Shown: piece by piece, positions 1 through 64,000 of the stretch | Layout: each line of letters opens with the position of its first letter | Numbering within the stretch: the first letter of the stretch is position 1 | NCBI RefSeq assembly: GCF_012044895.1 | Contig: NZ_CP050695.1 | Coordinates: forward strand, 3,378,501-3,442,500 | Direction of reading: 5' to 3' | DNA from: Aquisalimonas sp. 2447 | GTDB taxonomy: Bacteria; Pseudomonadota; Gammaproteobacteria; Nitrococcales; Aquisalimonadaceae | Length of the DNA stretch: 64,000 nt | The notes under the pieces: generated by a model | The model's input: the letters and a program-made list of their open reading frames with translations, nothing else | Told to the model about the DNA's origin: nothing | Database searches by the model: none | Made by a program: the position numbers and the translations under genes

Positions 1-1321
1 GCGACAGGCGCGGTGTGGGTGCCGCTGGCAAGACCCTTGCCTCGCAGTCGACGTTCTCGCGGTTTTTGGACTTGCTCGCGCAGCCCGCCAACCAGGCGGT
101 GATCGATACCGCGGCGCTGGAGCTTGCCTCGCGGCGGCGGGCCGCTGCCGGTGCACCGCCGGCGCCGGTGATGACCGTCGATGTCGACGGTCTGCCGCTC
201 ACTGCCCACGGTGAACAGCCGGGCAGTGACCACAACGGCCATGTCGGTGACCGGATCCACTACCCGCTGATCGCCTCCTGTGCCGAGACGGGCGACATGC
301 TCGCCGGGCTGCTGCGCCCCGGCAACGCCGCCCCTGGCGCGCAGGCCGCAGCGTGGATCCCGCAGCTTGTCGCCACCCTGAGCGAGCGCGGCCTGGCCCG
401 GCAGGTGCGCTGCCGGCTCGATGCCGGGTTCACCGATGGCGCCACACTCGAGGCGCTGGACCAGGCGGGGATCGGCTACCTGGGGCGGCTGCGCGATAAC
501 GCCGCGCTGGACCGCCACTTCGACCCGCACCGCCGGCGTGGCCCTGGGCGTCCGGCCGAGCGGCCGCGGGAGTGGACCGAGGAGACGGTCTACGGCGCCG
601 AGAGCTGGCAGCGCAAGCGCCGGGTGGTCATGGTCATCCAGGAGCACCCGGCGGAGCTCTTTCGCAGGTGCTTCTACATCGTCACCAACCTGCCCGCCTC
701 GACCCACAGCGGCGAGCAGGTACTGGCGCTGTACCGCCGCCGTGGCAAGGCCGAGGGGCACATGGGCGAGCTCAAGGACACCATCGGCACCTCGCTGCCA
801 TGCACTTCGCGGGGCCGCGCCAGCGAGGCGGACGTCTTTGCCCGGGCGCAGGCGCTGCTGTCGCTGCGGCTGCTCGCCTATGAGCTGCTGCACGTGCTGC
901 GCGCCCAGATGGAAGCGGCCACGGGACAAGGCTGGAGCCTGCGGCGGCTGCGTGAGCGTGTGCTCAAGGCCGCAGCCCATGTGCAGCGCCATGCACGCCG
1001 GTTGCACGTCATCCTGGAGCGCCGCGCCGCCCGACTGTGGCGCCAGCTCCTCGGGCGGCGTCACCGATGGCGACTGGCCGCATGACGACGCACCGAAGCT
1101 GCCGACGACAACCACAACACCCCACTGGGAATCCCCGGTGACGGGCAGGCTCGTCTGCATCTCGGGAAACGGGCTCTCATAACGGCTCATGTGGCCAATG
1201 AGCGGGGTCGGTCAGGCCACTTCGGCACTACCCTGACCGCTGCGTCCCCCATCAACCTGCCCAGCGGCACCATCTGGCACCGTGTGAGCATGACCTCACG
1301 CAGCCTCATGAATTACGCGGG
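1..1321 (+). mobile_element. IS1380-family insertion sequence, copy 1 (left end outside window)
   Basis: The right-hand 1321 bp of an IS1380-family element. It matches the second copy at 5167-9208 (minus the IS66 nested in that copy) with no difference I noticed. It ends in TGAATTACGCGGG at 1309-1321, the counterpart of the CCCGGATAATTCA left terminus of copy 2. The element sits inside a glycosyltransferase gene whose reading frame (residues ENQISRDKLTRLD) stops exactly at its edge. The left end and any target duplication lie outside the window. Confidence 0.9.
3..1085 (+). CDS. IS1380-family transposase (5' end beyond window)
   Basis: DDE-type transposase of the IS1380 family; it catalyses cut-and-join of its own element. 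The frame is open from the first base of the window, so the N-terminal ~99 residues are missing only because the window starts here. Aligning to copy 2 gives a full length of 459 residues. Visible pieces include the VMTVDVDGLPLTAHG segment, with Asp residues typical of the first catalytic acidic site, DAGFTDGATLEALDQAG, and a C-terminal KAEGHMGELKDTIG segment that likely carries the catalytic Glu. It appears intact and is the only uninterrupted transposase gene of the two IS1380 copies here, so it could in principle mobilise both. Confidence 0.88.
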   Translation, partial: DRRGVGAAGKTLASQSTFSRFLDLLAQPANQAVIDTAALELASRRRAAAGAPPAPVMTVDVDGLPLTAHGEQPGSDHNGHVGDRIHYPLIASCAETGDMLAGLLRPGNAAPGAQAAAWIPQLVATLSERGLARQVRCRLDAGFTDGATLEALDQAGIGYLGRLRDNAALDRHFDPHRRRGPGRPAERPREWTEETVYGAESWQRKRRVVMVIQEHPAELFRRCFYIVTNLPASTHSGEQVLALYRRRGKAEGHMGELKDTIGTSLPCTSRGRASEADVFARAQALLSLRLLAYELLHVLRAQMEAATGQGWSLRRLRERVLKAAAHVQRHARRLHVILERRAARLWRQLLGRRHRWRLAA

Positions 1322-1360
1322 ATCTAGGCGGGTCAGCTTATCCCTGGAGATCTGATTTTC
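1322..1360 (-). pseudogene. Glycosyltransferase family 2 fragment (internal piece)
   Basis: A 39-bp remnant caught between the IS1380 right end and the IS66 left end. On the minus strand it reads ENQISRDKLTRLD, matching ENQISSDKLTRLD of the intact paralogue at 4246-5142. It belongs to the same broken gene as 3676-4111. The rest of the C-terminus, if it survives, lies to the left of IS1380 copy 1, outside the window. Confidence 0.85.
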
Positions 1361-1443
1361 GTAAGCGCTCCACGAACCCCATCTGTTGAGTCGATTCCAG
1401 TTCCGCGACACTGAGCCTTCCAGATTGATGGGAGGCTTGGAGC

Positions 1444-1650
1444 ATGTGGTTATCCCCGGTACGCGCCCGCTGGCTGGGTCATTTGTATCACGCCCATGCC
1501 TTGGGGTTGTCGCTGAGTGAGTATGCGCGGCGCCAGGATGTCTCGCTCGCCGAGTTGATGGACTGGGAGCGCCGGCTGCATGAGGCCGGAGTTCCGGTTC
1601 CGGAGCGTCACCGTCCCGCACGGTTCGTGGCCGTGGAGGTGGTGGCATGA
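1444..1650 (+). CDS. tnpA: IS66 TnpA accessory protein (short)
   Basis: A 68-residue protein in the tnpA position of the IS66 element. It contains the helix-turn-helix-like LGLSLSEYARRQDVSLAELMDWERRLHEAG segment seen in short IS66 OrfA proteins and is much shorter than the usual 110-130 residues. It overlaps tnpB by 4 nt (ATGA), implying translational coupling. IS66 elements need TnpA and TnpB besides TnpC for full transposition; their exact roles are not established. Confidence 0.8.
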   Translation: MWLSPVRARWLGHLYHAHALGLSLSEYARRQDVSLAELMDWERRLHEAGVPVPERHRPARFVAVEVVA

Positions 1651-2003
1651 TCCGGCCCGGGACGGATGTGGCGGTGTATCTGTGCCGCGAGCCCGTGGAC
1701 ATGCGCAAGTCGATTGACGGTTTGTCGCTGCTCGTCCAGGAGGTCATGGCGTGCGATCCGTTCACCGCGGCGGTGTTCGTGTTCTGCAACCGGGCGCGGG
1801 ATAAGGTGAAGATCCTGTTCTGGGAGCGCAACGGCTTTGTGGTCTGGTACAAACGCCTCGAGCAGGAGCGGTTCAAGTGGCCGGCTTGCGGTGAGCGGGA
1901 GCGGCTCACGCTCTCGGGCCAGGAGCTCAACTGGTTGCTCGACGGCATCGACATCACCCGTATGCAGCCGCACAAAGCGTTGCATTTTCAGTCGGTTGGA
2001 TGA
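1647..2003 (+). CDS. tnpB: IS66 TnpB accessory protein
   Basis: 118 residues with the hallmark IS66 OrfB pattern: VDMRKSIDGLSLLVQE, then VFVFCNRARDKVKILFWERNGFVVWYKRLE and ERFKWP. The start overlaps the tnpA stop. It ends 45 bp before tnpC. Required for transposition in the family; biochemical role unknown. Identical copy at 6503-6859. Confidence 0.92.
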   Translation: MIRPGTDVAVYLCREPVDMRKSIDGLSLLVQEVMACDPFTAAVFVFCNRARDKVKILFWERNGFVVWYKRLEQERFKWPACGERERLTLSGQELNWLLDGIDITRMQPHKALHFQSVG

Positions 2004-2048
2004 AATTTTTGCTCGCCGCACCGGTGGCGTTTTGGTACAATTACCCAC

Positions 2049-3653
2049 ATGAAACGGGCCGATACCAACACGTTGCCATCCAGTTCCGATCTCCAGCGCG
2101 AGCTCGATGAGCAGCGCGCTCTGGTCGAACGCCTCCAGGCCCAACTCGCCGAGAAGGAGGCCGCGTGGGCGGCAGAGAAGCGCTCGCTGTTCGAGCAAAT
2201 CCGGCTGCTGCTGGACAACCGCTTCGGCCCCTCCACCGAGAAGTACAGCATCAAGCAGCAGGACCTGTTCTTCGACGAGGCCGAGAGCCTGGTGGAAGAG
2301 CCCGCCGAGTCAGGTGAGACTGCCGAGGCGGAAGAGGAAAACCAGCCGGCCCCCAGTGGCGGCAAGCGTCGCCGGGGTGGGCGCGCCCCACTGCCGCCGG
2401 AGCTGCCTCGCGTGGACATCGTCCACGATCTCCCCGAGGACGAACAGCAGTGTGCCTGCGGCTGCGGTGCGCTCACCCGCATCGGCGAAGAGGTCACCGA
2501 GCAGCTCGACATCATCCCGGCCCAGATCCAGGTGCTGCGCCATGTGCGCATCAAGTACGCCTGCCGGGCCTGCGAGGACGGTGTCCAGATCGCCGATCTG
2601 CCGCCGCAGCCGCTGCCGAAGAGCAACGCGAGCCCCGGACTGCTTGCCTATATCGCCACCGCCAAGTACCAGGACGCGCTGCCGCTGTACCGCCAGGAGC
2701 AGGTCTTCAAACGACTGGGCCTGGAGCTGCCACGGAACACGCTCGCCCGCTGGATGGTGGACCTGGGTGCGTTGCTCGCGCCACTGGCCGAGCGCATGCG
2801 CGCCCATTTGCACAGTGCGGAGCTCATCCACATGGATGAGACCACCGTGCAGGTGAACACCGAGCCCGGGCGGGCCGCCTCCAGCACCTCGTACATGTGG
2901 GTCCAACGCGGCGGGCCGCCCGGAGCCGAGGTGGTGCTGTTCGACTACGATCCCAGCCGCTCGGGCCAGGTCCCGCGGCGCCTGCTGGATGACTATGGTG
3001 GTATCCTGCTCACCGACGGCTACGAGGGCTATGCCCAGGTCGTGCGCGATAATGCCATCACCCATGCCGGGTGCTGGGCGCATGCGCGCCGCAAGTTCAA
3101 AGAGGCCCAGAAGGTCCAGCCCAAGGGCAAGACCGGCAAGGCCGACCGGGCGCTGGCGTCCATCGGCAAGCTCTACCGGGTGGAGCGCGAAGCCCAGGGC
3201 CTGCCCGTTGAGAAGCGTGAACGCCTGCGCGCCACGCACAGCCGGCCGCTGATCGAGGATCTGCGCCAGTGGCTTGACCAGTCCCTGGAGAAGGTGCCGC
3301 CGAAGAGCGCCATCGGCAAGGCCGTGCACTACCTCAACAGCCAATGGCCCCGGCTCATCCGCTTCCTGGAGGATGGCCGCATCCCGCTGGACAACAACCC
3401 CGCGGAGAACGCCATTCGGCCGTTCGTGGTGGGGCGCAAAAACTGGCTGTTCAGTCAGACGCCGCGGGGTGCGCACGCCAGTGCCACGATCTACAGCGTC
3501 ATCGAGACGGCCAAGATCAACGGCCTGGAGCCCTACGCGTACCTGCTCGAGGTGTTAAAGAACCTGCCGGGCGCGACAACCGGCGAGGCCATCGACCGAC
3601 TGCTGCCGTGGCATCAGGACGAGAGCCTATACGCGCTCAAACCCGCTGAGTAG
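2049..3653 (+). CDS. tnpC: IS66 transposase TnpC
   Basis: 534-residue DDE transposase. Domains in order: an N-terminal coiled coil/leucine-zipper (LQRELDEQRALVERLQAQLAEKE, about residues 15-45) with NRFGPSTEK; a Cys-rich zinc-finger-like stretch (CACGCGAL and CRACEDG, roughly residues 137-180); then the catalytic core with HMDETTVQV, LLTDGYEGY and the terminal acidic motif in DNNPAENAIRPFVVGRKNWLF. It ends with a short C-terminal IS66-type tail. Full family length and no internal stops, so probably functional. Confidence 0.95.
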   Translation: MKRADTNTLPSSSDLQRELDEQRALVERLQAQLAEKEAAWAAEKRSLFEQIRLLLDNRFGPSTEKYSIKQQDLFFDEAESLVEEPAESGETAEAEEENQPAPSGGKRRRGGRAPLPPELPRVDIVHDLPEDEQQCACGCGALTRIGEEVTEQLDIIPAQIQVLRHVRIKYACRACEDGVQIADLPPQPLPKSNASPGLLAYIATAKYQDALPLYRQEQVFKRLGLELPRNTLARWMVDLGALLAPLAERMRAHLHSAELIHMDETTVQVNTEPGRAASSTSYMWVQRGGPPGAEVVLFDYDPSRSGQVPRRLLDDYGGILLTDGYEGYAQVVRDNAITHAGCWAHARRKFKEAQKVQPKGKTGKADRALASIGKLYRVEREAQGLPVEKRERLRATHSRPLIEDLRQWLDQSLEKVPPKSAIGKAVHYLNSQWPRLIRFLEDGRIPLDNNPAENAIRPFVVGRKNWLFSQTPRGAHASATIYSVIETAKINGLEPYAYLLEVLKNLPGATTGEAIDRLLPWHQDESLYALKPAE

Positions 3654-3675
3654 GTGGGGTTCGCGGAGCGCTTAC

Positions 3676-4111
3676 GGGCTTCGGTGATCCAGCCACTCCG
3701 CCTCCCCATATTGCGCATGGACAGCGTATCGCCCTCGGCATCGATGAAAATGTAATCACCGTAGACGACTCCCGCTTCGGGATGTGCCCTAAACGCTTCA
3801 AGCTGCTGTTGCAGCTTTTCCGGAACCCAGGCGTCGTCGGAGTCCAGGAAGCATACGAATTCGCCGCGGCTGTTCTCGATACCAACGTTCCGCGCAACGC
3901 TCTGCCCCTGGTTCTCCTGGCGAAAGTACCGGATGCGCTCATCATCATACGAATTGACGACATCGGAGGTGTTATCCGTGGAGCCATCATCCACGATCAG
4001 ATACTCGAGGTTCGGGAAGGTCTGCGCCAGTACGCTATCGATGGCGACCGGCAGATAGCCGGCCCGGTTGAAGGTCGGCGTCACGATGCTGATGAGTGGA
4101 GCCGCTGTCAT
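3676..4111 (-). pseudogene. Glycosyltransferase family 2, N-terminal half, disrupted by IS66
   Basis: The N-terminal 145 residues of a GT2 enzyme (MTAAPLISIVTPTFNRAG..., IVDDGSTDNTSDVV, FLDSDDAWVPEKLQQQ), ending at SGWITEAR where IS66 copy A begins. The DxD-type DSD motif is retained, but the acceptor-binding C-terminal half is lost. It is a close paralogue of the neighbouring intact gene at 4246-5142. Alignment shows that about 60 residues (LLGDNF to YYRIM in the paralogue) are deleted between this part and the 39-bp piece at 1322-1360. The gene cannot make a functional enzyme as it stands. Confidence 0.88.
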
Positions 4112-4245
4112 GGAATGAGTCCCGTCAAGCGATTCAGCGTTCCCAGGCACATGGTCCCTTCCTGCAGCCGACAAGGCAGCAGCTATACAGAGGAGGACTC
4201 ACTGCATACTGCGCGAATTGTCACTATGCGCGATCCTTGACTGCA

Positions 4246-5142
4246 TCACCTGGCAGCCCCTCGCGGCGCGTCCACCAGAATACGTAGTAGAGAACGCCAG
4301 GCATTCAGGCGCGTCGGCGCGTAGGCGACGGCCCGCAGTCCTGAACGGATCGCGCCGTAGCCCCGGCCTCCGTTGGCTTCGACACGGCCCTTGCGCCCAT
4401 AAAACCGCGCCATTGCAGTGCACAGCTCGTTGGGGTCGAGCTCATGCGCGTGCTCCTCGACAAAACTGCGCACAAGATCCTCATTCGCATCCAGACGGGT
4501 CAGCTTGTCACTGGAAATCTGGTTCTCCATGATCCGGTAATAGGCCCAGAGCCTCGGGAGATACAGGAACGACTCGTGCAGTGACACCCGTAACCACAGG
4601 CCGTAGTCTTCCGCATAACGATCCGCCGGGTCGAATCCTCCAGCCTCGCGGAGTACGTCCGCCCGGCTCATCGTAGTATTCATGCTTACGAAGTTGTCCC
4701 CCAGCAGGGCTTCGGTGATTCGGCCACTGAATCGCAGCATGTTCCGGCCACCCAGATCGTTACCCCAGGCATCAATGAAAATGTTGTCTCCGTAAACCAC
4801 TCCCACGTCGGGGTAACTCTCGAAGGCCTCGATCTGTTGTTGGAGCTTCTCCGGAACCCATGCGTTGTCAGAATCAAGAAAACAGATATAGTCGCCACGG
4901 CTCTGCTCGATGCCCACGTTACGTGCAACGCTCTGGCCCTGATTCTCCTGACGGAAATAGCGAACGCGCTCATCACCGTATTCGTCCATTAGCCTCGGCG
5001 TGGAATCTTCGGAACCGTCGTCGATGACCAGATGCTCGAAGTGCGGATACGTCTGAGCGAGCACCGAATCAATTGCTATGCGCAGGTAGTCCGCGCGGTT
5101 GTATGTCGGTGTCACGACGCTAACCAACGGACGCGACTTCAT
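4246..5142 (-). CDS. Glycosyltransferase family 2
   Basis: 298-residue GT-A fold glycosyltransferase of the type that adds one sugar to an undecaprenyl-linked EPS repeat unit; donor and acceptor cannot be told from sequence. Motifs: VSVVTPTYNRADYLRIAIDS (nucleotide binding), VIDDGSEDSTPRLM, and the metal-binding DSD in CFLDSDNAWVPEK, then EDYGLWLRVS. No transmembrane segment. The start is supported by an AAGGA ribosome site just upstream. IS1380 copy 2 lies only ~24 bp upstream of the start codon, so the gene has been cut off from the upstream EPS operon and probably depends on a promoter in or near the insertion sequence. Confidence 0.92.
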   Translation of the reverse strand: MKSRPLVSVVTPTYNRADYLRIAIDSVLAQTYPHFEHLVIDDGSEDSTPRLMDEYGDERVRYFRQENQGQSVARNVGIEQSRGDYICFLDSDNAWVPEKLQQQIEAFESYPDVGVVYGDNIFIDAWGNDLGGRNMLRFSGRITEALLGDNFVSMNTTMSRADVLREAGGFDPADRYAEDYGLWLRVSLHESFLYLPRLWAYYRIMENQISSDKLTRLDANEDLVRSFVEEHAHELDPNELCTAMARFYGRKGRVEANGGRGYGAIRSGLRAVAYAPTRLNAWRSLLRILVDAPRGAAR

Positions 5143-5161
5143 GGTTTACCGTCCTTATGCA

Positions 5162-5166
5162 TGTAC
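5162..5166. repeat. Target-site duplication of IS1380 copy 2, left (TGTAC)
   Basis: TGTAC directly abuts the CCCGGATAATTCA left terminus. The same 5 bases follow the right terminus at 9209-9213. IS1380 elements typically duplicate 4-5 bp, so this marks a simple transposition. Confidence 0.8.
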
Positions 5167-6208
5167 CCCGGATAATTCACCAGCAGGGTAAGAAAAGGAT
5201 GACGCAGCGCCGTAATCCCTTCAAAATCAGTGTTGTGACGACATTGATCAAGAGAGGGGACGCTGCGCCATGGGTGAAACGCTATCGCTGTTCGAGCCGT
5301 CGTTCAATGGCTCCGTGCGGGTGGAGACGCGCTCGGAGCGTCTCAGTGGCGATGCCGGTTTCCTGCTGTTGCGCGAAGTCCTCGATGACACCGGCCTCAT
5401 TGACCACCTCGTCGGGCGGCTGCACGACCCGCGCTGCCCGGAGCGTGTCGTGCATTCACTCCCGGAGCTGCTGCGCGAAGCCGTTGCCATGATCGCCCAG
5501 GGCTGGGGTGATCAGAGTGACGCGCAAAGGTTGCGCGACGACCCCTTGCTCGCGCTCGCCGGCAGCGACAGGCGCGGTGTGGGTGCCGCTGGCAAGACCC
5601 TTGCCTCGCAGTCGACGTTCTCGCGGTTTTTGGACTTGCTCGCGCAGCCCGCCAACCAGGCGGTGATCGATACCGCGGCGCTGGAGCTTGCCTCGCGGCG
5701 GCGGGCCGCTGCCGGTGCACCGCCGGCGCCGGTGATGACCGTCGATGTCGACGGTCTGCCGCTCACTGCCCACGGTGAACAGCCGGGCAGTGACCACAAC
5801 GGCCATGTCGGTGACCGGATCCACTACCCGCTGATCGCCTCCTGTGCCGAGACGGGCGACATGCTCGCCGGGCTGCTGCGCCCCGGCAACGCCGCCCCTG
5901 GCGCGCAGGCCGCAGCGTGGATCCCGCAGCTTGTCGCCACCCTGAGCGAGCGCGGCCTGGCCCGGCAGGTGCGCTGCCGGCTCGATGCCGGGTTCACCGA
6001 TGGCGCCACACTCGAGGCGCTGGACCAGGCGGGGATCGGCTACCTGGGGCGGCTGCGCGATAACGCCGCGCTGGACCGCCACTTCGACCCGCACCGCCGG
6101 CGTGGCCCTGGGCGTCCGGCCGAGCGGCCGCGGGAGTGGACCGAGGAGACGGTCTACGGCGCCGAGAGCTGGCAGCGCAAGCGCCGGGTGGTCATGGTCA
6201 TCCAGGAG

Positions 6209-6216
6209 CACCCGGC
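6209..6216. repeat. Target-site duplication of IS66 copy B, left (CACCCGGC)
   Basis: The 8-bp CACCCGGC precedes the IS66 left end and recurs at 8532-8539 after the right end. The uninterrupted IS1380 copy 1 has it once (645-652). Eight bases is the standard IS66 duplication. Confidence 0.95.
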
Positions 6217-6299
6217 GTAAGCGCTCCACGAACCCCATCTGTTGAGTCGATTCCAGTTCCGCGACACTGAGCCTTCCAGATTGATGGGAGGCTTGGAGC

Positions 6300-6506
6300 A
6301 TGTGGTTATCCCCGGTACGCGCCCGCTGGCTGGGTCATTTGTATCACGCCCATGCCTTGGGGTTGTCGCTGAGTGAGTATGCGCGGCGCCAGGATGTCTC
6401 GCTCGCCGAGTTGATGGACTGGGAGCGCCGGCTGCATGAGGCCGGAGTTCCGGTTCCGGAGCGTCACCGTCCCGCACGGTTCGTGGCCGTGGAGGTGGTG
6501 GCATGA
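6300..6506 (+). CDS. tnpA: IS66 TnpA accessory protein (copy B)
   Basis: 68-residue short OrfA, same protein as at 1444-1650, with a 4-nt overlap into tnpB. Its start ATG lies 83 bp inside the element. Confidence 0.8.
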   Translation: MWLSPVRARWLGHLYHAHALGLSLSEYARRQDVSLAELMDWERRLHEAGVPVPERHRPARFVAVEVVA

Positions 6507-6859
6507 TCCGGCCCGGGACGGATGTGGCGGTGTATCTGTGCCGCGAGCCCGTGGACATGCGCAAGTCGATTGACGGTTTGTCGCTGCTCGTCCAGGAGGT
6601 CATGGCGTGCGATCCGTTCACCGCGGCGGTGTTCGTGTTCTGCAACCGGGCGCGGGATAAGGTGAAGATCCTGTTCTGGGAGCGCAACGGCTTTGTGGTC
6701 TGGTACAAACGCCTCGAGCAGGAGCGGTTCAAGTGGCCGGCTTGCGGTGAGCGGGAGCGGCTCACGCTCTCGGGCCAGGAGCTCAACTGGTTGCTCGACG
6801 GCATCGACATCACCCGTATGCAGCCGCACAAAGCGTTGCATTTTCAGTCGGTTGGATGA
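6503..6859 (+). CDS. tnpB: IS66 TnpB accessory protein (copy B)
   Basis: 118 residues with the IS66 OrfB signature (DMRKSIDGLSLLVQE, KVKILFWERNGFVVWYKRLE). Same protein as the copy-A one. Confidence 0.92.
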   Translation: MIRPGTDVAVYLCREPVDMRKSIDGLSLLVQEVMACDPFTAAVFVFCNRARDKVKILFWERNGFVVWYKRLEQERFKWPACGERERLTLSGQELNWLLDGIDITRMQPHKALHFQSVG

Positions 6860-6904
6860 AATTTTTGCTCGCCGCACCGGTGGCGTTTTGGTACAATTAC
6901 CCAC

Positions 6905-8509
6905 ATGAAACGGGCCGATACCAACACGTTGCCATCCAGTTCCGATCTCCAGCGCGAGCTCGATGAGCAGCGCGCTCTGGTCGAACGCCTCCAGGCCCAA
7001 CTCGCCGAGAAGGAGGCCGCGTGGGCGGCAGAGAAGCGCTCGCTGTTCGAGCAAATCCGGCTGCTGCTGGACAACCGCTTCGGCCCCTCCACCGAGAAGT
7101 ACAGCATCAAGCAGCAGGACCTGTTCTTCGACGAGGCCGAGAGCCTGGTGGAAGAGCCCGCCGAGTCAGGTGAGACTGCCGAGGCGGAAGAGGAAAACCA
7201 GCCGGCCCCCAGTGGCGGCAAGCGTCGCCGGGGTGGGCGCGCCCCACTGCCGCCGGAGCTGCCTCGCGTGGACATCGTCCACGATCTCCCCGAGGACGAA
7301 CAGCAGTGTGCCTGCGGCTGCGGTGCGCTCACCCGCATCGGCGAAGAGGTCACCGAGCAGCTCGACATCATCCCGGCCCAGATCCAGGTGCTGCGCCATG
7401 TGCGCATCAAGTACGCCTGCCGGGCCTGCGAGGACGGTGTCCAGATCGCCGATCTGCCGCCGCAGCCGCTGCCGAAGAGCAACGCGAGCCCCGGACTGCT
7501 TGCCTATATCGCCACCGCCAAGTACCAGGACGCGCTGCCGCTGTACCGCCAGGAGCAGGTCTTCAAACGACTGGGCCTGGAGCTGCCACGGAACACGCTC
7601 GCCCGCTGGATGGTGGACCTGGGTGCGTTGCTCGCGCCACTGGCCGAGCGCATGCGCGCCCATTTGCACAGTGCGGAGCTCATCCACATGGATGAGACCA
7701 CCGTGCAGGTGAACACCGAGCCCGGGCGGGCCGCCTCCAGCACCTCGTACATGTGGGTCCAACGCGGCGGGCCGCCCGGAGCCGAGGTGGTGCTGTTCGA
7801 CTACGATCCCAGCCGCTCGGGCCAGGTCCCGCGGCGCCTGCTGGATGACTATGGTGGTATCCTGCTCACCGACGGCTACGAGGGCTATGCCCAGGTCGTG
7901 CGCGATAATGCCATCACCCATGCCGGGTGCTGGGCGCATGCGCGCCGCAAGTTCAAAGAGGCCCAGAAGGTCCAGCCCAAGGGCAAGACCGGCAAGGCCG
8001 ACCGGGCGCTGGCGTCCATCGGCAAGCTCTACCGGGTGGAGCGCGAAGCCCAGGGCCTGCCCGTTGAGAAGCGTGAACGCCTGCGCGCCACGCACAGCCG
8101 GCCGCTGATCGAGGATCTGCGCCAGTGGCTTGACCAGTCCCTGGAGAAGGTGCCGCCGAAGAGCGCCATCGGCAAGGCCGTGCACTACCTCAACAGCCAA
8201 TGGCCCCGGCTCATCCGCTTCCTGGAGGATGGCCGCATCCCGCTGGACAACAACCCCGCGGAGAACGCCATTCGGCCGTTCGTGGTGGGGCGCAAAAACT
8301 GGCTGTTCAGTCAGACGCCGCGGGGTGCGCACGCCAGTGCCACGATCTACAGCGTCATCGAGACGGCCAAGATCAACGGCCTGGAGCCCTACGCGTACCT
8401 GCTCGAGGTGTTAAAGAACCTGCCGGGCGCGACAACCGGCGAGGCCATCGACCGACTGCTGCCGTGGCATCAGGACGAGAGCCTATACGCGCTCAAACCC
8501 GCTGAGTAG
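6905..8509 (+). CDS. tnpC: IS66 transposase TnpC (copy B)
   Basis: 534 residues, same protein as copy A: N-terminal coiled coil, Cys-rich finger (CACGCG, CRAC), catalytic core with HMDETT and DNNPAENAIRPF. Intact, so either IS66 copy could supply transposase. Confidence 0.95.
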   Translation: MKRADTNTLPSSSDLQRELDEQRALVERLQAQLAEKEAAWAAEKRSLFEQIRLLLDNRFGPSTEKYSIKQQDLFFDEAESLVEEPAESGETAEAEEENQPAPSGGKRRRGGRAPLPPELPRVDIVHDLPEDEQQCACGCGALTRIGEEVTEQLDIIPAQIQVLRHVRIKYACRACEDGVQIADLPPQPLPKSNASPGLLAYIATAKYQDALPLYRQEQVFKRLGLELPRNTLARWMVDLGALLAPLAERMRAHLHSAELIHMDETTVQVNTEPGRAASSTSYMWVQRGGPPGAEVVLFDYDPSRSGQVPRRLLDDYGGILLTDGYEGYAQVVRDNAITHAGCWAHARRKFKEAQKVQPKGKTGKADRALASIGKLYRVEREAQGLPVEKRERLRATHSRPLIEDLRQWLDQSLEKVPPKSAIGKAVHYLNSQWPRLIRFLEDGRIPLDNNPAENAIRPFVVGRKNWLFSQTPRGAHASATIYSVIETAKINGLEPYAYLLEVLKNLPGATTGEAIDRLLPWHQDESLYALKPAE

Positions 8510-8531
8510 GTGGGGTTCGCGGAGCGCTTAC

Positions 8532-8539
8532 CACCCGGC
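8532..8539. repeat. Target-site duplication of IS66 copy B, right (CACCCGGC)
   Basis: Right-hand partner of the 8-bp duplication at 6209-6216; the IS1380 transposase frame resumes here. Confidence 0.95.
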
Positions 8540-9208
8540 GGAGCTCTTTCGCAGGTGCTTCTACATCGTCACCAACCTGCCCGCCTCGACCCACAGCGGC
8601 GAGCAGGTACTGGCGCTGTACCGCCGCCGTGGCAAGGCCGAGGGGCACATGGGCGAGCTCAAGGACACCATCGGCACCTCGCTGCCATGCACTTCGCGGG
8701 GCCGCGCCAGCGAGGCGGACGTCTTTGCCCGGGCGCAGGCGCTGCTGTCGCTGCGGCTGCTCGCCTATGAGCTGCTGCACGTGCTGCGCGCCCAGATGGA
8801 AGCGGCCACGGGACAAGGCTGGAGCCTGCGGCGGCTGCGTGAGCGTGTGCTCAAGGCCGCAGCCCATGTGCAGCGCCATGCACGCCGGTTGCACGTCATC
8901 CTGGAGCGCCGCGCCGCCCGACTGTGGCGCCAGCTCCTCGGGCGGCGTCACCGATGGCGACTGGCCGCATGACGACGCACCGAAGCTGCCGACGACAACC
9001 ACAACACCCCACTGGGAATCCCCGGTGACGGGCAGGCTCGTCTGCATCTCGGGAAACGGGCTCTCATAACGGCTCATGTGGCCAATGAGCGGGGTCGGTC
9101 AGGCCACTTCGGCACTACCCTGACCGCTGCGTCCCCCATCAACCTGCCCAGCGGCACCATCTGGCACCGTGTGAGCATGACCTCACGCAGCCTCATGAAT
9201 TACGCGGG

Positions 9209-9213
9209 TGTAC
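9209..9213. repeat. Target-site duplication of IS1380 copy 2, right (TGTAC)
   Basis: TGTAC directly follows the terminal TGAATTACGCGGG and matches 5162-5166. Confidence 0.8.
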
Positions 9214-9241
9214 AGCTGAGCCGCTATAGCGGACAGAGAAT

Positions 9242-11377
9242 CTAGGTTGTACCCGACCAACGAAGAATCGGCCGCCTTGCCTTCTCAGGCAGACAGTCGT
9301 AAAAGCGATAGGCGGCCTTCAGAAGAGAGCTCCGAACGAGATGCAACTGCCGAAATGGCACTGGGTGCCCCCGAAATCGGCCCTTGTAGTACGTCTTCTT
9401 GCCTCCACCAGCCAGTAGATCATACGCGGTAACCGCCGGCTCATGAAAAGCTCCTTCGATTGCGTAGCCCAAGTGAAGCGTCCCCAGTGACAGTTTCGGA
9501 TCGAAAGACTCATCGAACCCCGCCTGGAGATTGTAAACGCGTGCACTGACACGTACGTCATACAAGACCGAGCACAACCTCCTGTTAAACCATAGCTCCG
9601 AGCATCTTGGTTCGGCATCCCCGGGAAGGCACTGCAGGAACAGTCGGTGAAACTCCAGACTAAGCCCTGAAAACGCCGGCTTACCCCATCGGGTGATGTG
9701 GAACGCGTTCAACCGCCCAAGCGCTTCCTCGGAAGATTCGGCGTGCCTCAAAGCAACGTTTCCCTGTTTCTCTAGATAGGTTCGTCGGTTATACGCTTTG
9801 AGCCGGGTATTGCGACCCAGCTCCTTCAGCCAGGCCTGGAACGATCCCGTGGTGTCCAGAACCACGCCCCAGTCCTCCTGACGAACCGAACGCATGGCAT
9901 GACTCGCCTTCTCCACCTGGTCGAGATGACCGGACTCGACATGGTCGCAGACGATGAGAACGTCCCAGTGCAAGGCCTTCAATGCCCGGGCCAGCGCCTC
10001 TCGGACACCATCCTGTTGAGCGCTGTCGATAACGAAATCGCTGTACTCCGTACGCACCGTGGGCGCGATCCGCGGCGCGTTCCCGATTACATGCAGTTCC
10101 GTCGTCGTTCTTCCAAAGGGGCCGCGGCGACGGTATCGATACAGGGGAGCCAGTCCGACCAGGGCGTGACCGCAATAGACGCCCACCAGGCAGGGCTCCA
10201 AGCCCAGAGGTACGTTCCAGGTCCGCCACCAGCTCGACTGCCAGGCCCAGCCCATGAACAGCCGATCCGCATCCGAACGCTCCAGGAGATCGTGCCAGCG
10301 CTCCGGCTCCCCGAGAATCTCGTCTTCCGTAAGCCTGGCCACCTGGAGGGGGGCCTCGCCCTCTGCCCCTTCCCGGGCAACGTGGTCCCGCCCGGCCTGC
10401 AGGAACTCACCATCCGAGTCCCCGGCCATGAGAAACCAACCCGTTGCGGGGTCATCGGTTTGGTCACAGTGGACGAAGAACTGCGCTGCGCGCTTACCCG
10501 GAAAGAAGCCACGGCGTTCCAGCACACGCCCGAGGCCCGGATCACTGGTGACCACCTGCGCCACGCGGCAGAATGGGCACATGTCGAGCCAGGCATCCAC
10601 CACCCGTTCCCGGGCTTCCAGGTCATCCGCACCCGCCACCAGATCAACCAGACGCGTCGTCTCCTGATCTTCACGGTAAACCGCCAACCCCCGCAGGGCA
10701 CCTGCCTCCCTTACCACGAGGAACCGATAGCCATTCGCAGGGCAATCAACATAACGCCAGAGAAGGTAGGCCGCGTCTCGGCAAACGATGTTCGGATAGC
10801 CGTGCTGCACCTTCTGCCAGAGCCCGTCCAGCTCCGAGGCCGGTGGCAGTTGGGTCGTCGCCTCTACTGTCAGCAGACCGCCACGCACTGACCGCCCCCC
10901 CAGCAGGCGCCAGCGCCAGGCATTGACTGTCTGCAACGCCCGCAACGCCTGTTGCCGCCAGGAGTGCGCCCGGCGCACGAACCGGTAGTGGCGCACCTCG
11001 TAACTGGGTTGCCAACCCAACCGGGGCAGCACCCGCTGCGCCGCGGGGCTGACCCCGAAGGTCATCAGCAGATCGTGCCGCCGGTGGAGCTCTTCCTTCA
11101 CACGCCGGCCGACGCCGGCGCCCTGATACGCCGGATGCACGTGGAAGTCGCAACTCCAGCAGGCATCCCTCTCCTCTCCCTGGAAGCGAACCCGCACAGG
11201 CATCACCCCGTTGAACCCGGCCACCCGCTCACCGTCGCTGATCACCACGGGCTCGAACATGTGACCACGCGGGTTGCTCTCGAACTGCCAGCTCCACAAC
11301 AGCTCTCGCGCGCCACGGTTGCCCACCAGGCTCAAGACCTCATCCCGGTGAAAGGCGCTGTACGGCACCGGTTTCAC
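9242..11377 (-). CDS. GNAT / FemAB-like double acyltransferase of EPS locus
   Basis: 711 residues that appear to join two acyltransferase modules. Residues ~1-160 look like a GNAT N-acetyltransferase, with HVHPAYQGAGVGRRVKEEL as the acetyl-CoA loop (V-x-P-x-x-x-G-x-G). Residues ~350-700 resemble the FemAB/CelD-type GNAT-like fold (LVGLAPLYRYRRRGPFG, NTRLKAYNRRTYLEKQG, AFHITRWGKPAFSG, YDLLAGGGKKTYYKGRF). FemAB-like proteins are regular members of exosortase-linked EPS loci, where they are thought to acylate or aminoacylate the polysaccharide; the exact reaction is unknown. The start overlaps the asnB stop by 4 nt (ATGA). No signal peptide, so probably cytoplasmic. It is the last intact gene of the operon before IS1380 copy 2. 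Confidence 0.82.
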   Translation of the reverse strand: MKPVPYSAFHRDEVLSLVGNRGARELLWSWQFESNPRGHMFEPVVISDGERVAGFNGVMPVRVRFQGEERDACWSCDFHVHPAYQGAGVGRRVKEELHRRHDLLMTFGVSPAAQRVLPRLGWQPSYEVRHYRFVRRAHSWRQQALRALQTVNAWRWRLLGGRSVRGGLLTVEATTQLPPASELDGLWQKVQHGYPNIVCRDAAYLLWRYVDCPANGYRFLVVREAGALRGLAVYREDQETTRLVDLVAGADDLEARERVVDAWLDMCPFCRVAQVVTSDPGLGRVLERRGFFPGKRAAQFFVHCDQTDDPATGWFLMAGDSDGEFLQAGRDHVAREGAEGEAPLQVARLTEDEILGEPERWHDLLERSDADRLFMGWAWQSSWWRTWNVPLGLEPCLVGVYCGHALVGLAPLYRYRRRGPFGRTTTELHVIGNAPRIAPTVRTEYSDFVIDSAQQDGVREALARALKALHWDVLIVCDHVESGHLDQVEKASHAMRSVRQEDWGVVLDTTGSFQAWLKELGRNTRLKAYNRRTYLEKQGNVALRHAESSEEALGRLNAFHITRWGKPAFSGLSLEFHRLFLQCLPGDAEPRCSELWFNRRLCSVLYDVRVSARVYNLQAGFDESFDPKLSLGTLHLGYAIEGAFHEPAVTAYDLLAGGGKKTYYKGRFRGHPVPFRQLHLVRSSLLKAAYRFYDCLPEKARRPILRWSGTT

Positions 11378-13329
11378 GAGAAAGCGCCCGACCGCTGTTC
11401 ACCCAGCCAGGCCTGGAAGCTCAGCACGCCCCAGAGCTGGGCACTATAATCGGCGCGTTGGGCCAGGTGATCGGACCACACGCGCCGCACGGTAGGCGCG
11501 TGGAAATAGCCTTCCTGGCGAAGGCGGTTCGGTTCCAGCAATGCCTCGGCCCAATCCCGCAGCTCATGCCGCAACCATCGGGCCACGGGCACGGCAAACC
11601 CCTGCTTTGGCCGGTCTACGAGCTCCCGGGGAACATGCCGATACAGCATTTGGCGCAGCACCTGCTTCCCCACCTTGCCATCCAGGTTCCACTCCACCGG
11701 CAAGGAAAGCGCGAACTCTACCACCCGGTGGTCGAGCATCGGCACGCGCGTCTCCAGGCTCACCGCCATGGCCGCCCGGTCCACCTTGGTGAGGATGTCA
11801 TCCGGCAGATAGCTGTTCATGTCCAGCCACATGAGCTGCTGGGCGGGGGAGAGCTTCGCGATACTGTCAGGCAAAGGCGCCGTCAACGCATACGCCGGCT
11901 CCTCCCCACCAAGCACCACCTGAGCCGGATCCGTCCAGAAGCCGATACGCTGCCGGTAGAACTCCTGGAGGCTCGGGGCATTGCGCACCACCCGTTCCCG
12001 GCGCAGCTTGTCCGCCAGGCCTTGCCTGGAGAGGAGGCGCTGAGGCTTCGTCATTGCCCGCGCAACTGGCCCCGCCAGGGCATCCGGCATGGCCAGGGTG
12101 GCACGCTCGAGACCGGCTCGCAGGCCCGGCCGCTCGTGAAGCTTCTGCCATGCCCTTGCCATTCCCGGGTAGCGATCGTAGCCGGCGAAGAGTTCATCAC
12201 CGCCGTCGCCGGAGAGCGCCACAGTGACGTGCCCCCGCGTCATGCGACTGACGAGGTACGTGGGAATCTGGGAGGAATCGGCGAAGGGCTCGTCGTACAT
12301 GGTGGGTAGATCCGGGATGACATCCAGCGCATCCGCCGGATCCACGTAGAGTTCGGTGTGTTCCGTGCCCAGATGCGCCGCCACGGCGGCTGCATGTTGC
12401 GCCTCGTTGTAACCCTCTTCACGGAATCCGATGCTGAACGTCTTCACGGGCCTGGATGCACGCTGCTGCATCAGTGCAACCACGGCCGACGAATCGATAC
12501 CGCCTGACAGGAAGGCCCCCAGGGGGACATCGGCGACCATCTGCTCCTGGATCACGTCCCCGAGACAACGCTCCAGATCATCCAAGACGGTGTCCTTGTC
12601 CGTGGTCATCGGACCAGAAAACGAATCTGCAAGGGACCAGTACGGGACCGGCTCGATTGGCGCGTCAGGTTGATTGACGTCAACGACCAGGCAGTGGGCG
12701 GGCGGAAGCTTTCGCGTGTCCTGATACACCGTGTACGGCGAAGGGATGTAGTTGTGCCGCAGCAGAAGAGACAGGGCGTTACGGTCCACGGAGGGGGCGT
12801 ACCCCGGAAACGCCCGCAAGGCCTTCAGCTCGGAACCGAACAGGAAGTGGCCGTTCCACCAGCCATAGTAGAGCGGCTTCTCTCCCATCCGGTCACGGGC
12901 GAGCCAAAGCCTGCCCGTCTCGCGATCCCAAACGCCAAAGGCGAACATTCCCTTGAACTGCCCGAGCGCCTGTTCCACGCCATACTGCTCCATGGCGGCG
13001 AGCATGACCTCCGTGTCGGAGTGGCCACGGAAACTGTGACCTGTACCAATCAACTCAGTCCGTAGCGTGCGGAAATTGTAGATCTCGCCGTTGAAGACCA
13101 TCAGGTACCGCCCGGATGCCGACTCCATGGGCTGGGCGCCCAGGGGGCTGATGTCCTGAATCGAAAGGCGGCGATGAACGAGCCCGACCCCATCCGTCTC
13201 ACTGAAATAGAGGTCTCCGGCGTCGGGGCCACGGTGAACGAGACGCTGCCCCATGGAATCGAGGCTACTCCTGGCGTCCGTGGCACGATCACCTGACGCC
13301 CCGAGTATAAAACCAGCGATTCCGCACAT
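11374..13329 (-). CDS. asnB: Asparagine synthase-like amidotransferase (EPS-associated)
   Basis: 651 residues. N-terminal class II glutamine amidotransferase domain with nucleophile Cys2 (MCGIAGFILG), HRGPD (33-36) and NGEIYN. C-terminal ATP-pyrophosphatase domain with the PP-loop SGGIDSS at 275-281 and SGDGGDELFAGYDRY. Such proteins transfer glutamine-derived ammonia to a carboxylate through an adenylated intermediate. In exosortase EPS loci a dedicated paralogue probably amidates a uronic acid in the polysaccharide, rather than making free asparagine. I chose the ATG at 13329 because the frame's upstream extension lacks family similarity, Cys2 must be N-terminal, and CAGGGA precedes it. Confidence 0.88.
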   Translation of the reverse strand: MCGIAGFILGASGDRATDARSSLDSMGQRLVHRGPDAGDLYFSETDGVGLVHRRLSIQDISPLGAQPMESASGRYLMVFNGEIYNFRTLRTELIGTGHSFRGHSDTEVMLAAMEQYGVEQALGQFKGMFAFGVWDRETGRLWLARDRMGEKPLYYGWWNGHFLFGSELKALRAFPGYAPSVDRNALSLLLRHNYIPSPYTVYQDTRKLPPAHCLVVDVNQPDAPIEPVPYWSLADSFSGPMTTDKDTVLDDLERCLGDVIQEQMVADVPLGAFLSGGIDSSAVVALMQQRASRPVKTFSIGFREEGYNEAQHAAAVAAHLGTEHTELYVDPADALDVIPDLPTMYDEPFADSSQIPTYLVSRMTRGHVTVALSGDGGDELFAGYDRYPGMARAWQKLHERPGLRAGLERATLAMPDALAGPVARAMTKPQRLLSRQGLADKLRRERVVRNAPSLQEFYRQRIGFWTDPAQVVLGGEEPAYALTAPLPDSIAKLSPAQQLMWLDMNSYLPDDILTKVDRAAMAVSLETRVPMLDHRVVEFALSLPVEWNLDGKVGKQVLRQMLYRHVPRELVDRPKQGFAVPVARWLRHELRDWAEALLEPNRLRQEGYFHAPTVRRVWSDHLAQRADYSAQLWGVLSFQAWLGEQRSGAFS

Positions 13330-13402
13330 TGATGCATTCCCTGATGTTGAAGACTTCAGACGGGGAGAGGGCCACCTAACAGCGCGCCGCCGAATCCCCC
13401 CA

Positions 13403-14527
13403 TTAGGCGGATTCCTGCCCCGCGACCCGTGAATACAGGCGCCGCAACTCGGTACAAGGCCGCTCCAAGGCGAAGCGCTCGTGGGCTTCCGGCGCGTAGG
13501 CTTGAAACGCCGCCTTGGCGCCATCCCCAACCAGTTCCAGCAGAACGTCGGCCAGCGCCCGATGATCCATTGGTTCGACCAGAGGCGCGGGCGATCCGGC
13601 CAGCACCTCGCGCAATCCAATGCAATTGCCCCCCACGATCGGAACGCCGGCCGACAGCGCTTCCATACCGAGTAGCCCGCAGGCCTCCCAGCGCGACGGC
13701 ATCGCCACCACATCCACGGCAGCCATTGCGGTCTCCGGATGATCCGTGTGGGGATGCTGGATGAATACATCCCCTAGACCGAGCTCCCGCAGGTACTCAT
13801 AGTCTTCACGTATGAACCCGCCCCAGCCGAATGTCACCACGTACGCATTCTCGGGGAGCCGGCCTTCTCGCCGGAGGAGGGCGATGGCATCGACCAGTGT
13901 CCTGAAGCCCTTTTGCCCCATGAACCGCCCGAAGAACCCGATCACCTTCGCATCTTCGGGGAGACCCAGGCGACCTCGAATGTCTTCCGGGACCGCGTCT
14001 CTGAACCGCTCCACGTCAATGCCATGCAGGATTGCCGTGACCTTTCTTCTGGCAACCAGGGGAATGAATTCCTTGAAGTTACGCGCACAATCCTCGGATA
14101 CGGCATGCACACCATCGAGGCGACTGTAGGTAAGGTTCAGCGCCCCCAGCGTCAGTCTCCCTTTCCAACCCCGGAACTGCGCTGACAGAAACACATCGTG
14201 AGCCGTCATCAGGTGGGGCACCTTGCGCAGTCCTTTCCGGCTCAACTCCATGAGCACTCCAGCCCGGAATCCGTGAGAATGGAGAAGATCAGGCTTCTCC
14301 GCACGGATCAGCGCCCGGAGGTCCCGTATACCCTCAACCGCACCCTTCGACAGTGTTCTGACTTCAAACCTCTCAGCCTTCGCCTTGTCGGCAAGGTACC
14401 CTTTCAGACCCTCTCCGGGAGCCGCCAAGACAACATCGATATCGGCAAATGCATCGTTCCCGTACACATAACCGAAGAACGTTGTAATCCCTCCCCCCGG
14501 ACTACAGGCCGCCATGAGAACCTTCAT
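13403..14527 (-). CDS. Glycosyltransferase family 4
   Basis: 374-residue GT-B retaining glycosyltransferase. N-terminal GT4 acceptor domain begins MKVLMAACSPGGGITTFFG; HSHGFRAG lies near residue 85. The C-terminal nucleotide-sugar domain has FFGRFMGQKGFRTLVDA and the E-x7-E motif in PSRWEACGLLGMEALSAGVPIV. It overlaps the preceding Wzy-like gene by 4 nt, so the two are translationally coupled. It likely adds one sugar of the EPS repeat unit at the inner membrane face; donor not predictable. Confidence 0.9.
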   Translation of the reverse strand: MKVLMAACSPGGGITTFFGYVYGNDAFADIDVVLAAPGEGLKGYLADKAKAERFEVRTLSKGAVEGIRDLRALIRAEKPDLLHSHGFRAGVLMELSRKGLRKVPHLMTAHDVFLSAQFRGWKGRLTLGALNLTYSRLDGVHAVSEDCARNFKEFIPLVARRKVTAILHGIDVERFRDAVPEDIRGRLGLPEDAKVIGFFGRFMGQKGFRTLVDAIALLRREGRLPENAYVVTFGWGGFIREDYEYLRELGLGDVFIQHPHTDHPETAMAAVDVVAMPSRWEACGLLGMEALSAGVPIVGGNCIGLREVLAGSPAPLVEPMDHRALADVLLELVGDGAKAAFQAYAPEAHERFALERPCTELRRLYSRVAGQESA

Positions 14528-15888
14528 GCTGTATGCCCGCCTTCCGAAGCACCTTTAGGAGATTGATTATTTTCCAGACTCTCCCACCAACGGTCCAATG
14601 ACCTGGAAAACGCGATACAAATACCTCCGAATAAATACCAATATTCCTGGGAAAGTCCAAAATAATTAATGCTATAAACAGCATACATAACAAAGACTGC
14701 CAGCAACGCCTGGTTGAGTCGATAGTGAAACAACGAGCGCTCAACCTCTTCCTTCGGCAACGCCCGAAACCGCTTCATATTTCGACGCAGCTTGCGATAA
14801 AACTCGAACAGCATCCAGAAAAATATCAAGAACCCAATGATTCCGATTTCGATCAACACTTCCGCGTACAAGTTATGGGCGGCATTGGCCCTCCCGCCCC
14901 ACGCATGAACCTTGGCTTCCTGAGTGGTCCCCAACCCATGCCCCACAACCGGGCGATTGAATCCGAGTCGCAGCTCATTGACCATCCCATCGACTCGGCC
15001 ATCAGCGCTAGCCTGATAAACGTCCCCACCTCCTACCAACGACAGATAGCGGTCACGCTGAAGGTCATCGAGTTGGCCCCACCCCCATACAACTCCCACG
15101 GCAGCAACTACCGCTAAAAAGAGCTTATGCTTGCTCATAAGGAAAACAACCAGGAAGACCACAACGAACGCGATAAATCCACCGCGCGAACCTGTGAGGA
15201 CTAGCGCATAAAGCATCCCTGGAAGCAAGACAAGATAGAGAATCTTAAGAAGTTTACTACCACTCCTCCAAAAGAGGAAATGAGAGAAAGCGAAGCACGT
15301 CGCGATAACAAAGCCGAGTCCGTTCGGGTTAATTACATCAGCGGGAGATCCGGATAGACGCCCGGCAAAATCCCCCTGGCCTATGTACGTCGACCCACCC
15401 ATATATCCGGTTGTCAAATTTAGATAAAGAGGCTCCAGAAAACGGAACAACTGAAGGATCACAAAAATGAAAACGAAAATCTTTAGCCGCCTATCAGTAT
15501 CAACAATCAAGGCCGTAAAGAATAGAAAGCAAAAAGCACGAATAAAATCATCCAAGTGATGACGAAGAACACTCCCAGGCCACTCAACCAAGGGGAAAGA
15601 CAGAAACAGGTAGATAAGAAGTACGACGCCTGCCTTTAATGCAGGATCCTTGAAGTGTTCACGAACCTTGTGCGACTGAAAGAATAGAGCGACGACGAGT
15701 ATAGCGAAAACGACAAGCGTCGGTCGGAATTGCCCGTATAAGCTGTTTCTGGCCGCAAATCTCGCGAAATAATCGACCATGAAGTAACAGTAGACAAAAA
15801 AGATCGCGCTGGGGAGCGTCTTATCTTGGAGAAAACGCTCCGTCGCCTGGCCACCTTTGGCGTTGGCGTTTGCGATCACGCTCATCAC
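14524..15888 (-). CDS. O-antigen ligase / Wzy-type polymerase family membrane protein
   Basis: 454 residues, highly hydrophobic with roughly 10-12 predicted membrane spans (for example FVYCYFMVDYFARF, PTLVVFAILVVALFF, FIAFVVVFLVVFLM). A large periplasmic loop contains NELRLGFNRPVVGHGLGTT followed by NAAHNLYAEVLIEIGIIG, the usual Wzy_C/O-antigen ligase motif region with its conserved His. In EPS loci this fold polymerises undecaprenyl-linked repeat units or ligates the chain. It overlaps both neighbours by 4 nt. The DNA here is clearly more AT-rich than the flanking genes, common for wzy genes. Confidence 0.88.
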   Translation of the reverse strand: MMSVIANANAKGGQATERFLQDKTLPSAIFFVYCYFMVDYFARFAARNSLYGQFRPTLVVFAILVVALFFQSHKVREHFKDPALKAGVVLLIYLFLSFPLVEWPGSVLRHHLDDFIRAFCFLFFTALIVDTDRRLKIFVFIFVILQLFRFLEPLYLNLTTGYMGGSTYIGQGDFAGRLSGSPADVINPNGLGFVIATCFAFSHFLFWRSGSKLLKILYLVLLPGMLYALVLTGSRGGFIAFVVVFLVVFLMSKHKLFLAVVAAVGVVWGWGQLDDLQRDRYLSLVGGGDVYQASADGRVDGMVNELRLGFNRPVVGHGLGTTQEAKVHAWGGRANAAHNLYAEVLIEIGIIGFLIFFWMLFEFYRKLRRNMKRFRALPKEEVERSLFHYRLNQALLAVFVMYAVYSINYFGLSQEYWYLFGGICIAFSRSLDRWWESLENNQSPKGASEGGHTA

Positions 15889-16874
15889 GCGATACCTCTA
15901 CTCCGAACCCGCCATCCCAGCCACTCGACCCCGGACACGACTTTGCGGAAATGATCCCAGTCGTCCGAGCCCCCATGGCGCTTCAGGTAAAACGGGTCTT
16001 CGTGCCGCGCGCCATCGGCATAAGCCACGACAGCCCCGGTGAAGCCTGCGTTCGCTACCGCGTCGCGTACAGTGGCACCGACGTCATCCGGCTGACCGTT
16101 CGGGTAGCAAAAAGGGCGCTGTTTTGGGCCTAGCTCGGCGCTGAGGCGCTCGAGGCAGTAGGCTGTCTCCCGCGGCAAGCGGGCTTCATCCACCTTCGTC
16201 ATTGATGGATGGGTGTGGGTGTGGCCTCCAACTTCAAGCCCTTCATCCTGCATGTGACGAAGCTGATCCCACGTCACACTTTTGAAGCCATCTGGCGCCT
16301 CGGATGGGAGGGGCACCTGAAGCATATCGGACAATTCCAAGATGGCACGGTGCTTCTGATCATCCGGGATGCTGAGTAGGACGTTGATCAAGGCCGACCA
16401 CGCCTGTTGAAGATCTGTGGCAACGATTGACGCACCGGCCACGTTAAGCGTCTCGGGGAGTTCATCTGCTCTGGACAGGATCCAGGTTACCTGGTCCGGC
16501 CATAGCCACAGCTCTCCATCGATAAATCCGGTCGCAACAAACAGGGTCGCCGGCACCTTGTGGGCTTTTAGCACTGGCCAAGCCACATCGTGGAAATCGG
16601 CATGACCGTCGTCGACAGTAATCACCACCGTGTGCCTGGGAACCGACTCACCTGCGTTGAGCCGAGCGAGCAGATCGCCCAGCGTCACGGGATTGTAGTG
16701 CTTGGCCAAGTGCCGCACTTGGCGTTCGAACTCGCCACGGGAGACACAGCGCTCTTGGGGGTCATGAGAAAACCTGTGATACATCAATATGCGCGGATGC
16801 CTGGCACTGAGTTGGCGGCCGAGTTCATAGAGGCCGAATGGACCGGCAATACGGACGAGAGGGGAAAACGTCAT
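15885..16874 (-). CDS. Polysaccharide deacetylase family protein (CE4)
   Basis: 329 residues with the NodB/CE4 homology fold. The catalytic base/metal motif is TVDDGHADF (86-94, canonical TFDDG), and the His-pair metal motif is GGHTHTHPSM around residue 215. It deacetylates N-acetylated sugars in a polysaccharide or its lipid-linked precursor. No obvious signal peptide, so it may act on cytoplasmic intermediates; known relatives in EPS operons are similar. Only 6 bp separate it from the upstream glycosyltransferase and it overlaps the downstream Wzy gene by 4 nt. Distinct from the second deacetylase at 32869-33765. Confidence 0.88.
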   Translation of the reverse strand: MTFSPLVRIAGPFGLYELGRQLSARHPRILMYHRFSHDPQERCVSRGEFERQVRHLAKHYNPVTLGDLLARLNAGESVPRHTVVITVDDGHADFHDVAWPVLKAHKVPATLFVATGFIDGELWLWPDQVTWILSRADELPETLNVAGASIVATDLQQAWSALINVLLSIPDDQKHRAILELSDMLQVPLPSEAPDGFKSVTWDQLRHMQDEGLEVGGHTHTHPSMTKVDEARLPRETAYCLERLSAELGPKQRPFCYPNGQPDDVGATVRDAVANAGFTGAVVAYADGARHEDPFYLKRHGGSDDWDHFRKVVSGVEWLGWRVRSRGIA

Positions 16875-16880
16875 CGACTG

Positions 16881-17987
16881 TCACTTGCCGTTGAGGATAC
16901 GCCCATAAAGATCCATATGAGCGCTGACCATGACCTCCGTGGAGTAGCGCTCCACGGCCTCTTCCCTGGCAAGCGCACCCATGCGTAAGCGCTTCTCCCT
17001 ATGCAGCAAAATCGCCTCCAAGCCCTGACTCAATGCCTCCACATCGCCCACAGGATACAGGAATCCTGTCTCACCGTGGCGTACTGCTTCGAGGTTACCG
17101 CCTGCATCGGTGCAGACGACAGGAAGCCCGGCACGCATATACTCGAGCAGGGTGTTCGAGAATCCTTCCGATTCGCTGCAAAGGGCCCCTACATGGAAGT
17201 GCTGCAGACATGCGGCCACATCTGACCGTCCACCGAGGAAGTGGACACGCTCACCGACGCCCGTAGCTCTCGCGCGATCCCTTAGTGGCTCGGGATCTCC
17301 GGACCCGACGATGGCCGCATGAACATCCAAACCCTGGCAAGAAAGCAGAGCAACAGCGTCCACGAGATCCTCAATACGCTTTATCGGGCGTATGTTGGCG
17401 ACCAGGCCGACAATCATGGCTCCGGACTCCTGGAGCGACAGCAGCTCCGGCACGGGCGGGGATGAACCGCTAAGCACGGGCAACGCGTTGTAGATAACAT
17501 GACAACGATCCGCCGAAACTCCCTCTGCTTCCCGCGTCCCCCGCGCCACGGCCTCGCTGTTGCAAACATAACCTGCCGCTACTCGGCTGGTTCTCCGCAG
17601 CACAGCGCGGTAAGCAGGCGTGTACCAATAGCCGAGGTCCCGGCGCGACACCAGTGTACGGATACCCGATAGGCGGAACATTGGGGGGGCCACGACCGAC
17701 GCATCAATCATGAACGTCTGAGCGACCCGCACACCCCCTCGCGCTAGGTCACGCCCTACGCGCCAGAGTGCTACCCAGGTGGCTAGCTCTGCAGTCTTCC
17801 CGCAACCAAGTATCCTGACGGGGCAAGGAACATCACCTCGCTCCAAGTACGTGGACGACTGCAAGGAAACAAGTTCGCAAGAGATGCCGTTTTCCTGAAG
17901 CCCTTCGATCAGATGAAGCAGCTGCCCCTCTGTGCCTGCAAAAGGGTTGCTAACCCCATCGACCACGAAGGCGACTTTGTACATCAT
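16881..17987 (-). CDS. Glycosyltransferase family 4
   Basis: 368-residue GT-B enzyme: N-terminal YKVAFVVDGVSNPFAGTEGQLLHL, C-terminal GLVANIRPIKRIEDLVDAVALL and the E-x7-E motif in SESEGFSNTLLEYMRAGLPVV. First gene of the compact minus-strand EPS operon (17987 to 9242). A 229-bp spacer separates it from the divergent glycosyltransferase at 18217; I see no strong sigma-54 or CRP-like site in that spacer. Specificity unknown. Confidence 0.9.
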   Translation of the reverse strand: MMYKVAFVVDGVSNPFAGTEGQLLHLIEGLQENGISCELVSLQSSTYLERGDVPCPVRILGCGKTAELATWVALWRVGRDLARGGVRVAQTFMIDASVVAPPMFRLSGIRTLVSRRDLGYWYTPAYRAVLRRTSRVAAGYVCNSEAVARGTREAEGVSADRCHVIYNALPVLSGSSPPVPELLSLQESGAMIVGLVANIRPIKRIEDLVDAVALLSCQGLDVHAAIVGSGDPEPLRDRARATGVGERVHFLGGRSDVAACLQHFHVGALCSESEGFSNTLLEYMRAGLPVVCTDAGGNLEAVRHGETGFLYPVGDVEALSQGLEAILLHREKRLRMGALAREEAVERYSTEVMVSAHMDLYGRILNGK

Positions 17988-18216
17988 ACACGGGGCCTCT
18001 AATTGCCCGCAGCGCTCTTAACGGCGCGACCCAAGGCAAGGTACCATCATTCACTTGGCGCTGGGGAGAGCGGGCTACGGCGAAGCCGTACCAGCGTTCG
18101 GCCACACGCACTCGCAGCCCCACAGTTTCGTTCTCCTTCGGTAACAGCGGTATCCCTGCGGCAGCATCGACATACTAACGGAAACGACACGACACCACGA
18201 TAAACAGGGTCAGACA

Positions 18217-19353
18217 ATGCCAGAGAGTCCGCGATTCGTTGGCGTAATGCAAAATATCCCCTTTCAACACCGAAAAGGGTCCGCTTTTTACAATCTGCTA
18301 ACTCAACTCGAGCATACAGGGCTGTCATCCGGCATCTTGGATGTAGATATGCCCCTCACCCTCAAACGCGCCTTCACGCTTATGAACGCATCATACTCGC
18401 AGGACATTTGGAAGTTTAAGAACCAGCTTGACATCCGGCGCCGCTACTTCGGAAGTTTTTGGGCCCAACGACGAATCGCACAAACAACATTGAACTTCAA
18501 CGCGATCCTTCAGATAGGATCCACGTTCGATCTTTCCCCCTACGCGAGAAGACACGACATCCCCTGCTTCTCCTATCATGACAACAACATTTACGGTTAC
18601 CTGGCGGGCAAGAATAACCTCCCAGAACGTCCTCGCCTAATCCGCAAAGCAGTCAATTTCGAAAAGACCGTTTACCAGAACCTCACCGGTGTATTCACCA
18701 TGAGCCGAACACTCCGTAATCGATTCATAGACGACTTCCGGCTACCTGAGGACAAGGTTTTTTATGCAGGTTTCGGATGTCCGTTTGCAGGCCTTCATCT
18801 CCCAGTGAAAGACTATACAAGAAAAACGATTCTTTTTGTGGCCTCTCACAGCTTCTCGCAAAAAGGGGGCGAAATACTTCTCGAAGCTTTCCGCAAGGTT
18901 CGAAAAACCCACCCTGATGCGCGCCTAATCTTGGCGGGCCAAACACTCTCAATCGACCAACCAGGAGTCGAATGTGTTGGCTTTCTCGACAAGAGATCCA
19001 AAGAAGGCCTTATTCATTACAGCCAACTCTATCAGGACGCGACGCTATTCGTTCTACCCTCGTATAACGAGGCTTTCGGGGAGGTTTTCTTGGAAGCCAT
19101 GGCGCATAAGGTTCCGTGCATCGGCACTGACTGTTGCGCGATGCCAGAGATTATTTGCCAAAACAACTCGGGCAGCGTAATCCCTCCAGGCGACTCGTCC
19201 GTACTCGCCGACGAAATTCTCCAGTATTTCGAAAACCCAAATACGCTGGAACAGTTGGGCAGGCATGCTTACGAGGTGATCAATACTGAGTACACATGGG
19301 AAAACGTCATAGACCGAATCCGCCAACACGCATCTGAGCGCATGCTTTCTTAA
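18217..19353 (+). CDS. Glycosyltransferase family 4
   Basis: 378-residue GT-B glycosyltransferase. Motifs: ILFVASHSFSQKGGEILLEAFRKV (donor-domain entry), PGVECVGFLDKRSKEGLI, and the E-x7-E motif in PSYNEAFGEVFLEAMAHKVP. The N-terminal acceptor domain is atypical (MPESPRFVGVMQNIPFQHRKGSAFYNLL). It is the only plus-strand glycosyltransferase in this block, and its DNA is AT-richer than the operon to its left, hinting at separate acquisition. Confidence 0.88.
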   Translation: MPESPRFVGVMQNIPFQHRKGSAFYNLLTQLEHTGLSSGILDVDMPLTLKRAFTLMNASYSQDIWKFKNQLDIRRRYFGSFWAQRRIAQTTLNFNAILQIGSTFDLSPYARRHDIPCFSYHDNNIYGYLAGKNNLPERPRLIRKAVNFEKTVYQNLTGVFTMSRTLRNRFIDDFRLPEDKVFYAGFGCPFAGLHLPVKDYTRKTILFVASHSFSQKGGEILLEAFRKVRKTHPDARLILAGQTLSIDQPGVECVGFLDKRSKEGLIHYSQLYQDATLFVLPSYNEAFGEVFLEAMAHKVPCIGTDCCAMPEIICQNNSGSVIPPGDSSVLADEILQYFENPNTLEQLGRHAYEVINTEYTWENVIDRIRQHASERMLS

Positions 19354-19392
19354 AGCGCACACCAAAACAGCTGATCCTTATTCTTTTTTAGG

Positions 19393-20526
19393 CTACTCAC
19401 ATAGCTCGCGCTTTAAGACATCGGACCTCGACAACATTGACAAGAAAAGTCTCGTATACCTCCCGTCAAGAGATTCTTTTCTCGGAAAATAATCAGCAGC
19501 CACCAACGCGATCGACATTGCCATCAGGGCTTTCCTTGTCTCGCTTGTTACTGTCCAATTCTGTCCAGCTTTTTTGATCATTTCATCAATCTCATCATCG
19601 TATTTCCCGTCAAAGTAAGATTCAATTAAATACTCCAGATTGCCTATACTCCCCGAAGGCCTATACCACAAAAATGCCATTGCGTCGCGGTAACATGGAT
19701 TCCACCTCATAGGGAAAACATCGATAACGTTTGCACAGTCTTTATCATCAACAATGATATTGTTAATATGAGGATCCGCAATAGAAATAGACAAAGGGAG
19801 ATCCCGCACTCTCCTGATCCACTCTTTATCGGTAAAATGCCTTCTTATACTCTCAGGAATGAGTTCGACATTTCCATTTGGCATTATCCTTTCGATTGCC
19901 TCTTCGCTATCCCCCATCGACTCGGCCATTAACTCTCTATGGTAATAAAAAACTTGCTTCATAACGAGAAACTGATCTCTCTTATCAAGGTCAGTTATCC
20001 GACGCCCGTCAATCAGCTGCTCCTTCATGAACGCCCCATCACCACTAGCTTCAAAATATGGTGATGCAACATACTTTGCCCAGCGCCGCCTCAACTCTAT
20101 TTGCTTTCCAGTAAAGCCTTTGCCGTCACTTGTATGCAAGACTCTCCCCCCCGCAGGATCCACAAGAAGGCAACCCGAAAAGTTTTTATTCTGAGATGCT
20201 TTTTTAATGATTATTGAGTAGCCGGCATCACTCCTGCCTCTTGAAAAAAATAAATACGGGGGAACACCCCTGATTATTAGCCTTATAATACTCTTCACAC
20301 TCAGCGCGCGCCTCCGACCAGATTTCGTCAAAACCAAGTGCGCAGGGATTTTTGATTTCCAATGCACCCATATATTATCTCCATGGCGCCAATACAAACC
20401 AGGAACTAGGAGATCTCGGAACCTTCTAGCTTTCCGAAACCCCTTAATTGGCCAATCGATATCTTGAATAATCACTGTCCATTTACTTTCGCGTGCAGCC
20501 TCTTTTCTGAAAAACATATTTTTCAC
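19393..20526 (-). CDS. Kinase-like (aminoglycoside/choline-kinase-fold) protein, function unknown
   Basis: 377 residues with no confident family name. The C-terminal half carries SIADPHINNIIVDDKDCANVIDVFPM, which resembles the catalytic loop H-G-D-L-H-x-x-N and following metal-binding Asp of aminoglycoside/choline/lipopolysaccharide kinases: catalytic Asp in ADPH, Asn in INN, second Asp in NVID. FMKEQLIDGRRITDL could be the hinge. A phosphotransferase acting on a sugar of the EPS is possible but inferred. The gene is markedly AT-rich and shares the locus with glycosyltransferases only. It follows the upstream IS1380-like scar at 20551-20594. Confidence 0.6.
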   Translation of the reverse strand: MKNMFFRKEAARESKWTVIIQDIDWPIKGFRKARRFRDLLVPGLYWRHGDNIWVHWKSKIPAHLVLTKSGRRRALSVKSIIRLIIRGVPPYLFFSRGRSDAGYSIIIKKASQNKNFSGCLLVDPAGGRVLHTSDGKGFTGKQIELRRRWAKYVASPYFEASGDGAFMKEQLIDGRRITDLDKRDQFLVMKQVFYYHRELMAESMGDSEEAIERIMPNGNVELIPESIRRHFTDKEWIRRVRDLPLSISIADPHINNIIVDDKDCANVIDVFPMRWNPCYRDAMAFLWYRPSGSIGNLEYLIESYFDGKYDDEIDEMIKKAGQNWTVTSETRKALMAMSIALVAADYFPRKESLDGRYTRLFLSMLSRSDVLKRELCE

Positions 20527-20550
20527 CGTTTACCGTGAATGACTCATCGT

Positions 20551-20594
20551 CAGGGTAGGAAAAGGATGACGCAGCACCCGAATCCCTTGCAATC
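20551..20594. repeat. IS1380-end relic
   Basis: About 44 bp that closely match bases 5184-5228, the sub-terminal left end of IS1380 copy 2: both start CAGGGTA, contain GAAAAGGATGACGCAGC and continue AATCCCTT. No transposase sequence follows. It is probably a solo scar of a related element, placed just upstream of the kinase-like gene. Confidence 0.65.
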
Positions 20595-20986
20595 CAGCTA
20601 ACCCGCAGCGGACGATTCTTCCGGGCTGAGTGACTATTATATGCTGAGGGCTTTGGTTGAGACAGAATACGGCGGATTCGAGGGTGGCGACCCAGAAGGA
20701 GGCTTGCATGCGCGAATCGGATCAAGGGGGGTGCTCGAAGTCTGTTGGTCACGCTCAGGAAACCTCCCCCAAGTGCCGACGTGTTTCCGCTTGTCAGCGA
20801 TGGCTGTCCGCGTCGATCCTGGGGGGGGGCTGCCATCAGCCGGCAAAGATGTAGCGCCACTTCGGTCATCCGACAAAACGTCGAGGCGCGACGCGGCAGA
20901 GACCGTGCATCCGTCACAGAACACCTGCTGGCATCTGCTATCCTCTCAAACATTGGAGTATATTTACGAACGATTGAGGTGTAATT
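20595..20986. other. Intergenic region without recognisable gene
   Basis: About 390 bp between the kinase-like gene (minus) and the secreted protein (plus). The open frames here look like shadows, with no family motif. A run of nine G at 20821-20829 and low-complexity composition suggest decayed mobile-element DNA. The only functional signal I can support is the GAGGTG ribosome site at 20975-20980 for the downstream GTG start. Confidence 0.5.
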
Positions 20987-22414
20987 GTGTACCGGACATT
21001 TTTTTGTGCTGCTGGTTCTGTCTTGATGCTCGGCTTCCTATTCCCTGGTGCGGCTCTTGGTGCGCCAGAAGTCACCGGCGTCACAGCGAGCGAAGACAAC
21101 GTGGGCAACGAAAATGAGTCGACTCTTACTATCTACGGATCAGGTTTTGGCGATAAGGAGCATGGATCAGCCGTTCTGCACGATTTCGCTACCCACGACT
21201 ACGAGCGCGGAGTTCTCAACGACTTACATAGCAGCCTTGGTGACCTTGCGGAAATTCCCAGCGGTCAGGATGTCGGTGAAGGTAACGCGCGGTGGGGAGA
21301 TACAGGCGGAACCGGCGTACATATGGTGCGCAACAGAGAGAAGCGCCATGATGGTTCTGATGGCCATTATTACGGACACCGCGGCGGTTCTCGACTGAGT
21401 TGGCCTGTCGCGCATGGTGGTCGGCAGAACAGGGACGAATGGGCAGGTGACCGTCACATTTATTACGCATTCTGGTTGCGTACTTGGCATAACGTAGCCT
21501 ACAGGTGGCGGATCGAAACGTCGTCAAAGGTTTTCCGCGAATTCAACTACACCGTTGCTGATCGTCGAGACGTGGCTCCTGGGCGGAATCCGCAGGAGGG
21601 TGAGGCCATCACGGTTGGTGACCAAAAAGGCGTCTTAGTGGGGGTAGAGGAAGGTACCGATATTGATGTTGTCACCTTGGCGATACCTGGCAACCATAAC
21701 GCCAACAGGCTACGGGGCGAAACTATAACTGGTCTGGATTCCGGCGCCACAGCTGTTTTTCCAGATTCAAGAAACGACGATCCCGGTTACACAGAGCCGA
21801 GAATCTCAACGAGTCGCGTATGGCAAACCCCTAGCAGAAGCGGCTATAGCTCTTACTCTTGGGGCCGATCAGGGCCTTCGCCTGTATCATCCAGCGACAA
21901 TGTTCGCCCGTTGATGAGCGGCGGTGAATGGCATTTGTATGAATGGGAAATGACCCTGGCAGAAGAAACCGAAGATATAGAAATCGTTGCAAGACTTGAT
22001 GGAAAGGAGATTGCACGCGGCGCGCCGACACCACGCCTCGACTACAAGAATTGGGATCCTACGTTCGGCGGACCGACGATTGCCCAGGTTGGTCCAAACA
22101 TTGGTGGCAATCTAAACTACTGGGAGATCGATGAAATCTACCTTGACAACAGCCGCCAGAGAGTTGTTTTGGCCGATGCAGAGACGCTGACTGAAGCGAG
22201 CCGCTACGAAATTCAAACACCGGTTACTTGGCGAGATGATGAGATTAAAGTACTTCTAAATTACGGTACATTGTCATCCGACAATGAATTGTTTGTCTTC
22301 GTTTTCGATGAAACCGGGACACCTTCGGAGAAGGGAAAGCGTTTGTGTAGCAATGACTGCAGCGCACGGCCAGAGGCACCAAGAACACTAGAGTTTTCTC
22401 AAACTGCCCGGTGA
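20987..22414 (+). CDS. Secreted protein of unknown function with IPT/TIG-like N-terminus
   Basis: 475 residues. GTG start chosen because GAGGTG ends 6 bp upstream and a clear signal peptide follows (MYRTFFCAAGSVLMLGFLFPGAALGA). Next comes an IPT/TIG-like segment (PEVTGVTASEDNVGNENESTLTIYGSGFG). The middle is rich in His, Trp and Tyr (DGSDGHYYGHRGG, HIYYAFWLRTWHNVAYRW) and the C-terminal part (WEIDEIYLDNSRQRVVL) looks like a beta-sandwich. It may bind or process the extracellular polysaccharide, by location only; I do not recognise a catalytic motif. No PEP-CTERM tail or lipobox. Confidence 0.7.
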   Translation: MYRTFFCAAGSVLMLGFLFPGAALGAPEVTGVTASEDNVGNENESTLTIYGSGFGDKEHGSAVLHDFATHDYERGVLNDLHSSLGDLAEIPSGQDVGEGNARWGDTGGTGVHMVRNREKRHDGSDGHYYGHRGGSRLSWPVAHGGRQNRDEWAGDRHIYYAFWLRTWHNVAYRWRIETSSKVFREFNYTVADRRDVAPGRNPQEGEAITVGDQKGVLVGVEEGTDIDVVTLAIPGNHNANRLRGETITGLDSGATAVFPDSRNDDPGYTEPRISTSRVWQTPSRSGYSSYSWGRSGPSPVSSSDNVRPLMSGGEWHLYEWEMTLAEETEDIEIVARLDGKEIARGAPTPRLDYKNWDPTFGGPTIAQVGPNIGGNLNYWEIDEIYLDNSRQRVVLADAETLTEASRYEIQTPVTWRDDEIKVLLNYGTLSSDNELFVFVFDETGTPSEKGKRLCSNDCSARPEAPRTLEFSQTAR

Positions 22415-22646
22415 GCCGTTTGGTGCCGGTGGTCTGCCACCACTTGCCTGAGCGCATCCGCTGGCTTGTTATGAGTCGCCTCCTGGCGTTCCTGCTGCAC
22501 CGCGAGTACTGCGCTCACCAATTGATGTCCCGGACATACCGATAGCCAGCGACTGACATACGGCATCCAGAGCCGACGTCCGTGAACCCAATTCAGCCGG
22601 GCAAGGTCATCGGCCCCGTATTTTAACTACTGCGAAGGCAGTTAGA

Positions 22647-23621
22647 TCAGCGTTTCCTTAAGTCCTGTTCCAACACATCGAGAGCCTCTGACACACTTTG
22701 GTTTAGAGAGTTGTAAGTCGCTGGCAACAACTGCCGGAGCCGCGAGGATTCACTGCAAGCCACTCGTATCGCTCGTGCGATTGATCTCTTCTGATTAGTC
22801 GTAAAAACCGCCCCTGGAGCAAACGCTCCTCTCAAAGCAGTGGTGTCGGACAGGATCGGGGGAACACCCGACGCAACCGCCTCGTAAGCACCGCAATTCA
22901 GGCAACTCTGACGAGTTGTAAGAACAATCACAGAAAGGGCGCCCACCATAAGGGCATCATAATCTGGATCGGGGACGAATCCAAGAAATCTCACGTTAGC
23001 GGGACGGCCATTCGCCAAAGCACTCGGTTTTGGGTGGCCTGTGAATAAGAGATCCACGCCTAGATCCACAACCAGTTCCGCTGCCGCCAAGATCTCTTCA
23101 TAGGGCTCATCCTCTGACCAACTGCACACGACCAAAATGTAAGGACGTTCGCTTTCAATACGACGTCTGGCGTCTTCAGTAACTGGGTCGGTTCCCGGAA
23201 CCGGGAGAGGATCAGGGCAGACGACTGCGTGCCCCCCATGAGATTGGACGTCTTCAACCAACTCACGATTAGAAACGATTGAAATTGTTGCTCTACGCTT
23301 TACGAAATTCGCCATTCGCTGCAGAAGCACGGAGCGACCGTCTAAAGGTTGAATGCCCGCGTTGTGCTGATCGACTACTAACTGATAACGAAAAAAAGGC
23401 TTTAAGACAACGGCAAGAACCGCCAATACGATCGAGGGGTTCTGGCAAAAGAGGACATTTGGACGTCGCTGGACTAAAAGCCGTACTGTCCGAGCGCCAA
23501 GCTCGAGGTACCTGATAAGTCTTGGGCGGTTGACGGTTAATACATGCAATTCCGCACCGACCAGCTCTGCCATGCCGACATTCCGACGCTGTTTTACCCA
23601 CGTTATCCAGAGTCTTCTCAT
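22647..23621 (-). CDS. GT-B fold glycosyltransferase, non-canonical motif
   Basis: 324 residues with GT-B architecture: CQNPSIVLAVLAVVLKP, LVVDQHNAGIQPLDG, YILVVCSWSEDEPYEEILAAAELV, RFLGFVPDPDYDALM. Where GT4 enzymes have E-x7-E, this protein has SCLNCGAYEAVASGVPP: the second Glu is present but the first position is Ser. It could use another residue or belong to a different GT-B family. Its start overlaps the upstream glycosyltransferase stop by 4 nt, so they are co-translated. Last gene of the minus-strand glycosyltransferase block 26849-22647. Confidence 0.8.
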   Translation of the reverse strand: MRRLWITWVKQRRNVGMAELVGAELHVLTVNRPRLIRYLELGARTVRLLVQRRPNVLFCQNPSIVLAVLAVVLKPFFRYQLVVDQHNAGIQPLDGRSVLLQRMANFVKRRATISIVSNRELVEDVQSHGGHAVVCPDPLPVPGTDPVTEDARRRIESERPYILVVCSWSEDEPYEEILAAAELVVDLGVDLLFTGHPKPSALANGRPANVRFLGFVPDPDYDALMVGALSVIVLTTRQSCLNCGAYEAVASGVPPILSDTTALRGAFAPGAVFTTNQKRSIARAIRVACSESSRLRQLLPATYNSLNQSVSEALDVLEQDLRKR

Positions 23622-24724
23622 GAAAAGAGCGCTCTCTCATAGAGCTGTGTGTACTCGCAACAAACCCGGGGAGGCGCGAACTTTGTCAGACATTGCCTTA
23701 CAACATCACTCGGCGCATACTTCGGCCCATTGAGCGCGTCCAAGATCGATTTCTCCAGTCCATGAGAATTTCCTGGTTCCGCCATGTACGAGGGCTCATA
23801 CCCTTCCAGCATATATTCGATTGCTCCAACACGGGTCGCTATAATCGGTAGGCCAAGAAACATCGCCTCAAGGACGGTCATAGGCATACGCTCTGAGCGT
23901 GACGGCAGAATATAGGCATCGGCACTCTTCATTGCGGCGACCGGATGGTCCGTGAACCCTTTCATATTAACGACTTCCGCCAACCCCTGAGAGTCAATCC
24001 ATCTGCGGAAGTCTTGGCCAAGCTCACCTTCCCCGTAAAGATCGAGTCGAACAGCTACGCCACTACGGTGCAACCGCCCCAAAGCAGTCAACAACTCTTC
24101 TACGCCCTTTTCTGCCGACAGGCGGGCCAAAGCGACGAGCTTAAACGGTGACGTGCTTGGGCCGCGGCGCTCTGCCCATCCTTCATCTTCTTGGTACAAA
24201 TCTCCAGGCAAAGGATTCGGTATAAAAACCTTGTTCTTCTTCGAATTTAAACAAGCATCCGAATCCGTAGGAACGAGGCTTGCCGCATAATAACGAGTCC
24301 GAACAAGAAATTGATCGACAGAACGCCTAAGATTGAAAGTCGGTGCGAGCATAGGTGCAGTGTAGCCATGGCAGGTGCACACGCGCGCGGCACCTTTGAA
24401 CTGGCTCTTAGGCCACACCCCTAGAAGTATATTGAACTTGTAACCGTGCGAATGAAGAACTTGGATGCGGTGCCGCTTGGCCCATCGCAGTATCCGGTAG
24501 GCCTCAGAAAGATTCAGGCCCGGCTTCATGCGCCACGGCAAAACCGACACCCCGATGCGCCGTGCCTCCCTTTCCAAGGGTTTTTCAACGGTTTCTGGAT
24601 CACCCGCGCTGAGAATAGTTGGCTCAAGACCTTGTTTGATCTGCTCCTCGGCCAACGCCAAGAGCATCCGCTCGGCCCCATATAGCCCACCACTGTCGAT
24701 CAGATGGAGAACACGCAGGCCCAT
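23618..24724 (-). CDS. Glycosyltransferase family 4
   Basis: 368-residue GT-B enzyme. N-terminal RVLHLIDSGGLYGAERMLLALAEEQ, HSHGYKFN near residue 93; C-terminal LVALARLSAEKGVEELLTALGRL and the E-x7-E motif in PSRSERMPMTVLEAMFLGLPII. 3 bp after the upstream GT2 gene and 4-nt overlap with the downstream GT-B gene indicate an operon. Probable EPS side-chain or backbone transferase. Confidence 0.9.
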   Translation of the reverse strand: MGLRVLHLIDSGGLYGAERMLLALAEEQIKQGLEPTILSAGDPETVEKPLEREARRIGVSVLPWRMKPGLNLSEAYRILRWAKRHRIQVLHSHGYKFNILLGVWPKSQFKGAARVCTCHGYTAPMLAPTFNLRRSVDQFLVRTRYYAASLVPTDSDACLNSKKNKVFIPNPLPGDLYQEDEGWAERRGPSTSPFKLVALARLSAEKGVEELLTALGRLHRSGVAVRLDLYGEGELGQDFRRWIDSQGLAEVVNMKGFTDHPVAAMKSADAYILPSRSERMPMTVLEAMFLGLPIIATRVGAIEYMLEGYEPSYMAEPGNSHGLEKSILDALNGPKYAPSDVVRQCLTKFAPPRVCCEYTQLYERALFS

Positions 24725-24727
24725 GGC

Positions 24728-25609
24728 TCAGCCTTTCTCCTTGCCCATAGCAACAGCCAGTCCGCGCTGCGGATCAAGCACGCCAGCCAGTAGGAGATGC
24801 GGCAACGCCTTCGACGTGCGCCCCTGGGACCGGAACACCTGGGACATGCGGTAGTGGAGCACGGCCCGGCGCCGGCGGACGACTGACTTTGGGTACGGGT
24901 AGCGCTCGGCCGCTCGCCTGAGGATCTCGAAGCCCGTTTTCCAGCGCACATCCTGCCGGCGCGCGCTGATGGACTCTCCGTGACGGCGATAATAGAAGAG
25001 ATATTTCGGAATATAGGCCATGGTAGTGATTTCCGCGACGCGCAACAGCATGTCGTGGTCTTGAGCAGAGCGGAAGCTCTCTTCGAAGCGACCGGCTTGG
25101 TCAAAGACGGCCTTGCGCACCATGGCGTTCTGCGGCAGCAGGAAGTAGCAGTCGAGCAGGAGTCGGCCGGGGTCGTTTTCTTCCCGGTGATCCTCTGGGA
25201 GCATCTTGTAGAGGATGTTGTCGTTCTCGTCCACCGCGTGGCCGTTGGAATAGACGAGCCCGATCTCCGGGTGGCGTTCCAGATAGTCCACCTGCACAGC
25301 GAGTTTGTTGAGGACGAACATGTCGTCGCTGTCTAGCACGCAGATATATTCACCCTGCGCCTGGTCCAGGGCGCAATTGAGGGTGGCGGACTGGCCTTTG
25401 TTGGCGCGCTCCGGATGGGTGAGGAGCGTGAGTTTTCCTTCACTCTCGTACCGCTGAAGAATCTCGTACGTGCCGTCGGTTGAGCCGTCATCGCCCACGA
25501 TCAACTCGACGTGCGGGTATGTTTGCCCCAGCACGGAGTCCACCGTCCGCTCGATGTAGGCGGCCCGGTTGTAGGCGGGAATGACGACGCTGACAAGTTT
25601 CTCTTTCAC
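24728..25609 (-). CDS. Glycosyltransferase family 2
   Basis: 293 residues from a GTG start at 25609 (VKEKLVSVVIPAYNRAAYIER); the frame extends further upstream but with non-family sequence (rich in Arg, Gly, Pro) that overlaps the preceding gene. An AAGGGC precedes the GTG. GT-A motifs: IVGDDGSTDGTYEIL, CVLDSDDMFVLNK (DxD), and AQDHDMLLRVAE. Soluble transferase for EPS repeat-unit assembly; donor unknown. Confidence 0.88.
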   Translation of the reverse strand: MKEKLVSVVIPAYNRAAYIERTVDSVLGQTYPHVELIVGDDGSTDGTYEILQRYESEGKLTLLTHPERANKGQSATLNCALDQAQGEYICVLDSDDMFVLNKLAVQVDYLERHPEIGLVYSNGHAVDENDNILYKMLPEDHREENDPGRLLLDCYFLLPQNAMVRKAVFDQAGRFEESFRSAQDHDMLLRVAEITTMAYIPKYLFYYRRHGESISARRQDVRWKTGFEILRRAAERYPYPKSVVRRRRAVLHYRMSQVFRSQGRTSKALPHLLLAGVLDPQRGLAVAMGKEKG

Positions 25610-25658
25610 TGCGTTTGCCCTTGCTGTTCCGTACCTGCGGATGCGCCGTTGGTGGTCA

Positions 25659-26849
25659 TTACCCCTTCCTCGGTGTCCACACCACTTTCCGCTCCCCTTT
25701 CCAATACGCCATGGCGGCACGGGCGCAGGCAACGTTCAATAGAGTGAAGTAGTAGGGCACGGTTTTCCAGGCCGGGGCGTCGCTGACGTCAGTGGCGCGG
25801 TAGCCCTGCAGGGCCATGGTGTAGAAGGCGATCTGGGCGATGCCGGCCATGGCGTAGAGGGCGCCATCGTTGATGAGGATGAGGTTGGTGACGGCGACCA
25901 CGATGAGCGGGATGAACGCCAGGTAGCGCAGCAGCTTGTGGGAGATAAGCTGGAACGCGAACAAGCCGTAGCGGGCCGGGTTCATGAGGTGCGCCATGTC
26001 CTTGAGCGCCCACAGGGCGCGCAGCGTGACGCGCACGCGCATGGCGAACTCGCTGTCGTTGTCCTGGAGTGACGGTTCCTTTAACAGTGCCTCGGGCTCG
26101 TAGATGACGCGGCTCCCCTGCTCCACCACCTTCAGGGGCTGGACGAAGTCCGGGAGTTGTTCGGGGCGCAGGGGCTGGTAGAGGCTGCGGCGCATGGCGT
26201 CGATGCCGCCGTCCACGCCGACGATGGAGCCCATACGCGTCTCCTGCTCGCGGAGCCAGTTCTCGTATTTCATGTAGGCGCTGCAGCCGTCGCCCACCAG
26301 GGAGCCGTCTTCGTGGGTGTAGACCATCTTGCCGGTGACGTAGCCCACGTCCGGGTCGCTGAAGTTGCGGACGAGCTTGGCCAGGGCGTCCTTGGCCCAG
26401 AGGGAGTTGGCGTCGGCGAAGGCGAGGACATCGCCTGTGGCCATATCCGCCAGGGTGTTGATGCCTGCGGTCTTGCCCTGGCGGGGGGACTGGCGGTGCA
26501 GGCGGATGGGCACCGGGCTGTCCTGGGCGATGCGTTGGACGATTTCGTCAGTGCCATCAATGGATTCATCGGAGACGACGAGGATCTCGAGCCGGTCCCG
26601 CGGGTAGTCCTGCGCGAGCTTGTTGCGCAGGGTGGCCTCGATGACATCCGCCTCGTTGTGGGCTGGGATGAGGATGCTCACGGTGGGGTGGTGGTCCTCG
26701 GCCCAGGCGATGGGTCGGCCCCACTGGCCCAGCAACCGGACCAGGGCCGGGTAGCCAAGATAGATGTAGATGAGGACCAGCAGGGCCAGCCAGAAGACGA
26801 ACTCGAACACGCTTCTTTTCCTTGAACTTACGCGGCCGCGCCGCAGCAT
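25659..26849 (-). CDS. Membrane glycosyltransferase family 2
   Basis: 396 residues. One N-terminal membrane span (FVFWLALLVLIYIYLGYPALV), a GT-A catalytic domain (VSILIPAHNEADVIEATL, ILVVSDESIDGTDEIV, AFADANSLW as DxD-like motif, VTGKMVYTHEDGS, GIDAMRR), then two or three C-terminal spans (LLRYLAFIPLIVVAVTNLILI, ALYAMAGIAQIAFYTMAL). The layout resembles cellulose/hyaluronan-synthase-like GT2 enzymes, but the QxxRW motif of processive synthases is not evident, so it may be a single-addition or initiating enzyme. First gene of the glycosyltransferase block; a possible -24/-12 promoter lies about 100 bp upstream. Confidence 0.85.
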   Translation of the reverse strand: MLRRGRVSSRKRSVFEFVFWLALLVLIYIYLGYPALVRLLGQWGRPIAWAEDHHPTVSILIPAHNEADVIEATLRNKLAQDYPRDRLEILVVSDESIDGTDEIVQRIAQDSPVPIRLHRQSPRQGKTAGINTLADMATGDVLAFADANSLWAKDALAKLVRNFSDPDVGYVTGKMVYTHEDGSLVGDGCSAYMKYENWLREQETRMGSIVGVDGGIDAMRRSLYQPLRPEQLPDFVQPLKVVEQGSRVIYEPEALLKEPSLQDNDSEFAMRVRVTLRALWALKDMAHLMNPARYGLFAFQLISHKLLRYLAFIPLIVVAVTNLILINDGALYAMAGIAQIAFYTMALQGYRATDVSDAPAWKTVPYYFTLLNVACARAAMAYWKGERKVVWTPRKG

Positions 26850-26947
26850 GCTCGCAGGGGGCGCCCACCGCGCGCGCGTAAAAACATCAGGATACTACGG
26901 CTGAATCATGGATGCGGGCAAACGCCATTGCCCGCCGGTTCCGGCCC

Positions 26948-26963
26948 AGCAATACCTGAGCCG
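26948..26963 (-). promoter_or_regulatory. Weak candidate sigma-54 (-24/-12) promoter
   Basis: On the minus strand it reads CGGCTCAGGTATTGCT: GG and GC at the required 10-bp spacing and a perfect TTGCT -12 element, but the -24 element differs from TGGCACG at three positions. It lies ~100 bp upstream of the membrane glycosyltransferase start and downstream of the terminator at 27013-27041, so it could start the glycosyltransferase operon. Confidence 0.35.
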
Positions 26964-27012
26964 GAACATCACCAGTCAAGGCGCTGCGCACCGTGCCTGG
27001 CGGCGTGCCAGC

Positions 27013-27041
27013 AAAAAAAACGGCAGCCAAGGGCTGCCGTT
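27013..27041 (-). terminator. Rho-independent terminator of PEP-CTERM gene
   Basis: On the minus strand: stem ACGGCAGCC / GGCTGCCGT with a CTT-type loop, followed by eight T. It lies ~46 bp after the stop of the PEP-CTERM gene at 27087. The strongest terminator in the window. Confidence 0.92.
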
Positions 27042-27086
27042 CAGGAGTATTACCGTCTTACTCAGCTTCTCGTGATCGCGCCTCGG

Positions 27087-27794
27087 TTAAGCACGCTTAC
27101 GCAGACGGGTCGCAAGACCCAAGCCGAGGAGGCCGACGCCAAGAAGACCAAGCGCACCCGGCGCGGGAACATCCGCGCTGACAGAGTCCAAGGATACATC
27201 GAGCGCAGAGGTCTTTGTGCCGTCGATTTCCAGGCGTGCCCCTGTGATGCCCTCAAGCAGATCCAGGTCGGAGAACAGATTGAACGACTGCCTGACAGGA
27301 TCCCCGCCACCCACGTCTGCAACCTCGTCGATCATCCCGCCGTCGGACGCCACCTCAGTAGAGGTTCCACCATCGTTAAAGAGGGTGAACGTGAAAGGCG
27401 TGGCGTCTTCACTCTGGTTAATCGCGAACACCAGACGTAACGGGGTGGAGAAGTCCATCTCGTCGAAGGTCCATGTCGTCCAGCTTCTCGCGAACGTCTG
27501 AGCATCTTGGCTGTGACTCAACGAACCGTTCATAGAACCGTTCATAACCCGAATCGTCGCGTCGCCGCCGCTGTTTTCCAGGTTTTTTATTTCCAAGCCA
27601 CGTTGCGCGTTCGTCAGGTCCGTGTCAGAGATCGCGATCTCATCAGACTGAACAGTCTCACCTAAACTTGCAGTCGCCTCCTGCCTATCTTCTTCGGGGT
27701 CACTAAACCCATCGAAGAGCAGAGTCGCCTGAGCTGGCGCAGTCAACGCCAGGCCACTGACAATTGACATTCCAAGTATCCAAGTCTTTTTCAT
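27087..27794 (-). CDS. PEP-CTERM sorting domain protein (P-A-P variant)
   Basis: 235 residues. The ATG at 27794 is preferred: GGAGGAAG lies 9 bp upstream and a signal peptide starts there (MKKTWILGMSIVSGLALTAPAQA). The mature part is acidic and beta-rich (TLLFDGFSDPEEDRQEA...). The C-terminus is a PEP-CTERM tripartite signal: VPAPGALGLLGVG, hydrophobic helix GLLGLGLA, then RLRKRA. Exosortase is expected to cleave at this motif and pass the protein to the cell surface/EPS. The motif is P-A-P here rather than P-E-P. It has its own sigma-54 promoter (27888-27903) and terminator, so it is monocistronic. Confidence 0.9.
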   Translation of the reverse strand: MKKTWILGMSIVSGLALTAPAQATLLFDGFSDPEEDRQEATASLGETVQSDEIAISDTDLTNAQRGLEIKNLENSGGDATIRVMNGSMNGSLSHSQDAQTFARSWTTWTFDEMDFSTPLRLVFAINQSEDATPFTFTLFNDGGTSTEVASDGGMIDEVADVGGGDPVRQSFNLFSDLDLLEGITGARLEIDGTKTSALDVSLDSVSADVPAPGALGLLGVGLLGLGLATRLRKRA

Positions 27795-27887
27795 ATCGTA
27801 CTTCCTCCACCCTTCGGGGCGATTGACCACCACCATGACTGGCGGTGGAGTGTTTCAAATCACGTATTTTTCTTCCATATACTGGGA

Positions 27888-27903
27888 AGCAAGCTTCGGG
27901 CCA
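27888..27903 (-). promoter_or_regulatory. Sigma-54 (-24/-12) promoter of PEP-CTERM gene
   Basis: Minus-strand TGGCCCGAAGCTTGCT matches TGGCACG-N4-TTGCW at every defined position but one. It is ~94 bp upstream of the start at 27794. The two other PEP-CTERM genes in the window have the same type of promoter. PrsR (36066-37433) is the obvious candidate activator. Confidence 0.85.
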
Positions 27904-28265
27904 GATCTATTAAAACCTTTTTTATCATGCCTTTACGAATACAGCGTGAACGAGCGGCAATGCATGCGTAAAGATGTCTGACAGTGGCGTGGGCGCTGAT
28001 GGTGTGGGCGCTAGCAATTTTGCGGATCAGCACGCCCCAACCAACCGAACCAGAAGTAACAAGAAACGCCCATTGCTCAGGAGACTATGCCCGCAATGCA
28101 AGCCGTGCACCGCCGGTCACCGGTAGCCAGCGTCAGTGCTGTAAAGTGAATCGACAAACTTGGAAGCGTCCGGTGAGCACCGCCTTCCTGTTGTATCGGT
28201 GATTGCCGATGATCGCGTCTCCATGGGTGAAGTGGGCGCCGGATAGGTGTCCACCTGGAGGCGAA
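27904..28265. other. Intergenic region; left boundary of IS66 relative not found
   Basis: About 360 bp. The part nearest 27904 is upstream of the sigma-54 promoter and may hold PrsR-binding sites, which I cannot define. I searched for a GTAAGC-type IS66 terminus before 28266 and found none, so the left end of the IS66 relative is degraded or divergent. No gene seen. Confidence 0.5.
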
Positions 28266-28664
28266 GTGGACACCAACGAAGAACACACTCGGGCCGCTGG
28301 CGGCGACAGGCGCCGGCGTTTCACGCTCGGCTACAAGAGGCGAGTGGTGGAGGAGACGCTGGCCGACGGCGGCTCAGTGTCGGTGGTCGCCCGCCGCCAC
28401 GACGTCCACGCCAACCAGCTCTTCAAGTGGCGCAAGCTCTACCGGGAGGGTCTGCTGAAGGAGACGACGGGCACGAGCGCGGCGGCACTTGTGCCCATCC
28501 ACGTGGCCGAGGCGCCTGCCGCTGCGGCGGCCGAGCGGCAGCGGTCCCCGAGGCCGGGTGATGGGGAGTTGGAGATCACCTTGAGCGGCGGCCATCGGGT
28601 GGTCGTGCGGGGCGACGCCGACGGTGCGGCGCTGCGCGTGGCCCTGGAGGTGCTGAGCCGATGA
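28266..28664 (+). CDS. tnpA: IS66-type TnpA (OrfA) protein
   Basis: 132 residues from GTG at 28266. Helix-turn-helix N-terminus typical of IS66/IS3 OrfA: RRRFTLGYKRRVVEETLADGGSVSVVARRHDVHANQLFKWRKLYREG, then an Ala/Arg-rich linker and a C-terminal ELEITLSGGHRVVVRGDADGAALRVALEVL segment. Overlaps the next gene by 4 nt. A full-length OrfA, unlike the 68-residue one of copies A/B. Confidence 0.82.
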   Translation: MDTNEEHTRAAGGDRRRRFTLGYKRRVVEETLADGGSVSVVARRHDVHANQLFKWRKLYREGLLKETTGTSAAALVPIHVAEAPAAAAAERQRSPRPGDGELEITLSGGHRVVVRGDADGAALRVALEVLSR

Positions 28665-29311
28665 TGGCGCCACCGACCGGCACGCGCATCTACCTGGTCG
28701 CCGGTTTCACGGACATGCGCAAGGGCTTCGACGGGCTCGCGGCGATGGTCGCGCACCGGTTGAGCAAGGATCCGTTCTCGGGGCAGATCTTTGTCTTCCG
28801 CGGCCGGCGCGGGGACCGCATCAAGGTGCTGTGGTGGGACGGCCAGGGGCTGTGCCTGTATGCCAAGCGCCTGGAGCGAGGCCGGTTTGTGTGGCCACGC
28901 CATGAACACGGTGCGGTTCACCTCACCTGGTTCACCGACAAGCTTCAGCGCGTCTCGGCGAATTCGACCTTCGCGGTGGCGGTGCGCTATGCGCTTGAGC
29001 GCTGGTCGGCACTGACACGCTACCGCGACGACGGCCGGGTGGAGATCGACAACAACGCCGCCGAGCGGGCGCTGCGCACTGTCGCGCTTGGCCGCAAGAA
29101 CTACCTCTTCGCCGGCTACGACCGGGGCGGGGATAGTGCGGCGCTGATCTACAGCCTCATCGGCACCGCCCGGCTGAATGGCGTCGATCCCTACGCCTCC
29201 CTCAGGGCGGTGCTCGAGCGTATCGGTGCACATCCGATCAACCGCATCGACGAGCTGCTGCCCTGGAACATGGCTCTGGGCACCGAGCGGGGCCACGCGC
29301 AGGCGGCCTGA
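28661..29311 (+). CDS. TnpB-TnpC chimera (IS66 internal-deletion product)
   Basis: 216 residues. Residues 1-~89 are TnpB (IYLVAGFTDMRKGFDGLAAMV, IFVFRGRRGDRIKVLWWDGQGLCLYAKRLERGRFVWP). From about residue 90 the sequence is the TnpC C-terminus (YALERWSALTRYRDDGRVEIDNNAAERALRTVALGRKNYLFAGYDRGG ... RIDELLPWN). The junction is in frame, so a stable fusion protein could be made. It keeps only the last acidic residue region (DNNAAER) of the DDE site and cannot be a transposase. It could bind element ends or other TnpB/TnpC proteins; this is inference. Confidence 0.82.
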   Translation: MMAPPTGTRIYLVAGFTDMRKGFDGLAAMVAHRLSKDPFSGQIFVFRGRRGDRIKVLWWDGQGLCLYAKRLERGRFVWPRHEHGAVHLTWFTDKLQRVSANSTFAVAVRYALERWSALTRYRDDGRVEIDNNAAERALRTVALGRKNYLFAGYDRGGDSAALIYSLIGTARLNGVDPYASLRAVLERIGAHPINRIDELLPWNMALGTERGHAQAA

Positions 29312-29327
29312 TCCGCCAGGGGGATCT

Positions 29328-29570
29328 ATGGCGCACATCACTGACCTTGATCTACCGAATATCGAGGAGCTGCTCGCCGGTGAGGGCAGCATCGATATCG
29401 GGTACAAATACCCGATCGGCGAGGTCGCGGTGGCAACCGACCAACATCAGGCGCTCGCCGTGCTCCGGCGCCGCGACACCGAATCCCTCGCCGAGACCCT
29501 CCTGCGGCTTGATGCGGCCGTGGCGACCGCTATGGAACACGGCGAGTTCACCGACGAGATCAACCGCTGA
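29328..29570 (+). CDS. Small acidic protein associated with the IS66 relative
   Basis: 80 residues (MAHITDLDLPNIEELLAGEGSIDIGYKYPIGEVAVATDQHQ...), good ribosome site AGGGGG 6 bp upstream. It lies between the chimera and the presumed IS66 right end, so it is carried by the element. I do not recognise a domain. Small proteins in this position occur in some IS66 subgroups; function unknown. Confidence 0.6.
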   Translation: MAHITDLDLPNIEELLAGEGSIDIGYKYPIGEVAVATDQHQALAVLRRRDTESLAETLLRLDAAVATAMEHGEFTDEINR

Positions 29571-29732
29571 GCCCCTAAACCCTCTGACCGCAAGACGGTC
29601 ATCACCGGGTGCTTACGCCGCAGCTACGTCGTCTCACTCTTGGTGTTCTGTGAAGTGTCCGCTCTTTTCAGCGGCGCACATCTGTTACACCGGGGCAATC
29701 AATAACAAGCAATGAACTGAGGGCGAGAGCCG

Positions 29733-31439
29733 ATGCAACGGAGCGGCTTCACGTGGACGAAACTGGGCGGTGTGGCACTGACCATTTTCGCCCTACTCCT
29801 GATGGCGGGCTGCTTCAGTAGCGGAAGCGGCGGCGGAGGGAGTTCGGGCGGTGACGAACCCACAGCACCCGACTGGGTGGACGTCCCGACCGCGCCGGAT
29901 GGGAGCGACGACGCCCTGGATGAGGTTGCCATCGAAGAGCTTCAGGTTCTGGCCAGCAGGGACTCTGTGGTAGAAGGCCGTACGGTTCGCCTGACGGCGT
30001 TGGCGCTCTACGAAGACGGCTCCGAGGACAACGTCACTGAGCAGGCCGAATGGGAAGTCCAGACGGACGGCGATGCCGTCGCAGTGCGGCTCGACGGGTT
30101 GGACGATGGCCAGCAGCTCGTCCGCGGCATGCAGGCCGGGCAATCCGCCGGTGTTTCGGCGTCGTTTGGCGGCGTCTCCGGGGGTACGACCATCTCGGTG
30201 GTGGCACCGAGTATCGAGACACTGGAAATTCGGCCGACAGAGCCTCGGCCGGTGCGCGTCGCGGTGGGCTCATCCGTGCAGCTCACGGCCGTTGGATCGT
30301 TCGAAAACGAGACAACGGATGACTTAACGGGCGATGTGGCGTGGCAATCGGCCAACACGGACATTGCCAACGTGGCAGACGGCTTGGTCAACGCAGAGCA
30401 AGCAGGCACTGCGGTCATTACCGCGACCTACGATGGTGAGAACGGCCAGGGCGACGCGGATGCAACCGTCGACATCGAAGTCTTCGATCCGGGTGCGGTG
30501 GAGGCCATTCGACTGACCACCGGGGAATGCGGCGGCTCTGACGACCTTTCAGTGATTAACGTGGACCGCAGCCAGGTACTCGGCATCGTCGCCTGCGCAG
30601 AATACGAAGGTGATCAATCAGCCGAGAACATCTCGGACGTGGCCACCTGGGGGGTCGCGGAAAACGATGAGAGCGTTGCCCGGATCGAGTCCGTCGGCGG
30701 TGATCCGGCGTCGGCTAGGATCGCTGGGGTGACTGCGGGTGATGCGGCGCTCACGGTCGCCTTCGGTGGCGTTGAGAAGCAGGCGACGATTTCAGTCGAT
30801 CCAGCCGAGAACCAGCCCGGTGCCCTGTCTTTGAGGGCACGACCCGATGTGATTCTGGCCGGGGCGGACGACCCAACGGAGATCACCGCGGCGGTGCGGG
30901 CCAACGATCCGGAGACGGGAGTGATCTCCGAGAGGCAGGATCTGACGCTGACGGTCAGCCCCACTGGGGTTCTTGGTCAGGTGCCGGGCACGCTTGAGGC
31001 GCACCCGGACGGCGGGATTGCCACTGGCAGCTTCAGCGCGTCAGCGACCGCTGATAACCCGACGCTGGTGCGGCTCGGTGCAAGGCTGCCGGGGACGATC
31101 CTTGAGCGGCGGATTCCGCTTCGGGTTGTGACGGATTTCGGGCAGATCTTCCAGCGCTATGGGGCGATTCATCCGGATCGGCGTGAACTCATCGCGATCC
31201 TCATCGTGAATACGTCGAACCGGCCGTTCGACGTGGAAAACCTGGAAGTGCAACCGGCGAACCAACTGATCGACCCGTCGGAGCTGATTTTCCAGACGGT
31301 CCCGGCTGGCTCCTCCATTTTCCAGATTGTTGAGCTCCCGAGCGACGACTATCTGGACCAGGAAAACGTTGAGTTGCGCTTCAACCTGATCGAGCCCAGG
31401 ACGCAGGAGCAGTTTTCGGTGAGTGTGCGGTTTTTCTGA
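29733..31439 (+). CDS. Lipoprotein with bacterial Ig-like repeats
   Basis: 568 residues. Lipoprotein signal with lipobox LLMAGC (Cys about residue 27), followed by a Ser/Gly-rich flexible tether (FSSGSGGGGSSGGDE). Two to three Ig-like (BIG2-type) modules: EIRPTEPRPVRVAVGSSVQLTAVGSFEN...WQSANTDIANVADGLVNAEQAGTAVITATY, and repeats around residues 60-150 and 255-350. The C-terminal ~170 residues are beta-rich without a family match. Probably anchored in the outer membrane, with a role in surface adhesion or EPS retention suggested by context only. Starts with GAGGGCGAGAG upstream of the ATG. Confidence 0.78.
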   Translation: MQRSGFTWTKLGGVALTIFALLLMAGCFSSGSGGGGSSGGDEPTAPDWVDVPTAPDGSDDALDEVAIEELQVLASRDSVVEGRTVRLTALALYEDGSEDNVTEQAEWEVQTDGDAVAVRLDGLDDGQQLVRGMQAGQSAGVSASFGGVSGGTTISVVAPSIETLEIRPTEPRPVRVAVGSSVQLTAVGSFENETTDDLTGDVAWQSANTDIANVADGLVNAEQAGTAVITATYDGENGQGDADATVDIEVFDPGAVEAIRLTTGECGGSDDLSVINVDRSQVLGIVACAEYEGDQSAENISDVATWGVAENDESVARIESVGGDPASARIAGVTAGDAALTVAFGGVEKQATISVDPAENQPGALSLRARPDVILAGADDPTEITAAVRANDPETGVISERQDLTLTVSPTGVLGQVPGTLEAHPDGGIATGSFSASATADNPTLVRLGARLPGTILERRIPLRVVTDFGQIFQRYGAIHPDRRELIAILIVNTSNRPFDVENLEVQPANQLIDPSELIFQTVPAGSSIFQIVELPSDDYLDQENVELRFNLIEPRTQEQFSVSVRFF

Positions 31440-31492
31440 GCTAAAGGAGCTCATCGAAGCCCGCAATGGTGGAGTCGCGCCAGTGGCGCTGG

Positions 31493-32659
31493 TTAGAGCG
31501 GTTCCGCGCCTTCGTTGAGGATGTTCAGGTAGCGGCGATAGACGAAGATCCGGTCTCGCTGGCGGCCGGTGATCTCCTCGACGATCCCTAACTCTTCCAG
31601 AGCATCGATGGCGCGACCGGCCGTGGGGGCGGCGACGCCAGTACGCCGGCGAATATCCTTGATGGACGCCACCGGTCGCGACCGGAACGCGTTGAATACC
31701 CGCAGGGTGTTCGGCGCAGAGCGCCCGAGGCTGTGGATGCGGGCAGCGTCTTCCTGGAATAGGGCCACCAGCCGATTCGCCGTTTCAACGGCACCGGTTG
31801 CCGTGGTACGGACACCCTCCAGGAAGAAATCAAGCCACGCTTCCCAATCAGCGTCATAGCGCACGGTATCGAGAAGCCGGTAGTACTCTGCACGGTTCTG
31901 CTTGAAGTAGAGACTCAGGTACAGCAGGGGCTCGTGCAGGATGCCGTCCTGATGGAGCGTGAGCGCGATCAGGAGTCGGCCGATTCGGCCGTTCCCGTCC
32001 AGAAAGGGGTGGATTGTCTCGAACTGCACATGCGCGAGAGCGGCCTTGATGAGTGCCGAGAATGGAAGGTTTTCGTCATGGAGAAAAACCTCGAGGGCGG
32101 CCATGGCATCCTCGACATAATCTGGCGGCGGCGGCACGAACTGCGCGTTTCCGGGCCGTGTCCCACCGATCCAGTTCTGGCTTCGACGGAATTCTCCTGG
32201 CTGCTTCTCCGCGCCGCGGCCGCGGGCCAGCAGTAGCTCGTGCATCTCGCGTATAAGGCGGTTAGACAACGGGAAGCCGCTGCGCAGTCGATACAAGCCG
32301 TGCGTCAGGGCAGCGATGTAGTTGGATACTTCCACCACATCGTCGAAGGGCACGCCTGGCGCTTCATCCAGTTCGAAAAGCAGGAGATCGGAGAAGGACG
32401 ACTGCGTGCCTTCGATCTGGCTGGAGACCAGTGCCTCTCGCCGGATATAGGCGTAGAGGAACAGATCGGGCTCGGGGAGAAGCTGGGTGATGGAATCCAG
32501 CCGCCCGCACGCGACCAGTGCCTGCTCATGCATTCGGGCACGTTGCCCGGTCACCTCGGGTCCTGGGTTAGGGGGCAGTGGATGGGGTACGAACGCATGG
32601 ATCGCTTCTCCGCCCAAGTGTCTTGTGTCGTACTCGCCCGTCGTGCCGCGCTGCGCCAT
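31493..32659 (-). CDS. Fic family protein with C-terminal winged helix
   Basis: 388 residues from ATG 32659 (AGGTGAG just upstream). N-terminal inhibitory-type motif SSQIEG at 79-84 (class II arrangement, (S/T)xxxE(G/N)), then the Fic core with HPFLDGNGRIGR at 217-228: catalytic His and the phosphate-binding loop intact. The C-terminal ~70 residues form a winged-helix DNA-binding segment (RPVASIKDIRRRTGVAAPTAGRAIDALEELGIVEEI). Fic enzymes transfer AMP or other nucleotide moieties to Ser/Thr/Tyr of target proteins; the target here is unknown. The palindrome at 32687-32716 next to the start suggests autoregulation. Confidence 0.9.
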   Translation of the reverse strand: MAQRGTTGEYDTRHLGGEAIHAFVPHPLPPNPGPEVTGQRARMHEQALVACGRLDSITQLLPEPDLFLYAYIRREALVSSQIEGTQSSFSDLLLFELDEAPGVPFDDVVEVSNYIAALTHGLYRLRSGFPLSNRLIREMHELLLARGRGAEKQPGEFRRSQNWIGGTRPGNAQFVPPPPDYVEDAMAALEVFLHDENLPFSALIKAALAHVQFETIHPFLDGNGRIGRLLIALTLHQDGILHEPLLYLSLYFKQNRAEYYRLLDTVRYDADWEAWLDFFLEGVRTTATGAVETANRLVALFQEDAARIHSLGRSAPNTLRVFNAFRSRPVASIKDIRRRTGVAAPTAGRAIDALEELGIVEEITGRQRDRIFVYRRYLNILNEGAEPL

Positions 32660-32686
32660 TGTTCTCACCTGTTGGAACTCAAGCCT

Positions 32687-32716
32687 TATTAACACTTTCT
32701 GGCTTTCGTGTTAATA
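32687..32716. promoter_or_regulatory. Palindromic operator upstream of fic
   Basis: Perfect inverted repeat TATTAACAC - 12 bp - GTGTTAATA, beginning 28 bp upstream of the Fic start codon. Arms of 9 bp with an AT-rich centre-facing edge are typical of a dimeric winged-helix or HTH regulator. The Fic protein's own C-terminal winged helix is the nearest candidate to bind it. Confidence 0.7.
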
Positions 32717-32850
32717 GCAAGACGGCTTAGTTACGGTTGTGAAAATAGCGGAGGATGCGCTGTCATGCCGGCAGAGTGAGTGCGGTTTTCGGGTTGGGTG
32801 GTTCGCCACGGGCTCCGCTGCTGGGAGCGGCGCGGGCCGCGACCATGGAC

Positions 32851-32877
32851 GGTGCATCGAGATGCACCCTACGGGTG
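32851..32877. repeat. REP-like palindrome, family iii
   Basis: GGTGCATC-GA-GATGCACC followed by CTACGGGTG. Same unit as at 57939-57965 and (inverted) 57991-58013, and a decayed one at 42391-42417. Overlaps the last codons of the deacetylase gene. Confidence 0.8.
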
Positions 32878-33765
32878 GGCGGCTTTACTGGCGGGTTCCG
32901 CGGGGGTGACCGGATGGAGGTCGTATTCCGCCAGGGTTTCCGTGACGGTGCCGAACTTGAAGCTGGCCAGGAGCTTGTCCAGCCGCGCGTGACACCTGTG
33001 CAGGTTATTGTAGTGGCGGAAGCGGGATTTCCAGCTCAGGCCGGGGACGCGGGGCTGCTCGGGGTCCACTTCCCAGGGGTGCAGGTAGAAGATGAACGGC
33101 TGGTTGCGGCGGTTGATGCTGCCCAGGCCCCATTTGCTGAACCAGTAGGGGAACAGCCGGAAGTACCCTCCCCCGGCCACGGGAATCCGCTGGCCGGCCA
33201 GCCGCGCCGTCGACAGCGGGAACTCCACCAACTCGTAGCCGGCATCCGAGGTGAAGCGGTACGGGTGATCCGGGATGTCCGGCATGCCGTAGGTGTCGTG
33301 ACGGATGGGGAAGAGGCTCGAGTCCCAGGTGAAGCCCAGCTCACCGAGAATATCCAGCGCCCAGCGGGATTTCGGGGTGATGGAATAGCTGGCCGCCCGG
33401 TACCCGGTGACGTGCTGGCCGGTGAGATCCTCCAGAAGCACTTTCGAGCGGTAGGTTTCCTCGCGGAAGACGTCCGGCGTCTGGTTGTAGATGAGCTGGT
33501 GGCTGTAGCCGTGGGAGGCGATCTCGTGGCCGGCGGCGTGGATGCGCCTGATCAGCTCCGGATGCCGCTCGGCCACCCACCCCAGCACGAAGAACGTGCC
33601 GCGCACACCGTGCTTTGCGTAGAGATTCAGGAAGCTCTCGGTGTTGCGCTCCACCCGCCGCGGCCACTGCTCCCACTCGCTCGGATCAATGACTTCCGAG
33701 AGCGCGTTGACGTGGAAGTAGTCCTCGACGTCGAGGGTCAAGGCGTTGGTGATGGGTTTCGTCAT
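32869..33765 (-). CDS. Exosortase/PEP-CTERM-associated polysaccharide deacetylase
   Basis: 298 residues, CE4-type. Start at 33765: MTKPITNALTLDVEDYFHVNAL, which is the characteristic N-terminus of the exosortase-linked deacetylase family (LDVEDYF replaces the TFDDG catalytic Asp pair). His-pair motif in EIASHGYSHQLIY (~residues 85-97), and SLFPIRHDTYG, HPWEVDPEQPRV later. It removes acetyl groups from EPS sugars. Upstream frame in the same direction is non-coding. Divergent from prsK, a normal position in these loci. The C-terminus ends in a short Pro/Ala-rich tail that overlaps a REP palindrome. Confidence 0.93.
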   Translation of the reverse strand: MTKPITNALTLDVEDYFHVNALSEVIDPSEWEQWPRRVERNTESFLNLYAKHGVRGTFFVLGWVAERHPELIRRIHAAGHEIASHGYSHQLIYNQTPDVFREETYRSKVLLEDLTGQHVTGYRAASYSITPKSRWALDILGELGFTWDSSLFPIRHDTYGMPDIPDHPYRFTSDAGYELVEFPLSTARLAGQRIPVAGGGYFRLFPYWFSKWGLGSINRRNQPFIFYLHPWEVDPEQPRVPGLSWKSRFRHYNNLHRCHARLDKLLASFKFGTVTETLAEYDLHPVTPAEPASKAAHP

Positions 33766-33954
33766 GGGTGAGCCGGACAGTGGAAAACGATTTCGTGATG
33801 ATACAGGGATGACGGCCGGTTTTGGAGTGACCGCCCGTGAGGGCTGAAGAAGCCCCACTCTTCCGTGCCTTCCCTCGTGTAGAATGATCGGTAAAGACGC
33901 GGCCGGGGCGGACATGGTGGTCGGACTCGCCAGAGACGTTATGCAGGGTGCGCC

Positions 33955-36065
33955 ATGAGCATGATCGGCGTCGTCAGTTACGGCGTCTGTGCGGCGGCGT
34001 TCCTGTTCCTTGCGGTGCTGATGGCAACGAGCTGGCGCGGCGGGGTGCACGGGGCGCTGCTGGCGGTGGCGTGCGTGGCCACTGCGCTGTGGGCCGGTGT
34101 GCTGGCCTGGAGCGCCCACGCGCCGACGAGCCCGGCTGTCTGGATCGAGGGCACGGAGCTGCTGCGCAGCGGTCTGTGGCTGCTGTTCCTGGCCTGGTTG
34201 CTGGCGCCGCTGCGGCGCGAGAGTGGCGCAATCCGGGTGCTGCAGATACTGGCAGTGGCGGCGCCGGTGGGGGTGCTGCTCCTGCTTGTGGGGCAGCGCG
34301 TGGTCACCGGGTCGCTGGGGCAGCCCCTGGTGGATGGATTGCATGGTGCGTTCATCGGCGCCGGGATGGCCTTCGGTTTGCTGGGGCTGGTGCTGCTGGA
34401 GCAGCTCTACCGCAACCTGCCCCAGGATCGCCGCTGGGCCATGAAGTTCCTGTGCCTTGGCGTGGGCGTGATCTTCGGCTACGACCTCTACCTGTTCTCC
34501 GATTCCCTGCTGTTCCAGCAGCTCGACAGCACCGCCTGGCAGGCGCGCGGCGCCGTGCAGGCGCTGGCGGTGCCGCTAATTGCGGTGGCGGCGACGCGCA
34601 ACCGGTCCTGGGATACGCCGGTGTTCGTCTCTCGGCACGTGGCGTTCCACACTGCGGCCATTGTCGCCGCCGGTGGTTACCTGCTGCTGATCGCCCTGGG
34701 CGGCTACTACATCCGGGATTTCGGCGGCACCTGGGGGGCGTTCGCGCAGATCGTGCTGACCGCGGCGGCGGCCATTGCGCTGATCGTGGTGGCGGCCTCG
34801 GGGGACGTGCGCGCGCGGCTGCGGGTGTTCCTGACCAAGCACTTTTTCAGCAACAAGTACGACTACCGCGAGGAGTGGCTGCGCCTGACCCACCGCCTGG
34901 CGGACGAGGACGACGGCCTCACGCCATACCAGCGCGCCATTCACGTGGTGGCCATGATCGTGGGCAGCCCGTCCGGGCTGGTGTGGCGCCACCACGAGAC
35001 CGAGGGCGGGTTCACGCCCCAGGGCGGCTGGAAGATGGATCTGCCGGAGAACGGACTGATCCGCGATGACGAGCCGCTGGTGCAGTTCCTGCGCCAGCAC
35101 AAGTGGATCATTGACATGGCGGAGTACCGCCAGCAGCCGGAGCGCTACGAGCACATCCCCCTGCCCCGGCCCGTGGCGGACATCGAGCGTGCCTGGGCCG
35201 TCATCCCGCTGTTGCAGCAGGAAACGGTGACAGGGTTCATACTGCTGACGCGGCCGGACGTGAATACCGAGATCACCTGGGAAGACCGGGATCTGCTCAA
35301 GACCCTGGGCCGGCAGATCGCCAGCTACCTGGGCCAGTACGAGGATGCCCAGGCGCTCTCCCAGGCGCGGCAGTTCGAGGCTTTCAACCAGCTCACGGCA
35401 TTCCTGATGCATGATCTGAAAAACCTCATCGCCCAGCAGTCGCTGGTGGTGAAGAATGCCGAGAAGCACAAGCACAACCCGGAGTTCGTCGACGACGCCA
35501 TGGAGACCATCGGCAACTCCGTGCGCCGGATGGAACGGCTGCTGGAGCACCTGCAGCGCAGCCGCCAGCACGGGCTGGTGGAACGGGTGGACGTGGCACA
35601 CCTGCTGGCCGATGCCGTCCGGCGCTGCGGGGATCGCAAACCATCGCCGACGCTGGATGTCCAACTGGACGGCGAACAGGTGGAGGCGAACCCCGAAGAG
35701 TTCGCCATGGTGATGGTGCACCTGATTCGCAACGCCCAGGACGCCACACCGGAGTCCGGGCAGGTGTCGATCAAGGCAACACCGGCCGGCGACGAGGTGG
35801 TCCTTGAGGTGGCGGATACCGGCGCGGGCATGTCGCCGGAGTTCATCCGCAACGAGCTGTTCCGGCCCTTCAAGACCACCAAGTCCAGCAAGGGCATGGG
35901 CATCGGCGCACACCAGGCGCGGGAGTTCGTGCATCAGACCGGCGGGCAGGTGACGGTGCTGAGCAAGCCGGGTGAAGGCACGCACTTCCGGATCACCCTG
36001 CCCGTGGTGGCGCGGGCGGAAGCGGGGCAACAACCACAACAGTCCGTTCACGCAGGAGGTGGGTC

Positions 36066-36069
<4 letters not shown>
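33955..36069 (+). CDS. prsK: PEP-CTERM system histidine kinase PrsK
   Basis: 704 residues, normal for the family. N-terminal half: about eight membrane spans (for example MIGVVSYGVCAAAFLFLAVLMATSW, IRVLQILAVAAPVGVLLLLVG, IVLTAAAAIALIVVAAS). Middle: GAF-like sensor region (~residues 330-465). Kinase core: phospho-acceptor His486 in LMHDLKNLIAQQ, N box VHLIRNAQDATPESG, G1 box VADTGAGMSPEF, G2/F region FRPFKTTKSSKGMGIGAHQAREFV. It phosphorylates PrsR. The ATG overlaps nothing; AGGG precedes it. Its stop overlaps the prsR start by 4 nt, so kinase and regulator are coupled. Confidence 0.95.
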
Positions 36070-37433
<1,364 letters not shown>

Positions 37434-37481
37434 CGACACAGACGGGGCCCGACCCCGCCGCGCACCCCAATGGAGCGAGAT

Positions 37482-40262
37482 ATGACACAAGGAATCAAAC
37501 GCTGGCTCGGACTCACCGCAGCCGCCTTGCTGCTCGCCGGCTGCGGCGCCCAGAGCGTGGAAGACCTGATGCACCAGGCCGAAGAACTCCGCGAGCAGGG
37601 CCGCTACGAATCGGCCATCGCGGACTACCGCGAAGTCCTGGAGCAGGATCCGGACAACGCCGAGGCGCGCTTTGGCGTAGGCGCCTCGCAATTGCGGCTG
37701 GGTGAATACGGCCGCGCGGCGAACGCGCTTGAACGCGCCCGAGATGGCGGCATCAGCGCCGAGCGCATCGACCCCTTGCTGGCCCGGGCGCTGCTGTGGG
37801 ACGGCCAGTATGACGCCGTGCACCGGAAGGTGGATTCGGAGAACCTCACCGATGCGGGCGCCCAGGCAGAAGTGCTGGCGCTGCGCGGGGAGGCCCATCG
37901 CCAGGAGGGGTTCGAGGGTGAGGCACGGGAACGTTTCCGGGCCGCGCTGGACCTGGACGAGAACAACGTCACCGCCCTGGTGGGCATGTCGCGCCTGGCC
38001 GCCGCCATGGAACGTACCGACGACGCCCGGACGTTCGCGGAGCGGGCCGTTGCAGTGGACGAGGAATCCCCGGCTGCCTGGCTGGCCACGGCCAACGCCG
38101 CGCGCCTGGAACAGCGCCAGGAGGACGCCCTGGACGCCTACGCCCGGGTGCTCGACCTGCCGGTGACCGATCTCTCCTCCCGGGAGCAGTTCAACGCCCG
38201 GGGCCAGTACGTGCAGATGCTGCTGGCCGCCGACCGGCGTGATGATGCCCGGGACGAGGTGGACACCATGCTCCGCCAGGGCTCCCGGCACCCCTACGCC
38301 AACTACCTGGCCGGGCTCATGGCGTACGGGGACGATGACCTCAGCAATGCGGTGGAGCACCTGCAGACGGTGCTCAGCGTGACGCAGGAGAACCCGCCGG
38401 CGCAGACGCTGCTGGCGGCAATCCGCATCCGCCAGGAGCAGTACAACCAGGCGGTGAGCCTGCTGCGCGACGTGGTCTCTGCCCAACCCGCCAACGCCCA
38501 GGCCCGCGCCATGCTGGCCACGGCATACCGCGGAGCCGGCCAAGACCGACGCGCCAACGAGGTGCTTGCCGAGGGCATGCGGTACGTCGGAGACGACAGC
38601 CAGGCGCTGGCCATTCTCGCCCAGGCGGCGGGTGACGACGTGGACGGCGTCATCGAGAACCTGCGGGCCCGCGCGGAGACGAACCCCGAGTTCCGGCCGG
38701 CGCAGTTGCGCTTTGCCCAGGCGCTGGTGGGCCGGGGCGAGTTCGAGCCGGCCATGGGCATGCTGGAGCAGCCGGGAATCGCCGAAGGCGATGACGAGAT
38801 CATGCGCCGGCAGTTCCTGGCCCTGGCCGCCCTGCGCTCCGGCGATACGGAACGGGCCGTGCGCGAGGCCGAGTCACTGACCAGCGAACATCCGGACAAC
38901 TCCGCAGCGTACAACCTGGCCGGTGGCATCTACATGGCGCTGGAACGCTACGAGGACGCCGGCGGGGCGTTCGATCGTGCCCGCGAACTGGACCCGGACA
39001 GCGCCCAGGTGGCCTTCAACCAGGGCCTGCTGGCACTGGCGGAAGAACGTCTGGACGATGCCGTGGAGCACCTGGAACGCGGCCTGGAGCACTCCCCGGA
39101 CACCTTTAATGCGCTGATGGCCCTGGCGCAGGCCGAACGGCAACGCGGCAATCCCGAGGCGGCTCTGGCCGCACTGGAGCTGGCCATCGAGGTCGAACCC
39201 GATACCGTGCAACCGCATGTGGCGATGGCCCAGGTCCATGCCGGCAACGATGACCCGGACGCCGCCCTGGCGGCCATCGACGCTGCCGTGCAGCGCGCCC
39301 CGAACAACGCCAATGTGCTCGGCATCCAGGGCGCACTGCGCCTGGAGGCCGGCCAGGCCGAAGAGGCGGTGGAGAGCCTCCAGGCGGCAGTCGCCGCAGA
39401 TCCGGACTCGGCCCAGTACCGCTTCCAGCTCGCCCGCGCCCAGGATGCCGCCGGCGAGACGGACCGCGCTATTGAGACGCTGGAGACGCTGGTCGCCGAT
39501 CGACCGGAACTGATCCAGCCGGCGGTGACGCTCGGCCTCGCGCTGTTCGAGCAGAACCGCTATGACGAGGCCCTCTCCGTTGCCGAGAACCTCAAGCAGC
39601 AGGACGGCGGCACTGGCCCTGGCAATCTCATCGAGGGCCACGCCCGCTCTGGTCAGGAGGACTACACCGCAGCCGCCGAAGCCTACCAGCGGGCCGTGGA
39701 CGCAGGCGTTCGCGACGCCCTTGGGCCGCTGGTGGCCAACCGCGCGGAGGCCGGCATGGACGAGCCCGCCGCCCCGCTGGAGCGGTGGCTTGAGGAAAAT
39801 CCGGATGACAACGGCACCCGCCTGGCCCTGGCGCAGTGGTATGCCGAACGCGACCTGTTCGCGGAAGCGGCACCCCACTTCGAGCGACTGGTAGAAGTCA
39901 CCGAGCGCGGCAACGCCGCCATGCTCAACAACCTGGCCTACAGCTACCTGCAGATCGAGGACGACCGCGCCCTGGAAACCGCCCGCGAGGCCCACGAACT
40001 GGCTCCCGACAACCCGGCCATCACCGACACGGTCGGCTGGGCCGAGTTCAAGGCGGGCAACGTGGAACGGGCTGTCGAACTTCTCTCAAGAGCCGTGGAA
40101 GGTGCGCCCGAAAACGCCGATATCCGTTACCACTACGCTGCAGCACTGACGGAGTCCGGCGATCACGACCAGGCGCGCAGGGAGTTGCAGCGTGCGCTGG
40201 AAGATGGACGCGAATTCAACTATCGCAGTGAAGCTGAGGCATTGCTCGACGAGCTGGGGTAG
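37482..40262 (+). CDS. prsT: PEP-CTERM system TPR-repeat lipoprotein PrsT
   Basis: 926 residues. The ATG at 37482 is preferred over 37470 because GGAG sits 6 bp before it. Lipoprotein signal MTQGIKRWLGLTAAALLLAGC, Cys about residue 21. The rest is almost entirely tetratricopeptide repeats (e.g. YESAIADYREVLEQDPDNAEARFGVG, NSAAYNLAGGIYMALERYEDAGGAFDRARELDPDSAQ), roughly 20 units. It is expected in the periplasm/outer membrane, where TPR scaffolds help assemble or export EPS. Third gene of the prsKRT set, 48 bp after prsR. Confidence 0.95.
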   Translation: MTQGIKRWLGLTAAALLLAGCGAQSVEDLMHQAEELREQGRYESAIADYREVLEQDPDNAEARFGVGASQLRLGEYGRAANALERARDGGISAERIDPLLARALLWDGQYDAVHRKVDSENLTDAGAQAEVLALRGEAHRQEGFEGEARERFRAALDLDENNVTALVGMSRLAAAMERTDDARTFAERAVAVDEESPAAWLATANAARLEQRQEDALDAYARVLDLPVTDLSSREQFNARGQYVQMLLAADRRDDARDEVDTMLRQGSRHPYANYLAGLMAYGDDDLSNAVEHLQTVLSVTQENPPAQTLLAAIRIRQEQYNQAVSLLRDVVSAQPANAQARAMLATAYRGAGQDRRANEVLAEGMRYVGDDSQALAILAQAAGDDVDGVIENLRARAETNPEFRPAQLRFAQALVGRGEFEPAMGMLEQPGIAEGDDEIMRRQFLALAALRSGDTERAVREAESLTSEHPDNSAAYNLAGGIYMALERYEDAGGAFDRARELDPDSAQVAFNQGLLALAEERLDDAVEHLERGLEHSPDTFNALMALAQAERQRGNPEAALAALELAIEVEPDTVQPHVAMAQVHAGNDDPDAALAAIDAAVQRAPNNANVLGIQGALRLEAGQAEEAVESLQAAVAADPDSAQYRFQLARAQDAAGETDRAIETLETLVADRPELIQPAVTLGLALFEQNRYDEALSVAENLKQQDGGTGPGNLIEGHARSGQEDYTAAAEAYQRAVDAGVRDALGPLVANRAEAGMDEPAAPLERWLEENPDDNGTRLALAQWYAERDLFAEAAPHFERLVEVTERGNAAMLNNLAYSYLQIEDDRALETAREAHELAPDNPAITDTVGWAEFKAGNVERAVELLSRAVEGAPENADIRYHYAAALTESGDHDQARRELQRALEDGREFNYRSEAEALLDELG

Positions 40263-40329
40263 TCGGGATTCTTTACGATCGCAGAAACAGGGGCGCCGTA
40301 ACGCACCGATTTAAGGGTAGTTTCTTTGT

Positions 40330-40345
40330 TGGCATGACACATGCA
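40330..40345 (+). promoter_or_regulatory. Sigma-54 (-24/-12) promoter of PEP-CTERM gene
   Basis: TGGCATGACACATGCA: -24 TGGCATG and -12 ATGCA with exact GG-N10-GC spacing, differing from TGGCACG-N4-TTGCW at two positions. 77 bp upstream of the ATG at 40422 and downstream of prsT. Confidence 0.85.
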
Positions 40346-40421
40346 TTAACTTCCCCTGCAAAGCGGGACGCCCGGTATCCGTCCGGAGCTCCTGAAAAAC
40401 ACGGATAGGGGAGTTCGGATC

Positions 40422-41078
40422 ATGAGACAGATCAAAGGCCTTTCAACAACCGGTATGACGCTCGGCCTGCTGCTGTTTTCGGCGCCATCGTTAGCGGTGA
40501 TTTGCGGCCCAAACTCTGAGAATCGGCAGATGACACTGAGCCCCGAAGACAGCGGGGATGCGCTCTGCGTAGCCTCCGACGCGTCGGCCTCGAACGTCCT
40601 AAACAATTTCCACGAGAACGACGGCGAGACATTCGATCTGTCCTTCCCGGTGGACGACACGAGCGGACTGGGGCTGGACAAAATCTACGAGTTTTCACCC
40701 GATGACGAGACGGACGAAGGGTTCGGGAAGGTGACCGGTCTGGACAAACTCTCCGGGAAGGTCGAATTTAAACGCCTGCTTTTCGATAGCTATTCGGACG
40801 TCCATGTCTCGTTCTTCTTCGGCAACCCCGATGAACCGGACAACTGGTTCAGCTACGCCTTGGACAACCTGGACAACCCGAACAAGTTCGTTGCTCACTG
40901 GAAAGCGGAGTGGACCAAGGATGACGACTTTAACGGTGACCTCGCGCTGTCCAATGTGAAGCTGTGGGGCAACGAGCGGTCGGTGCCCGAACCCTTGACG
41001 CTGGGCCTCCTTGGCGCCGGGTTGTTCGCCCTCGGCCTCGCCAGCCGACGTCGACGCGGCACTGGTAGCCCGGCATAA
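40422..41078 (+). CDS. PEP-CTERM sorting domain protein
   Basis: 218 residues. Start supported by AGGGGAG upstream. Signal peptide MRQIKGLSTTGMTLGLLLFSAPSLA. The mature part is acidic with many Asp/Phe (FDLSFPVDDTSG, DPDNWF-like stretches), two Cys (C29, C49) that could pair. C-terminus: VPEPLTLGLLGAGLFALGLA followed by SRRRRGTG, a classic PEP-CTERM signal. Likely exported and processed by exosortase for attachment to EPS/cell surface. Own sigma-54 promoter and hairpin downstream make it monocistronic. Confidence 0.93.
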   Translation: MRQIKGLSTTGMTLGLLLFSAPSLAVICGPNSENRQMTLSPEDSGDALCVASDASASNVLNNFHENDGETFDLSFPVDDTSGLGLDKIYEFSPDDETDEGFGKVTGLDKLSGKVEFKRLLFDSYSDVHVSFFFGNPDEPDNWFSYALDNLDNPNKFVAHWKAEWTKDDDFNGDLALSNVKLWGNERSVPEPLTLGLLGAGLFALGLASRRRRGTGSPA

Positions 41079-41103
41079 CCACCCCGCCATTGCGGTCGGG
41101 ATC

Positions 41104-41126
41104 GACGCCGCCGCTCGGGCGGCGTC
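41104..41126 (+). terminator. Probable terminator of PEP-CTERM gene
   Basis: Stem GACGCCGCC / GGGCGGCGTC with a CTC-type loop, followed by TACATTTCTTCTC. The tail is T-rich but not a pure T run, so termination strength is uncertain. Confidence 0.65.
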
Positions 41127-41176
41127 TACATTTCTTCTCGCTTATCTTCCGCTTATGCGGCCGCCACTGTAACCCG

Positions 41177-41207
41177 AGTGATGCGGCCCCGGTGGGGCCG
41201 CATCACT
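41177..41207. repeat. Perfect 14-bp-stem hairpin between PEP-CTERM genes
   Basis: AGTGATGCGGCCCC and its exact complement flank a GGT loop. No T run follows, so it is not a standard intrinsic terminator. It could stabilise the 3' end of the upstream transcript or be the scar of a palindromic repeat. I saw no second copy in the window. Confidence 0.75.
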
Positions 41208-41369
41208 GTATATCGCGGAGATCCAACCCCTCCTGTAAAGCCTGCCGACACGACCAGCCCAATACCAGCACGCTCGGTCGTCAAATCCCGTCGAAAAAGA
41301 TTACATTCGGGAAAATACCCGTTCAGGCCCATCCTCCTATTAGTTTGATGCATATAGACAATCGGCCTG

Positions 41370-41385
41370 TGGCCCGCTATTTGCT
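41370..41385 (+). promoter_or_regulatory. Sigma-54 (-24/-12) promoter of PEP-CTERM gene
   Basis: TGGCCCGCTATTTGCT matches TGGCACG-N4-TTGCW at every defined position but one and shares TGGCCCG with the promoter at 27888-27903. It lies 111 bp before the ATG at 41496. Confidence 0.88.
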
Positions 41386-41495
41386 ACATCTATCCTGAGG
41401 ATCCACCGAACGTGACCCGCCCCACCGAGCACCTGCTCCCGGGCCGGCCCGCCCGGCATCCACCCCGAAGCCGTTGCTCACTGAGGAATACGGTC

Positions 41496-42131
41496 ATGAC
41501 GAACCCCCTGATTCTGGCCTTGATCGCGGTGCCAGCCCTTTTTCTCTCCACGCAGGCCTCCGCGGGCCTGGTAAGCTGCGACGCGCTGCCGGGCGGCGCA
41601 TCGGCGACGGCCAACGGGGCCGACCCGAATGCCTGCTTTGTGGGCAACGTGCAGCAGCCGAATCCGACTAATGAGGCCAGCGCCATCAACCAGCACTTTG
41701 GCGGTGATTTCCTCTACATCGGCAAGTACGACGATGACAAAGGCTCTTTCGACGACAGTGACGTCCAATTGGGCGGGTTCACCCTGCTGGTTTCTCAGTC
41801 GGACGGCGCCCCCTGGGGCTATAGCTATGAGCTGCAGGTAGCCCCGAACTGGGTCGGCAAGACAGTGGACTGGGCCATGATGGTCAAGCAGGGAAGCGGC
41901 GAGGACAGCTCGATCGGGTATCTGTTCGAGACGGTGACCCTGGGTATCGACGGTGTGTTCAGCAACTGGAACAGTAACGAGGACAAGCAGGACTACTCGC
42001 ACCTGAGCGGGTTTATCCGGGTGAACACTGCCAAGGTGCCGGAGCCCGCCACGCTGGGCCTGCTGGGCGTCGGTCTGCTGGGTCTGGGGCTTGCCGTGAC
42101 CCGCCGGCGCAACAGGGACGACAGCCTGTAA
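41496..42131 (+). CDS. PEP-CTERM sorting domain protein
   Basis: 211 residues from ATG 41496 (TGAGGAA upstream); the frame extends upstream but the signal peptide MTNPLILALIAVPALFLSTQASA starts here. The mature domain begins GLVSCDALPGG and includes FLYIGKYDDDKGSFDD and WDYSYEL-like beta stretches. C-terminal signal VPEPATLGLLGVGLLGLGLA followed by VTRRRNRDD. Exported exosortase substrate. Sigma-54 promoter upstream and a good terminator at 42160-42184. Confidence 0.92.
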   Translation: MTNPLILALIAVPALFLSTQASAGLVSCDALPGGASATANGADPNACFVGNVQQPNPTNEASAINQHFGGDFLYIGKYDDDKGSFDDSDVQLGGFTLLVSQSDGAPWGYSYELQVAPNWVGKTVDWAMMVKQGSGEDSSIGYLFETVTLGIDGVFSNWNSNEDKQDYSHLSGFIRVNTAKVPEPATLGLLGVGLLGLGLAVTRRRNRDDSL

Positions 42132-42159
42132 GCAGTCCGGCACGGCATAGAAACTTTAC

Positions 42160-42184
42160 ACCGCCCCTCGTCGGGCGGTTTTTG
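42160..42184 (+). terminator. Rho-independent terminator of PEP-CTERM gene
   Basis: ACCGCCC / GGGCGGT stem, six-base loop, then a TTTTT-GTT tail, 28 bp after the stop at 42131. Confidence 0.88.
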
Positions 42185-42273
42185 TTGCCAATGCTGTCGA
42201 CATTCTTGACGCCCGCTGCGACACGCCCCAGAGCGGGGGGTAAGTGCGATCTAAGGGAGCGACCGGCCCTATC

Positions 42274-42339
42274 GTGGGAGCGACGTCAGTCGCGATAGCG
42301 CGCGCGCTCTGGAAAAATCGCGACTGACGTCGCTCCCAC
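42274..42339. repeat. REP-like inverted pair, family ii
   Basis: A 23-bp arm beginning GTGGGAGCGACGTCAGTC and its exact complement 20 bp later (ending GACGTCGCTCCCAC). A second pair is at 43812-43878 and a single arm at 52386-52408. Confidence 0.88.
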
Positions 42340-42345
42340 AGGGTC

Positions 42346-42369
42346 GGCGGACTGAAGGTCCGCCCTACG
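42346..42369. repeat. REP-like palindrome, family i
   Basis: GGCGGA-CTGAAGGTCCGCC followed by CTACG; one base shorter than the standard GGCGGACCTGAAGGTCCGCC unit. Confidence 0.8.
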
Positions 42370-42390
42370 CCGGGTTGGCGGCGGCGGATC

Positions 42391-42408
42391 GGTGCATCGA
42401 AATGCCCC

Positions 42409-42417
<9 letters not shown>
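42391..42417. repeat. REP-like palindrome, family iii (decayed)
   Basis: GGTGCATCGAAATGCCCC followed by CTACAGGCG: the right half has two changes relative to other copies. It reaches into the stop codon of the dehydrogenase gene at 42409. Confidence 0.65.
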
Positions 42418-43695
<1,278 letters not shown>

Positions 43696-43755
43696 GGGTG
43701 TGCCTTGGTCGGGAATTGGTTCCGTTTTTCGGTGATTCGGCTGCTCTGGCTGTTC

Positions 43756-43779
43756 GGCGGACCTGAAGGTCCGCCCTAC
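43756..43779. repeat. REP-like palindrome, family i
   Basis: GGCGGACCTGAAGGTCCGCC + CTAC, followed by two extra copies of the tail TCCGCCCTAC. Confidence 0.85.
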
Positions 43780-43811
43780 CTCCGCCCTACCTCCGCCCTG
43801 CCGGTGCGGCT

Positions 43812-43878
43812 GTGGGAGCGACGTAAGTCGCGATTTCCAGGGCCTTCCTGGACTGATCGCGACTTACGTCGCTCCCAC
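43812..43878. repeat. REP-like inverted pair, family ii
   Basis: Arms begin GTGGGAGCGACGTAAGTC and end GACTTACGTCGCTCCCAC, exact complements. Relative to the pair at 42274-42339 one base differs in each arm, and the two differences compensate. Confidence 0.88.
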
Positions 43879-43928
43879 GATTCGTCGTCGCGGCTTGCGC
43901 CGCTCCTACGGTGGCGCGGGGCGCGCTG

Positions 43929-45326
43929 TCAGCGCGCGCCCTTGCCGAACAGTACCACCTGCACCGTGTCCAGGAGGATCATGATGTCCAGGAACAGGGT
44001 GTGGTTCTTGACGTAGTAGAGGTCGTACTGGAGCTTCTGCCGGGCGTCTTCCACGGAGGCGCCGTAGGCGTAGCGGACCTGGGCCCAGCCGGTGATGCCG
44101 GGTTTGATGCTGTGGCGGGCATCGTAGTACGGGATCTGCTCGGCCAGGTCGCTGACGAACTCCGGACGCTCCGGGCGGGGGCCGACGAAGCTCATGTCGC
44201 CTCGGAAGACGTTGAAGATCTGCGGCAGTTCGTCGATGCGCAGCAGACGGATCACCCGGCCCACGGGGGTGATGCGATCGTCGTCGGTCATCGCCCACAC
44301 GGCCTTGCCGTCTTTCTCGGCATCATTGCACATGCTGCGGAACTTGCGGATGGTGAACACCTGACCGCGCTCGCCCACGCGCTGCTGCTTGTAGAACACG
44401 GGCCGCCCCATGGTGAGCAGGATGGCCAAGGTGGTCACCGCCATGATGGGCGCCGTCACCACCAGAAGACCGCCGCTGGCAACGATGTCGAAGGTGCGCT
44501 TGACGATATTGCGCATGCTGTTGCGGCGGAAGCCCTCGCTGAAGATGAGCCAGCTCGTGTTCAGGGACTCGACACGGATCTGCCCCGTCTCCCGCTCGAA
44601 GAAGTCCGTGAGGTAGGTCACCCGGACGCCGTGTAGGCGACACTCCAGCAGTTCTTCCGTGGGCAGGCCGCCGTTGCGGCGGTCACGCACGCCGACGATG
44701 ATCTCGTTGATGCCGTACCGCCGAACCAAGTCCCACAGGCGCTCGCCTTCCCCGCGCTGGATCAGACGGCGCTCGGGGACATAGTGTTCTTCCTCGTTGC
44801 TGGCCACGAAGCCGACAATGTCCATGCGCCGGGCCGAAGGCTGTGCTCGAACAATGTCGTCCACGCGCGACGCCCTGGAGCCGGTCCCGAGCACCATGAC
44901 CTGCGGGCGCAGGGCCTTGGCACCCTCCCAGCGGAACACGACTAGCCGCTCCACCGAGATCAGCGCCAGGGCCCCCGCCACACCAACGGCACCGGGAATC
45001 CCCAGCACCGCCAGGGTCTCGTTGAGCCCCCGGGAGAGCAGCCCCACCACGGCAAAACCGACGCCGGCGGCGATCACCAGCCGGATCAGCGTTGTCTTCC
45101 AGCCTTCGATGGAGGATTGCCCGTAGACCCCCATCAGGCCCATGGCCAGGAGCATCGAGCCGGCGAGGATGAAAGACTCCACGGCTAGGCGATCGGCGGA
45201 ACCGATACTGCCGGGGCCGGTCCAGAGGATGGCGGCCAGATACACGGACGCCGCGAGGATCAATGCTTCGAGTACCGCGATGAACAGTGTGTTCCGCGGT
45301 ACGTAGTGACTGAATAGCCGTATCAT
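43929..45326 (-). CDS. PEP-CTERM/EPS-associated undecaprenyl-phosphate sugar phosphotransferase
   Basis: 465 residues. N-terminal four membrane spans (TLFIAVLEALILAASVYLAAI, AVESFILAGSMLLAMGLMGVYG, LVIAAGVGFAVVGLL, GVAGALALISVERLVV), a Rossmann-like CoA-binding-type domain (VMVLGTGSRASRVDDIVR), a further span (FDIVASGGLLVVTAPIMAVTTLAILL), and the catalytic sugar transferase domain (VFYKQQRVGERGQVFTIRKFRSM, LRIDELPQIFNVFRGDMSFVGPRPERPEFV, KPGITGWAQV). It starts EPS synthesis by moving a sugar-1-phosphate to undecaprenyl phosphate. Two CRP-type palindromes lie upstream. Confidence 0.93.
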   Translation of the reverse strand: MIRLFSHYVPRNTLFIAVLEALILAASVYLAAILWTGPGSIGSADRLAVESFILAGSMLLAMGLMGVYGQSSIEGWKTTLIRLVIAAGVGFAVVGLLSRGLNETLAVLGIPGAVGVAGALALISVERLVVFRWEGAKALRPQVMVLGTGSRASRVDDIVRAQPSARRMDIVGFVASNEEEHYVPERRLIQRGEGERLWDLVRRYGINEIIVGVRDRRNGGLPTEELLECRLHGVRVTYLTDFFERETGQIRVESLNTSWLIFSEGFRRNSMRNIVKRTFDIVASGGLLVVTAPIMAVTTLAILLTMGRPVFYKQQRVGERGQVFTIRKFRSMCNDAEKDGKAVWAMTDDDRITPVGRVIRLLRIDELPQIFNVFRGDMSFVGPRPERPEFVSDLAEQIPYYDARHSIKPGITGWAQVRYAYGASVEDARQKLQYDLYYVKNHTLFLDIMILLDTVQVVLFGKGAR

Positions 45327-45502
45327 TGTTCAACCTTCCCTTTTTATTGTCGCTCCATGCCACCCTTTCGGTGTCGTGCCCGTCGCCTGTAGTCAGCGAT
45401 TCGCCGTCGGCGCGATCCCGCACAGCCGCGCCGGGGTGGGGTTATGACGACACCCCCGAGAAATTCTTTCAAGGATACTCTCTTGATAGCACGACAGGGC
45501 GC

Positions 45503-45524
45503 TTTTGTGAACTAGATCACAAAA
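45503..45524. promoter_or_regulatory. CRP/Vfr-type binding site, near-perfect palindrome
   Basis: TTTTGTGA-ACTAGA-TCACAAAA: perfect 8-bp arms containing the TGTGA-N6-TCACA core. It is ~177 bp upstream of the sugar transferase start (45326). Other genes around it run the same way, so this is the upstream region of that operon. Confidence 0.8.
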
Positions 45525-45634
45525 TTGTCATGCCGTGTTGGATTTACCCTAACCAGTCCACCGGTCGCTCGTCGACCAGCAACCCCCGAAAACGGGCACT
45601 GGATCACGAACAGTCGGTTAACCGTTGCCGAACG

Positions 45635-45650
45635 TGTGACAATGATCACA
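45635..45650. promoter_or_regulatory. CRP/Vfr-type binding site
   Basis: TGTGA-CAATGA-TCACA core, extended on both sides (G before, C after). It lies between the aspS stop (45683) and the stronger site at 45503. The spacing of ~130 bp between site centres would allow looping or dual promoters. Confidence 0.75.
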
Positions 45651-45682
45651 CAGGGTTGTCCAAACCAGGCGGACCGGCCGGA

Positions 45683-47461
45683 CTAACCCTGTGCCGTTTT
45701 CCGCAAGCGCAACCCGAGCTCCCGCAACTGCGCCTCGCCCACGGGCGCGGGGGCCTCGGTGAGCAGGCAGCTCGCGGTCTGGGTCTTGGGGAAGGCCATG
45801 ACGTCGCGGATGGAGTGAGAGCCGGTCATGAGCATGACCAGGCGATCGAGACCGAAGGCGATGCCGCCGTGAGGCGGTGCGCCGTATTCCAGGGCGTCCA
45901 GCAGGAAGCCGAACTTCTCCCGGGCTTCCTCCTCGCCGATGCCGAGCAGGCCCAGCACAGCGCGCTGCATGTCGGGGCGGTGGATACGGATGGAGCCACC
46001 ACCGATCTCGGTGCCGTTGAGCACCATGTCGTAGGCGCGGGAGAGGAGCTGTTCGGCATCGGCCGACTGCAGTTCGTCCACGCTCTCCACGGAGGGGGAC
46101 GTGAAGGGGTGATGCAGGGCGTACAGGCGCTTGTCGCCCTCGTCGTACTCGAACATGGGGAAATCCACCACCCATACCGGGCGCCAGCCGGCTTCCACCA
46201 GGCCGCGGTCGTGGCCGATCTGCACGCGCAGGGCGCCCAGGGCCTCGTTGACGATCTTGGCGCGGTCGGCGCCGAAGAAGATGAGGTCGCCGGCCTCGGC
46301 GCCGGTGCGCTCGAGGATGCCGGTGACGGCTTCGTCCGGCAGGAACTTGAGGATGGGCGACTGCAGGCCTTCGCGGCCCTGGGCCGGGTCGTTCACCTTG
46401 ATGTACGCCAGGCCCTTGGCGCCGTAGCGGCCGACGAAGTCAGTGTAAGTGTCGATTTCCTTACGGGTGAGCTCGCCACCTGTGGGCACGCGCAGCGCGG
46501 CGACGCGGCCCTTGGGATCCCCGGCCGGGCCGGAGAAGACCTTGAATTCCACGTCGGTGAGCAGATCGGCGACTTCCACCAGTTCCAGCGGGATGCGCAG
46601 GTCCGGGCGGTCGATGCCGAAGCGGTGCACCGCCTCGGCGTAGGTCATGCGCGGGAACGGCTGCGGCAGCTCCTGGCCCAGCACGTTGCGGAACAGCCCG
46701 GCGATCATGCCCTCCATGAGATCCATGATGCCGTTCTCGTCCATGAACGACGTCTCAATGTCGAGCTGGGTGAACTCGGGCTGGCGGTCGGCGCGCAGGT
46801 CTTCGTCCCGGAAGCAGCGGGTGATTTGGTAGTAGCGGTCCATGCCGGACATCATCAGCAACTGCTTGAAGAGCTGCGGCGATTGCGGCAGGGCGTAGAA
46901 CTCCCCCTGGTGGACGCGGCTCGGCACCAGGTAGTCCCGGGCGCCTTCGGGGGTGGCGCGGGTCAGCATCGGCGTTTCGATGTCCATGAAGCCCTCGCCG
47001 TCCAGGAAGCGGCGCAGCTCACTGGTGATGTGGGCGCGGGTGCGCAGCTTATCCAGCATCTCCGGGCGGCGCAGGTCCACGTAGCGGTGGCGCAGGCGCA
47101 CGTCTTCGCCCACGTCCACATCGTCGAGCTGGAAGGGCGGAGTCTTGGCGGTGTTGAGGATATCCAGCTCGTGGCCGAGCACTTCCACCTGGCCGCTGTT
47201 CAGGTTCGGGTTCTCGGTGCCCTCTGGGCGGCGGCGCACACGGCCCTTGATGTGCAGCACGTACTCGCCGCGCACGCTCTCGGCGGTGGCAAAGGACTCG
47301 GCCCGGTCCGGGTCGAACACCACCTGCACCAGGCCGTCGCGGTCGCGCAAGTCGATGAAAATGACGCCACCGTGGTCACGCCGCCGGTGCACCCAGCCGC
47401 AAAGCTCCACATCCGTATCGAGTAATGCTTCGGTAACCTGGCCGCAATAGTGGCTGCGCAT
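45683..47461 (-). CDS. aspS: Aspartyl-tRNA synthetase
   Basis: 592 residues, the standard bacterial length. N-terminal OB-fold anticodon-binding domain ([25 protein letters not shown]), class II motif 1 ([25 protein letters not shown]), motif 2 ([28 protein letters not shown]), the bacterial GAD insertion (~290-420) and motif 3 ([14 protein letters not shown]). It charges tRNA-Asp. It lies in reverse to the signalling genes that follow; the FmdB gene often found next to aspS in this group is 5 kb away (52589-52939). Confidence 0.97.
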
Positions 47462-47773
47462 GACAAATTTCCTGGGTATTCAATGGCCGCGCGGCGCGCG
47501 CGAGCCGGGGTGGAATCAGGGCGGCAATGGTAAGGGGTTGGCGGTGGGGGCGCAAGGCAGCGGGCACTCTGGCGCCATGAGGACGGACGAGACAGACGCA
47601 CAACCGTGATGGTTGACACATTGACTGTAATGAACGCTCGTGCAACGCATCCTGATTCCTTATTGTAGAATCGTAATGAAGCACTTCACAGCGAGCTCGC
47701 TCCGCCGCTCAACTCGCAAGAGCGGCGCCGGTGGCCACATCACCGGCTTTGCCATCGGGGGGCTGTCAAACGG
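47462..47773. other. Divergent intergenic region aspS / HDOD-GGDEF gene
   Basis: 312 bp. No ORF of note. A TTGACA-like hexamer occurs at 47613-47618 and AT-rich TATTGTAGAAT at about 47661, but at poor spacing for a single sigma-70 promoter. No CRP-like or sigma-54 site seen. Confidence 0.4.
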
Positions 47774-49306
47774 ATGACCGAGACACTGGGACCATCAGGC
47801 GACGACGTCCGCGACGCACTGGCGTATTGCCCGAACCTGCCCTCGCTGTCCAGCGTGGCGGTGAAGGTGGTCCAACTGGCGCGGGAACCGGACCCGGACG
47901 CCACGCAGCTTGCACACACCCTGAGCCAGGACCCCGCCCTGGCCACTCGCGTGCTGCGGACCAGCAACTCGCCGCTGTACGCGCAGCGCCGTACGGCCAA
48001 GACGCTGCACCAGGCCATTTCGATTCTGGGGCTCAACACGACCATCACGGTGGCGCTCAGCTTTGCCCTGGCGGATTCTCTGCGCACGTCAGCACAGGCG
48101 GCCTATGTGAATGATTATGTCTGGCGGCGCTCGCTGCTCGGGGCCATGGCGTGTCGCGAGATCGGGCAGACCATCGGGTATCGTGATCCGGAGTCATTGT
48201 TCCTGGCAGGGCTGATGCAGGACATAGGCATTCTGGCGCTCCAGACGGCGCTGCCGGAGCGCTACGGGAAGATCACCAACGACCGGCCCACCCACCAGAC
48301 CCTGATAGAGCGGGAACAGCAGGCGTTCGGTTGCGATCACGCGCAGGCCGGTGCGTGGCTGCTGGCGCAATGGCATCTCCCCGATTACCTGGTGGAGGCG
48401 GTTGCCGGGAGCCATGCGCCGCAGTCTGCGGGGCGAGGAGAACAACGCGAACGGCTCTCCCGCATTGTCTCTTTGGCGAGCACGGTCGCCGAGCTGTTCC
48501 TCGCCGGGGACGGTCATGTCGACCCCGGCGATATGGCCGCTGAGGCAGACCAGCTCCTGGATCTTGACGGTCCTGAACTGACAGAGGCGCTTGACCGGAT
48601 CTCGGAGCATATCCCGGGCACGGAGACCTTGTTCGAGACGACCATCGTCTCGGCGACCTATGCCGCCGGTGTGGTCGATCAGGCCCGGGAGATCCTCACC
48701 ACCCGGCAGCTCGAGATGATCCGCCAGATGGCCGCCCGCGAGCGCGAGGCCAGCGAACTCGAGGAGAGCACGCGCCAGTGGCGTGAGACCGCGCACCGGG
48801 ACCGGCTCACTGGCCTCAACAACCGCTGGCACCTGGATCAGCGCCTCGAGGGCGAGTTCGCCCTGGCCCGTGACAACCAGTGGCCGCTGACCGTGGCGTT
48901 CATCGATCTGGACCACTTCAAGGGCGTCAACGATCAGCACGGCCACCTCACCGGTGACCGCATCCTTGCCGAGGCGGCGAAAACCCTGGCCGTGCGCCTG
49001 CGCGACGGCGACTGCGTCGCGCGCTACGGGGGCGAGGAATTCATCGTGCTTTTGCCCGGCACCGACCGGGAGCATGCCAGCATGGTCATGGAACGCCTGC
49101 GCTCCGCCCTGGAGTCGACCCGCTTCATGAGCGATGACGGGCACCCTGTCGAGGTTACTGCCTCCATCGGCCTGACCGTGTTCGAGCCCGGGACCAGAGA
49201 GGTGGACGGCCCGTCCACGCTGGTCCGCGAGGCTGATCGGGCTCTGTACGATGCCAAGGAACGTGGCCGTAATCGGGTGGAGCGGTTTTTGCGCGACAGC
49301 GCCTGA
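47774..49306 (+). CDS. HDOD-GGDEF signalling protein (probable diguanylate cyclase)
   Basis: 510 residues. Residues ~20-230 form an HDOD domain (NLPSLSSVAVKVVQLAREPD, ILGLNTTITVALSFALADSL, LAGLMQDIGILAL). A short coiled linker (QMAAREREASELEESTRQW) leads to the GGDEF domain with DRLTGLNNRWHLDQRL and the active site GGEEF at 419-423; the variant Glu is compatible with activity. RDGD five residues before the motif is the I-site (RxxD) for feedback by c-di-GMP. It probably makes c-di-GMP, the usual trigger for EPS production; the HDOD part likely senses or relays another input. Confidence 0.9.
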   Translation: MTETLGPSGDDVRDALAYCPNLPSLSSVAVKVVQLAREPDPDATQLAHTLSQDPALATRVLRTSNSPLYAQRRTAKTLHQAISILGLNTTITVALSFALADSLRTSAQAAYVNDYVWRRSLLGAMACREIGQTIGYRDPESLFLAGLMQDIGILALQTALPERYGKITNDRPTHQTLIEREQQAFGCDHAQAGAWLLAQWHLPDYLVEAVAGSHAPQSAGRGEQRERLSRIVSLASTVAELFLAGDGHVDPGDMAAEADQLLDLDGPELTEALDRISEHIPGTETLFETTIVSATYAAGVVDQAREILTTRQLEMIRQMAAREREASELEESTRQWRETAHRDRLTGLNNRWHLDQRLEGEFALARDNQWPLTVAFIDLDHFKGVNDQHGHLTGDRILAEAAKTLAVRLRDGDCVARYGGEEFIVLLPGTDREHASMVMERLRSALESTRFMSDDGHPVEVTASIGLTVFEPGTREVDGPSTLVREADRALYDAKERGRNRVERFLRDSA

Positions 49307-49376
49307 GGGCCGTGAACGTCGATAACGTGGTTCTTGTCGGTCGGCGACGACAAACAATTGTTGACTGTCGCCAGAA

Positions 49377-49392
49377 TGTGACACACTTCACA
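49377..49392. promoter_or_regulatory. CRP/Vfr-type binding site
   Basis: TGTGA-CACACT-TCACA core, ~134 bp upstream of the PAS-GGDEF start at 49526 and 70 bp after the HDOD-GGDEF stop. Third site of the same type within 4 kb. Confidence 0.7.
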
Positions 49393-49525
49393 ACTTCAAA
49401 AGCCTGCGGCCGCAAGCGATGCCGGCGTTCGGGTACGGGTGCGCGCCGAACCACGGTCCGCAGGGACGTCAGAACGCCGTCCGACAGTCCGCCTGCATTC
49501 TCGAGAGCCGGCAAGGATCAGGGTT

Positions 49526-51070
49526 GTGGAGCGCGAACTTTCAGCACCAATGCCCGACGCGCAACAGCCCCTTGGCGATGCCGGGGCCCTGAGGGCGTGT
49601 GTCCAGGAGGCCAGCACCCTGGCTGCCACTGCTGGCGCCTTCGTCGCCGTCTGGGAGGACGGCAACCTGGTGCACCAGGAACACGCTCACCTCGTGTGCA
49701 TCTCGTCATGGACCGCACTTGCGACCTGCCGATGCATTCTCCGCGGCAGCCTTCGACGCATGCTGGTCACGCCCGCCGGCGTGGTGCATGCGCAGCTCGC
49801 ATCCCCGGATTCGGGCAAGCCCACGCCCCGGGCCGCGAAAGGGACGGCGCAGCTTGCCTTCCGCTATATCCGCCGCCCCTTTGCGGCCGTCACCTTCGGT
49901 GACGCTTGGCAGCGGCGACGCGGTGTCATGCTGATTGCGTACGCGGACGACGCGGAGCCGACGAAGGCGGATCTGGACGCGCTTGCCCGCATTGCCAGCC
50001 ATGCCCACCTCCCGGGCAGCTCCGCCGGTGAGGCGGCGAGCGACGATGAAGGTCCCGACGTTGCTTCGGCAGATGCAACGGCCGCCGCAACTGCCGGGTT
50101 TGGTGAGCAGGCCAAGCCGGCGGCGCCACCGGACGTGCGGCAGGGAAGTTTTGCCAGACAACTGCACGACACGCTGGACAACATTCCGGACGCCTTGTGC
50201 CTGCTCGACCAGCAGTGGCGCTTCACCTTCCTCAATCAGCGCTGTGAGCGCATGATCGGACGCACCCGGATGGATCTTCTCGGGCAGGTGATCTGGGAGG
50301 CCTTTCCGCAGCTCGATCGCTCCGCGCTGCTCGCCGCCCACGAGGACGCGCGCCTGAATCAGGTGTCCCGAACGGTGGAGGTGCATCTGGCCGCCATCGG
50401 CGCGGATTTCGAGATCCGCATCCATCCCGGTCGCCACGGCATCATGCTCTACTTCCAGGACATCACCGAGCGCAAGCGGAAAGAGCGCGAAGTCGAACAC
50501 CTGGCCCAACACGACACGCTTACGGGGCTGCCGAACCGCTTTGCCCTGGAGCAGGTCCTGGAGCAGCAGAGCCGACAGCCCGCGCGCTGGGCAGGCTTCT
50601 ATGCTGTGCTGTTCATCGACCTGGACGGCTTCAAGGACATCAATGACACCTGCGGCCACGTGGAGGCCGACGGGGTACTTGTTGAAGTCGGCCGCCGGCT
50701 GCAGGAGGCCGTGCGCAACCAGGACACGGTTGCCCGCTACGGCGGCGACGAGTTCGTCGTCGTCCTGTGCGGGCTCAGCGATGATGCCGCCGCCGCGACA
50801 GAGGAAACCGAACGGGTGGCGCACAAGCTTCTGGACGCCGTTCGGGCACCGATCCTCGTCGGCGGCCGGACACGGCGGATTGATGCGAGCATCGGCGCGG
50901 CCATCAGCCCGATCGGTAAGGGCGAGGCCCAATGCCTCCTGCGTCAGGCCGACACGGCGATGTATCGGGCCAAACGCAGCCACACCGGTCAGATCGGCGT
51001 CTTTGACGGCGGCAGGACCGACTCCGTGCTGGCGGTTGAAACGCGGGACCGTTCGTCGGCGGGCTACTAA
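49526..51070 (+). CDS. PAS-GGDEF protein (probable diguanylate cyclase)
   Basis: 514 residues from GTG 49526 with AAGGA 9 bp upstream; an ATG at 49550 is an alternative. N-terminal ~170 residues of unknown fold, a PAS domain (QLHDTLDNIPDALCLLDQQWRFTFLNQRCERMIGR ... FQDITERKRKERE), then GGDEF: DTLTGLPNRFALEQVL and active site GGDEF at 406-410. RNQD lies five residues before it as the c-di-GMP I-site. No EAL domain, so a synthase rather than a hydrolase. No membrane span, so a cytosolic sensor. Confidence 0.9.
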   Translation: MERELSAPMPDAQQPLGDAGALRACVQEASTLAATAGAFVAVWEDGNLVHQEHAHLVCISSWTALATCRCILRGSLRRMLVTPAGVVHAQLASPDSGKPTPRAAKGTAQLAFRYIRRPFAAVTFGDAWQRRRGVMLIAYADDAEPTKADLDALARIASHAHLPGSSAGEAASDDEGPDVASADATAAATAGFGEQAKPAAPPDVRQGSFARQLHDTLDNIPDALCLLDQQWRFTFLNQRCERMIGRTRMDLLGQVIWEAFPQLDRSALLAAHEDARLNQVSRTVEVHLAAIGADFEIRIHPGRHGIMLYFQDITERKRKEREVEHLAQHDTLTGLPNRFALEQVLEQQSRQPARWAGFYAVLFIDLDGFKDINDTCGHVEADGVLVEVGRRLQEAVRNQDTVARYGGDEFVVVLCGLSDDAAAATEETERVAHKLLDAVRAPILVGGRTRRIDASIGAAISPIGKGEAQCLLRQADTAMYRAKRSHTGQIGVFDGGRTDSVLAVETRDRSSAGY

Positions 51071-51132
51071 CTGCCGGAGCCGGTACTATTGTGAATTGCC
51101 AGCTCGGTTTACCAGGAGCCACACCGACACCC

Positions 51133-52356
51133 ATGAACGACATCCCTTCCCCGGATCAACTGGGTGCATGGAAGCCATTGGACGAACTCGGCGGCGAGAG
51201 GCTGGAGCGCCTGCATGCCAAGGCCTCGGCGGAACGGCTGAAGCGCGGCGTCCGACTGGAGGCGGCCAGGGAGACACGGCATCTGGTGTATCTGCTGAAG
51301 GGCCGGGCCAGCGTGTCCGAACCGGATGGCGAGGGCGCCTTCATCGAGGCCGGGTCGGCCACATCCGCGCACCCCCTCTTTGACGGGCTGTCACGGCGCG
51401 CGGTGGCTCGCCTGGACAGCGGCTCGGTGGTGATGCGACTGCCCCGATCACTGTTCGATCTGCTGCTGGACGAACAGCGCCAATCGGCCTACCAGGTGCA
51501 GGAGACCTACGTCGGCGACAGTAGCATGCGACTGGTTCAGCGCCTGCTCACGGAGATTCACGGCAACAGGCTGGAACTCCCGGTGATGCCGAAAATCGCC
51601 CGGCATCTCGCCGCCATGGACGAGGACGATGACCTGGACAAGCTGTACAGGATCCTGCGTCTGGAGCCGTCGCTGGCTGGGCGCATCATCCAGGCCTGCA
51701 ACAGCCCGGCGTACCGGCGGCCCGGACACACCGTCACGCTGCTTAGCGACGCGATCGCTTTGCTTGGTTTCGTGACCGTGCGCCAGCTCGCGCTGGCCAT
51801 GACCCTGTCCGCGCCCTTCAAGGTCAAGGCCCCGGAGGCGCGGAAGCTGTTGGCGCCCGTGTGGCGTGACAGTGTCCGGGTGTCCGTCGTCGCGGCCCTG
51901 ATCGCCAGGGAGTCGGCGACCTCACTGAACAGCGAACGCTGCCTGCTCGCTGGCCTGATGCATCAGGTGGGGCACATCCCGATCATCCTCTACTCAGCGG
52001 AAGAAGGCGGCGCTGGCAGCGGTGAGCTCCAGGAGGCACTCGACCAGGTCGGCGGGATGATCGGCCGCGAAGTGCTCTCCTTCTGGGGGTTCGAAGAGGC
52101 TGTTGCCGTGGTGCCGGAGCGGTTGCAGGAGGTCACGCAACCGCAGGAGGGACAACCCAGCATTGCGGACGCGGTCTCCCTCGCCCGCATCCTGTGCGAC
52201 CGGACCCGGGGCGGCAAACAACCCGAGGGACTCCCGGCAGACCGCTACCCCGGCACTGTGCGTCTGGGACTGGACCTGGCCGACCCCGGGGCCTGTGCCA
52301 CCCTGCTGGAACGGTCGCGCTCGGAGTTGCGAGAGCTGCAGCAGGCCCTGGGGTAA
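51133..52356 (+). CDS. cNMP-binding-like / HDOD domain protein
   Basis: 407 residues from ATG 51133 (an in-frame GTG at 51091 is possible; neither has an ideal ribosome site). The N-terminal ~110 residues resemble a cyclic-nucleotide-binding beta-roll (LKRGVRLEAARETRHLVYLLKGRASVSEPDGEGAFIEAGS), but the phosphate-binding cassette is not clear. Then an HDOD domain (ELPVMPKIARHLAAMDEDDDLDKLYRILRLEPSLAGRIIQACNSPAY, LLGFVTVRQLALAMTL, CLLAGLMHQVGHIPIILYS). Likely scaffold/sensor acting with the two GGDEF proteins. It follows the PAS-GGDEF gene by 62 bp. Confidence 0.82.
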   Translation: MNDIPSPDQLGAWKPLDELGGERLERLHAKASAERLKRGVRLEAARETRHLVYLLKGRASVSEPDGEGAFIEAGSATSAHPLFDGLSRRAVARLDSGSVVMRLPRSLFDLLLDEQRQSAYQVQETYVGDSSMRLVQRLLTEIHGNRLELPVMPKIARHLAAMDEDDDLDKLYRILRLEPSLAGRIIQACNSPAYRRPGHTVTLLSDAIALLGFVTVRQLALAMTLSAPFKVKAPEARKLLAPVWRDSVRVSVVAALIARESATSLNSERCLLAGLMHQVGHIPIILYSAEEGGAGSGELQEALDQVGGMIGREVLSFWGFEEAVAVVPERLQEVTQPQEGQPSIADAVSLARILCDRTRGGKQPEGLPADRYPGTVRLGLDLADPGACATLLERSRSELRELQQALG

Positions 52357-52385
52357 GTGCGAGGGCGCGATCAGCGGCTTTCTGA

Positions 52386-52408
52386 ATCGCGACTGACGTC
52401 GCTCCCAC
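52386..52408. repeat. REP-like arm, family ii (single)
   Basis: ATCGCGACTGACGTCGCTCC plus CAC: the right arm of the family ii pair, without a good left arm nearby. Confidence 0.8.
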
Positions 52409-52449
52409 AGCGGCCCAGCTTAGTGGGGCGACACAGGAGCCGTAGAGCC

Positions 52450-52593
52450 GTAGGGCGGATCTTCAGATCCGCCGGTCGGGCTACGACTAACCACCGTGGG
52501 TTGTATATGCCTGGTAACGGCGGACCTGAAGGTCCGCCCTACGTGTCTGGCTGATATCCCCCGGCAAAGGCGGACCTGAAGGTCCGCCCTACG
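52450..52593. repeat. Three REP-like palindromes, family i
   Basis: Units at 52450-52473 (inverted orientation, GGCGGATCT/AGATCCGCC), 52519-52543 and 52569-52593 (GGCGGACCT/AGGTCCGCC with CCTACG tail). The last reaches into the stop codon of the FmdB gene at 52589. Confidence 0.88.
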
Positions 52594-52939
52594 CGTCGCT
52601 TGCGGCCGTTTTGGTTGGGGTGCTCTCTTTCTTGGCGGTGTCCTTCTTGCCGCCCTCGCCGCTGGCGGCCTTGCCTTCGCCGCCGGATTTCTCGGTTTTC
52701 TCGCCGCTGCCGGAGCCGTTGGCGCTGCTGCTGTCGCCGATGACGTTACGGCGGTTGCCGTCCTTGAAGTCGGTCTCGTACCAGCCGCCGCCTTTCAGGC
52801 GGAAGGCCGCGGCGGAGATTTTGCGGCGCAGCTTCGGTTCGTGGCAGGCCTCGCAGTCGGTCAGCGGATCGTCGCTGAACTTCTGGATGGCTTCCTGTTC
52901 GTGCCCACAGTTGTCGCAGAGGTATTCGTAAATCGGCAT
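52589..52939 (-). CDS. FmdB-family zinc ribbon protein
   Basis: 116 residues. N-terminal zinc ribbon MPIYEYLCDNCGHEQ with Cys8/Cys11 and Cys29/Cys32 (DCEACHEPKLRRKIS), the FmdB regulatory-protein family hallmark. The C-terminal half is a low-complexity tail rich in Gly, Ser, Glu, Lys and Thr. Function unknown in bacteria generally; often beside aspS. Here the usual pairing with aspS is broken by a 5-kb plus-strand signalling block. Confidence 0.88.
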   Translation of the reverse strand: MPIYEYLCDNCGHEQEAIQKFSDDPLTDCEACHEPKLRRKISAAAFRLKGGGWYETDFKDGNRRNVIGDSSSANGSGSGEKTEKSGGEGKAASGEGGKKDTAKKESTPTKTAASDA

Positions 52940-53038
52940 TTGTTGTTCCTCCCGGAATCGCTGGGGGTTATATAAGGGCTTTGACGGGAGAACGCAATAG
53001 GGGGAGGTGCCGGCGCTTCATGTGGCGCATGCCACCTC

Positions 53039-53185
53039 GTAGGGCGGACGTTCACGTCCGCCGATGGGCTGTGACGAACCTCTGTGGCCGGCATGTCTGT
53101 GGACGGCGGACCTGAAGGTCCGCCCTACGGCTGCTGGGAACGGCGGATATGCCTGGGATCGGCGGACGTGAACGTCCGCCCTACG
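53039..53185. repeat. Three REP-like palindromes, family i
   Basis: Units at 53039-53062 (inverted, GGCGGACGT/ACGTCCGCC), 53105-53129 (GGCGGACCT/AGGTCCGCC) and 53161-53185 (GGCGGACGT/ACGTCCGCC). They fill the spacer between the FmdB gene and the DUF1614 gene. Confidence 0.88.
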
Positions 53186-53243
53186 CGGGTTGGTGCGGGA
53201 TGCGTACAATTGAGCCTCCTGGACCCACCGCCCGGAGCCTGCC

Positions 53244-53891
53244 ATTCCTCTGCTGATCGGCATTATTGCGTTTGTCTTCCTGTTCGCCCTGATCCAGGTG
53301 GGGGCGGTGAGTATCGCCTTCGAGAAGCTGGGGCTGACGGCGGGGTCGGGGATGCTGCTGTTGCTGAGCTGCATCGCCGGCAGCCTGATCAACATGCCGC
53401 TGTTCCAGATGCAGGCGTCGGCGCCGCAGCAGACCGACCAGCCCCCCTCGCCCATGCCCTGGCTGCGGCGCTTGCAGCCGCCCTTCGAGGGCAAGACGGT
53501 GGTGTGCATCAACCTGGGCGGGGCCATCATCCCGGTGGCGTTCAGCGCCTATCTGCTGGCCACCCAGCCGGTGCCGCTGGGTGCGGTGCTGCTGGCCGTT
53601 ATCGGCCAGAGTGCGGTGTGCTATTTCTTCAGCCGGCCGATTCCGGGCATGGGCATCGGCATGCCCATTCTCATCGCGCCCATCACGGCAGCGGTGCTGG
53701 CGGTGATGCTCGGTGGCGAGCAGTCGGCGCCGGTGGCGTACGTCGCCGGAACGCTGGGGGTACTGGTGGGTGCGGACCTCCTGCGCATCAATAACATCCG
53801 CGAACTGGGGGTGCCGGTGGCGTCCATCGGTGGTGCCGGAACCTTCGACGGCGTGTTCATCACCGGTATCGTCGCGGTGTTGCTGGCCTGA
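53244..53891 (+). CDS. DUF1614-family membrane protein
   Basis: 215 residues if translation starts at ATT 53244. The only in-frame standard starts come later (GTG 53298), which would delete the first membrane helix (PLLIGIIAFVFLFALIQVGAV) that this family normally has. GGAG lies 6 bp upstream of the ATT; an in-frame CTG at 53250 is also possible. Family features: SIAFEKLGLTAGSGMLLLLSCIAGSLINMPL, LGGAIIPVAFSAYLL, PVASIGGAGTFDGVFITGIVAVLLA. Several membrane spans, inner membrane, function unknown. Confidence 0.75.
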   Translation: MPLLIGIIAFVFLFALIQVGAVSIAFEKLGLTAGSGMLLLLSCIAGSLINMPLFQMQASAPQQTDQPPSPMPWLRRLQPPFEGKTVVCINLGGAIIPVAFSAYLLATQPVPLGAVLLAVIGQSAVCYFFSRPIPGMGIGMPILIAPITAAVLAVMLGGEQSAPVAYVAGTLGVLVGADLLRINNIRELGVPVASIGGAGTFDGVFITGIVAVLLA

Positions 53892-53966
53892 GACTCCGAC
53901 ACTGACCGCACGATGCGGTAGTGTATGGCCGGTCTTTTCATCACCGACGACAGGGACGACCCCCGC

Positions 53967-54836
53967 ATGACCACTGCGCGCAGCATTCTGATTTCCGGCT
54001 GCTCCTCGGGCATCGGCCATGCAACGGCGCTGCACCTGAAGGAGCGGGGCTGGCGCGTGTTTGCCGGCGCGCGGTCCGATCCGGACCTGTACGCACTGCG
54101 CGATCGCGGGCTGGAGGCCGTGCACCTGGACATGGACAGCTCCGCGAGCATCAACGCGGCGGTGGAGACCGTACTGGCGAGCACCGGCGGAACCCTCGAT
54201 GCGCTGTTCAACAATGCCGGGTTCGGCCAGCCGGGGGCGGTGGAGGATCTCACGCGGCACGCCCTGCGCCAGCAGTTCGAGACCAATCTATTCGGCGCCC
54301 AGGAGCTGACCAACCTGGTGCTGCCGGCCATGCGCCGCCAGGGGCACGGGCGCATTATCTACAACAGCTCCGTGCTCGGTTTCGCCGCTCTGCCCTATCG
54401 CGGCGCCTACGTGGCCTCGAAGTTCGCCATGGAGGGGCTGGTGGATACCCTGCGCATGGAACTGCAGGGGACGGGGATTCACGTCAGCCTGGTGGAGCCC
54501 GGCCCCATCGTGAGCCGCTTCCGCGCCAACGCCTTCGCCCGCTACCGCGAGAACATCGATGCCGCCAACAGCGCCCATGCACGCGCCTACACGGCCATGG
54601 AGCGGCGCCTGACCGCACCGGACCAGGCCGGCGGCTTCACCCTGCAGGCTTCAGTGGTGGCACGCAAGGTGGAGCGCGCCCTGGAGGCCCGGCGGCCGAA
54701 GCCGCGTTACTACGTCACTGTGCCCACCTGGCTGTTCGGCATTCTGCGGCGGTTCCTCTCCTCCCGCGCCATGGACCGGGTGCTGCTGGCGAGCACTGCC
54801 GGCGAGCGCCGCGTTCCCGACGATTCGGAGCAGTGA
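53967..54836 (+). CDS. Short-chain dehydrogenase/reductase
   Basis: 289 residues from ATG 53967. NAD(P)-binding GCSSGIG near residue 12, NNAGFG, catalytic Ser in YNSSVLGF and YxxxK as YVASK, all classical SDR. The C-terminal ~30 residues (PTWLFGILRRFLSSRAMDRVLL) are hydrophobic and may associate with membrane, as in several lipid-acting SDRs. Substrate unknown. The stop codon overlaps the LpxR-like start (TGATG). Confidence 0.88.
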   Translation: MTTARSILISGCSSGIGHATALHLKERGWRVFAGARSDPDLYALRDRGLEAVHLDMDSSASINAAVETVLASTGGTLDALFNNAGFGQPGAVEDLTRHALRQQFETNLFGAQELTNLVLPAMRRQGHGRIIYNSSVLGFAALPYRGAYVASKFAMEGLVDTLRMELQGTGIHVSLVEPGPIVSRFRANAFARYRENIDAANSAHARAYTAMERRLTAPDQAGGFTLQASVVARKVERALEARRPKPRYYVTVPTWLFGILRRFLSSRAMDRVLLASTAGERRVPDDSEQ

Positions 54837-55819
54837 TGCAACGCGCAGTCGCCCTGCTTGCCATCGCCCTGCTCTGGCCGGCGACCGGGTCGGCCTACGA
54901 TCCGGAATGGGGCACGCTGACGCTGGAGTACGAGAATGATCTGTTCGCCGGTGAAGACCGCTACTACACCAGCGGTGTGCGGGCGACCTGGCTCTCGCCG
55001 GATGAGCGGATCCCGGGCTGGGTGAGAAGCGGCGCTGATCTCTTCCCCTTCTTCGAGCCCCACGGGCAACTGAAGCTCAGCTATTCCCTGGCGCAGAACA
55101 TGTACACCCCCGAGGACATCGAGGAGCCCGATCCGCCGCCGGATGACCGCCCCTACGCAGGGTGGCTGTACTTCACGGTGGGTCTTGGCAACGAGACGGC
55201 ACGCCGGGTGGACCGTCTGCAGCTCAACGTCGGCGTTGTCGGACCGGCCTCGCTGGCGGAGAAGACCCAGGCGGAGATCCACCGCTTTACCGGCTCACCG
55301 CAGCCCCAGGCCTGGGACACGCAGTTACGTAACGAGCCCGCGATCATGCTCAGCTACGAGCGCCAGTGGCGCGCCTGGATCGGCACGGGCATGGATGGCT
55401 GGGGCATGGATGTCACGCCCCACGTGGGTGGCTCCGTGGGCAACGTGTTCACTCAGTTGAGCACCGGGCTCACCCTGCGCGCCGGGCGCGATCTACCCCT
55501 GGACTGGGGACCGCCGCGGATCCAGCCGGCGCTGCCCGGCTCCGGTGTCTTCCGGCCGCGCTCGGACTTCGGCTGGTACCTGTTCGCCGGCGTCGACGGC
55601 CGAGCGGTGGCACGGGACATCTTCCTGGACGGCAACACGTTCAAGGACTCCCGCAGCGCCGATAAACGGCCGTTCATCGGCGAGGTCCAGGTGGGCGGGG
55701 CAATGAACATCGGCCGGCGCATCCGCATCACCTACACCCACGTCTTCCCCACCCGGGAGTTCCGCGGCCAGGAGGGGACCCAGGACTTCGGCGCCATCGC
55801 AGGGTCGATGGTCTTCTAG
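54836..55819 (+). CDS. LpxR-family lipid A 3'-O-deacylase (outer membrane)
   Basis: 327 residues. Signal peptide MQRAVALLAIALLWPATGSA, then beta-barrel sequence. LpxR-family features: LTLEYENDLFAGEDRYYTSGVRATWLS (Asn-Asp and nearby Thr/Asp, the calcium/active-site region), DDRPYAGWLY, and GVVGPASLAEKTQAEIHRFTG with the His of the catalytic site. The family removes the 3' acyloxyacyl group of lipid A at the outer leaflet. It overlaps the SDR gene by one base, suggesting coupled expression and perhaps a shared lipid-modification task. Confidence 0.85.
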   Translation: MQRAVALLAIALLWPATGSAYDPEWGTLTLEYENDLFAGEDRYYTSGVRATWLSPDERIPGWVRSGADLFPFFEPHGQLKLSYSLAQNMYTPEDIEEPDPPPDDRPYAGWLYFTVGLGNETARRVDRLQLNVGVVGPASLAEKTQAEIHRFTGSPQPQAWDTQLRNEPAIMLSYERQWRAWIGTGMDGWGMDVTPHVGGSVGNVFTQLSTGLTLRAGRDLPLDWGPPRIQPALPGSGVFRPRSDFGWYLFAGVDGRAVARDIFLDGNTFKDSRSADKRPFIGEVQVGGAMNIGRRIRITYTHVFPTREFRGQEGTQDFGAIAGSMVF

Positions 55820-55950
55820 TGTCCTGTAACCCAAATTCGTTGCATTTTGAGCGCCTGTGCGGCGCCAGGGCAAGGCGCGGCTCGCAGGCAATGTAGGAGT
55901 AAGCGGATTGTGCCTATCGACAGCGCACTCGGACTCCCCTATGGTATGAG

Positions 55951-55963
55951 GAAGTAATACTTC
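55951..55963. promoter_or_regulatory. Palindromic operator of toxin-antitoxin operon
   Basis: GAAGTA-A-TACTTC inverted repeat, overlapping GTAA-TACTTC-TTAC, 17 bp upstream of the antitoxin ATG. Ribbon-helix-helix antitoxins bind such sites to repress their operon. Confidence 0.6.
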
Positions 55964-55979
55964 TTACTACGAGGTCAAC

Positions 55980-56258
55980 ATGGCGACACCAACCTCCATT
56001 AAACTCGATGAGGAACTCAAGGACCGCGTGCAACGCCTGGCCAACTCCCGCGAGCGCTCAGCGCATTGGCTGATGCGCGCGGCCATTGAGGAGTACGTGG
56101 ACCGAGAGGAAAGGCGGGAGGCATTCAAGCGGGAAGCACTCGAGGCGTGGGAGACCTACCAGGCCACCGGCCTGCATGTGACCTCCGACGAGATGCGGAA
56201 GTGGCTGGCCAGTTGGGGGACTGAGGACGAACTGCCGGCGCCGAAGTGTCACGAGTAA
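55980..56258 (+). CDS. CopG/ribbon-helix-helix antitoxin
   Basis: 92 residues. N-terminal RHH: TSIKLDEELKDRVQRLANSRERSAHWLMRAAIEEYVDREE. The C-terminal tail (ALEAWETYQATGLHVTSDEMRKWLASWGTEDELP) is the toxin-neutralising region in this family. Overlaps the toxin gene by 13 bp. Confidence 0.88.
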   Translation: MATPTSIKLDEELKDRVQRLANSRERSAHWLMRAAIEEYVDREERREAFKREALEAWETYQATGLHVTSDEMRKWLASWGTEDELPAPKCHE

Positions 56259-56536
56259 TATTCACACCGGCGGCGGTCCAGGACCTTGATCGGCTGAAGG
56301 GCTTTCTCCAAGCGAAGGGCCCCGCTGCCGCAGAGAAAGCCGCTCAGGCCATTATCCAAGGCATGCAGGCTATTGAGGAGATGCCGCATATCGGCCGTCC
56401 TATCGAGGATCTCCCACCGGAGTACCGGGACTGGCTCGTTGACTTCGGCGATAGCGGCTATATCGCACGTTATCGGCTCGATGGGGAGACTGCCGTCGTG
56501 CTCGCCATTCGCCACCAGAAAGAAGTCGGCCTGTAG
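56246..56536 (+). CDS. RelE/ParE-family toxin
   Basis: 96 residues from GTG 56246, inside the end of the antitoxin gene. Fold markers: VIFTPAAVQDLDRLKGFLQAKGP, EMPHIGRPIEDLPPEYRDWLVDFGDSGYIARYRL, VVLAIRHQKEVGL. ParE-like sequences poison gyrase; RelE-like ones cleave mRNA on ribosomes; sequence alone does not decide. With the antitoxin, a complete type II module. Confidence 0.88.
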   Translation: MSRVIFTPAAVQDLDRLKGFLQAKGPAAAEKAAQAIIQGMQAIEEMPHIGRPIEDLPPEYRDWLVDFGDSGYIARYRLDGETAVVLAIRHQKEVGL

Positions 56537-56562
56537 AGGGCCGATCAGACCGGAGATGGCAG

Positions 56563-57921
56563 TTGAGCGACCTTACCCTCACCGACGACGAACTAGGCCT
56601 GTTCACCGACCTCTATGAACTGACCATGCTCCAGGCCTACTGGGCCGAGGGCATGCACGCGGACGGCGTGTTCAGCCTGTTCTTCCGCAAGCCGCCGGCG
56701 AACCGCAACATCGTGCTGGCCTGCGGTCAGGAGCATGCCGCCTACATGGCCCGGGAAGTGCGCTTCCCGAAGGCGCAACTGGATCGCCTGGCGGGCATGG
56801 GCATGTTCCAGGACGGCTTCCTGCACTGGCTGGAGGATTTCCGCTTCTCCGGGGAGATCCTGGCCATGCCCGAGGGCACGCCGGTGTTCCCCCACGAGCC
56901 GCTGCTGGAAGTGCGCGCGCCGGTGGCCGAGGCGCAGTTGCTGGAGACGCTGATCATGAACCTGGTCACCACCGAAACGGTGCTGGCCTCCAAGGCGCTG
57001 CGGGTGGCGCTGGCCGCCGGCGACCGGCCGGTGCTGGATTTCGGCATGCGCCGCATGCACGGCACCGACGCCGCCTTGCGCGGCGTGCGCGCCTACCGGG
57101 TGGCCGGCATCCGCGCCACCAGTAACGTCCTGGGCAGCCTGCGTTACGGCCTGCCGGCGAGCGGCACCATGGCGCATTCGTTCATCCAGGCTCATCCGGA
57201 CGAGACCGACGCCTTCCGCATCTACGGCCGCCTGTATCCGGGCACCACGCTGCTGGTGGACACCTACGACACCATGGCGGCGGTGGACAAGGTGATCACC
57301 CTGGTGCGGGACGAGGGTCTGGATATCAATGCCATCCGCCTGGACTCCGGTGACCTGCTGCAGCTCAGCCGGGAGGCGCGGCGGCGCATGGACGCCGCCG
57401 GCCTGAGTCACATCAAGATTGTGGTCAGCGGCGGCCTGGACGAGTGGAAGATCCAGGAGCTGCTGACCGCGGGCGCTCCCGTCGACAGTTTCGGCGTGGG
57501 CACTGACATGGGCGCGGCGGTGGATGCGCCGTCACTGGATCTCGCCTACAAGCTCACCGAATACGGCGGCGAACCGCGGCTGAAGAACGCCCCGGGCAAG
57601 AAGCTCCATCCGGGTCCAAAGCAGGTGTGGCGCTTCGCCGATGCCGACGGCCACTACAGTCACGACGAGATCACCGGCCGGGACGAGCACCGCGACGGCG
57701 AGCCGCTTCTGCAGCCGGTGATCCGCGCCGGCGAGCCGGTGGGCGAGCCGCCGGACATCGCCGCCGCCCACGACCGGGCCTGGGCCGCGCTGGGGCGCAT
57801 GCCGGAGGGCATGCGACGGCTGGAGCCCATGGATACACCGTATCCGGTCCATTTCAGCGAGGCGCTGGAGCGGTTGCGGGTGGAGACCATCGAGGCGTTG
57901 AATCGGGGTGGTGTGGGGTGA
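56563..57921 (+). CDS. pncB: Nicotinate phosphoribosyltransferase
   Basis: 452 residues from TTG 56563 (GGAG 8 bp upstream). Type II PRTase signature: LFTDLYELTMLQAYW, LDFGMRRMHGTDAALRGVRAYRVAGI, GTMAHSFIQAHPDE (His region of the ATP-linked phosphoryl cycle), LDSGDLLQLSREARR, VSGGLDEWKIQEL, GVGTDMG. It converts nicotinate and PRPP to nicotinate mononucleotide for NAD salvage. Followed by a hairpin made of two family iii repeats, then the FAD oxidoreductase. Confidence 0.93.
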   Translation: MSDLTLTDDELGLFTDLYELTMLQAYWAEGMHADGVFSLFFRKPPANRNIVLACGQEHAAYMAREVRFPKAQLDRLAGMGMFQDGFLHWLEDFRFSGEILAMPEGTPVFPHEPLLEVRAPVAEAQLLETLIMNLVTTETVLASKALRVALAAGDRPVLDFGMRRMHGTDAALRGVRAYRVAGIRATSNVLGSLRYGLPASGTMAHSFIQAHPDETDAFRIYGRLYPGTTLLVDTYDTMAAVDKVITLVRDEGLDINAIRLDSGDLLQLSREARRRMDAAGLSHIKIVVSGGLDEWKIQELLTAGAPVDSFGVGTDMGAAVDAPSLDLAYKLTEYGGEPRLKNAPGKKLHPGPKQVWRFADADGHYSHDEITGRDEHRDGEPLLQPVIRAGEPVGEPPDIAAAHDRAWAALGRMPEGMRRLEPMDTPYPVHFSEALERLRVETIEALNRGGVG

Positions 57922-57938
57922 AATCGGGCGGTTTTCTC

Positions 57939-58013
57939 GGTGCATCAAGATGCACCCTACGGGTGCCGCGGCCCCGGAGCCACGCTGTAACGTAGGGTGC
58001 ATCTTGATGCACC
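57939..58013. repeat. Paired REP-like palindromes, family iii
   Basis: A 23-bp arm (GGTGCATC-AA-GATGCACC + CTACG) and its exact complement at 57991-58013. Each arm is itself a palindrome. Could act as a hairpin between pncB and the oxidoreductase gene. Confidence 0.88.
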
Positions 58014-58064
58014 GTTTTCCGACATCCCCGAACCTTCCCGGCACTTTCAACAAGGAGCCAACCA

Positions 58065-59210
58065 TTGAGCATTGTCATCATCGGGACCGGCCTTGGCGGC
58101 TACAACACCGCCAAGGAGCTGCGCAAGCACGACGCCGAGACGCCGCTGACCCTGATTACCGCCGATTCCGGGCGCTCGTACTCCAAGCCCATGCTGTCCA
58201 CCGGGTTCCGCAAGGAGCAGACACCGGCGGACCTGGTGCAGGGGGAGCCCGAGGCCATGGCGGAGCAGCTCGACGCGCGGGTGATCACGGGGACCCGGGT
58301 CGAGGCCGTCGACCGTGAGGCATCCGTGGTGCGGCTTGAAGGCGGCGAGACGGTTCCCTACGACCGCCTGGTCCTGGCCATGGGTGCGGACACGTTCACG
58401 CCACCGGTGGATGGTGATGCCGCCGGCGACATCTTCCAGGTGAACGACCTGGACCAGTACGAGCGTTTCCGCTCAGCGGCGGCGGATGTCCGCCGCATCC
58501 TGATCATGGGCGGCGGCCTGATCGGCTGCGAGTTCGCCAATGATCTGCGGGAAGCAGGCTACCAGGTGGATATGGTCTTCCCGGAGCCCCTGCCGCTGCC
58601 GCGGCTGCTGCCGGAGCGCCCGGCGAAGGCGCTGCACGAGGCACTGACCGAGCTGGGTGCCACGCTGCACACCGGGGTCACGGTGGAGGCGGTGAACCGG
58701 GCCGGCGGCGGATATGCGGCAACGCTGTCCGACGGGCGCGCCCTGGAGGCGGACGTGGTCCTCGCCGCCATTGGCCTGAAGCCGCGCACGGCGCTGGCGG
58801 AGGCGGCGGGGCTGACGGTCGGCCAGGGCATCCGCGTCGACAGCACACTCGCGACCTCAGACCCTGCCATTTTTGCCCTGGGCGACTGCGCGGAAGTGGA
58901 AGGCTGTGTGTTGCCCTACGTGGCGCCGCTTACCAACGCCGCGCGGGCGCTGGGGCAGACCCTGGCCGGCGAGGTGACCCAGGTGAATTACCCGGTGATG
59001 CCGGTGACGGTGAAGACGAGCTGTTGCCAGGTGGTGGCGTGGCCGCCGACGGCCGGCGCCGACGGGGAGTGGCAGTTCGACGGTGACGGGCGCGACCTGC
59101 GCGGGGAGTTCCGGGACGCCGAGGGGCATCTGCTGGGGTTCGCGCTCACCGGCAAGCGGATCAAGGAGCGGATGCCGTTGACGAAGGAGATGCCGGGGTT
59201 GCTCGGGTAA
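58065..59210 (+). CDS. FAD-dependent NAD(P)H oxidoreductase (rubredoxin-reductase-like)
   Basis: 381 residues from TTG 58065 with AGGAG 8 bp upstream. FAD-binding IIGTGLGGYNTAKELRKHD (2-20), YDRLVLAMGA, NAD-binding ILIMGGGLIGCEFANDLREAGY, and ADVVLAAIGLKPRT ... AIFALGDCAEVEG. Length and motifs fit the rubredoxin/nitric-oxide-reductase flavoprotein reductase group; no rubredoxin gene is adjacent. TSCCQVV near residue 320 is an extra Cys pair of unknown role. Physiological partner unknown. Confidence 0.87.
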   Translation: MSIVIIGTGLGGYNTAKELRKHDAETPLTLITADSGRSYSKPMLSTGFRKEQTPADLVQGEPEAMAEQLDARVITGTRVEAVDREASVVRLEGGETVPYDRLVLAMGADTFTPPVDGDAAGDIFQVNDLDQYERFRSAAADVRRILIMGGGLIGCEFANDLREAGYQVDMVFPEPLPLPRLLPERPAKALHEALTELGATLHTGVTVEAVNRAGGGYAATLSDGRALEADVVLAAIGLKPRTALAEAAGLTVGQGIRVDSTLATSDPAIFALGDCAEVEGCVLPYVAPLTNAARALGQTLAGEVTQVNYPVMPVTVKTSCCQVVAWPPTAGADGEWQFDGDGRDLRGEFRDAEGHLLGFALTGKRIKERMPLTKEMPGLLG

Positions 59211-59236
59211 GGGGCTGCAGAGCGGAGAAAGCAAAT

Positions 59237-59392
59237 CGTAGGGCGGACCTTTAGGTCCGCCGAAAAAAGACATGCAAGCCGAGGTGGCTTATCGAGGCAT
59301 GAACGGCGGACCTGAAGGTCCGCCCTACCAGGGCTGCGGACCGAGGGGGTTAATCCGGGGCAGTCATGGCGGACCTGAAGGTCCGCCCTACG
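59237..59392. repeat. Three REP-like palindromes, family i
   Basis: Units at 59237-59261 (inverted), 59305-59328 and 59368-59392, each GGCGGACCT/AGGTCCGCC with a CTAC tail, in the spacer downstream of the oxidoreductase gene. Confidence 0.88.
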
Positions 59393-59438
59393 GTTGCTAC
59401 GGTTGCTTCGATGCGGGATGGGCGGAGTTGCGTGGCCG

Positions 59439-60665
59439 TTACGTAGCGCCCTGCACGCCGAGGATGCGGGCCTGGGTGCGGCGGCGGTGGTGGATGTCCC
59501 AGGTGACGCCGACGGCGAGGATGACGAAGCCGGTGAGCTCGACAATCAGGCTGTAGTCCACGAACAGGGCGTAGCACACCACCAGGGCGCCGGCGGCACC
59601 GACGGCGACGGGCCCCGGGTTGCGGTGGTAACGCATGCCCGGGGCGATGGCGACCACGCTGAGCACTGCGAACAGGGCAATCGCCGCGGCCCAGGCGCCC
59701 TCGTGCAGGCCGACGCCCGCGCCCATGGCCGCGAGCAGGCCCAGCGCCGCCATGGTGCCGTAACAGGTGAGCAGCGCCAGCCCCAGGCTGGCTGCGCCAA
59801 TGATGCCGCGGCGCCACAGGGAGCGCACGCCCCGCACCGGATTCAGCCTTCTGGCCCAGTGCCGGACCAGTCCAGGTGCGTGCTCGCCGCGTGCCATGGC
59901 CAGCTCCATGGAATGTGCACCGAAACTCGCGGCGATCTCCCGGGTCTGGGCACTGGGGCTGTGGGCGAAGTAGTCCACTGAGCGGATGATGCGGATGTCC
60001 TCGAAGCCGGCATCACGGAACATGGCGAGCAGATCCTCGTCCACGGTGGCACCCACCACGCATTCCACCCATAAGCGCGGGTCCTCGCTGCAGTCCACGG
60101 TCACCGGCCGCCGGATCACCACATCGGCGATCTGCAGGCGACCGCCCGGGCGCAGCACGCGGAACATTTCCGCCACGGCGCGGCGCTTGTCGGGCACCAG
60201 GTTCAGGGCACCGTTGCTGGTGATGCAGTCCACGCTGCCGTCGGCCAGCGGCAGGCGCTCGGCGGACGCCTCGATGACGCTGACGTTGTGGTGGCCGCCC
60301 TCTTCCACGGCCTGCCGGATGCGGCGGGTCATGGCCCGGGTGAGATCCAGGGCGATGACGTGGCCGGTATCGCCCACCAGCCCGGCCGCGATGAGGGCAT
60401 CGTTGCCGGCGCCGGCGCCGATGTCCAGCACGGTGTCACCGGCCTGCATGGCCTCGGCGGAGAAGGGATGGCCGACGCCGGCAAAGGCCTCCAGGGACGT
60501 CGCGGGGAGCTGGTCGAGCTGTTCGGCGGGGTAGCCGATGGCCTCCGCGGCAGCGCGGCCGACGGGGAAGTGGAAGTGGTCGTCCGGGGCGCGCGCCACC
60601 GCGCCGTACATGTCCCGCACGGCGGTGAAGATCTGTTCCCGCGAATACCCGAGTATCGCCACCAT
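59439..60665 (-). CDS. ArsM-like methyltransferase fused to MerC-like membrane domain
   Basis: 408 residues. N-terminal ~60 residues: VRDMYGAVARAPDDHFHFPVGRAAAEAIGYPAEQLDQLP...SLEAFAGVGHP, as in ArsM-family enzymes. SAM-binding VLDIGAGAGNDALIAAGLVG (~80-99). Where arsenite methyltransferases have SNCVINL, this has SNGALNLVPDK: the catalytic Cys is Gly. The C-terminal ~120 residues carry four membrane spans resembling MerC (GLALLTCYGTMAALGLLAAMGAGVG, AAIALFAVLSVVAIAPGM, VGAAGALVVCYALFVDY, VELTGFVILAVGVTWDI), with one Cys instead of the MerC pair. Third gene of the ECF operon. Substrate unknown; metal(loid) or other soft nucleophile suspected. Confidence 0.8.
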   Translation of the reverse strand: MVAILGYSREQIFTAVRDMYGAVARAPDDHFHFPVGRAAAEAIGYPAEQLDQLPATSLEAFAGVGHPFSAEAMQAGDTVLDIGAGAGNDALIAAGLVGDTGHVIALDLTRAMTRRIRQAVEEGGHHNVSVIEASAERLPLADGSVDCITSNGALNLVPDKRRAVAEMFRVLRPGGRLQIADVVIRRPVTVDCSEDPRLWVECVVGATVDEDLLAMFRDAGFEDIRIIRSVDYFAHSPSAQTREIAASFGAHSMELAMARGEHAPGLVRHWARRLNPVRGVRSLWRRGIIGAASLGLALLTCYGTMAALGLLAAMGAGVGLHEGAWAAAIALFAVLSVVAIAPGMRYHRNPGPVAVGAAGALVVCYALFVDYSLIVELTGFVILAVGVTWDIHHRRRTQARILGVQGAT

Positions 60666-60692
60666 GGCCGCATTCCCTCCCGCGCCGTGGTG

Positions 60693-60929
60693 TCAGTAGC
60701 GATCCAGCACCTTTTTCAGCCGACGCCGCAGCCGCTCCGGTGCGGGCGCCGTTCCCGTCTGCTGCACGCGGTTGCGGAGATGTTTCTCGAACTCCGCCCG
60801 CGTGAAGCAGTCACGACAGCGTGCCAGGTGCCGGTCGATGGCAGCGAGGCGGTCGTCGTCCAGTTCCTCATCCAGGTAGGCGAAGAGCTGGTCCAGGACC
60901 TCCTCGCAGGTCAGGTCACCGTGACTCAT
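60693..60929 (-). CDS. Zinc-binding anti-sigma factor (ZAS/zf-HC2)
   Basis: 78 residues. HLARCRDC carries the H-x3-C-x2-C zinc motif of ZAS anti-sigma factors, preceded by CEEVLDQLFAYLDEELDDDRLAAIDR. It starts within the sigma gene stop (4-nt overlap), which is typical of cognate pairs. Thiol-reactive metals or oxidants release such proteins from their sigma factor. Confidence 0.88.
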   Translation of the reverse strand: MSHGDLTCEEVLDQLFAYLDEELDDDRLAAIDRHLARCRDCFTRAEFEKHLRNRVQQTGTAPAPERLRRRLKKVLDRY

Positions 60930-61585
60930 TGTCGCTCCTCGCCGTCGCCGGGAGGCTTCTGGCACGACGGTGATCCCTGCTCCGTCTGCCGGCCGTACTC
61001 CCACAATGCCTTTTGCAGCAGGCCACGTCCGCGATTGAGCCGCGAACGCACGGTCCCCACGGGCACCGCCAGCAAGGCCGCTGCTTCCTCATAGGTATAC
61101 CCTTGCAGTTCCACCAGCACAACCACCAGCCGATAGGCGTCCGGGAGGGCGTCGACGGCGCGGGCGAGATCCTCCTGATCGAGCCCGTCCACGAACTGCT
61201 GCTCGGCGGTACCCCACCACAGCAGGAAGGGCTGATGGAGCTTGCGGAACAGGGAGAAGGAGGCCGCGTCCTCGGCATCAGCGGGCAGTTCGTCCCAGGA
61301 GGCCTCATGGTCCTGGCGGGAGCGGCGGCGGCGCCACTGGGTGCAGAAGGTGTTGTTCAGGATGCGGAACATCCAGCCCTCGAAGTGCCCCCAGTCACGC
61401 AACTCGGGCAGCTTCTCCCAGGCCCGCTCCACCGCCTCGGCCACCACGTCTTCGGCGTCGTCGGGGTTGCGGGTGAGGCGCAATGCGGTGCCGTAGAGGC
61501 GGTCCAGCACGCACTCCAGGCGCTCCTCGAAGCGCGTGCATAACACCTCACGCTGGTGGCGCTTCTGGCTGTCCCCGTCTGCCAC
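60926..61585 (-). CDS. ECF-type RNA polymerase sigma factor
   Basis: 219 residues. Region 2: LYGTALRLTRNPDDAEDVVAEAVERAWEKLPELRDWGHFEGWMFRILNNTFCTQWRRR; region 4: LPDAYRLVVVLVELQGYTYEEAAALLAVPVGTVRSRLNRGRGLLQKAL. No sigma regions 1 and 3, hence ECF. Divergent to the methyltransferase at 61760; it likely drives both directions. Confidence 0.92.
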   Translation of the reverse strand: MADGDSQKRHQREVLCTRFEERLECVLDRLYGTALRLTRNPDDAEDVVAEAVERAWEKLPELRDWGHFEGWMFRILNNTFCTQWRRRRSRQDHEASWDELPADAEDAASFSLFRKLHQPFLLWWGTAEQQFVDGLDQEDLARAVDALPDAYRLVVVLVELQGYTYEEAAALLAVPVGTVRSRLNRGRGLLQKALWEYGRQTEQGSPSCQKPPGDGEERQ

Positions 61586-61668
61586 GACTGCCCTCGCCCA
61601 GGGAGGCGTCCGTCTTCACTCCCTGCTCCCGGAAGTCTAGTCCTTTTCGTCGGATGTCCAGAGAGCTT

Positions 61669-61695
61669 GGAACCATTCGGCACCTGCCGTGCGTC
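61669..61695 (+). promoter_or_regulatory. Candidate ECF-type promoter
   Basis: GGAACC then 17 bp then CGTC, a common ECF -35/-10 pattern, about 65 bp upstream of the methyltransferase ATG at 61760. A second GGAAC at 61700-61704 is present with no evident -10. Tentative. Confidence 0.4.
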
Positions 61696-61759
61696 CTTGG
61701 GAACACTCCGGGAGATGCGTTCCGGGGTGATGCCAACGCGAAACGGAGGAGAGACCGCC

Positions 61760-62560
61760 ATGAGCACAGCAACAACAGCAATCCGCGAATCCGGCCTGGT
61801 GAACCAGGAGGCCCTGCGCCAGAAGGTGAAGGACATGTACCGCCGGGTGGCGAAGGAGCCCGAGGGGGATTTCCACTTCGCCATGGGCCGGCCCCTGGCC
61901 GAGGAGCTGGGCTATCCCCCAGCGGACCTGGACCGCATTCCCCGGCAGGCGCTGGAGTCCTTCGCCGGGGTCGGGTACTTCCTGGGCCTCGCGGACATCC
62001 AGCCCGGCGAGCGGGTGCTGGACCTCGGCAGCGGCTCCGGGACCGATACTTTCCTGGCCGCCCTGTACACCGGCACGGAGGGTCACGTTCTGGGGCTGGA
62101 CATGACCGACGCGCAGCGGGACAAGGCCCAGCGGCTGGCGGAGGAAGCCTGGTTCACGAACATCAGCTTCCATGCCGGCTACATCGAGGAGACACCGTTC
62201 GAAGACGCCAGCGTGGACGTGGTGATCAGCAACGGCGTCATCAACCTGTCCGCGGAGAAGGACCGGGTGTTCGCCGAGATCGCCCGGGTGCTGCGGCCCG
62301 GGGGGCGACTGGCACTGTCGGACATCGTCACCGAGAGCCAGCTCCCAGAGAAGGTGAAGTGCGACGCCACCCTGTGGGCGGCCTGCATCGGCGGCGCCAT
62401 GCAGCAGAACGACTACCGGGGCGGAATGACCGCCGCCGGCCTGCGGGTGGCGACGATACAGGACAACCCGCAGTACCGCTTCCTCACCGAGGCCGCCCAG
62501 GGCGCAAGCCGCGCCTATGGGGTGAAGAGCGTGAACGTGCTGGCGGTGAAGCCGGCGTAA
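61760..62560 (+). CDS. ArsM-like methyltransferase
   Basis: 266 residues from ATG 61760 (GGAGGAGAG upstream). N-terminal helical segment [42 protein letters not shown], similar to the MerC fusion protein. SAM-binding [18 protein letters not shown]. In place of SNCVINL it reads [15 protein letters not shown]; the later ACIGGA Cys is present. Class I SAM methyltransferase, close in layout to arsenite methyltransferases but lacking one of their catalytic Cys. Divergent from the ECF sigma gene. Probably a target of that sigma factor. Confidence 0.85.
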
Positions 62561-62592
62561 CACGGTGCGAACCAACCAGTAGGAGATCAGCC

Positions 62593-63075
62593 ATGAACCG
62601 TTTGACCATCATTACCACTGCATCCGCCCTGGCCCTTGGCCTGTCCACGGCCCTGGCGGGGGACAACCACTACGAGCCGGGCTCCGGCGGGCACCTGTTC
62701 GTCATGGGCGACGAACTGGAGTGGGGCCCGGTGAGCTCCATGGGCGAAGGGGCCGAGATCGCCGTGATCGAAGGGGATCTCGGCAAGGAAGAGCCCTTCA
62801 CCTTCCGCCTGCGGCTGGAGGACGGCTACGAGATCAAGCCGCACGTCCATCCGGCGTACGAACGCGGCACCATCCTCCAGGGCACCCTGCATTTCGCCCA
62901 TGGCGAGGAGTTCGACCGCGATCAGACCAAGGCCCTGCCCGAAGGGAGCACCTTCATCATGGCACCGGGGGCGCCCATGTACGGCTACGCCGAGGGTGAG
63001 GTGATCTTCCAGCTTCACGGGGAAGGCCCCTGGGGCATCGAGTACCTCAACGAGGAGCACGATCCCCGGCAATAG
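62593..63075 (+). CDS. Secreted cupin-domain protein
   Basis: 160 residues. AGGAG 7 bp before the ATG; signal peptide MNRLTIITTASALALGLSTALA. Cupin motif 1: IKPHVHPAYERGTILQGTLHF (His-x-His and Glu as metal ligands); motif 2 region FIMAPGAPMYGYAEGEVIFQLHGEGPW. Periplasmic metal-binding or small-molecule-binding role. Follows the methyltransferase by 32 bp, so probably the same operon. Confidence 0.85.
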   Translation: MNRLTIITTASALALGLSTALAGDNHYEPGSGGHLFVMGDELEWGPVSSMGEGAEIAVIEGDLGKEEPFTFRLRLEDGYEIKPHVHPAYERGTILQGTLHFAHGEEFDRDQTKALPEGSTFIMAPGAPMYGYAEGEVIFQLHGEGPWGIEYLNEEHDPRQ

Positions 63076-63162
63076 GGCCGGGTCAACACCGGGCCGTGGG
63101 GTACGGCAATACCCTGCGGCCCGGCTCAGCGAGGCCCATGACAGGCGCGGAGGGGGTACACC

Positions 63163-63807
63163 ATGCAACCGGACGCGGTGGACAAAATCGGGGAATGCCG
63201 CTGGCAGCTCCTGTGCCTCCGGTGCCGCCAGTTGGTCCCGCGCATGAGGACAATCCTGGTGCTGGCGGCCGTGGTGCCGACGGTGGCAAAGGTTGCGGGG
63301 ACGTCTCCGGAGTGGCTGCTTCAGGGCACGGACAGCATGCTTGTGCTGATCGCTGCCTGCGTGATCTACGCGCTGCTTCTCGCCATTCCCTTCATTCCGT
63401 CGGTGGAGATCGGGCTGCTGATCATGGTGCTGTTCGGGGCACCGGGAGCCGCGGGGGCCTATCTGGCGACCTGTACCGGCCTTGCCGGAGCCTACCTGAT
63501 CGGCCGTCGACTGGGCGGTACCGGGCCGTTCCGGCGGATCAACCTGCCGCCCCGCTACAGCGCACGGCTGAGTGCCATCACCGCCCGACTGCCCGCCGGC
63601 CTGCTGCCGGTACTCTCGCTAGCCACGCTGCTGAACATGCCCGGTAACACCGCCTTGGGCGGTGGCGGCGGTATCGCCATGGCCTACGGCGCCGGCCGCC
63701 TTCTCTCCGCCCCCGCCTTCCTGACCACCGTGGCTCTGGCCACGGGCATTCTGCCTCTCGCCTTTGTCACCGGCCTGGTCGGGCTGGAGCGCTGGTTGGA
63801 TCCGTAA
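63163..63807 (+). CDS. VTT/TVP38-like membrane protein
   Basis: 214 residues. A cytosolic N-terminal segment with a CLRC pair, then four or five spans: TILVLAAVVPTVAKV, MLVLIAACVIYALLLAIPFIPSVEIGLLIMVLFG, AGAYLATCTGLAGAYLIGRR, LLPVLSLATLLNM, FLTTVALATGILPLAFVTGLVG. PFIPSVEIG and GAYLATCTG recall the SNARE-associated/VTT fold. Function unknown. Downstream of the cupin gene by 87 bp; transcript membership likely but not certain. Confidence 0.7.
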   Translation: MQPDAVDKIGECRWQLLCLRCRQLVPRMRTILVLAAVVPTVAKVAGTSPEWLLQGTDSMLVLIAACVIYALLLAIPFIPSVEIGLLIMVLFGAPGAAGAYLATCTGLAGAYLIGRRLGGTGPFRRINLPPRYSARLSAITARLPAGLLPVLSLATLLNMPGNTALGGGGGIAMAYGAGRLLSAPAFLTTVALATGILPLAFVTGLVGLERWLDP

Positions 63808-64000
63808 CGGGCACGTGGATTGACGGCTGCGACCCGGTATCCAGGCTCGCCTAACCAACGTCCTGCAGGTTCCATCAACTCACCCCCGACAATCAGATAA
63901 CCACCTGATCATTAAATTGTGAACTGCACCGCAGCACTCGACGGCGAAGAAGCGTAGATTGGAACCATAGACAGATGCACTGCGAGGTCTCCTCCAGGCG
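63808..64000 (+). other. Non-coding end of window
   Basis: 193 bp with no convincing gene. AT-rich TGATCATTAAATTGTGAACTG at about 63905 could be a promoter region for a gene beyond the window. No terminator hairpin recognised. Confidence 0.4.

Follow-up and report, generated by a model that had tools for sequence, protein, structure and literature searches.

Within the stretch of DNA analysed here (the window; 64,000 nucleotides of Aquisalimonas sp. 2447, contig NZ_CP050695.1), all six reading frames described in the initial annotation were confirmed between positions 59439 and 63807. The features of the locus are as follows:

60926..61585, minus strand: ECF sigma factor (219 aa; listed start codon GTG; Sigma70_r2 and r4_2 matches)
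60693..60929, minus strand: zinc anti-sigma factor, RsrA-like (78 aa; zf-HC2 and TIGR03988 matches)
59439..60665, minus strand: SAM methyltransferase-MerC fusion, predicted to be membrane-tethered (408 aa; Methyltransf_31/25/11 and PF03203 matches)
59493..59801, minus strand: MerC-family domain of the fusion, residues 289-391 (PF03203, 40.6 bits, cut-off 27.6)
61669..61696, plus strand: putative ECF-type promoter GGAAC-N18-CGTCC, facing the second methyltransferase (pattern match)
61760..62560, plus strand: second SAM methyltransferase, predicted to be soluble (266 aa; PRK11873, 223 bits, below the cut-off of 263)
62593..63075, plus strand: cupin with a signal-like N-terminus (160 aa; DUF4437, 26.2 bits, cut-off 24)
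63163..63807, plus strand: VTT-like membrane protein, an optional member (214 aa; homologue in 6/42 loci)

The anti-sigma ATG overlaps the sigma stop codon (ATGA). A reductase encoded upstream of the locus was not found alongside the system in the other loci.

The leftward regulatory pair was correctly named as an ECF sigma factor with a zinc anti-sigma factor, as indicated by matches to Sigma70_r2/r4 and zf-HC2 (41.5 bits, cut-off 22.2) and by a score for the anti-sigma factor that just passes the RsrA model TIGR03988 (62.7 bits, cut-off 62.5). The closest solved relative of the sigma factor is M. tuberculosis SigH, and its score against the SigR/SigH model TIGR02947 was 123.1 bits, under the cut-off of 251.55. 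In alignments that include three duplicates of one place, seven of the nine positions of the sigma linker LHQPFLLWW are identical in 38/38 rows (the other two in 37), and anti-sigma residues C8, H34, C38 and C41, a CHCC motif with RsrA spacing, are invariant in 40/40 rows. RsrA is described in the available part of PMC4960319 as a disulfide stress sensor whose N-terminal Cys is required for oxidative release. The CHCC motif suggests that the anti-sigma switch of the present system probably senses thiol stress.

Both methyltransferases match several Methyltransf families and have ArsM as the closest solved fold and sequence, so the label "ArsM-like" given to them initially stands for fold and superfamily; membership of ArsM itself was rejected on three grounds. 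The fusion and the second enzyme scored 189.8 and 223.2 bits, respectively, against PRK11873 (NF008823), below the cut-off of 263. The cysteine of the ArsM SNC motif, which we take to be the Cys174 position, is Gly (SNG) in 36/36 fusions and 22/22 second enzymes, whereas it is kept in 30/30 sampled ArsM proteins. Phylogenetic analysis placed the methyltransferases outside the ArsM clade in separate clades (support 100/100, 100/100 and 99/97), in a tree that includes 15 of the 30 ArsM proteins and in which several proteins appear as two entries with different ends. The second conserved ArsM cysteine, presumably the Cys224 position, is retained as C202 in 36/36 fusions and as C209, which aligns with the ArsM Cys, in 22/22 second enzymes. 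Together with C192 in 36/36 fusions and C201 in 20/22 second enzymes, these residues form a conserved cysteine pair. The methyltransferase-MerC fusion was borne out by the PF03203 match, which is over the cut-off at residues 289-391. The MerC mercury transporter carries a cysteine pair in its first membrane helix; C301 is the only conserved cysteine in the MerC domain of the fusions (36/36), which has no conserved cysteine pair.

The cupin has H84, H86, E90 and H142 conserved in 22/22 sequences, a signal-like N-terminus as judged by eye, and weak, distant similarity to the ChrR cupin. The VTT-like label of the membrane protein proved weak: the window protein has no Pfam match, and three of the seven members of its family match PF09335 weakly (best E 0.0012). 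A single-sequence structure model of the protein reached a pLDDT of 53.

Conserved co-occurrence of the six genes had been proposed as a check, and was found for five of them. The sigma factor, anti-sigma factor and first methyltransferase (the trio) are together in 42/51 loci examined; the nine others comprise three contig-cut loci (L028, L055 and L125), L107, in which the sigma and anti-sigma factors are present and the first methyltransferase is absent, and five loci of a sister group. A set of 36 loci includes five weak matches without the system. Among the 42 trio loci, a secreted-type cupin is nearby in 33 and the second methyltransferase in 31 (missing nearby in 11), and the VTT-like gene, which fails the check in most loci, is nearby in only 6. 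The gene set, carried by bacteria that favour salt and soda, spans Halomonas and its relatives, Aquisalimonas, Thioalkalivibrio and Alphaproteobacteria. Because the genes are co-conserved and share a promoter motif (described below), they mostly belong together, and as judged by comparison they are a unit far beyond chance. This agrees with the initial annotation of a self-contained unit under a zinc anti-sigma factor, which is of the redox type, and our literature search likewise found no paper describing this gene set.

A common ECF-type promoter, GGGAAC-N17-GCGTCC, was identified upstream of these operons. Sites were present facing the sigma gene in 28/35 homologous regions and in the divergent direction in 31/35, with at most three in shuffled sequences in either case; the 35 regions are what is left of 39 sigma regions after removal of three duplicates of a single place and of one region cut by a contig end. 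The strict motif gave 55 matches versus 7 for the control in 28 genomes, and 18 versus 7 in 17 further genomes. It stays with relocated genes of the set, and lies upstream of a gene of 102 residues elsewhere in the genome in 5/5 cases. The shared promoter, the relocated genes and the distant 102-residue gene together indicate, at the level of sequence, that the ECF sigma factor controls a small regulon that includes its own gene. Off-locus motif matches at L157, L164-L170, L213 and L226 were rejected due to reading frames over the site or the lack of an interpretable gene. In the window, no consensus site facing the sigma gene was found, and a looser motif was not enriched in the window genome (29 matches versus 34 in the control). 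Nine of its 28 off-locus matches were inspected and overlapped reading frames, and none is claimed as a further member.

In relatives the regulon is wider and includes DsrE, methyltransferases of a third family, a MerC protein encoded on its own, another type of cupin and the 102-residue protein. These additions move the most probable substrate in the direction of thiols or chalcogens. DsrE genes are present in 7/42 trio loci, in every case with a motif upstream on the same strand, at a distance of 76-98 bases in three loci and 0.9-3.2 kb in four, and near 5/5 sister sigma factors. Methyltransferases of these families follow mddA, a methanethiol methyltransferase gene, in three of six carrier copies versus 1/12 background loci (12 loci out of 17 matches, some contig-cut). 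In background genome G189, an NF008823 match lies approximately 2 kb from mddA, judged from coordinates alone. One mddA scoring over its cut-off carries the motif. Co-occurrence of mddA as an enrichment was rejected (5/39 carriers versus 16/143 in the class), leaving its adjacency and the single copy with the motif as the mddA evidence.

Comparison establishes the composition of the gene set, its common promoter, the CHCC zinc motif of the anti-sigma factor and the separation of the methyltransferases from ArsM. The gene set and the promoter sequence of the switch are well supported, and the methylation chemistry is a proposal. We tentatively suggest, at a little short of an even chance, that a cytoplasmic zinc anti-sigma factor keeps the ECF sigma factor bound until a redox signal releases it, and that the regulon then methylates thiols or their selenium or tellurium analogues with SAM, perhaps as protection against toxic sulfur-like compounds. 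A thiol-reactive or sulfur-derived agent would oxidise or modify the zinc-binding cysteines of the anti-sigma factor, zinc would leave, and the sigma factor would be freed, as in RsrA. The freed sigma factor would transcribe its own operon (sigma factor, anti-sigma factor and membrane-tethered methyltransferase), for which the window lacks a consensus site, and the divergent operon of soluble methyltransferase, periplasmic cupin and membrane protein. Least certain are the later steps, in which the methyltransferases may transfer methyl groups from SAM to small soft nucleophiles (sulfide, methanethiol or another small thiol, or selenium or tellurium analogues), giving products that may be less reactive, volatile or exportable. 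The MerC domain would perhaps hold one of the enzymes at the membrane, and the cupin may act on a related species in the periplasm. A more specific version is possible, if somewhat doubtful: a dedicated thiol/chalcogen response, in which the anti-sigma factor would sense sulfide, persulfide, methanethiol or their selenium or tellurium equivalents, and up to three methyltransferase families, one MerC-anchored in the membrane, would methylate them.

A role for sulfur is supported by DsrE near the loci and the sister sigma factors, and by mddA beside the same methyltransferase families. It is opposed by mddA being no commoner in carriers, by five of six carrier copies without the motif, and by a window genome without mddA. 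The thiol methylation proposal is further weakened because 35/42 loci are without DsrE, because 11/42 have no second methyltransferase nearby, because the looser motif is not enriched in the window genome, and because the cysteine pair in both methyltransferases could bind metals. This pair, the ArsM fold and sequence, and the MerC match over cut-off would all suit detoxification of a soft metal or metalloid, the reading that the initial annotation had favoured in part, with variant ArsM-like enzymes binding As(III), Sb(III), Hg(II) or similar, MerC moving the metal and the metal displacing the anti-sigma zinc. We consider it unlikely, as the SNC cysteine is Gly in both families versus Cys in 30/30 ArsM, both enzymes fall under the PRK11873 cut-off and outside the ArsM clade, and the MerC domain has a single conserved cysteine.

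A doubtful alternative is a general defence against oxidants or electrophiles (disulfide stress, hypochlorite or singlet oxygen), with a lipid, a quinone or some other component of the cell as the methyltransferase substrate and a signal other than sulfur species. It draws on the RsrA-type CHCC anti-sigma factor, RsrA being a sensor of disulfide stress (PMC4960319, available part), on the distant similarity of the cupin to ChrR, and on H2O2 also raising mddM1 and mddM2 expression (PMC12904073, available part). Against this, the motif-bearing genes inspected included no recognisable thioredoxin, peroxiredoxin or similar gene for repair, and the regulon, narrow as it is, is rich in methyltransferases and DsrE. 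That the genes are unrelated and neighbours by accident is very improbable. The VTT-like gene is conserved in few loci and the upstream reductase is not found with the system elsewhere, but for the five core genes this is contradicted by co-conservation across the lineages named above and by a common promoter that stays with genes when they relocate.

The analysis provides a concrete regulon (sigma factor, sensor, promoter and members) for methyltransferases that come close to "arsenite methyltransferase" in NCBI models and that are without a key arsenic ligand, and the promoter allows further members to be found from sequence alone. If the thiol proposal is true, zinc anti-sigma sensing would be tied to methylation of volatile sulfur (or selenium or tellurium) in salt and soda environments, a link for which our literature search found no paper; the thiol/chalcogen version would give halophiles and alkaliphiles a regulated pathway to products of the dimethyl sulfide type.

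Of the known systems, SigR-RsrA and SigH-RshA of Actinobacteria (ECF12) resemble the present one in a sigma factor most like SigH, the same CHCC spacing in the anti-sigma factor, and an autoregulated promoter starting GGGAA. The present system differs in being proteobacterial, in its sigma score (123 versus the actinobacterial cut-off of 251.55 bits), in its narrow methyltransferase regulon, and in a -10 element of CGTCC, whereas the SigR consensus is of the GTT type. AS12 anti-sigma factors are reported only in Actinobacteria in the available part of PMC7406223.

The RpoE-ChrR singlet-oxygen switch (ECF11) shares a zinc anti-sigma factor and the weak cupin similarity, although its sigma factor is only distantly related (2q1z, E 0.00034). 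ChrR has an HHCC zinc site and a cupin fused to the anti-sigma factor; ECF11/ChrR membership was rejected, as the anti-sigma factor here is a 78-residue CHCC protein and the cupin is encoded by a separate gene. The HHCC type for ChrR is also given in the available part of PMC4960319. The RpoE1/RpoE4 sulfite response of Sinorhizobium (ECF26) is likewise a small autoregulated ECF regulon for toxic sulfur species, but its target is sulfite oxidation by SorT, and no methyltransferases are listed in the available part of its regulon table (PMC3511301).

The Mdd sulfide/methanethiol S-methyltransferases (MddA, MddH and MddM1/2) are similar in their SAM dependence, predicted here, and in that mddA adjoins methyltransferases of the same families. 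MddA belongs to a different membrane family, and MddH, compared by description only, is a member of the UbiE family that was originally discovered in a Halomonas (available parts of PMC12904073 and PMC13360808). No sigma factor link for Mdd enzymes was found in the literature search. With ArsM, the methyltransferases share the fold, the SAM motifs and the second conserved cysteine, and they are set apart from it by SNG in place of SNC, scores below the model cut-off, separate clades and the fusion to MerC.

Six genes arranged as two divergent groups were found at 59439-63807 in the reading frames of the window (Aquisalimonas sp. 2447, genome size 3.97 Mb), bearing out the six-gene divergent module proposed in the initial annotation:

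Leftward, minus strand: ECF sigma factor
Leftward, minus strand: 78-residue zinc anti-sigma factor, its gene overlapping the sigma gene by ATGA
59439-60665, minus strand: methyltransferase with a C-terminal MerC-family domain (the fusion, or first methyltransferase)
61760-62560, plus strand: second methyltransferase
Rightward, plus strand: cupin with a signal-like N-terminus
Rightward, plus strand: membrane protein

The upstream gene at 58065-59210, encoding a NorW-like reductase, did not turn up beside the system in any other locus examined. Copies related to a dispersed inverted repeat, TAGGGCGGACCTNNAGGTCCGCC, are located at 59238-59395 between the reductase and fusion genes; the repeat has 61 + 64 strand matches genome-wide and the control pattern none. 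An inverted pair of 'gcatcaagatgcaccctacg', perhaps another repeat family, lies at 57940-58015, between the NorW-like gene and a gene whose sequence reads as nicotinate phosphoribosyltransferase-like.

A search for the fusion protein across the genomes of 84,980 species, using a seed method suited to close relatives, gave 36 loci, of which 31 are true relatives. They come from Halomonas, Billgrantia, Litchfieldella, Aquisalimonas, Thioalkalivibrio and a small number of further Gamma- and Alphaproteobacteria. Whole-genome searches added loci (11 of 54 genomes of the order were positive, the window's own included), and one further locus came from a plasmid. In the combined table, sigma factor, anti-sigma factor and first methyltransferase occur together in 42 of 51 loci. 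The MerC domain is fused in 35 of these 42 by script count; L056 (in two pieces) and L106 (L-numbers denote loci from other genomes) also match across both methyltransferase and MerC parts, the domain is absent from L057, L105 and L112, and the contigs of L058 and L110 stop where it would be. Conserved co-occurrence, which the initial annotation suggested looking for among all six genes, extends from this trio to a nearby second methyltransferase of some kind (31/42) and to one of two kinds of cupin (33/42), but in most loci not to the VTT-like membrane protein (present in 6/42). A DsrE gene, of a sulfur-relay family, is present in seven of the 42. In L105, plasmid pCO-6 of Chelatococcus sp. 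CO-6, the system is plasmid-borne, lacks MerC and has the alternative cupin. The sigma factor is sparse, being found in 10/369 genomes of the class at E 1e-30 and 4/398 of the phylum at E 1e-40, its own genome included in each.

In most loci, two facing copies of an ECF-type promoter motif, GGGAAC-N17-GCGTCC, lie between the sigma gene and its divergent neighbour. When GGAAC-N15-19-CGTC was counted in 35 sigma regions, a site toward sigma was present in 28 and a divergent site in 31, compared with means of 0.45 and 0.53, respectively, and maxima of 3 and 3 in 200 first-order Markov resamplings. The window has the divergent site (61669-61696, 18-base spacer) and no site toward sigma. The motif is also found upstream of the displaced second methyltransferase in L042, of a DsrE-cupin-methyltransferase-sigma operon in L057, and separately ahead of DsrE and the second methyltransferase in L109. 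A third methyltransferase family has it too, together with a MerC protein that stands alone in L106 and with a cupin in L107; the motif thus travels with its genes when these sit elsewhere.

The strict motif had 55 matches in 28 carrier genomes versus 7 for the reversed pattern, and 18 versus 7 in 17 further genomes or records. Seven of the 15 off-locus matches in the 28-genome set are upstream of a sensible gene (a 102-residue gene four times, and the third methyltransferase, a truncated globin and the methanethiol methyltransferase gene mddA once each); the other eight, which are not, are about at control level. Of 39 carrier genomes, five have the 102-residue gene, each time with the motif approximately 90 bases upstream. 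Its product (L177-L181, near position 1500, in Halomonas-group genomes) has no Pfam or NCBIfam match. The globin, seen in one genome (L161, genome G421; PF01152, 43.4 bits), has a signal-like N-terminus and starts 136 bases past a strict motif. A looser motif was not enriched in the window's own genome (29 matches versus 34 for the control). The promoter data are good evidence that the sigma factor would act on the locus that encodes it and, in part of the carriers, on other sites as well, and the gene set is very probably a regulon.

Both methyltransferases resemble ArsM in fold and sequence, as 'ArsM-like' had implied, but the label goes no further: the SNC motif, whose cysteine binds arsenic and is present in 30/30 ArsM proteins, is SNG here, with glycine in 36/36 fusions and 22/22 second enzymes. 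In a tree with several repeated rows and long branches flagged by the program, the ArsM proteins, the fusions and the second enzymes fall into separate clades (support 100/100, 100/100 and 99/97). The second ArsM cysteine is retained in both enzymes, and a further cysteine lies 8-10 residues ahead of it (20/22 in the second enzyme); these retained cysteines leave soft-ligand chemistry plausible for both. The structure model of the fusion has a mean pLDDT of 78. Haloarchaeal plasmids encode proteins that share 33-42% identity with the methyltransferase part, and some of these carry the annotation arsenite methyltransferase.

A thiol or chalcogen substrate chemistry for the regulon is a tentative reading, possible rather than probable. 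It is suggested by DsrE, whose identity is supported by a Pfam match and whose seven regulon copies are all on the same strand as an upstream motif; the absence of DsrE from 35 of the 42 loci counts against it. A methyltransferase of these families follows mddA at three of six carrier copies (L172 and L173, SNG type; L176, third family) and at one of 12 background loci, and one mddA well above its cut-off carries the motif. The motif is absent at five of the six carrier copies, mddA is no commoner in carriers (5/39) than in the class (16/143), and the window genome has none. In L232, mddA is followed by an SNG-type methyltransferase within 1 kb, a distance likewise seen in L172, L173 and L176. 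According to PMC12904073 and PMC13360808, Mdd enzymes are SAM methyltransferases, one discovered in a Halomonas, and sulfide and/or methanethiol induce the genes that encode them.

The switch itself is of a known type. The anti-sigma residues C8-H34-C38-C41 are kept in 40/40 rows (three being second fetches), with no further cysteine conserved in even half of them, and their spacing is identical to Cys11-His37-Cys41-Cys44 of RsrA, in which the first cysteine is essential for oxidant-triggered release (PMC4960319). The sigma factor, whose closest solved relative is M. tuberculosis SigH, nevertheless scores far below the cut-off of the actinobacterial SigH-type model. Seven positions of its linker, LHQPFLLWW, are identical in 38/38 rows and two in 37/38, and two alignable sister sigma sequences have a related FLxWW pattern. 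In each of the five loci of the sister group (L111, L113-L116), sigma and anti-sigma are at most approximately 1.4 kb from a DsrE gene, with neither the methyltransferase nor a motif at sigma. The DsrE proteins there have a CPPC-type motif, the methyltransferase-MerC fusion is absent, and in L115 and L116 a periplasmic-looking DsrE-like protein, read by eye, follows the anti-sigma gene. The initial annotation knew of no described system of this composition, and none was found in a literature search that covered mostly titles and abstracts and few subscription papers; the gene set is a genuine and apparently undescribed variation on a known type of switch, and its chemical role is putative. The ECF26 factors of Sinorhizobium, which respond to sulfite (PMC3511301), are an earlier example of a small ECF regulon aimed at a toxic sulfur species.
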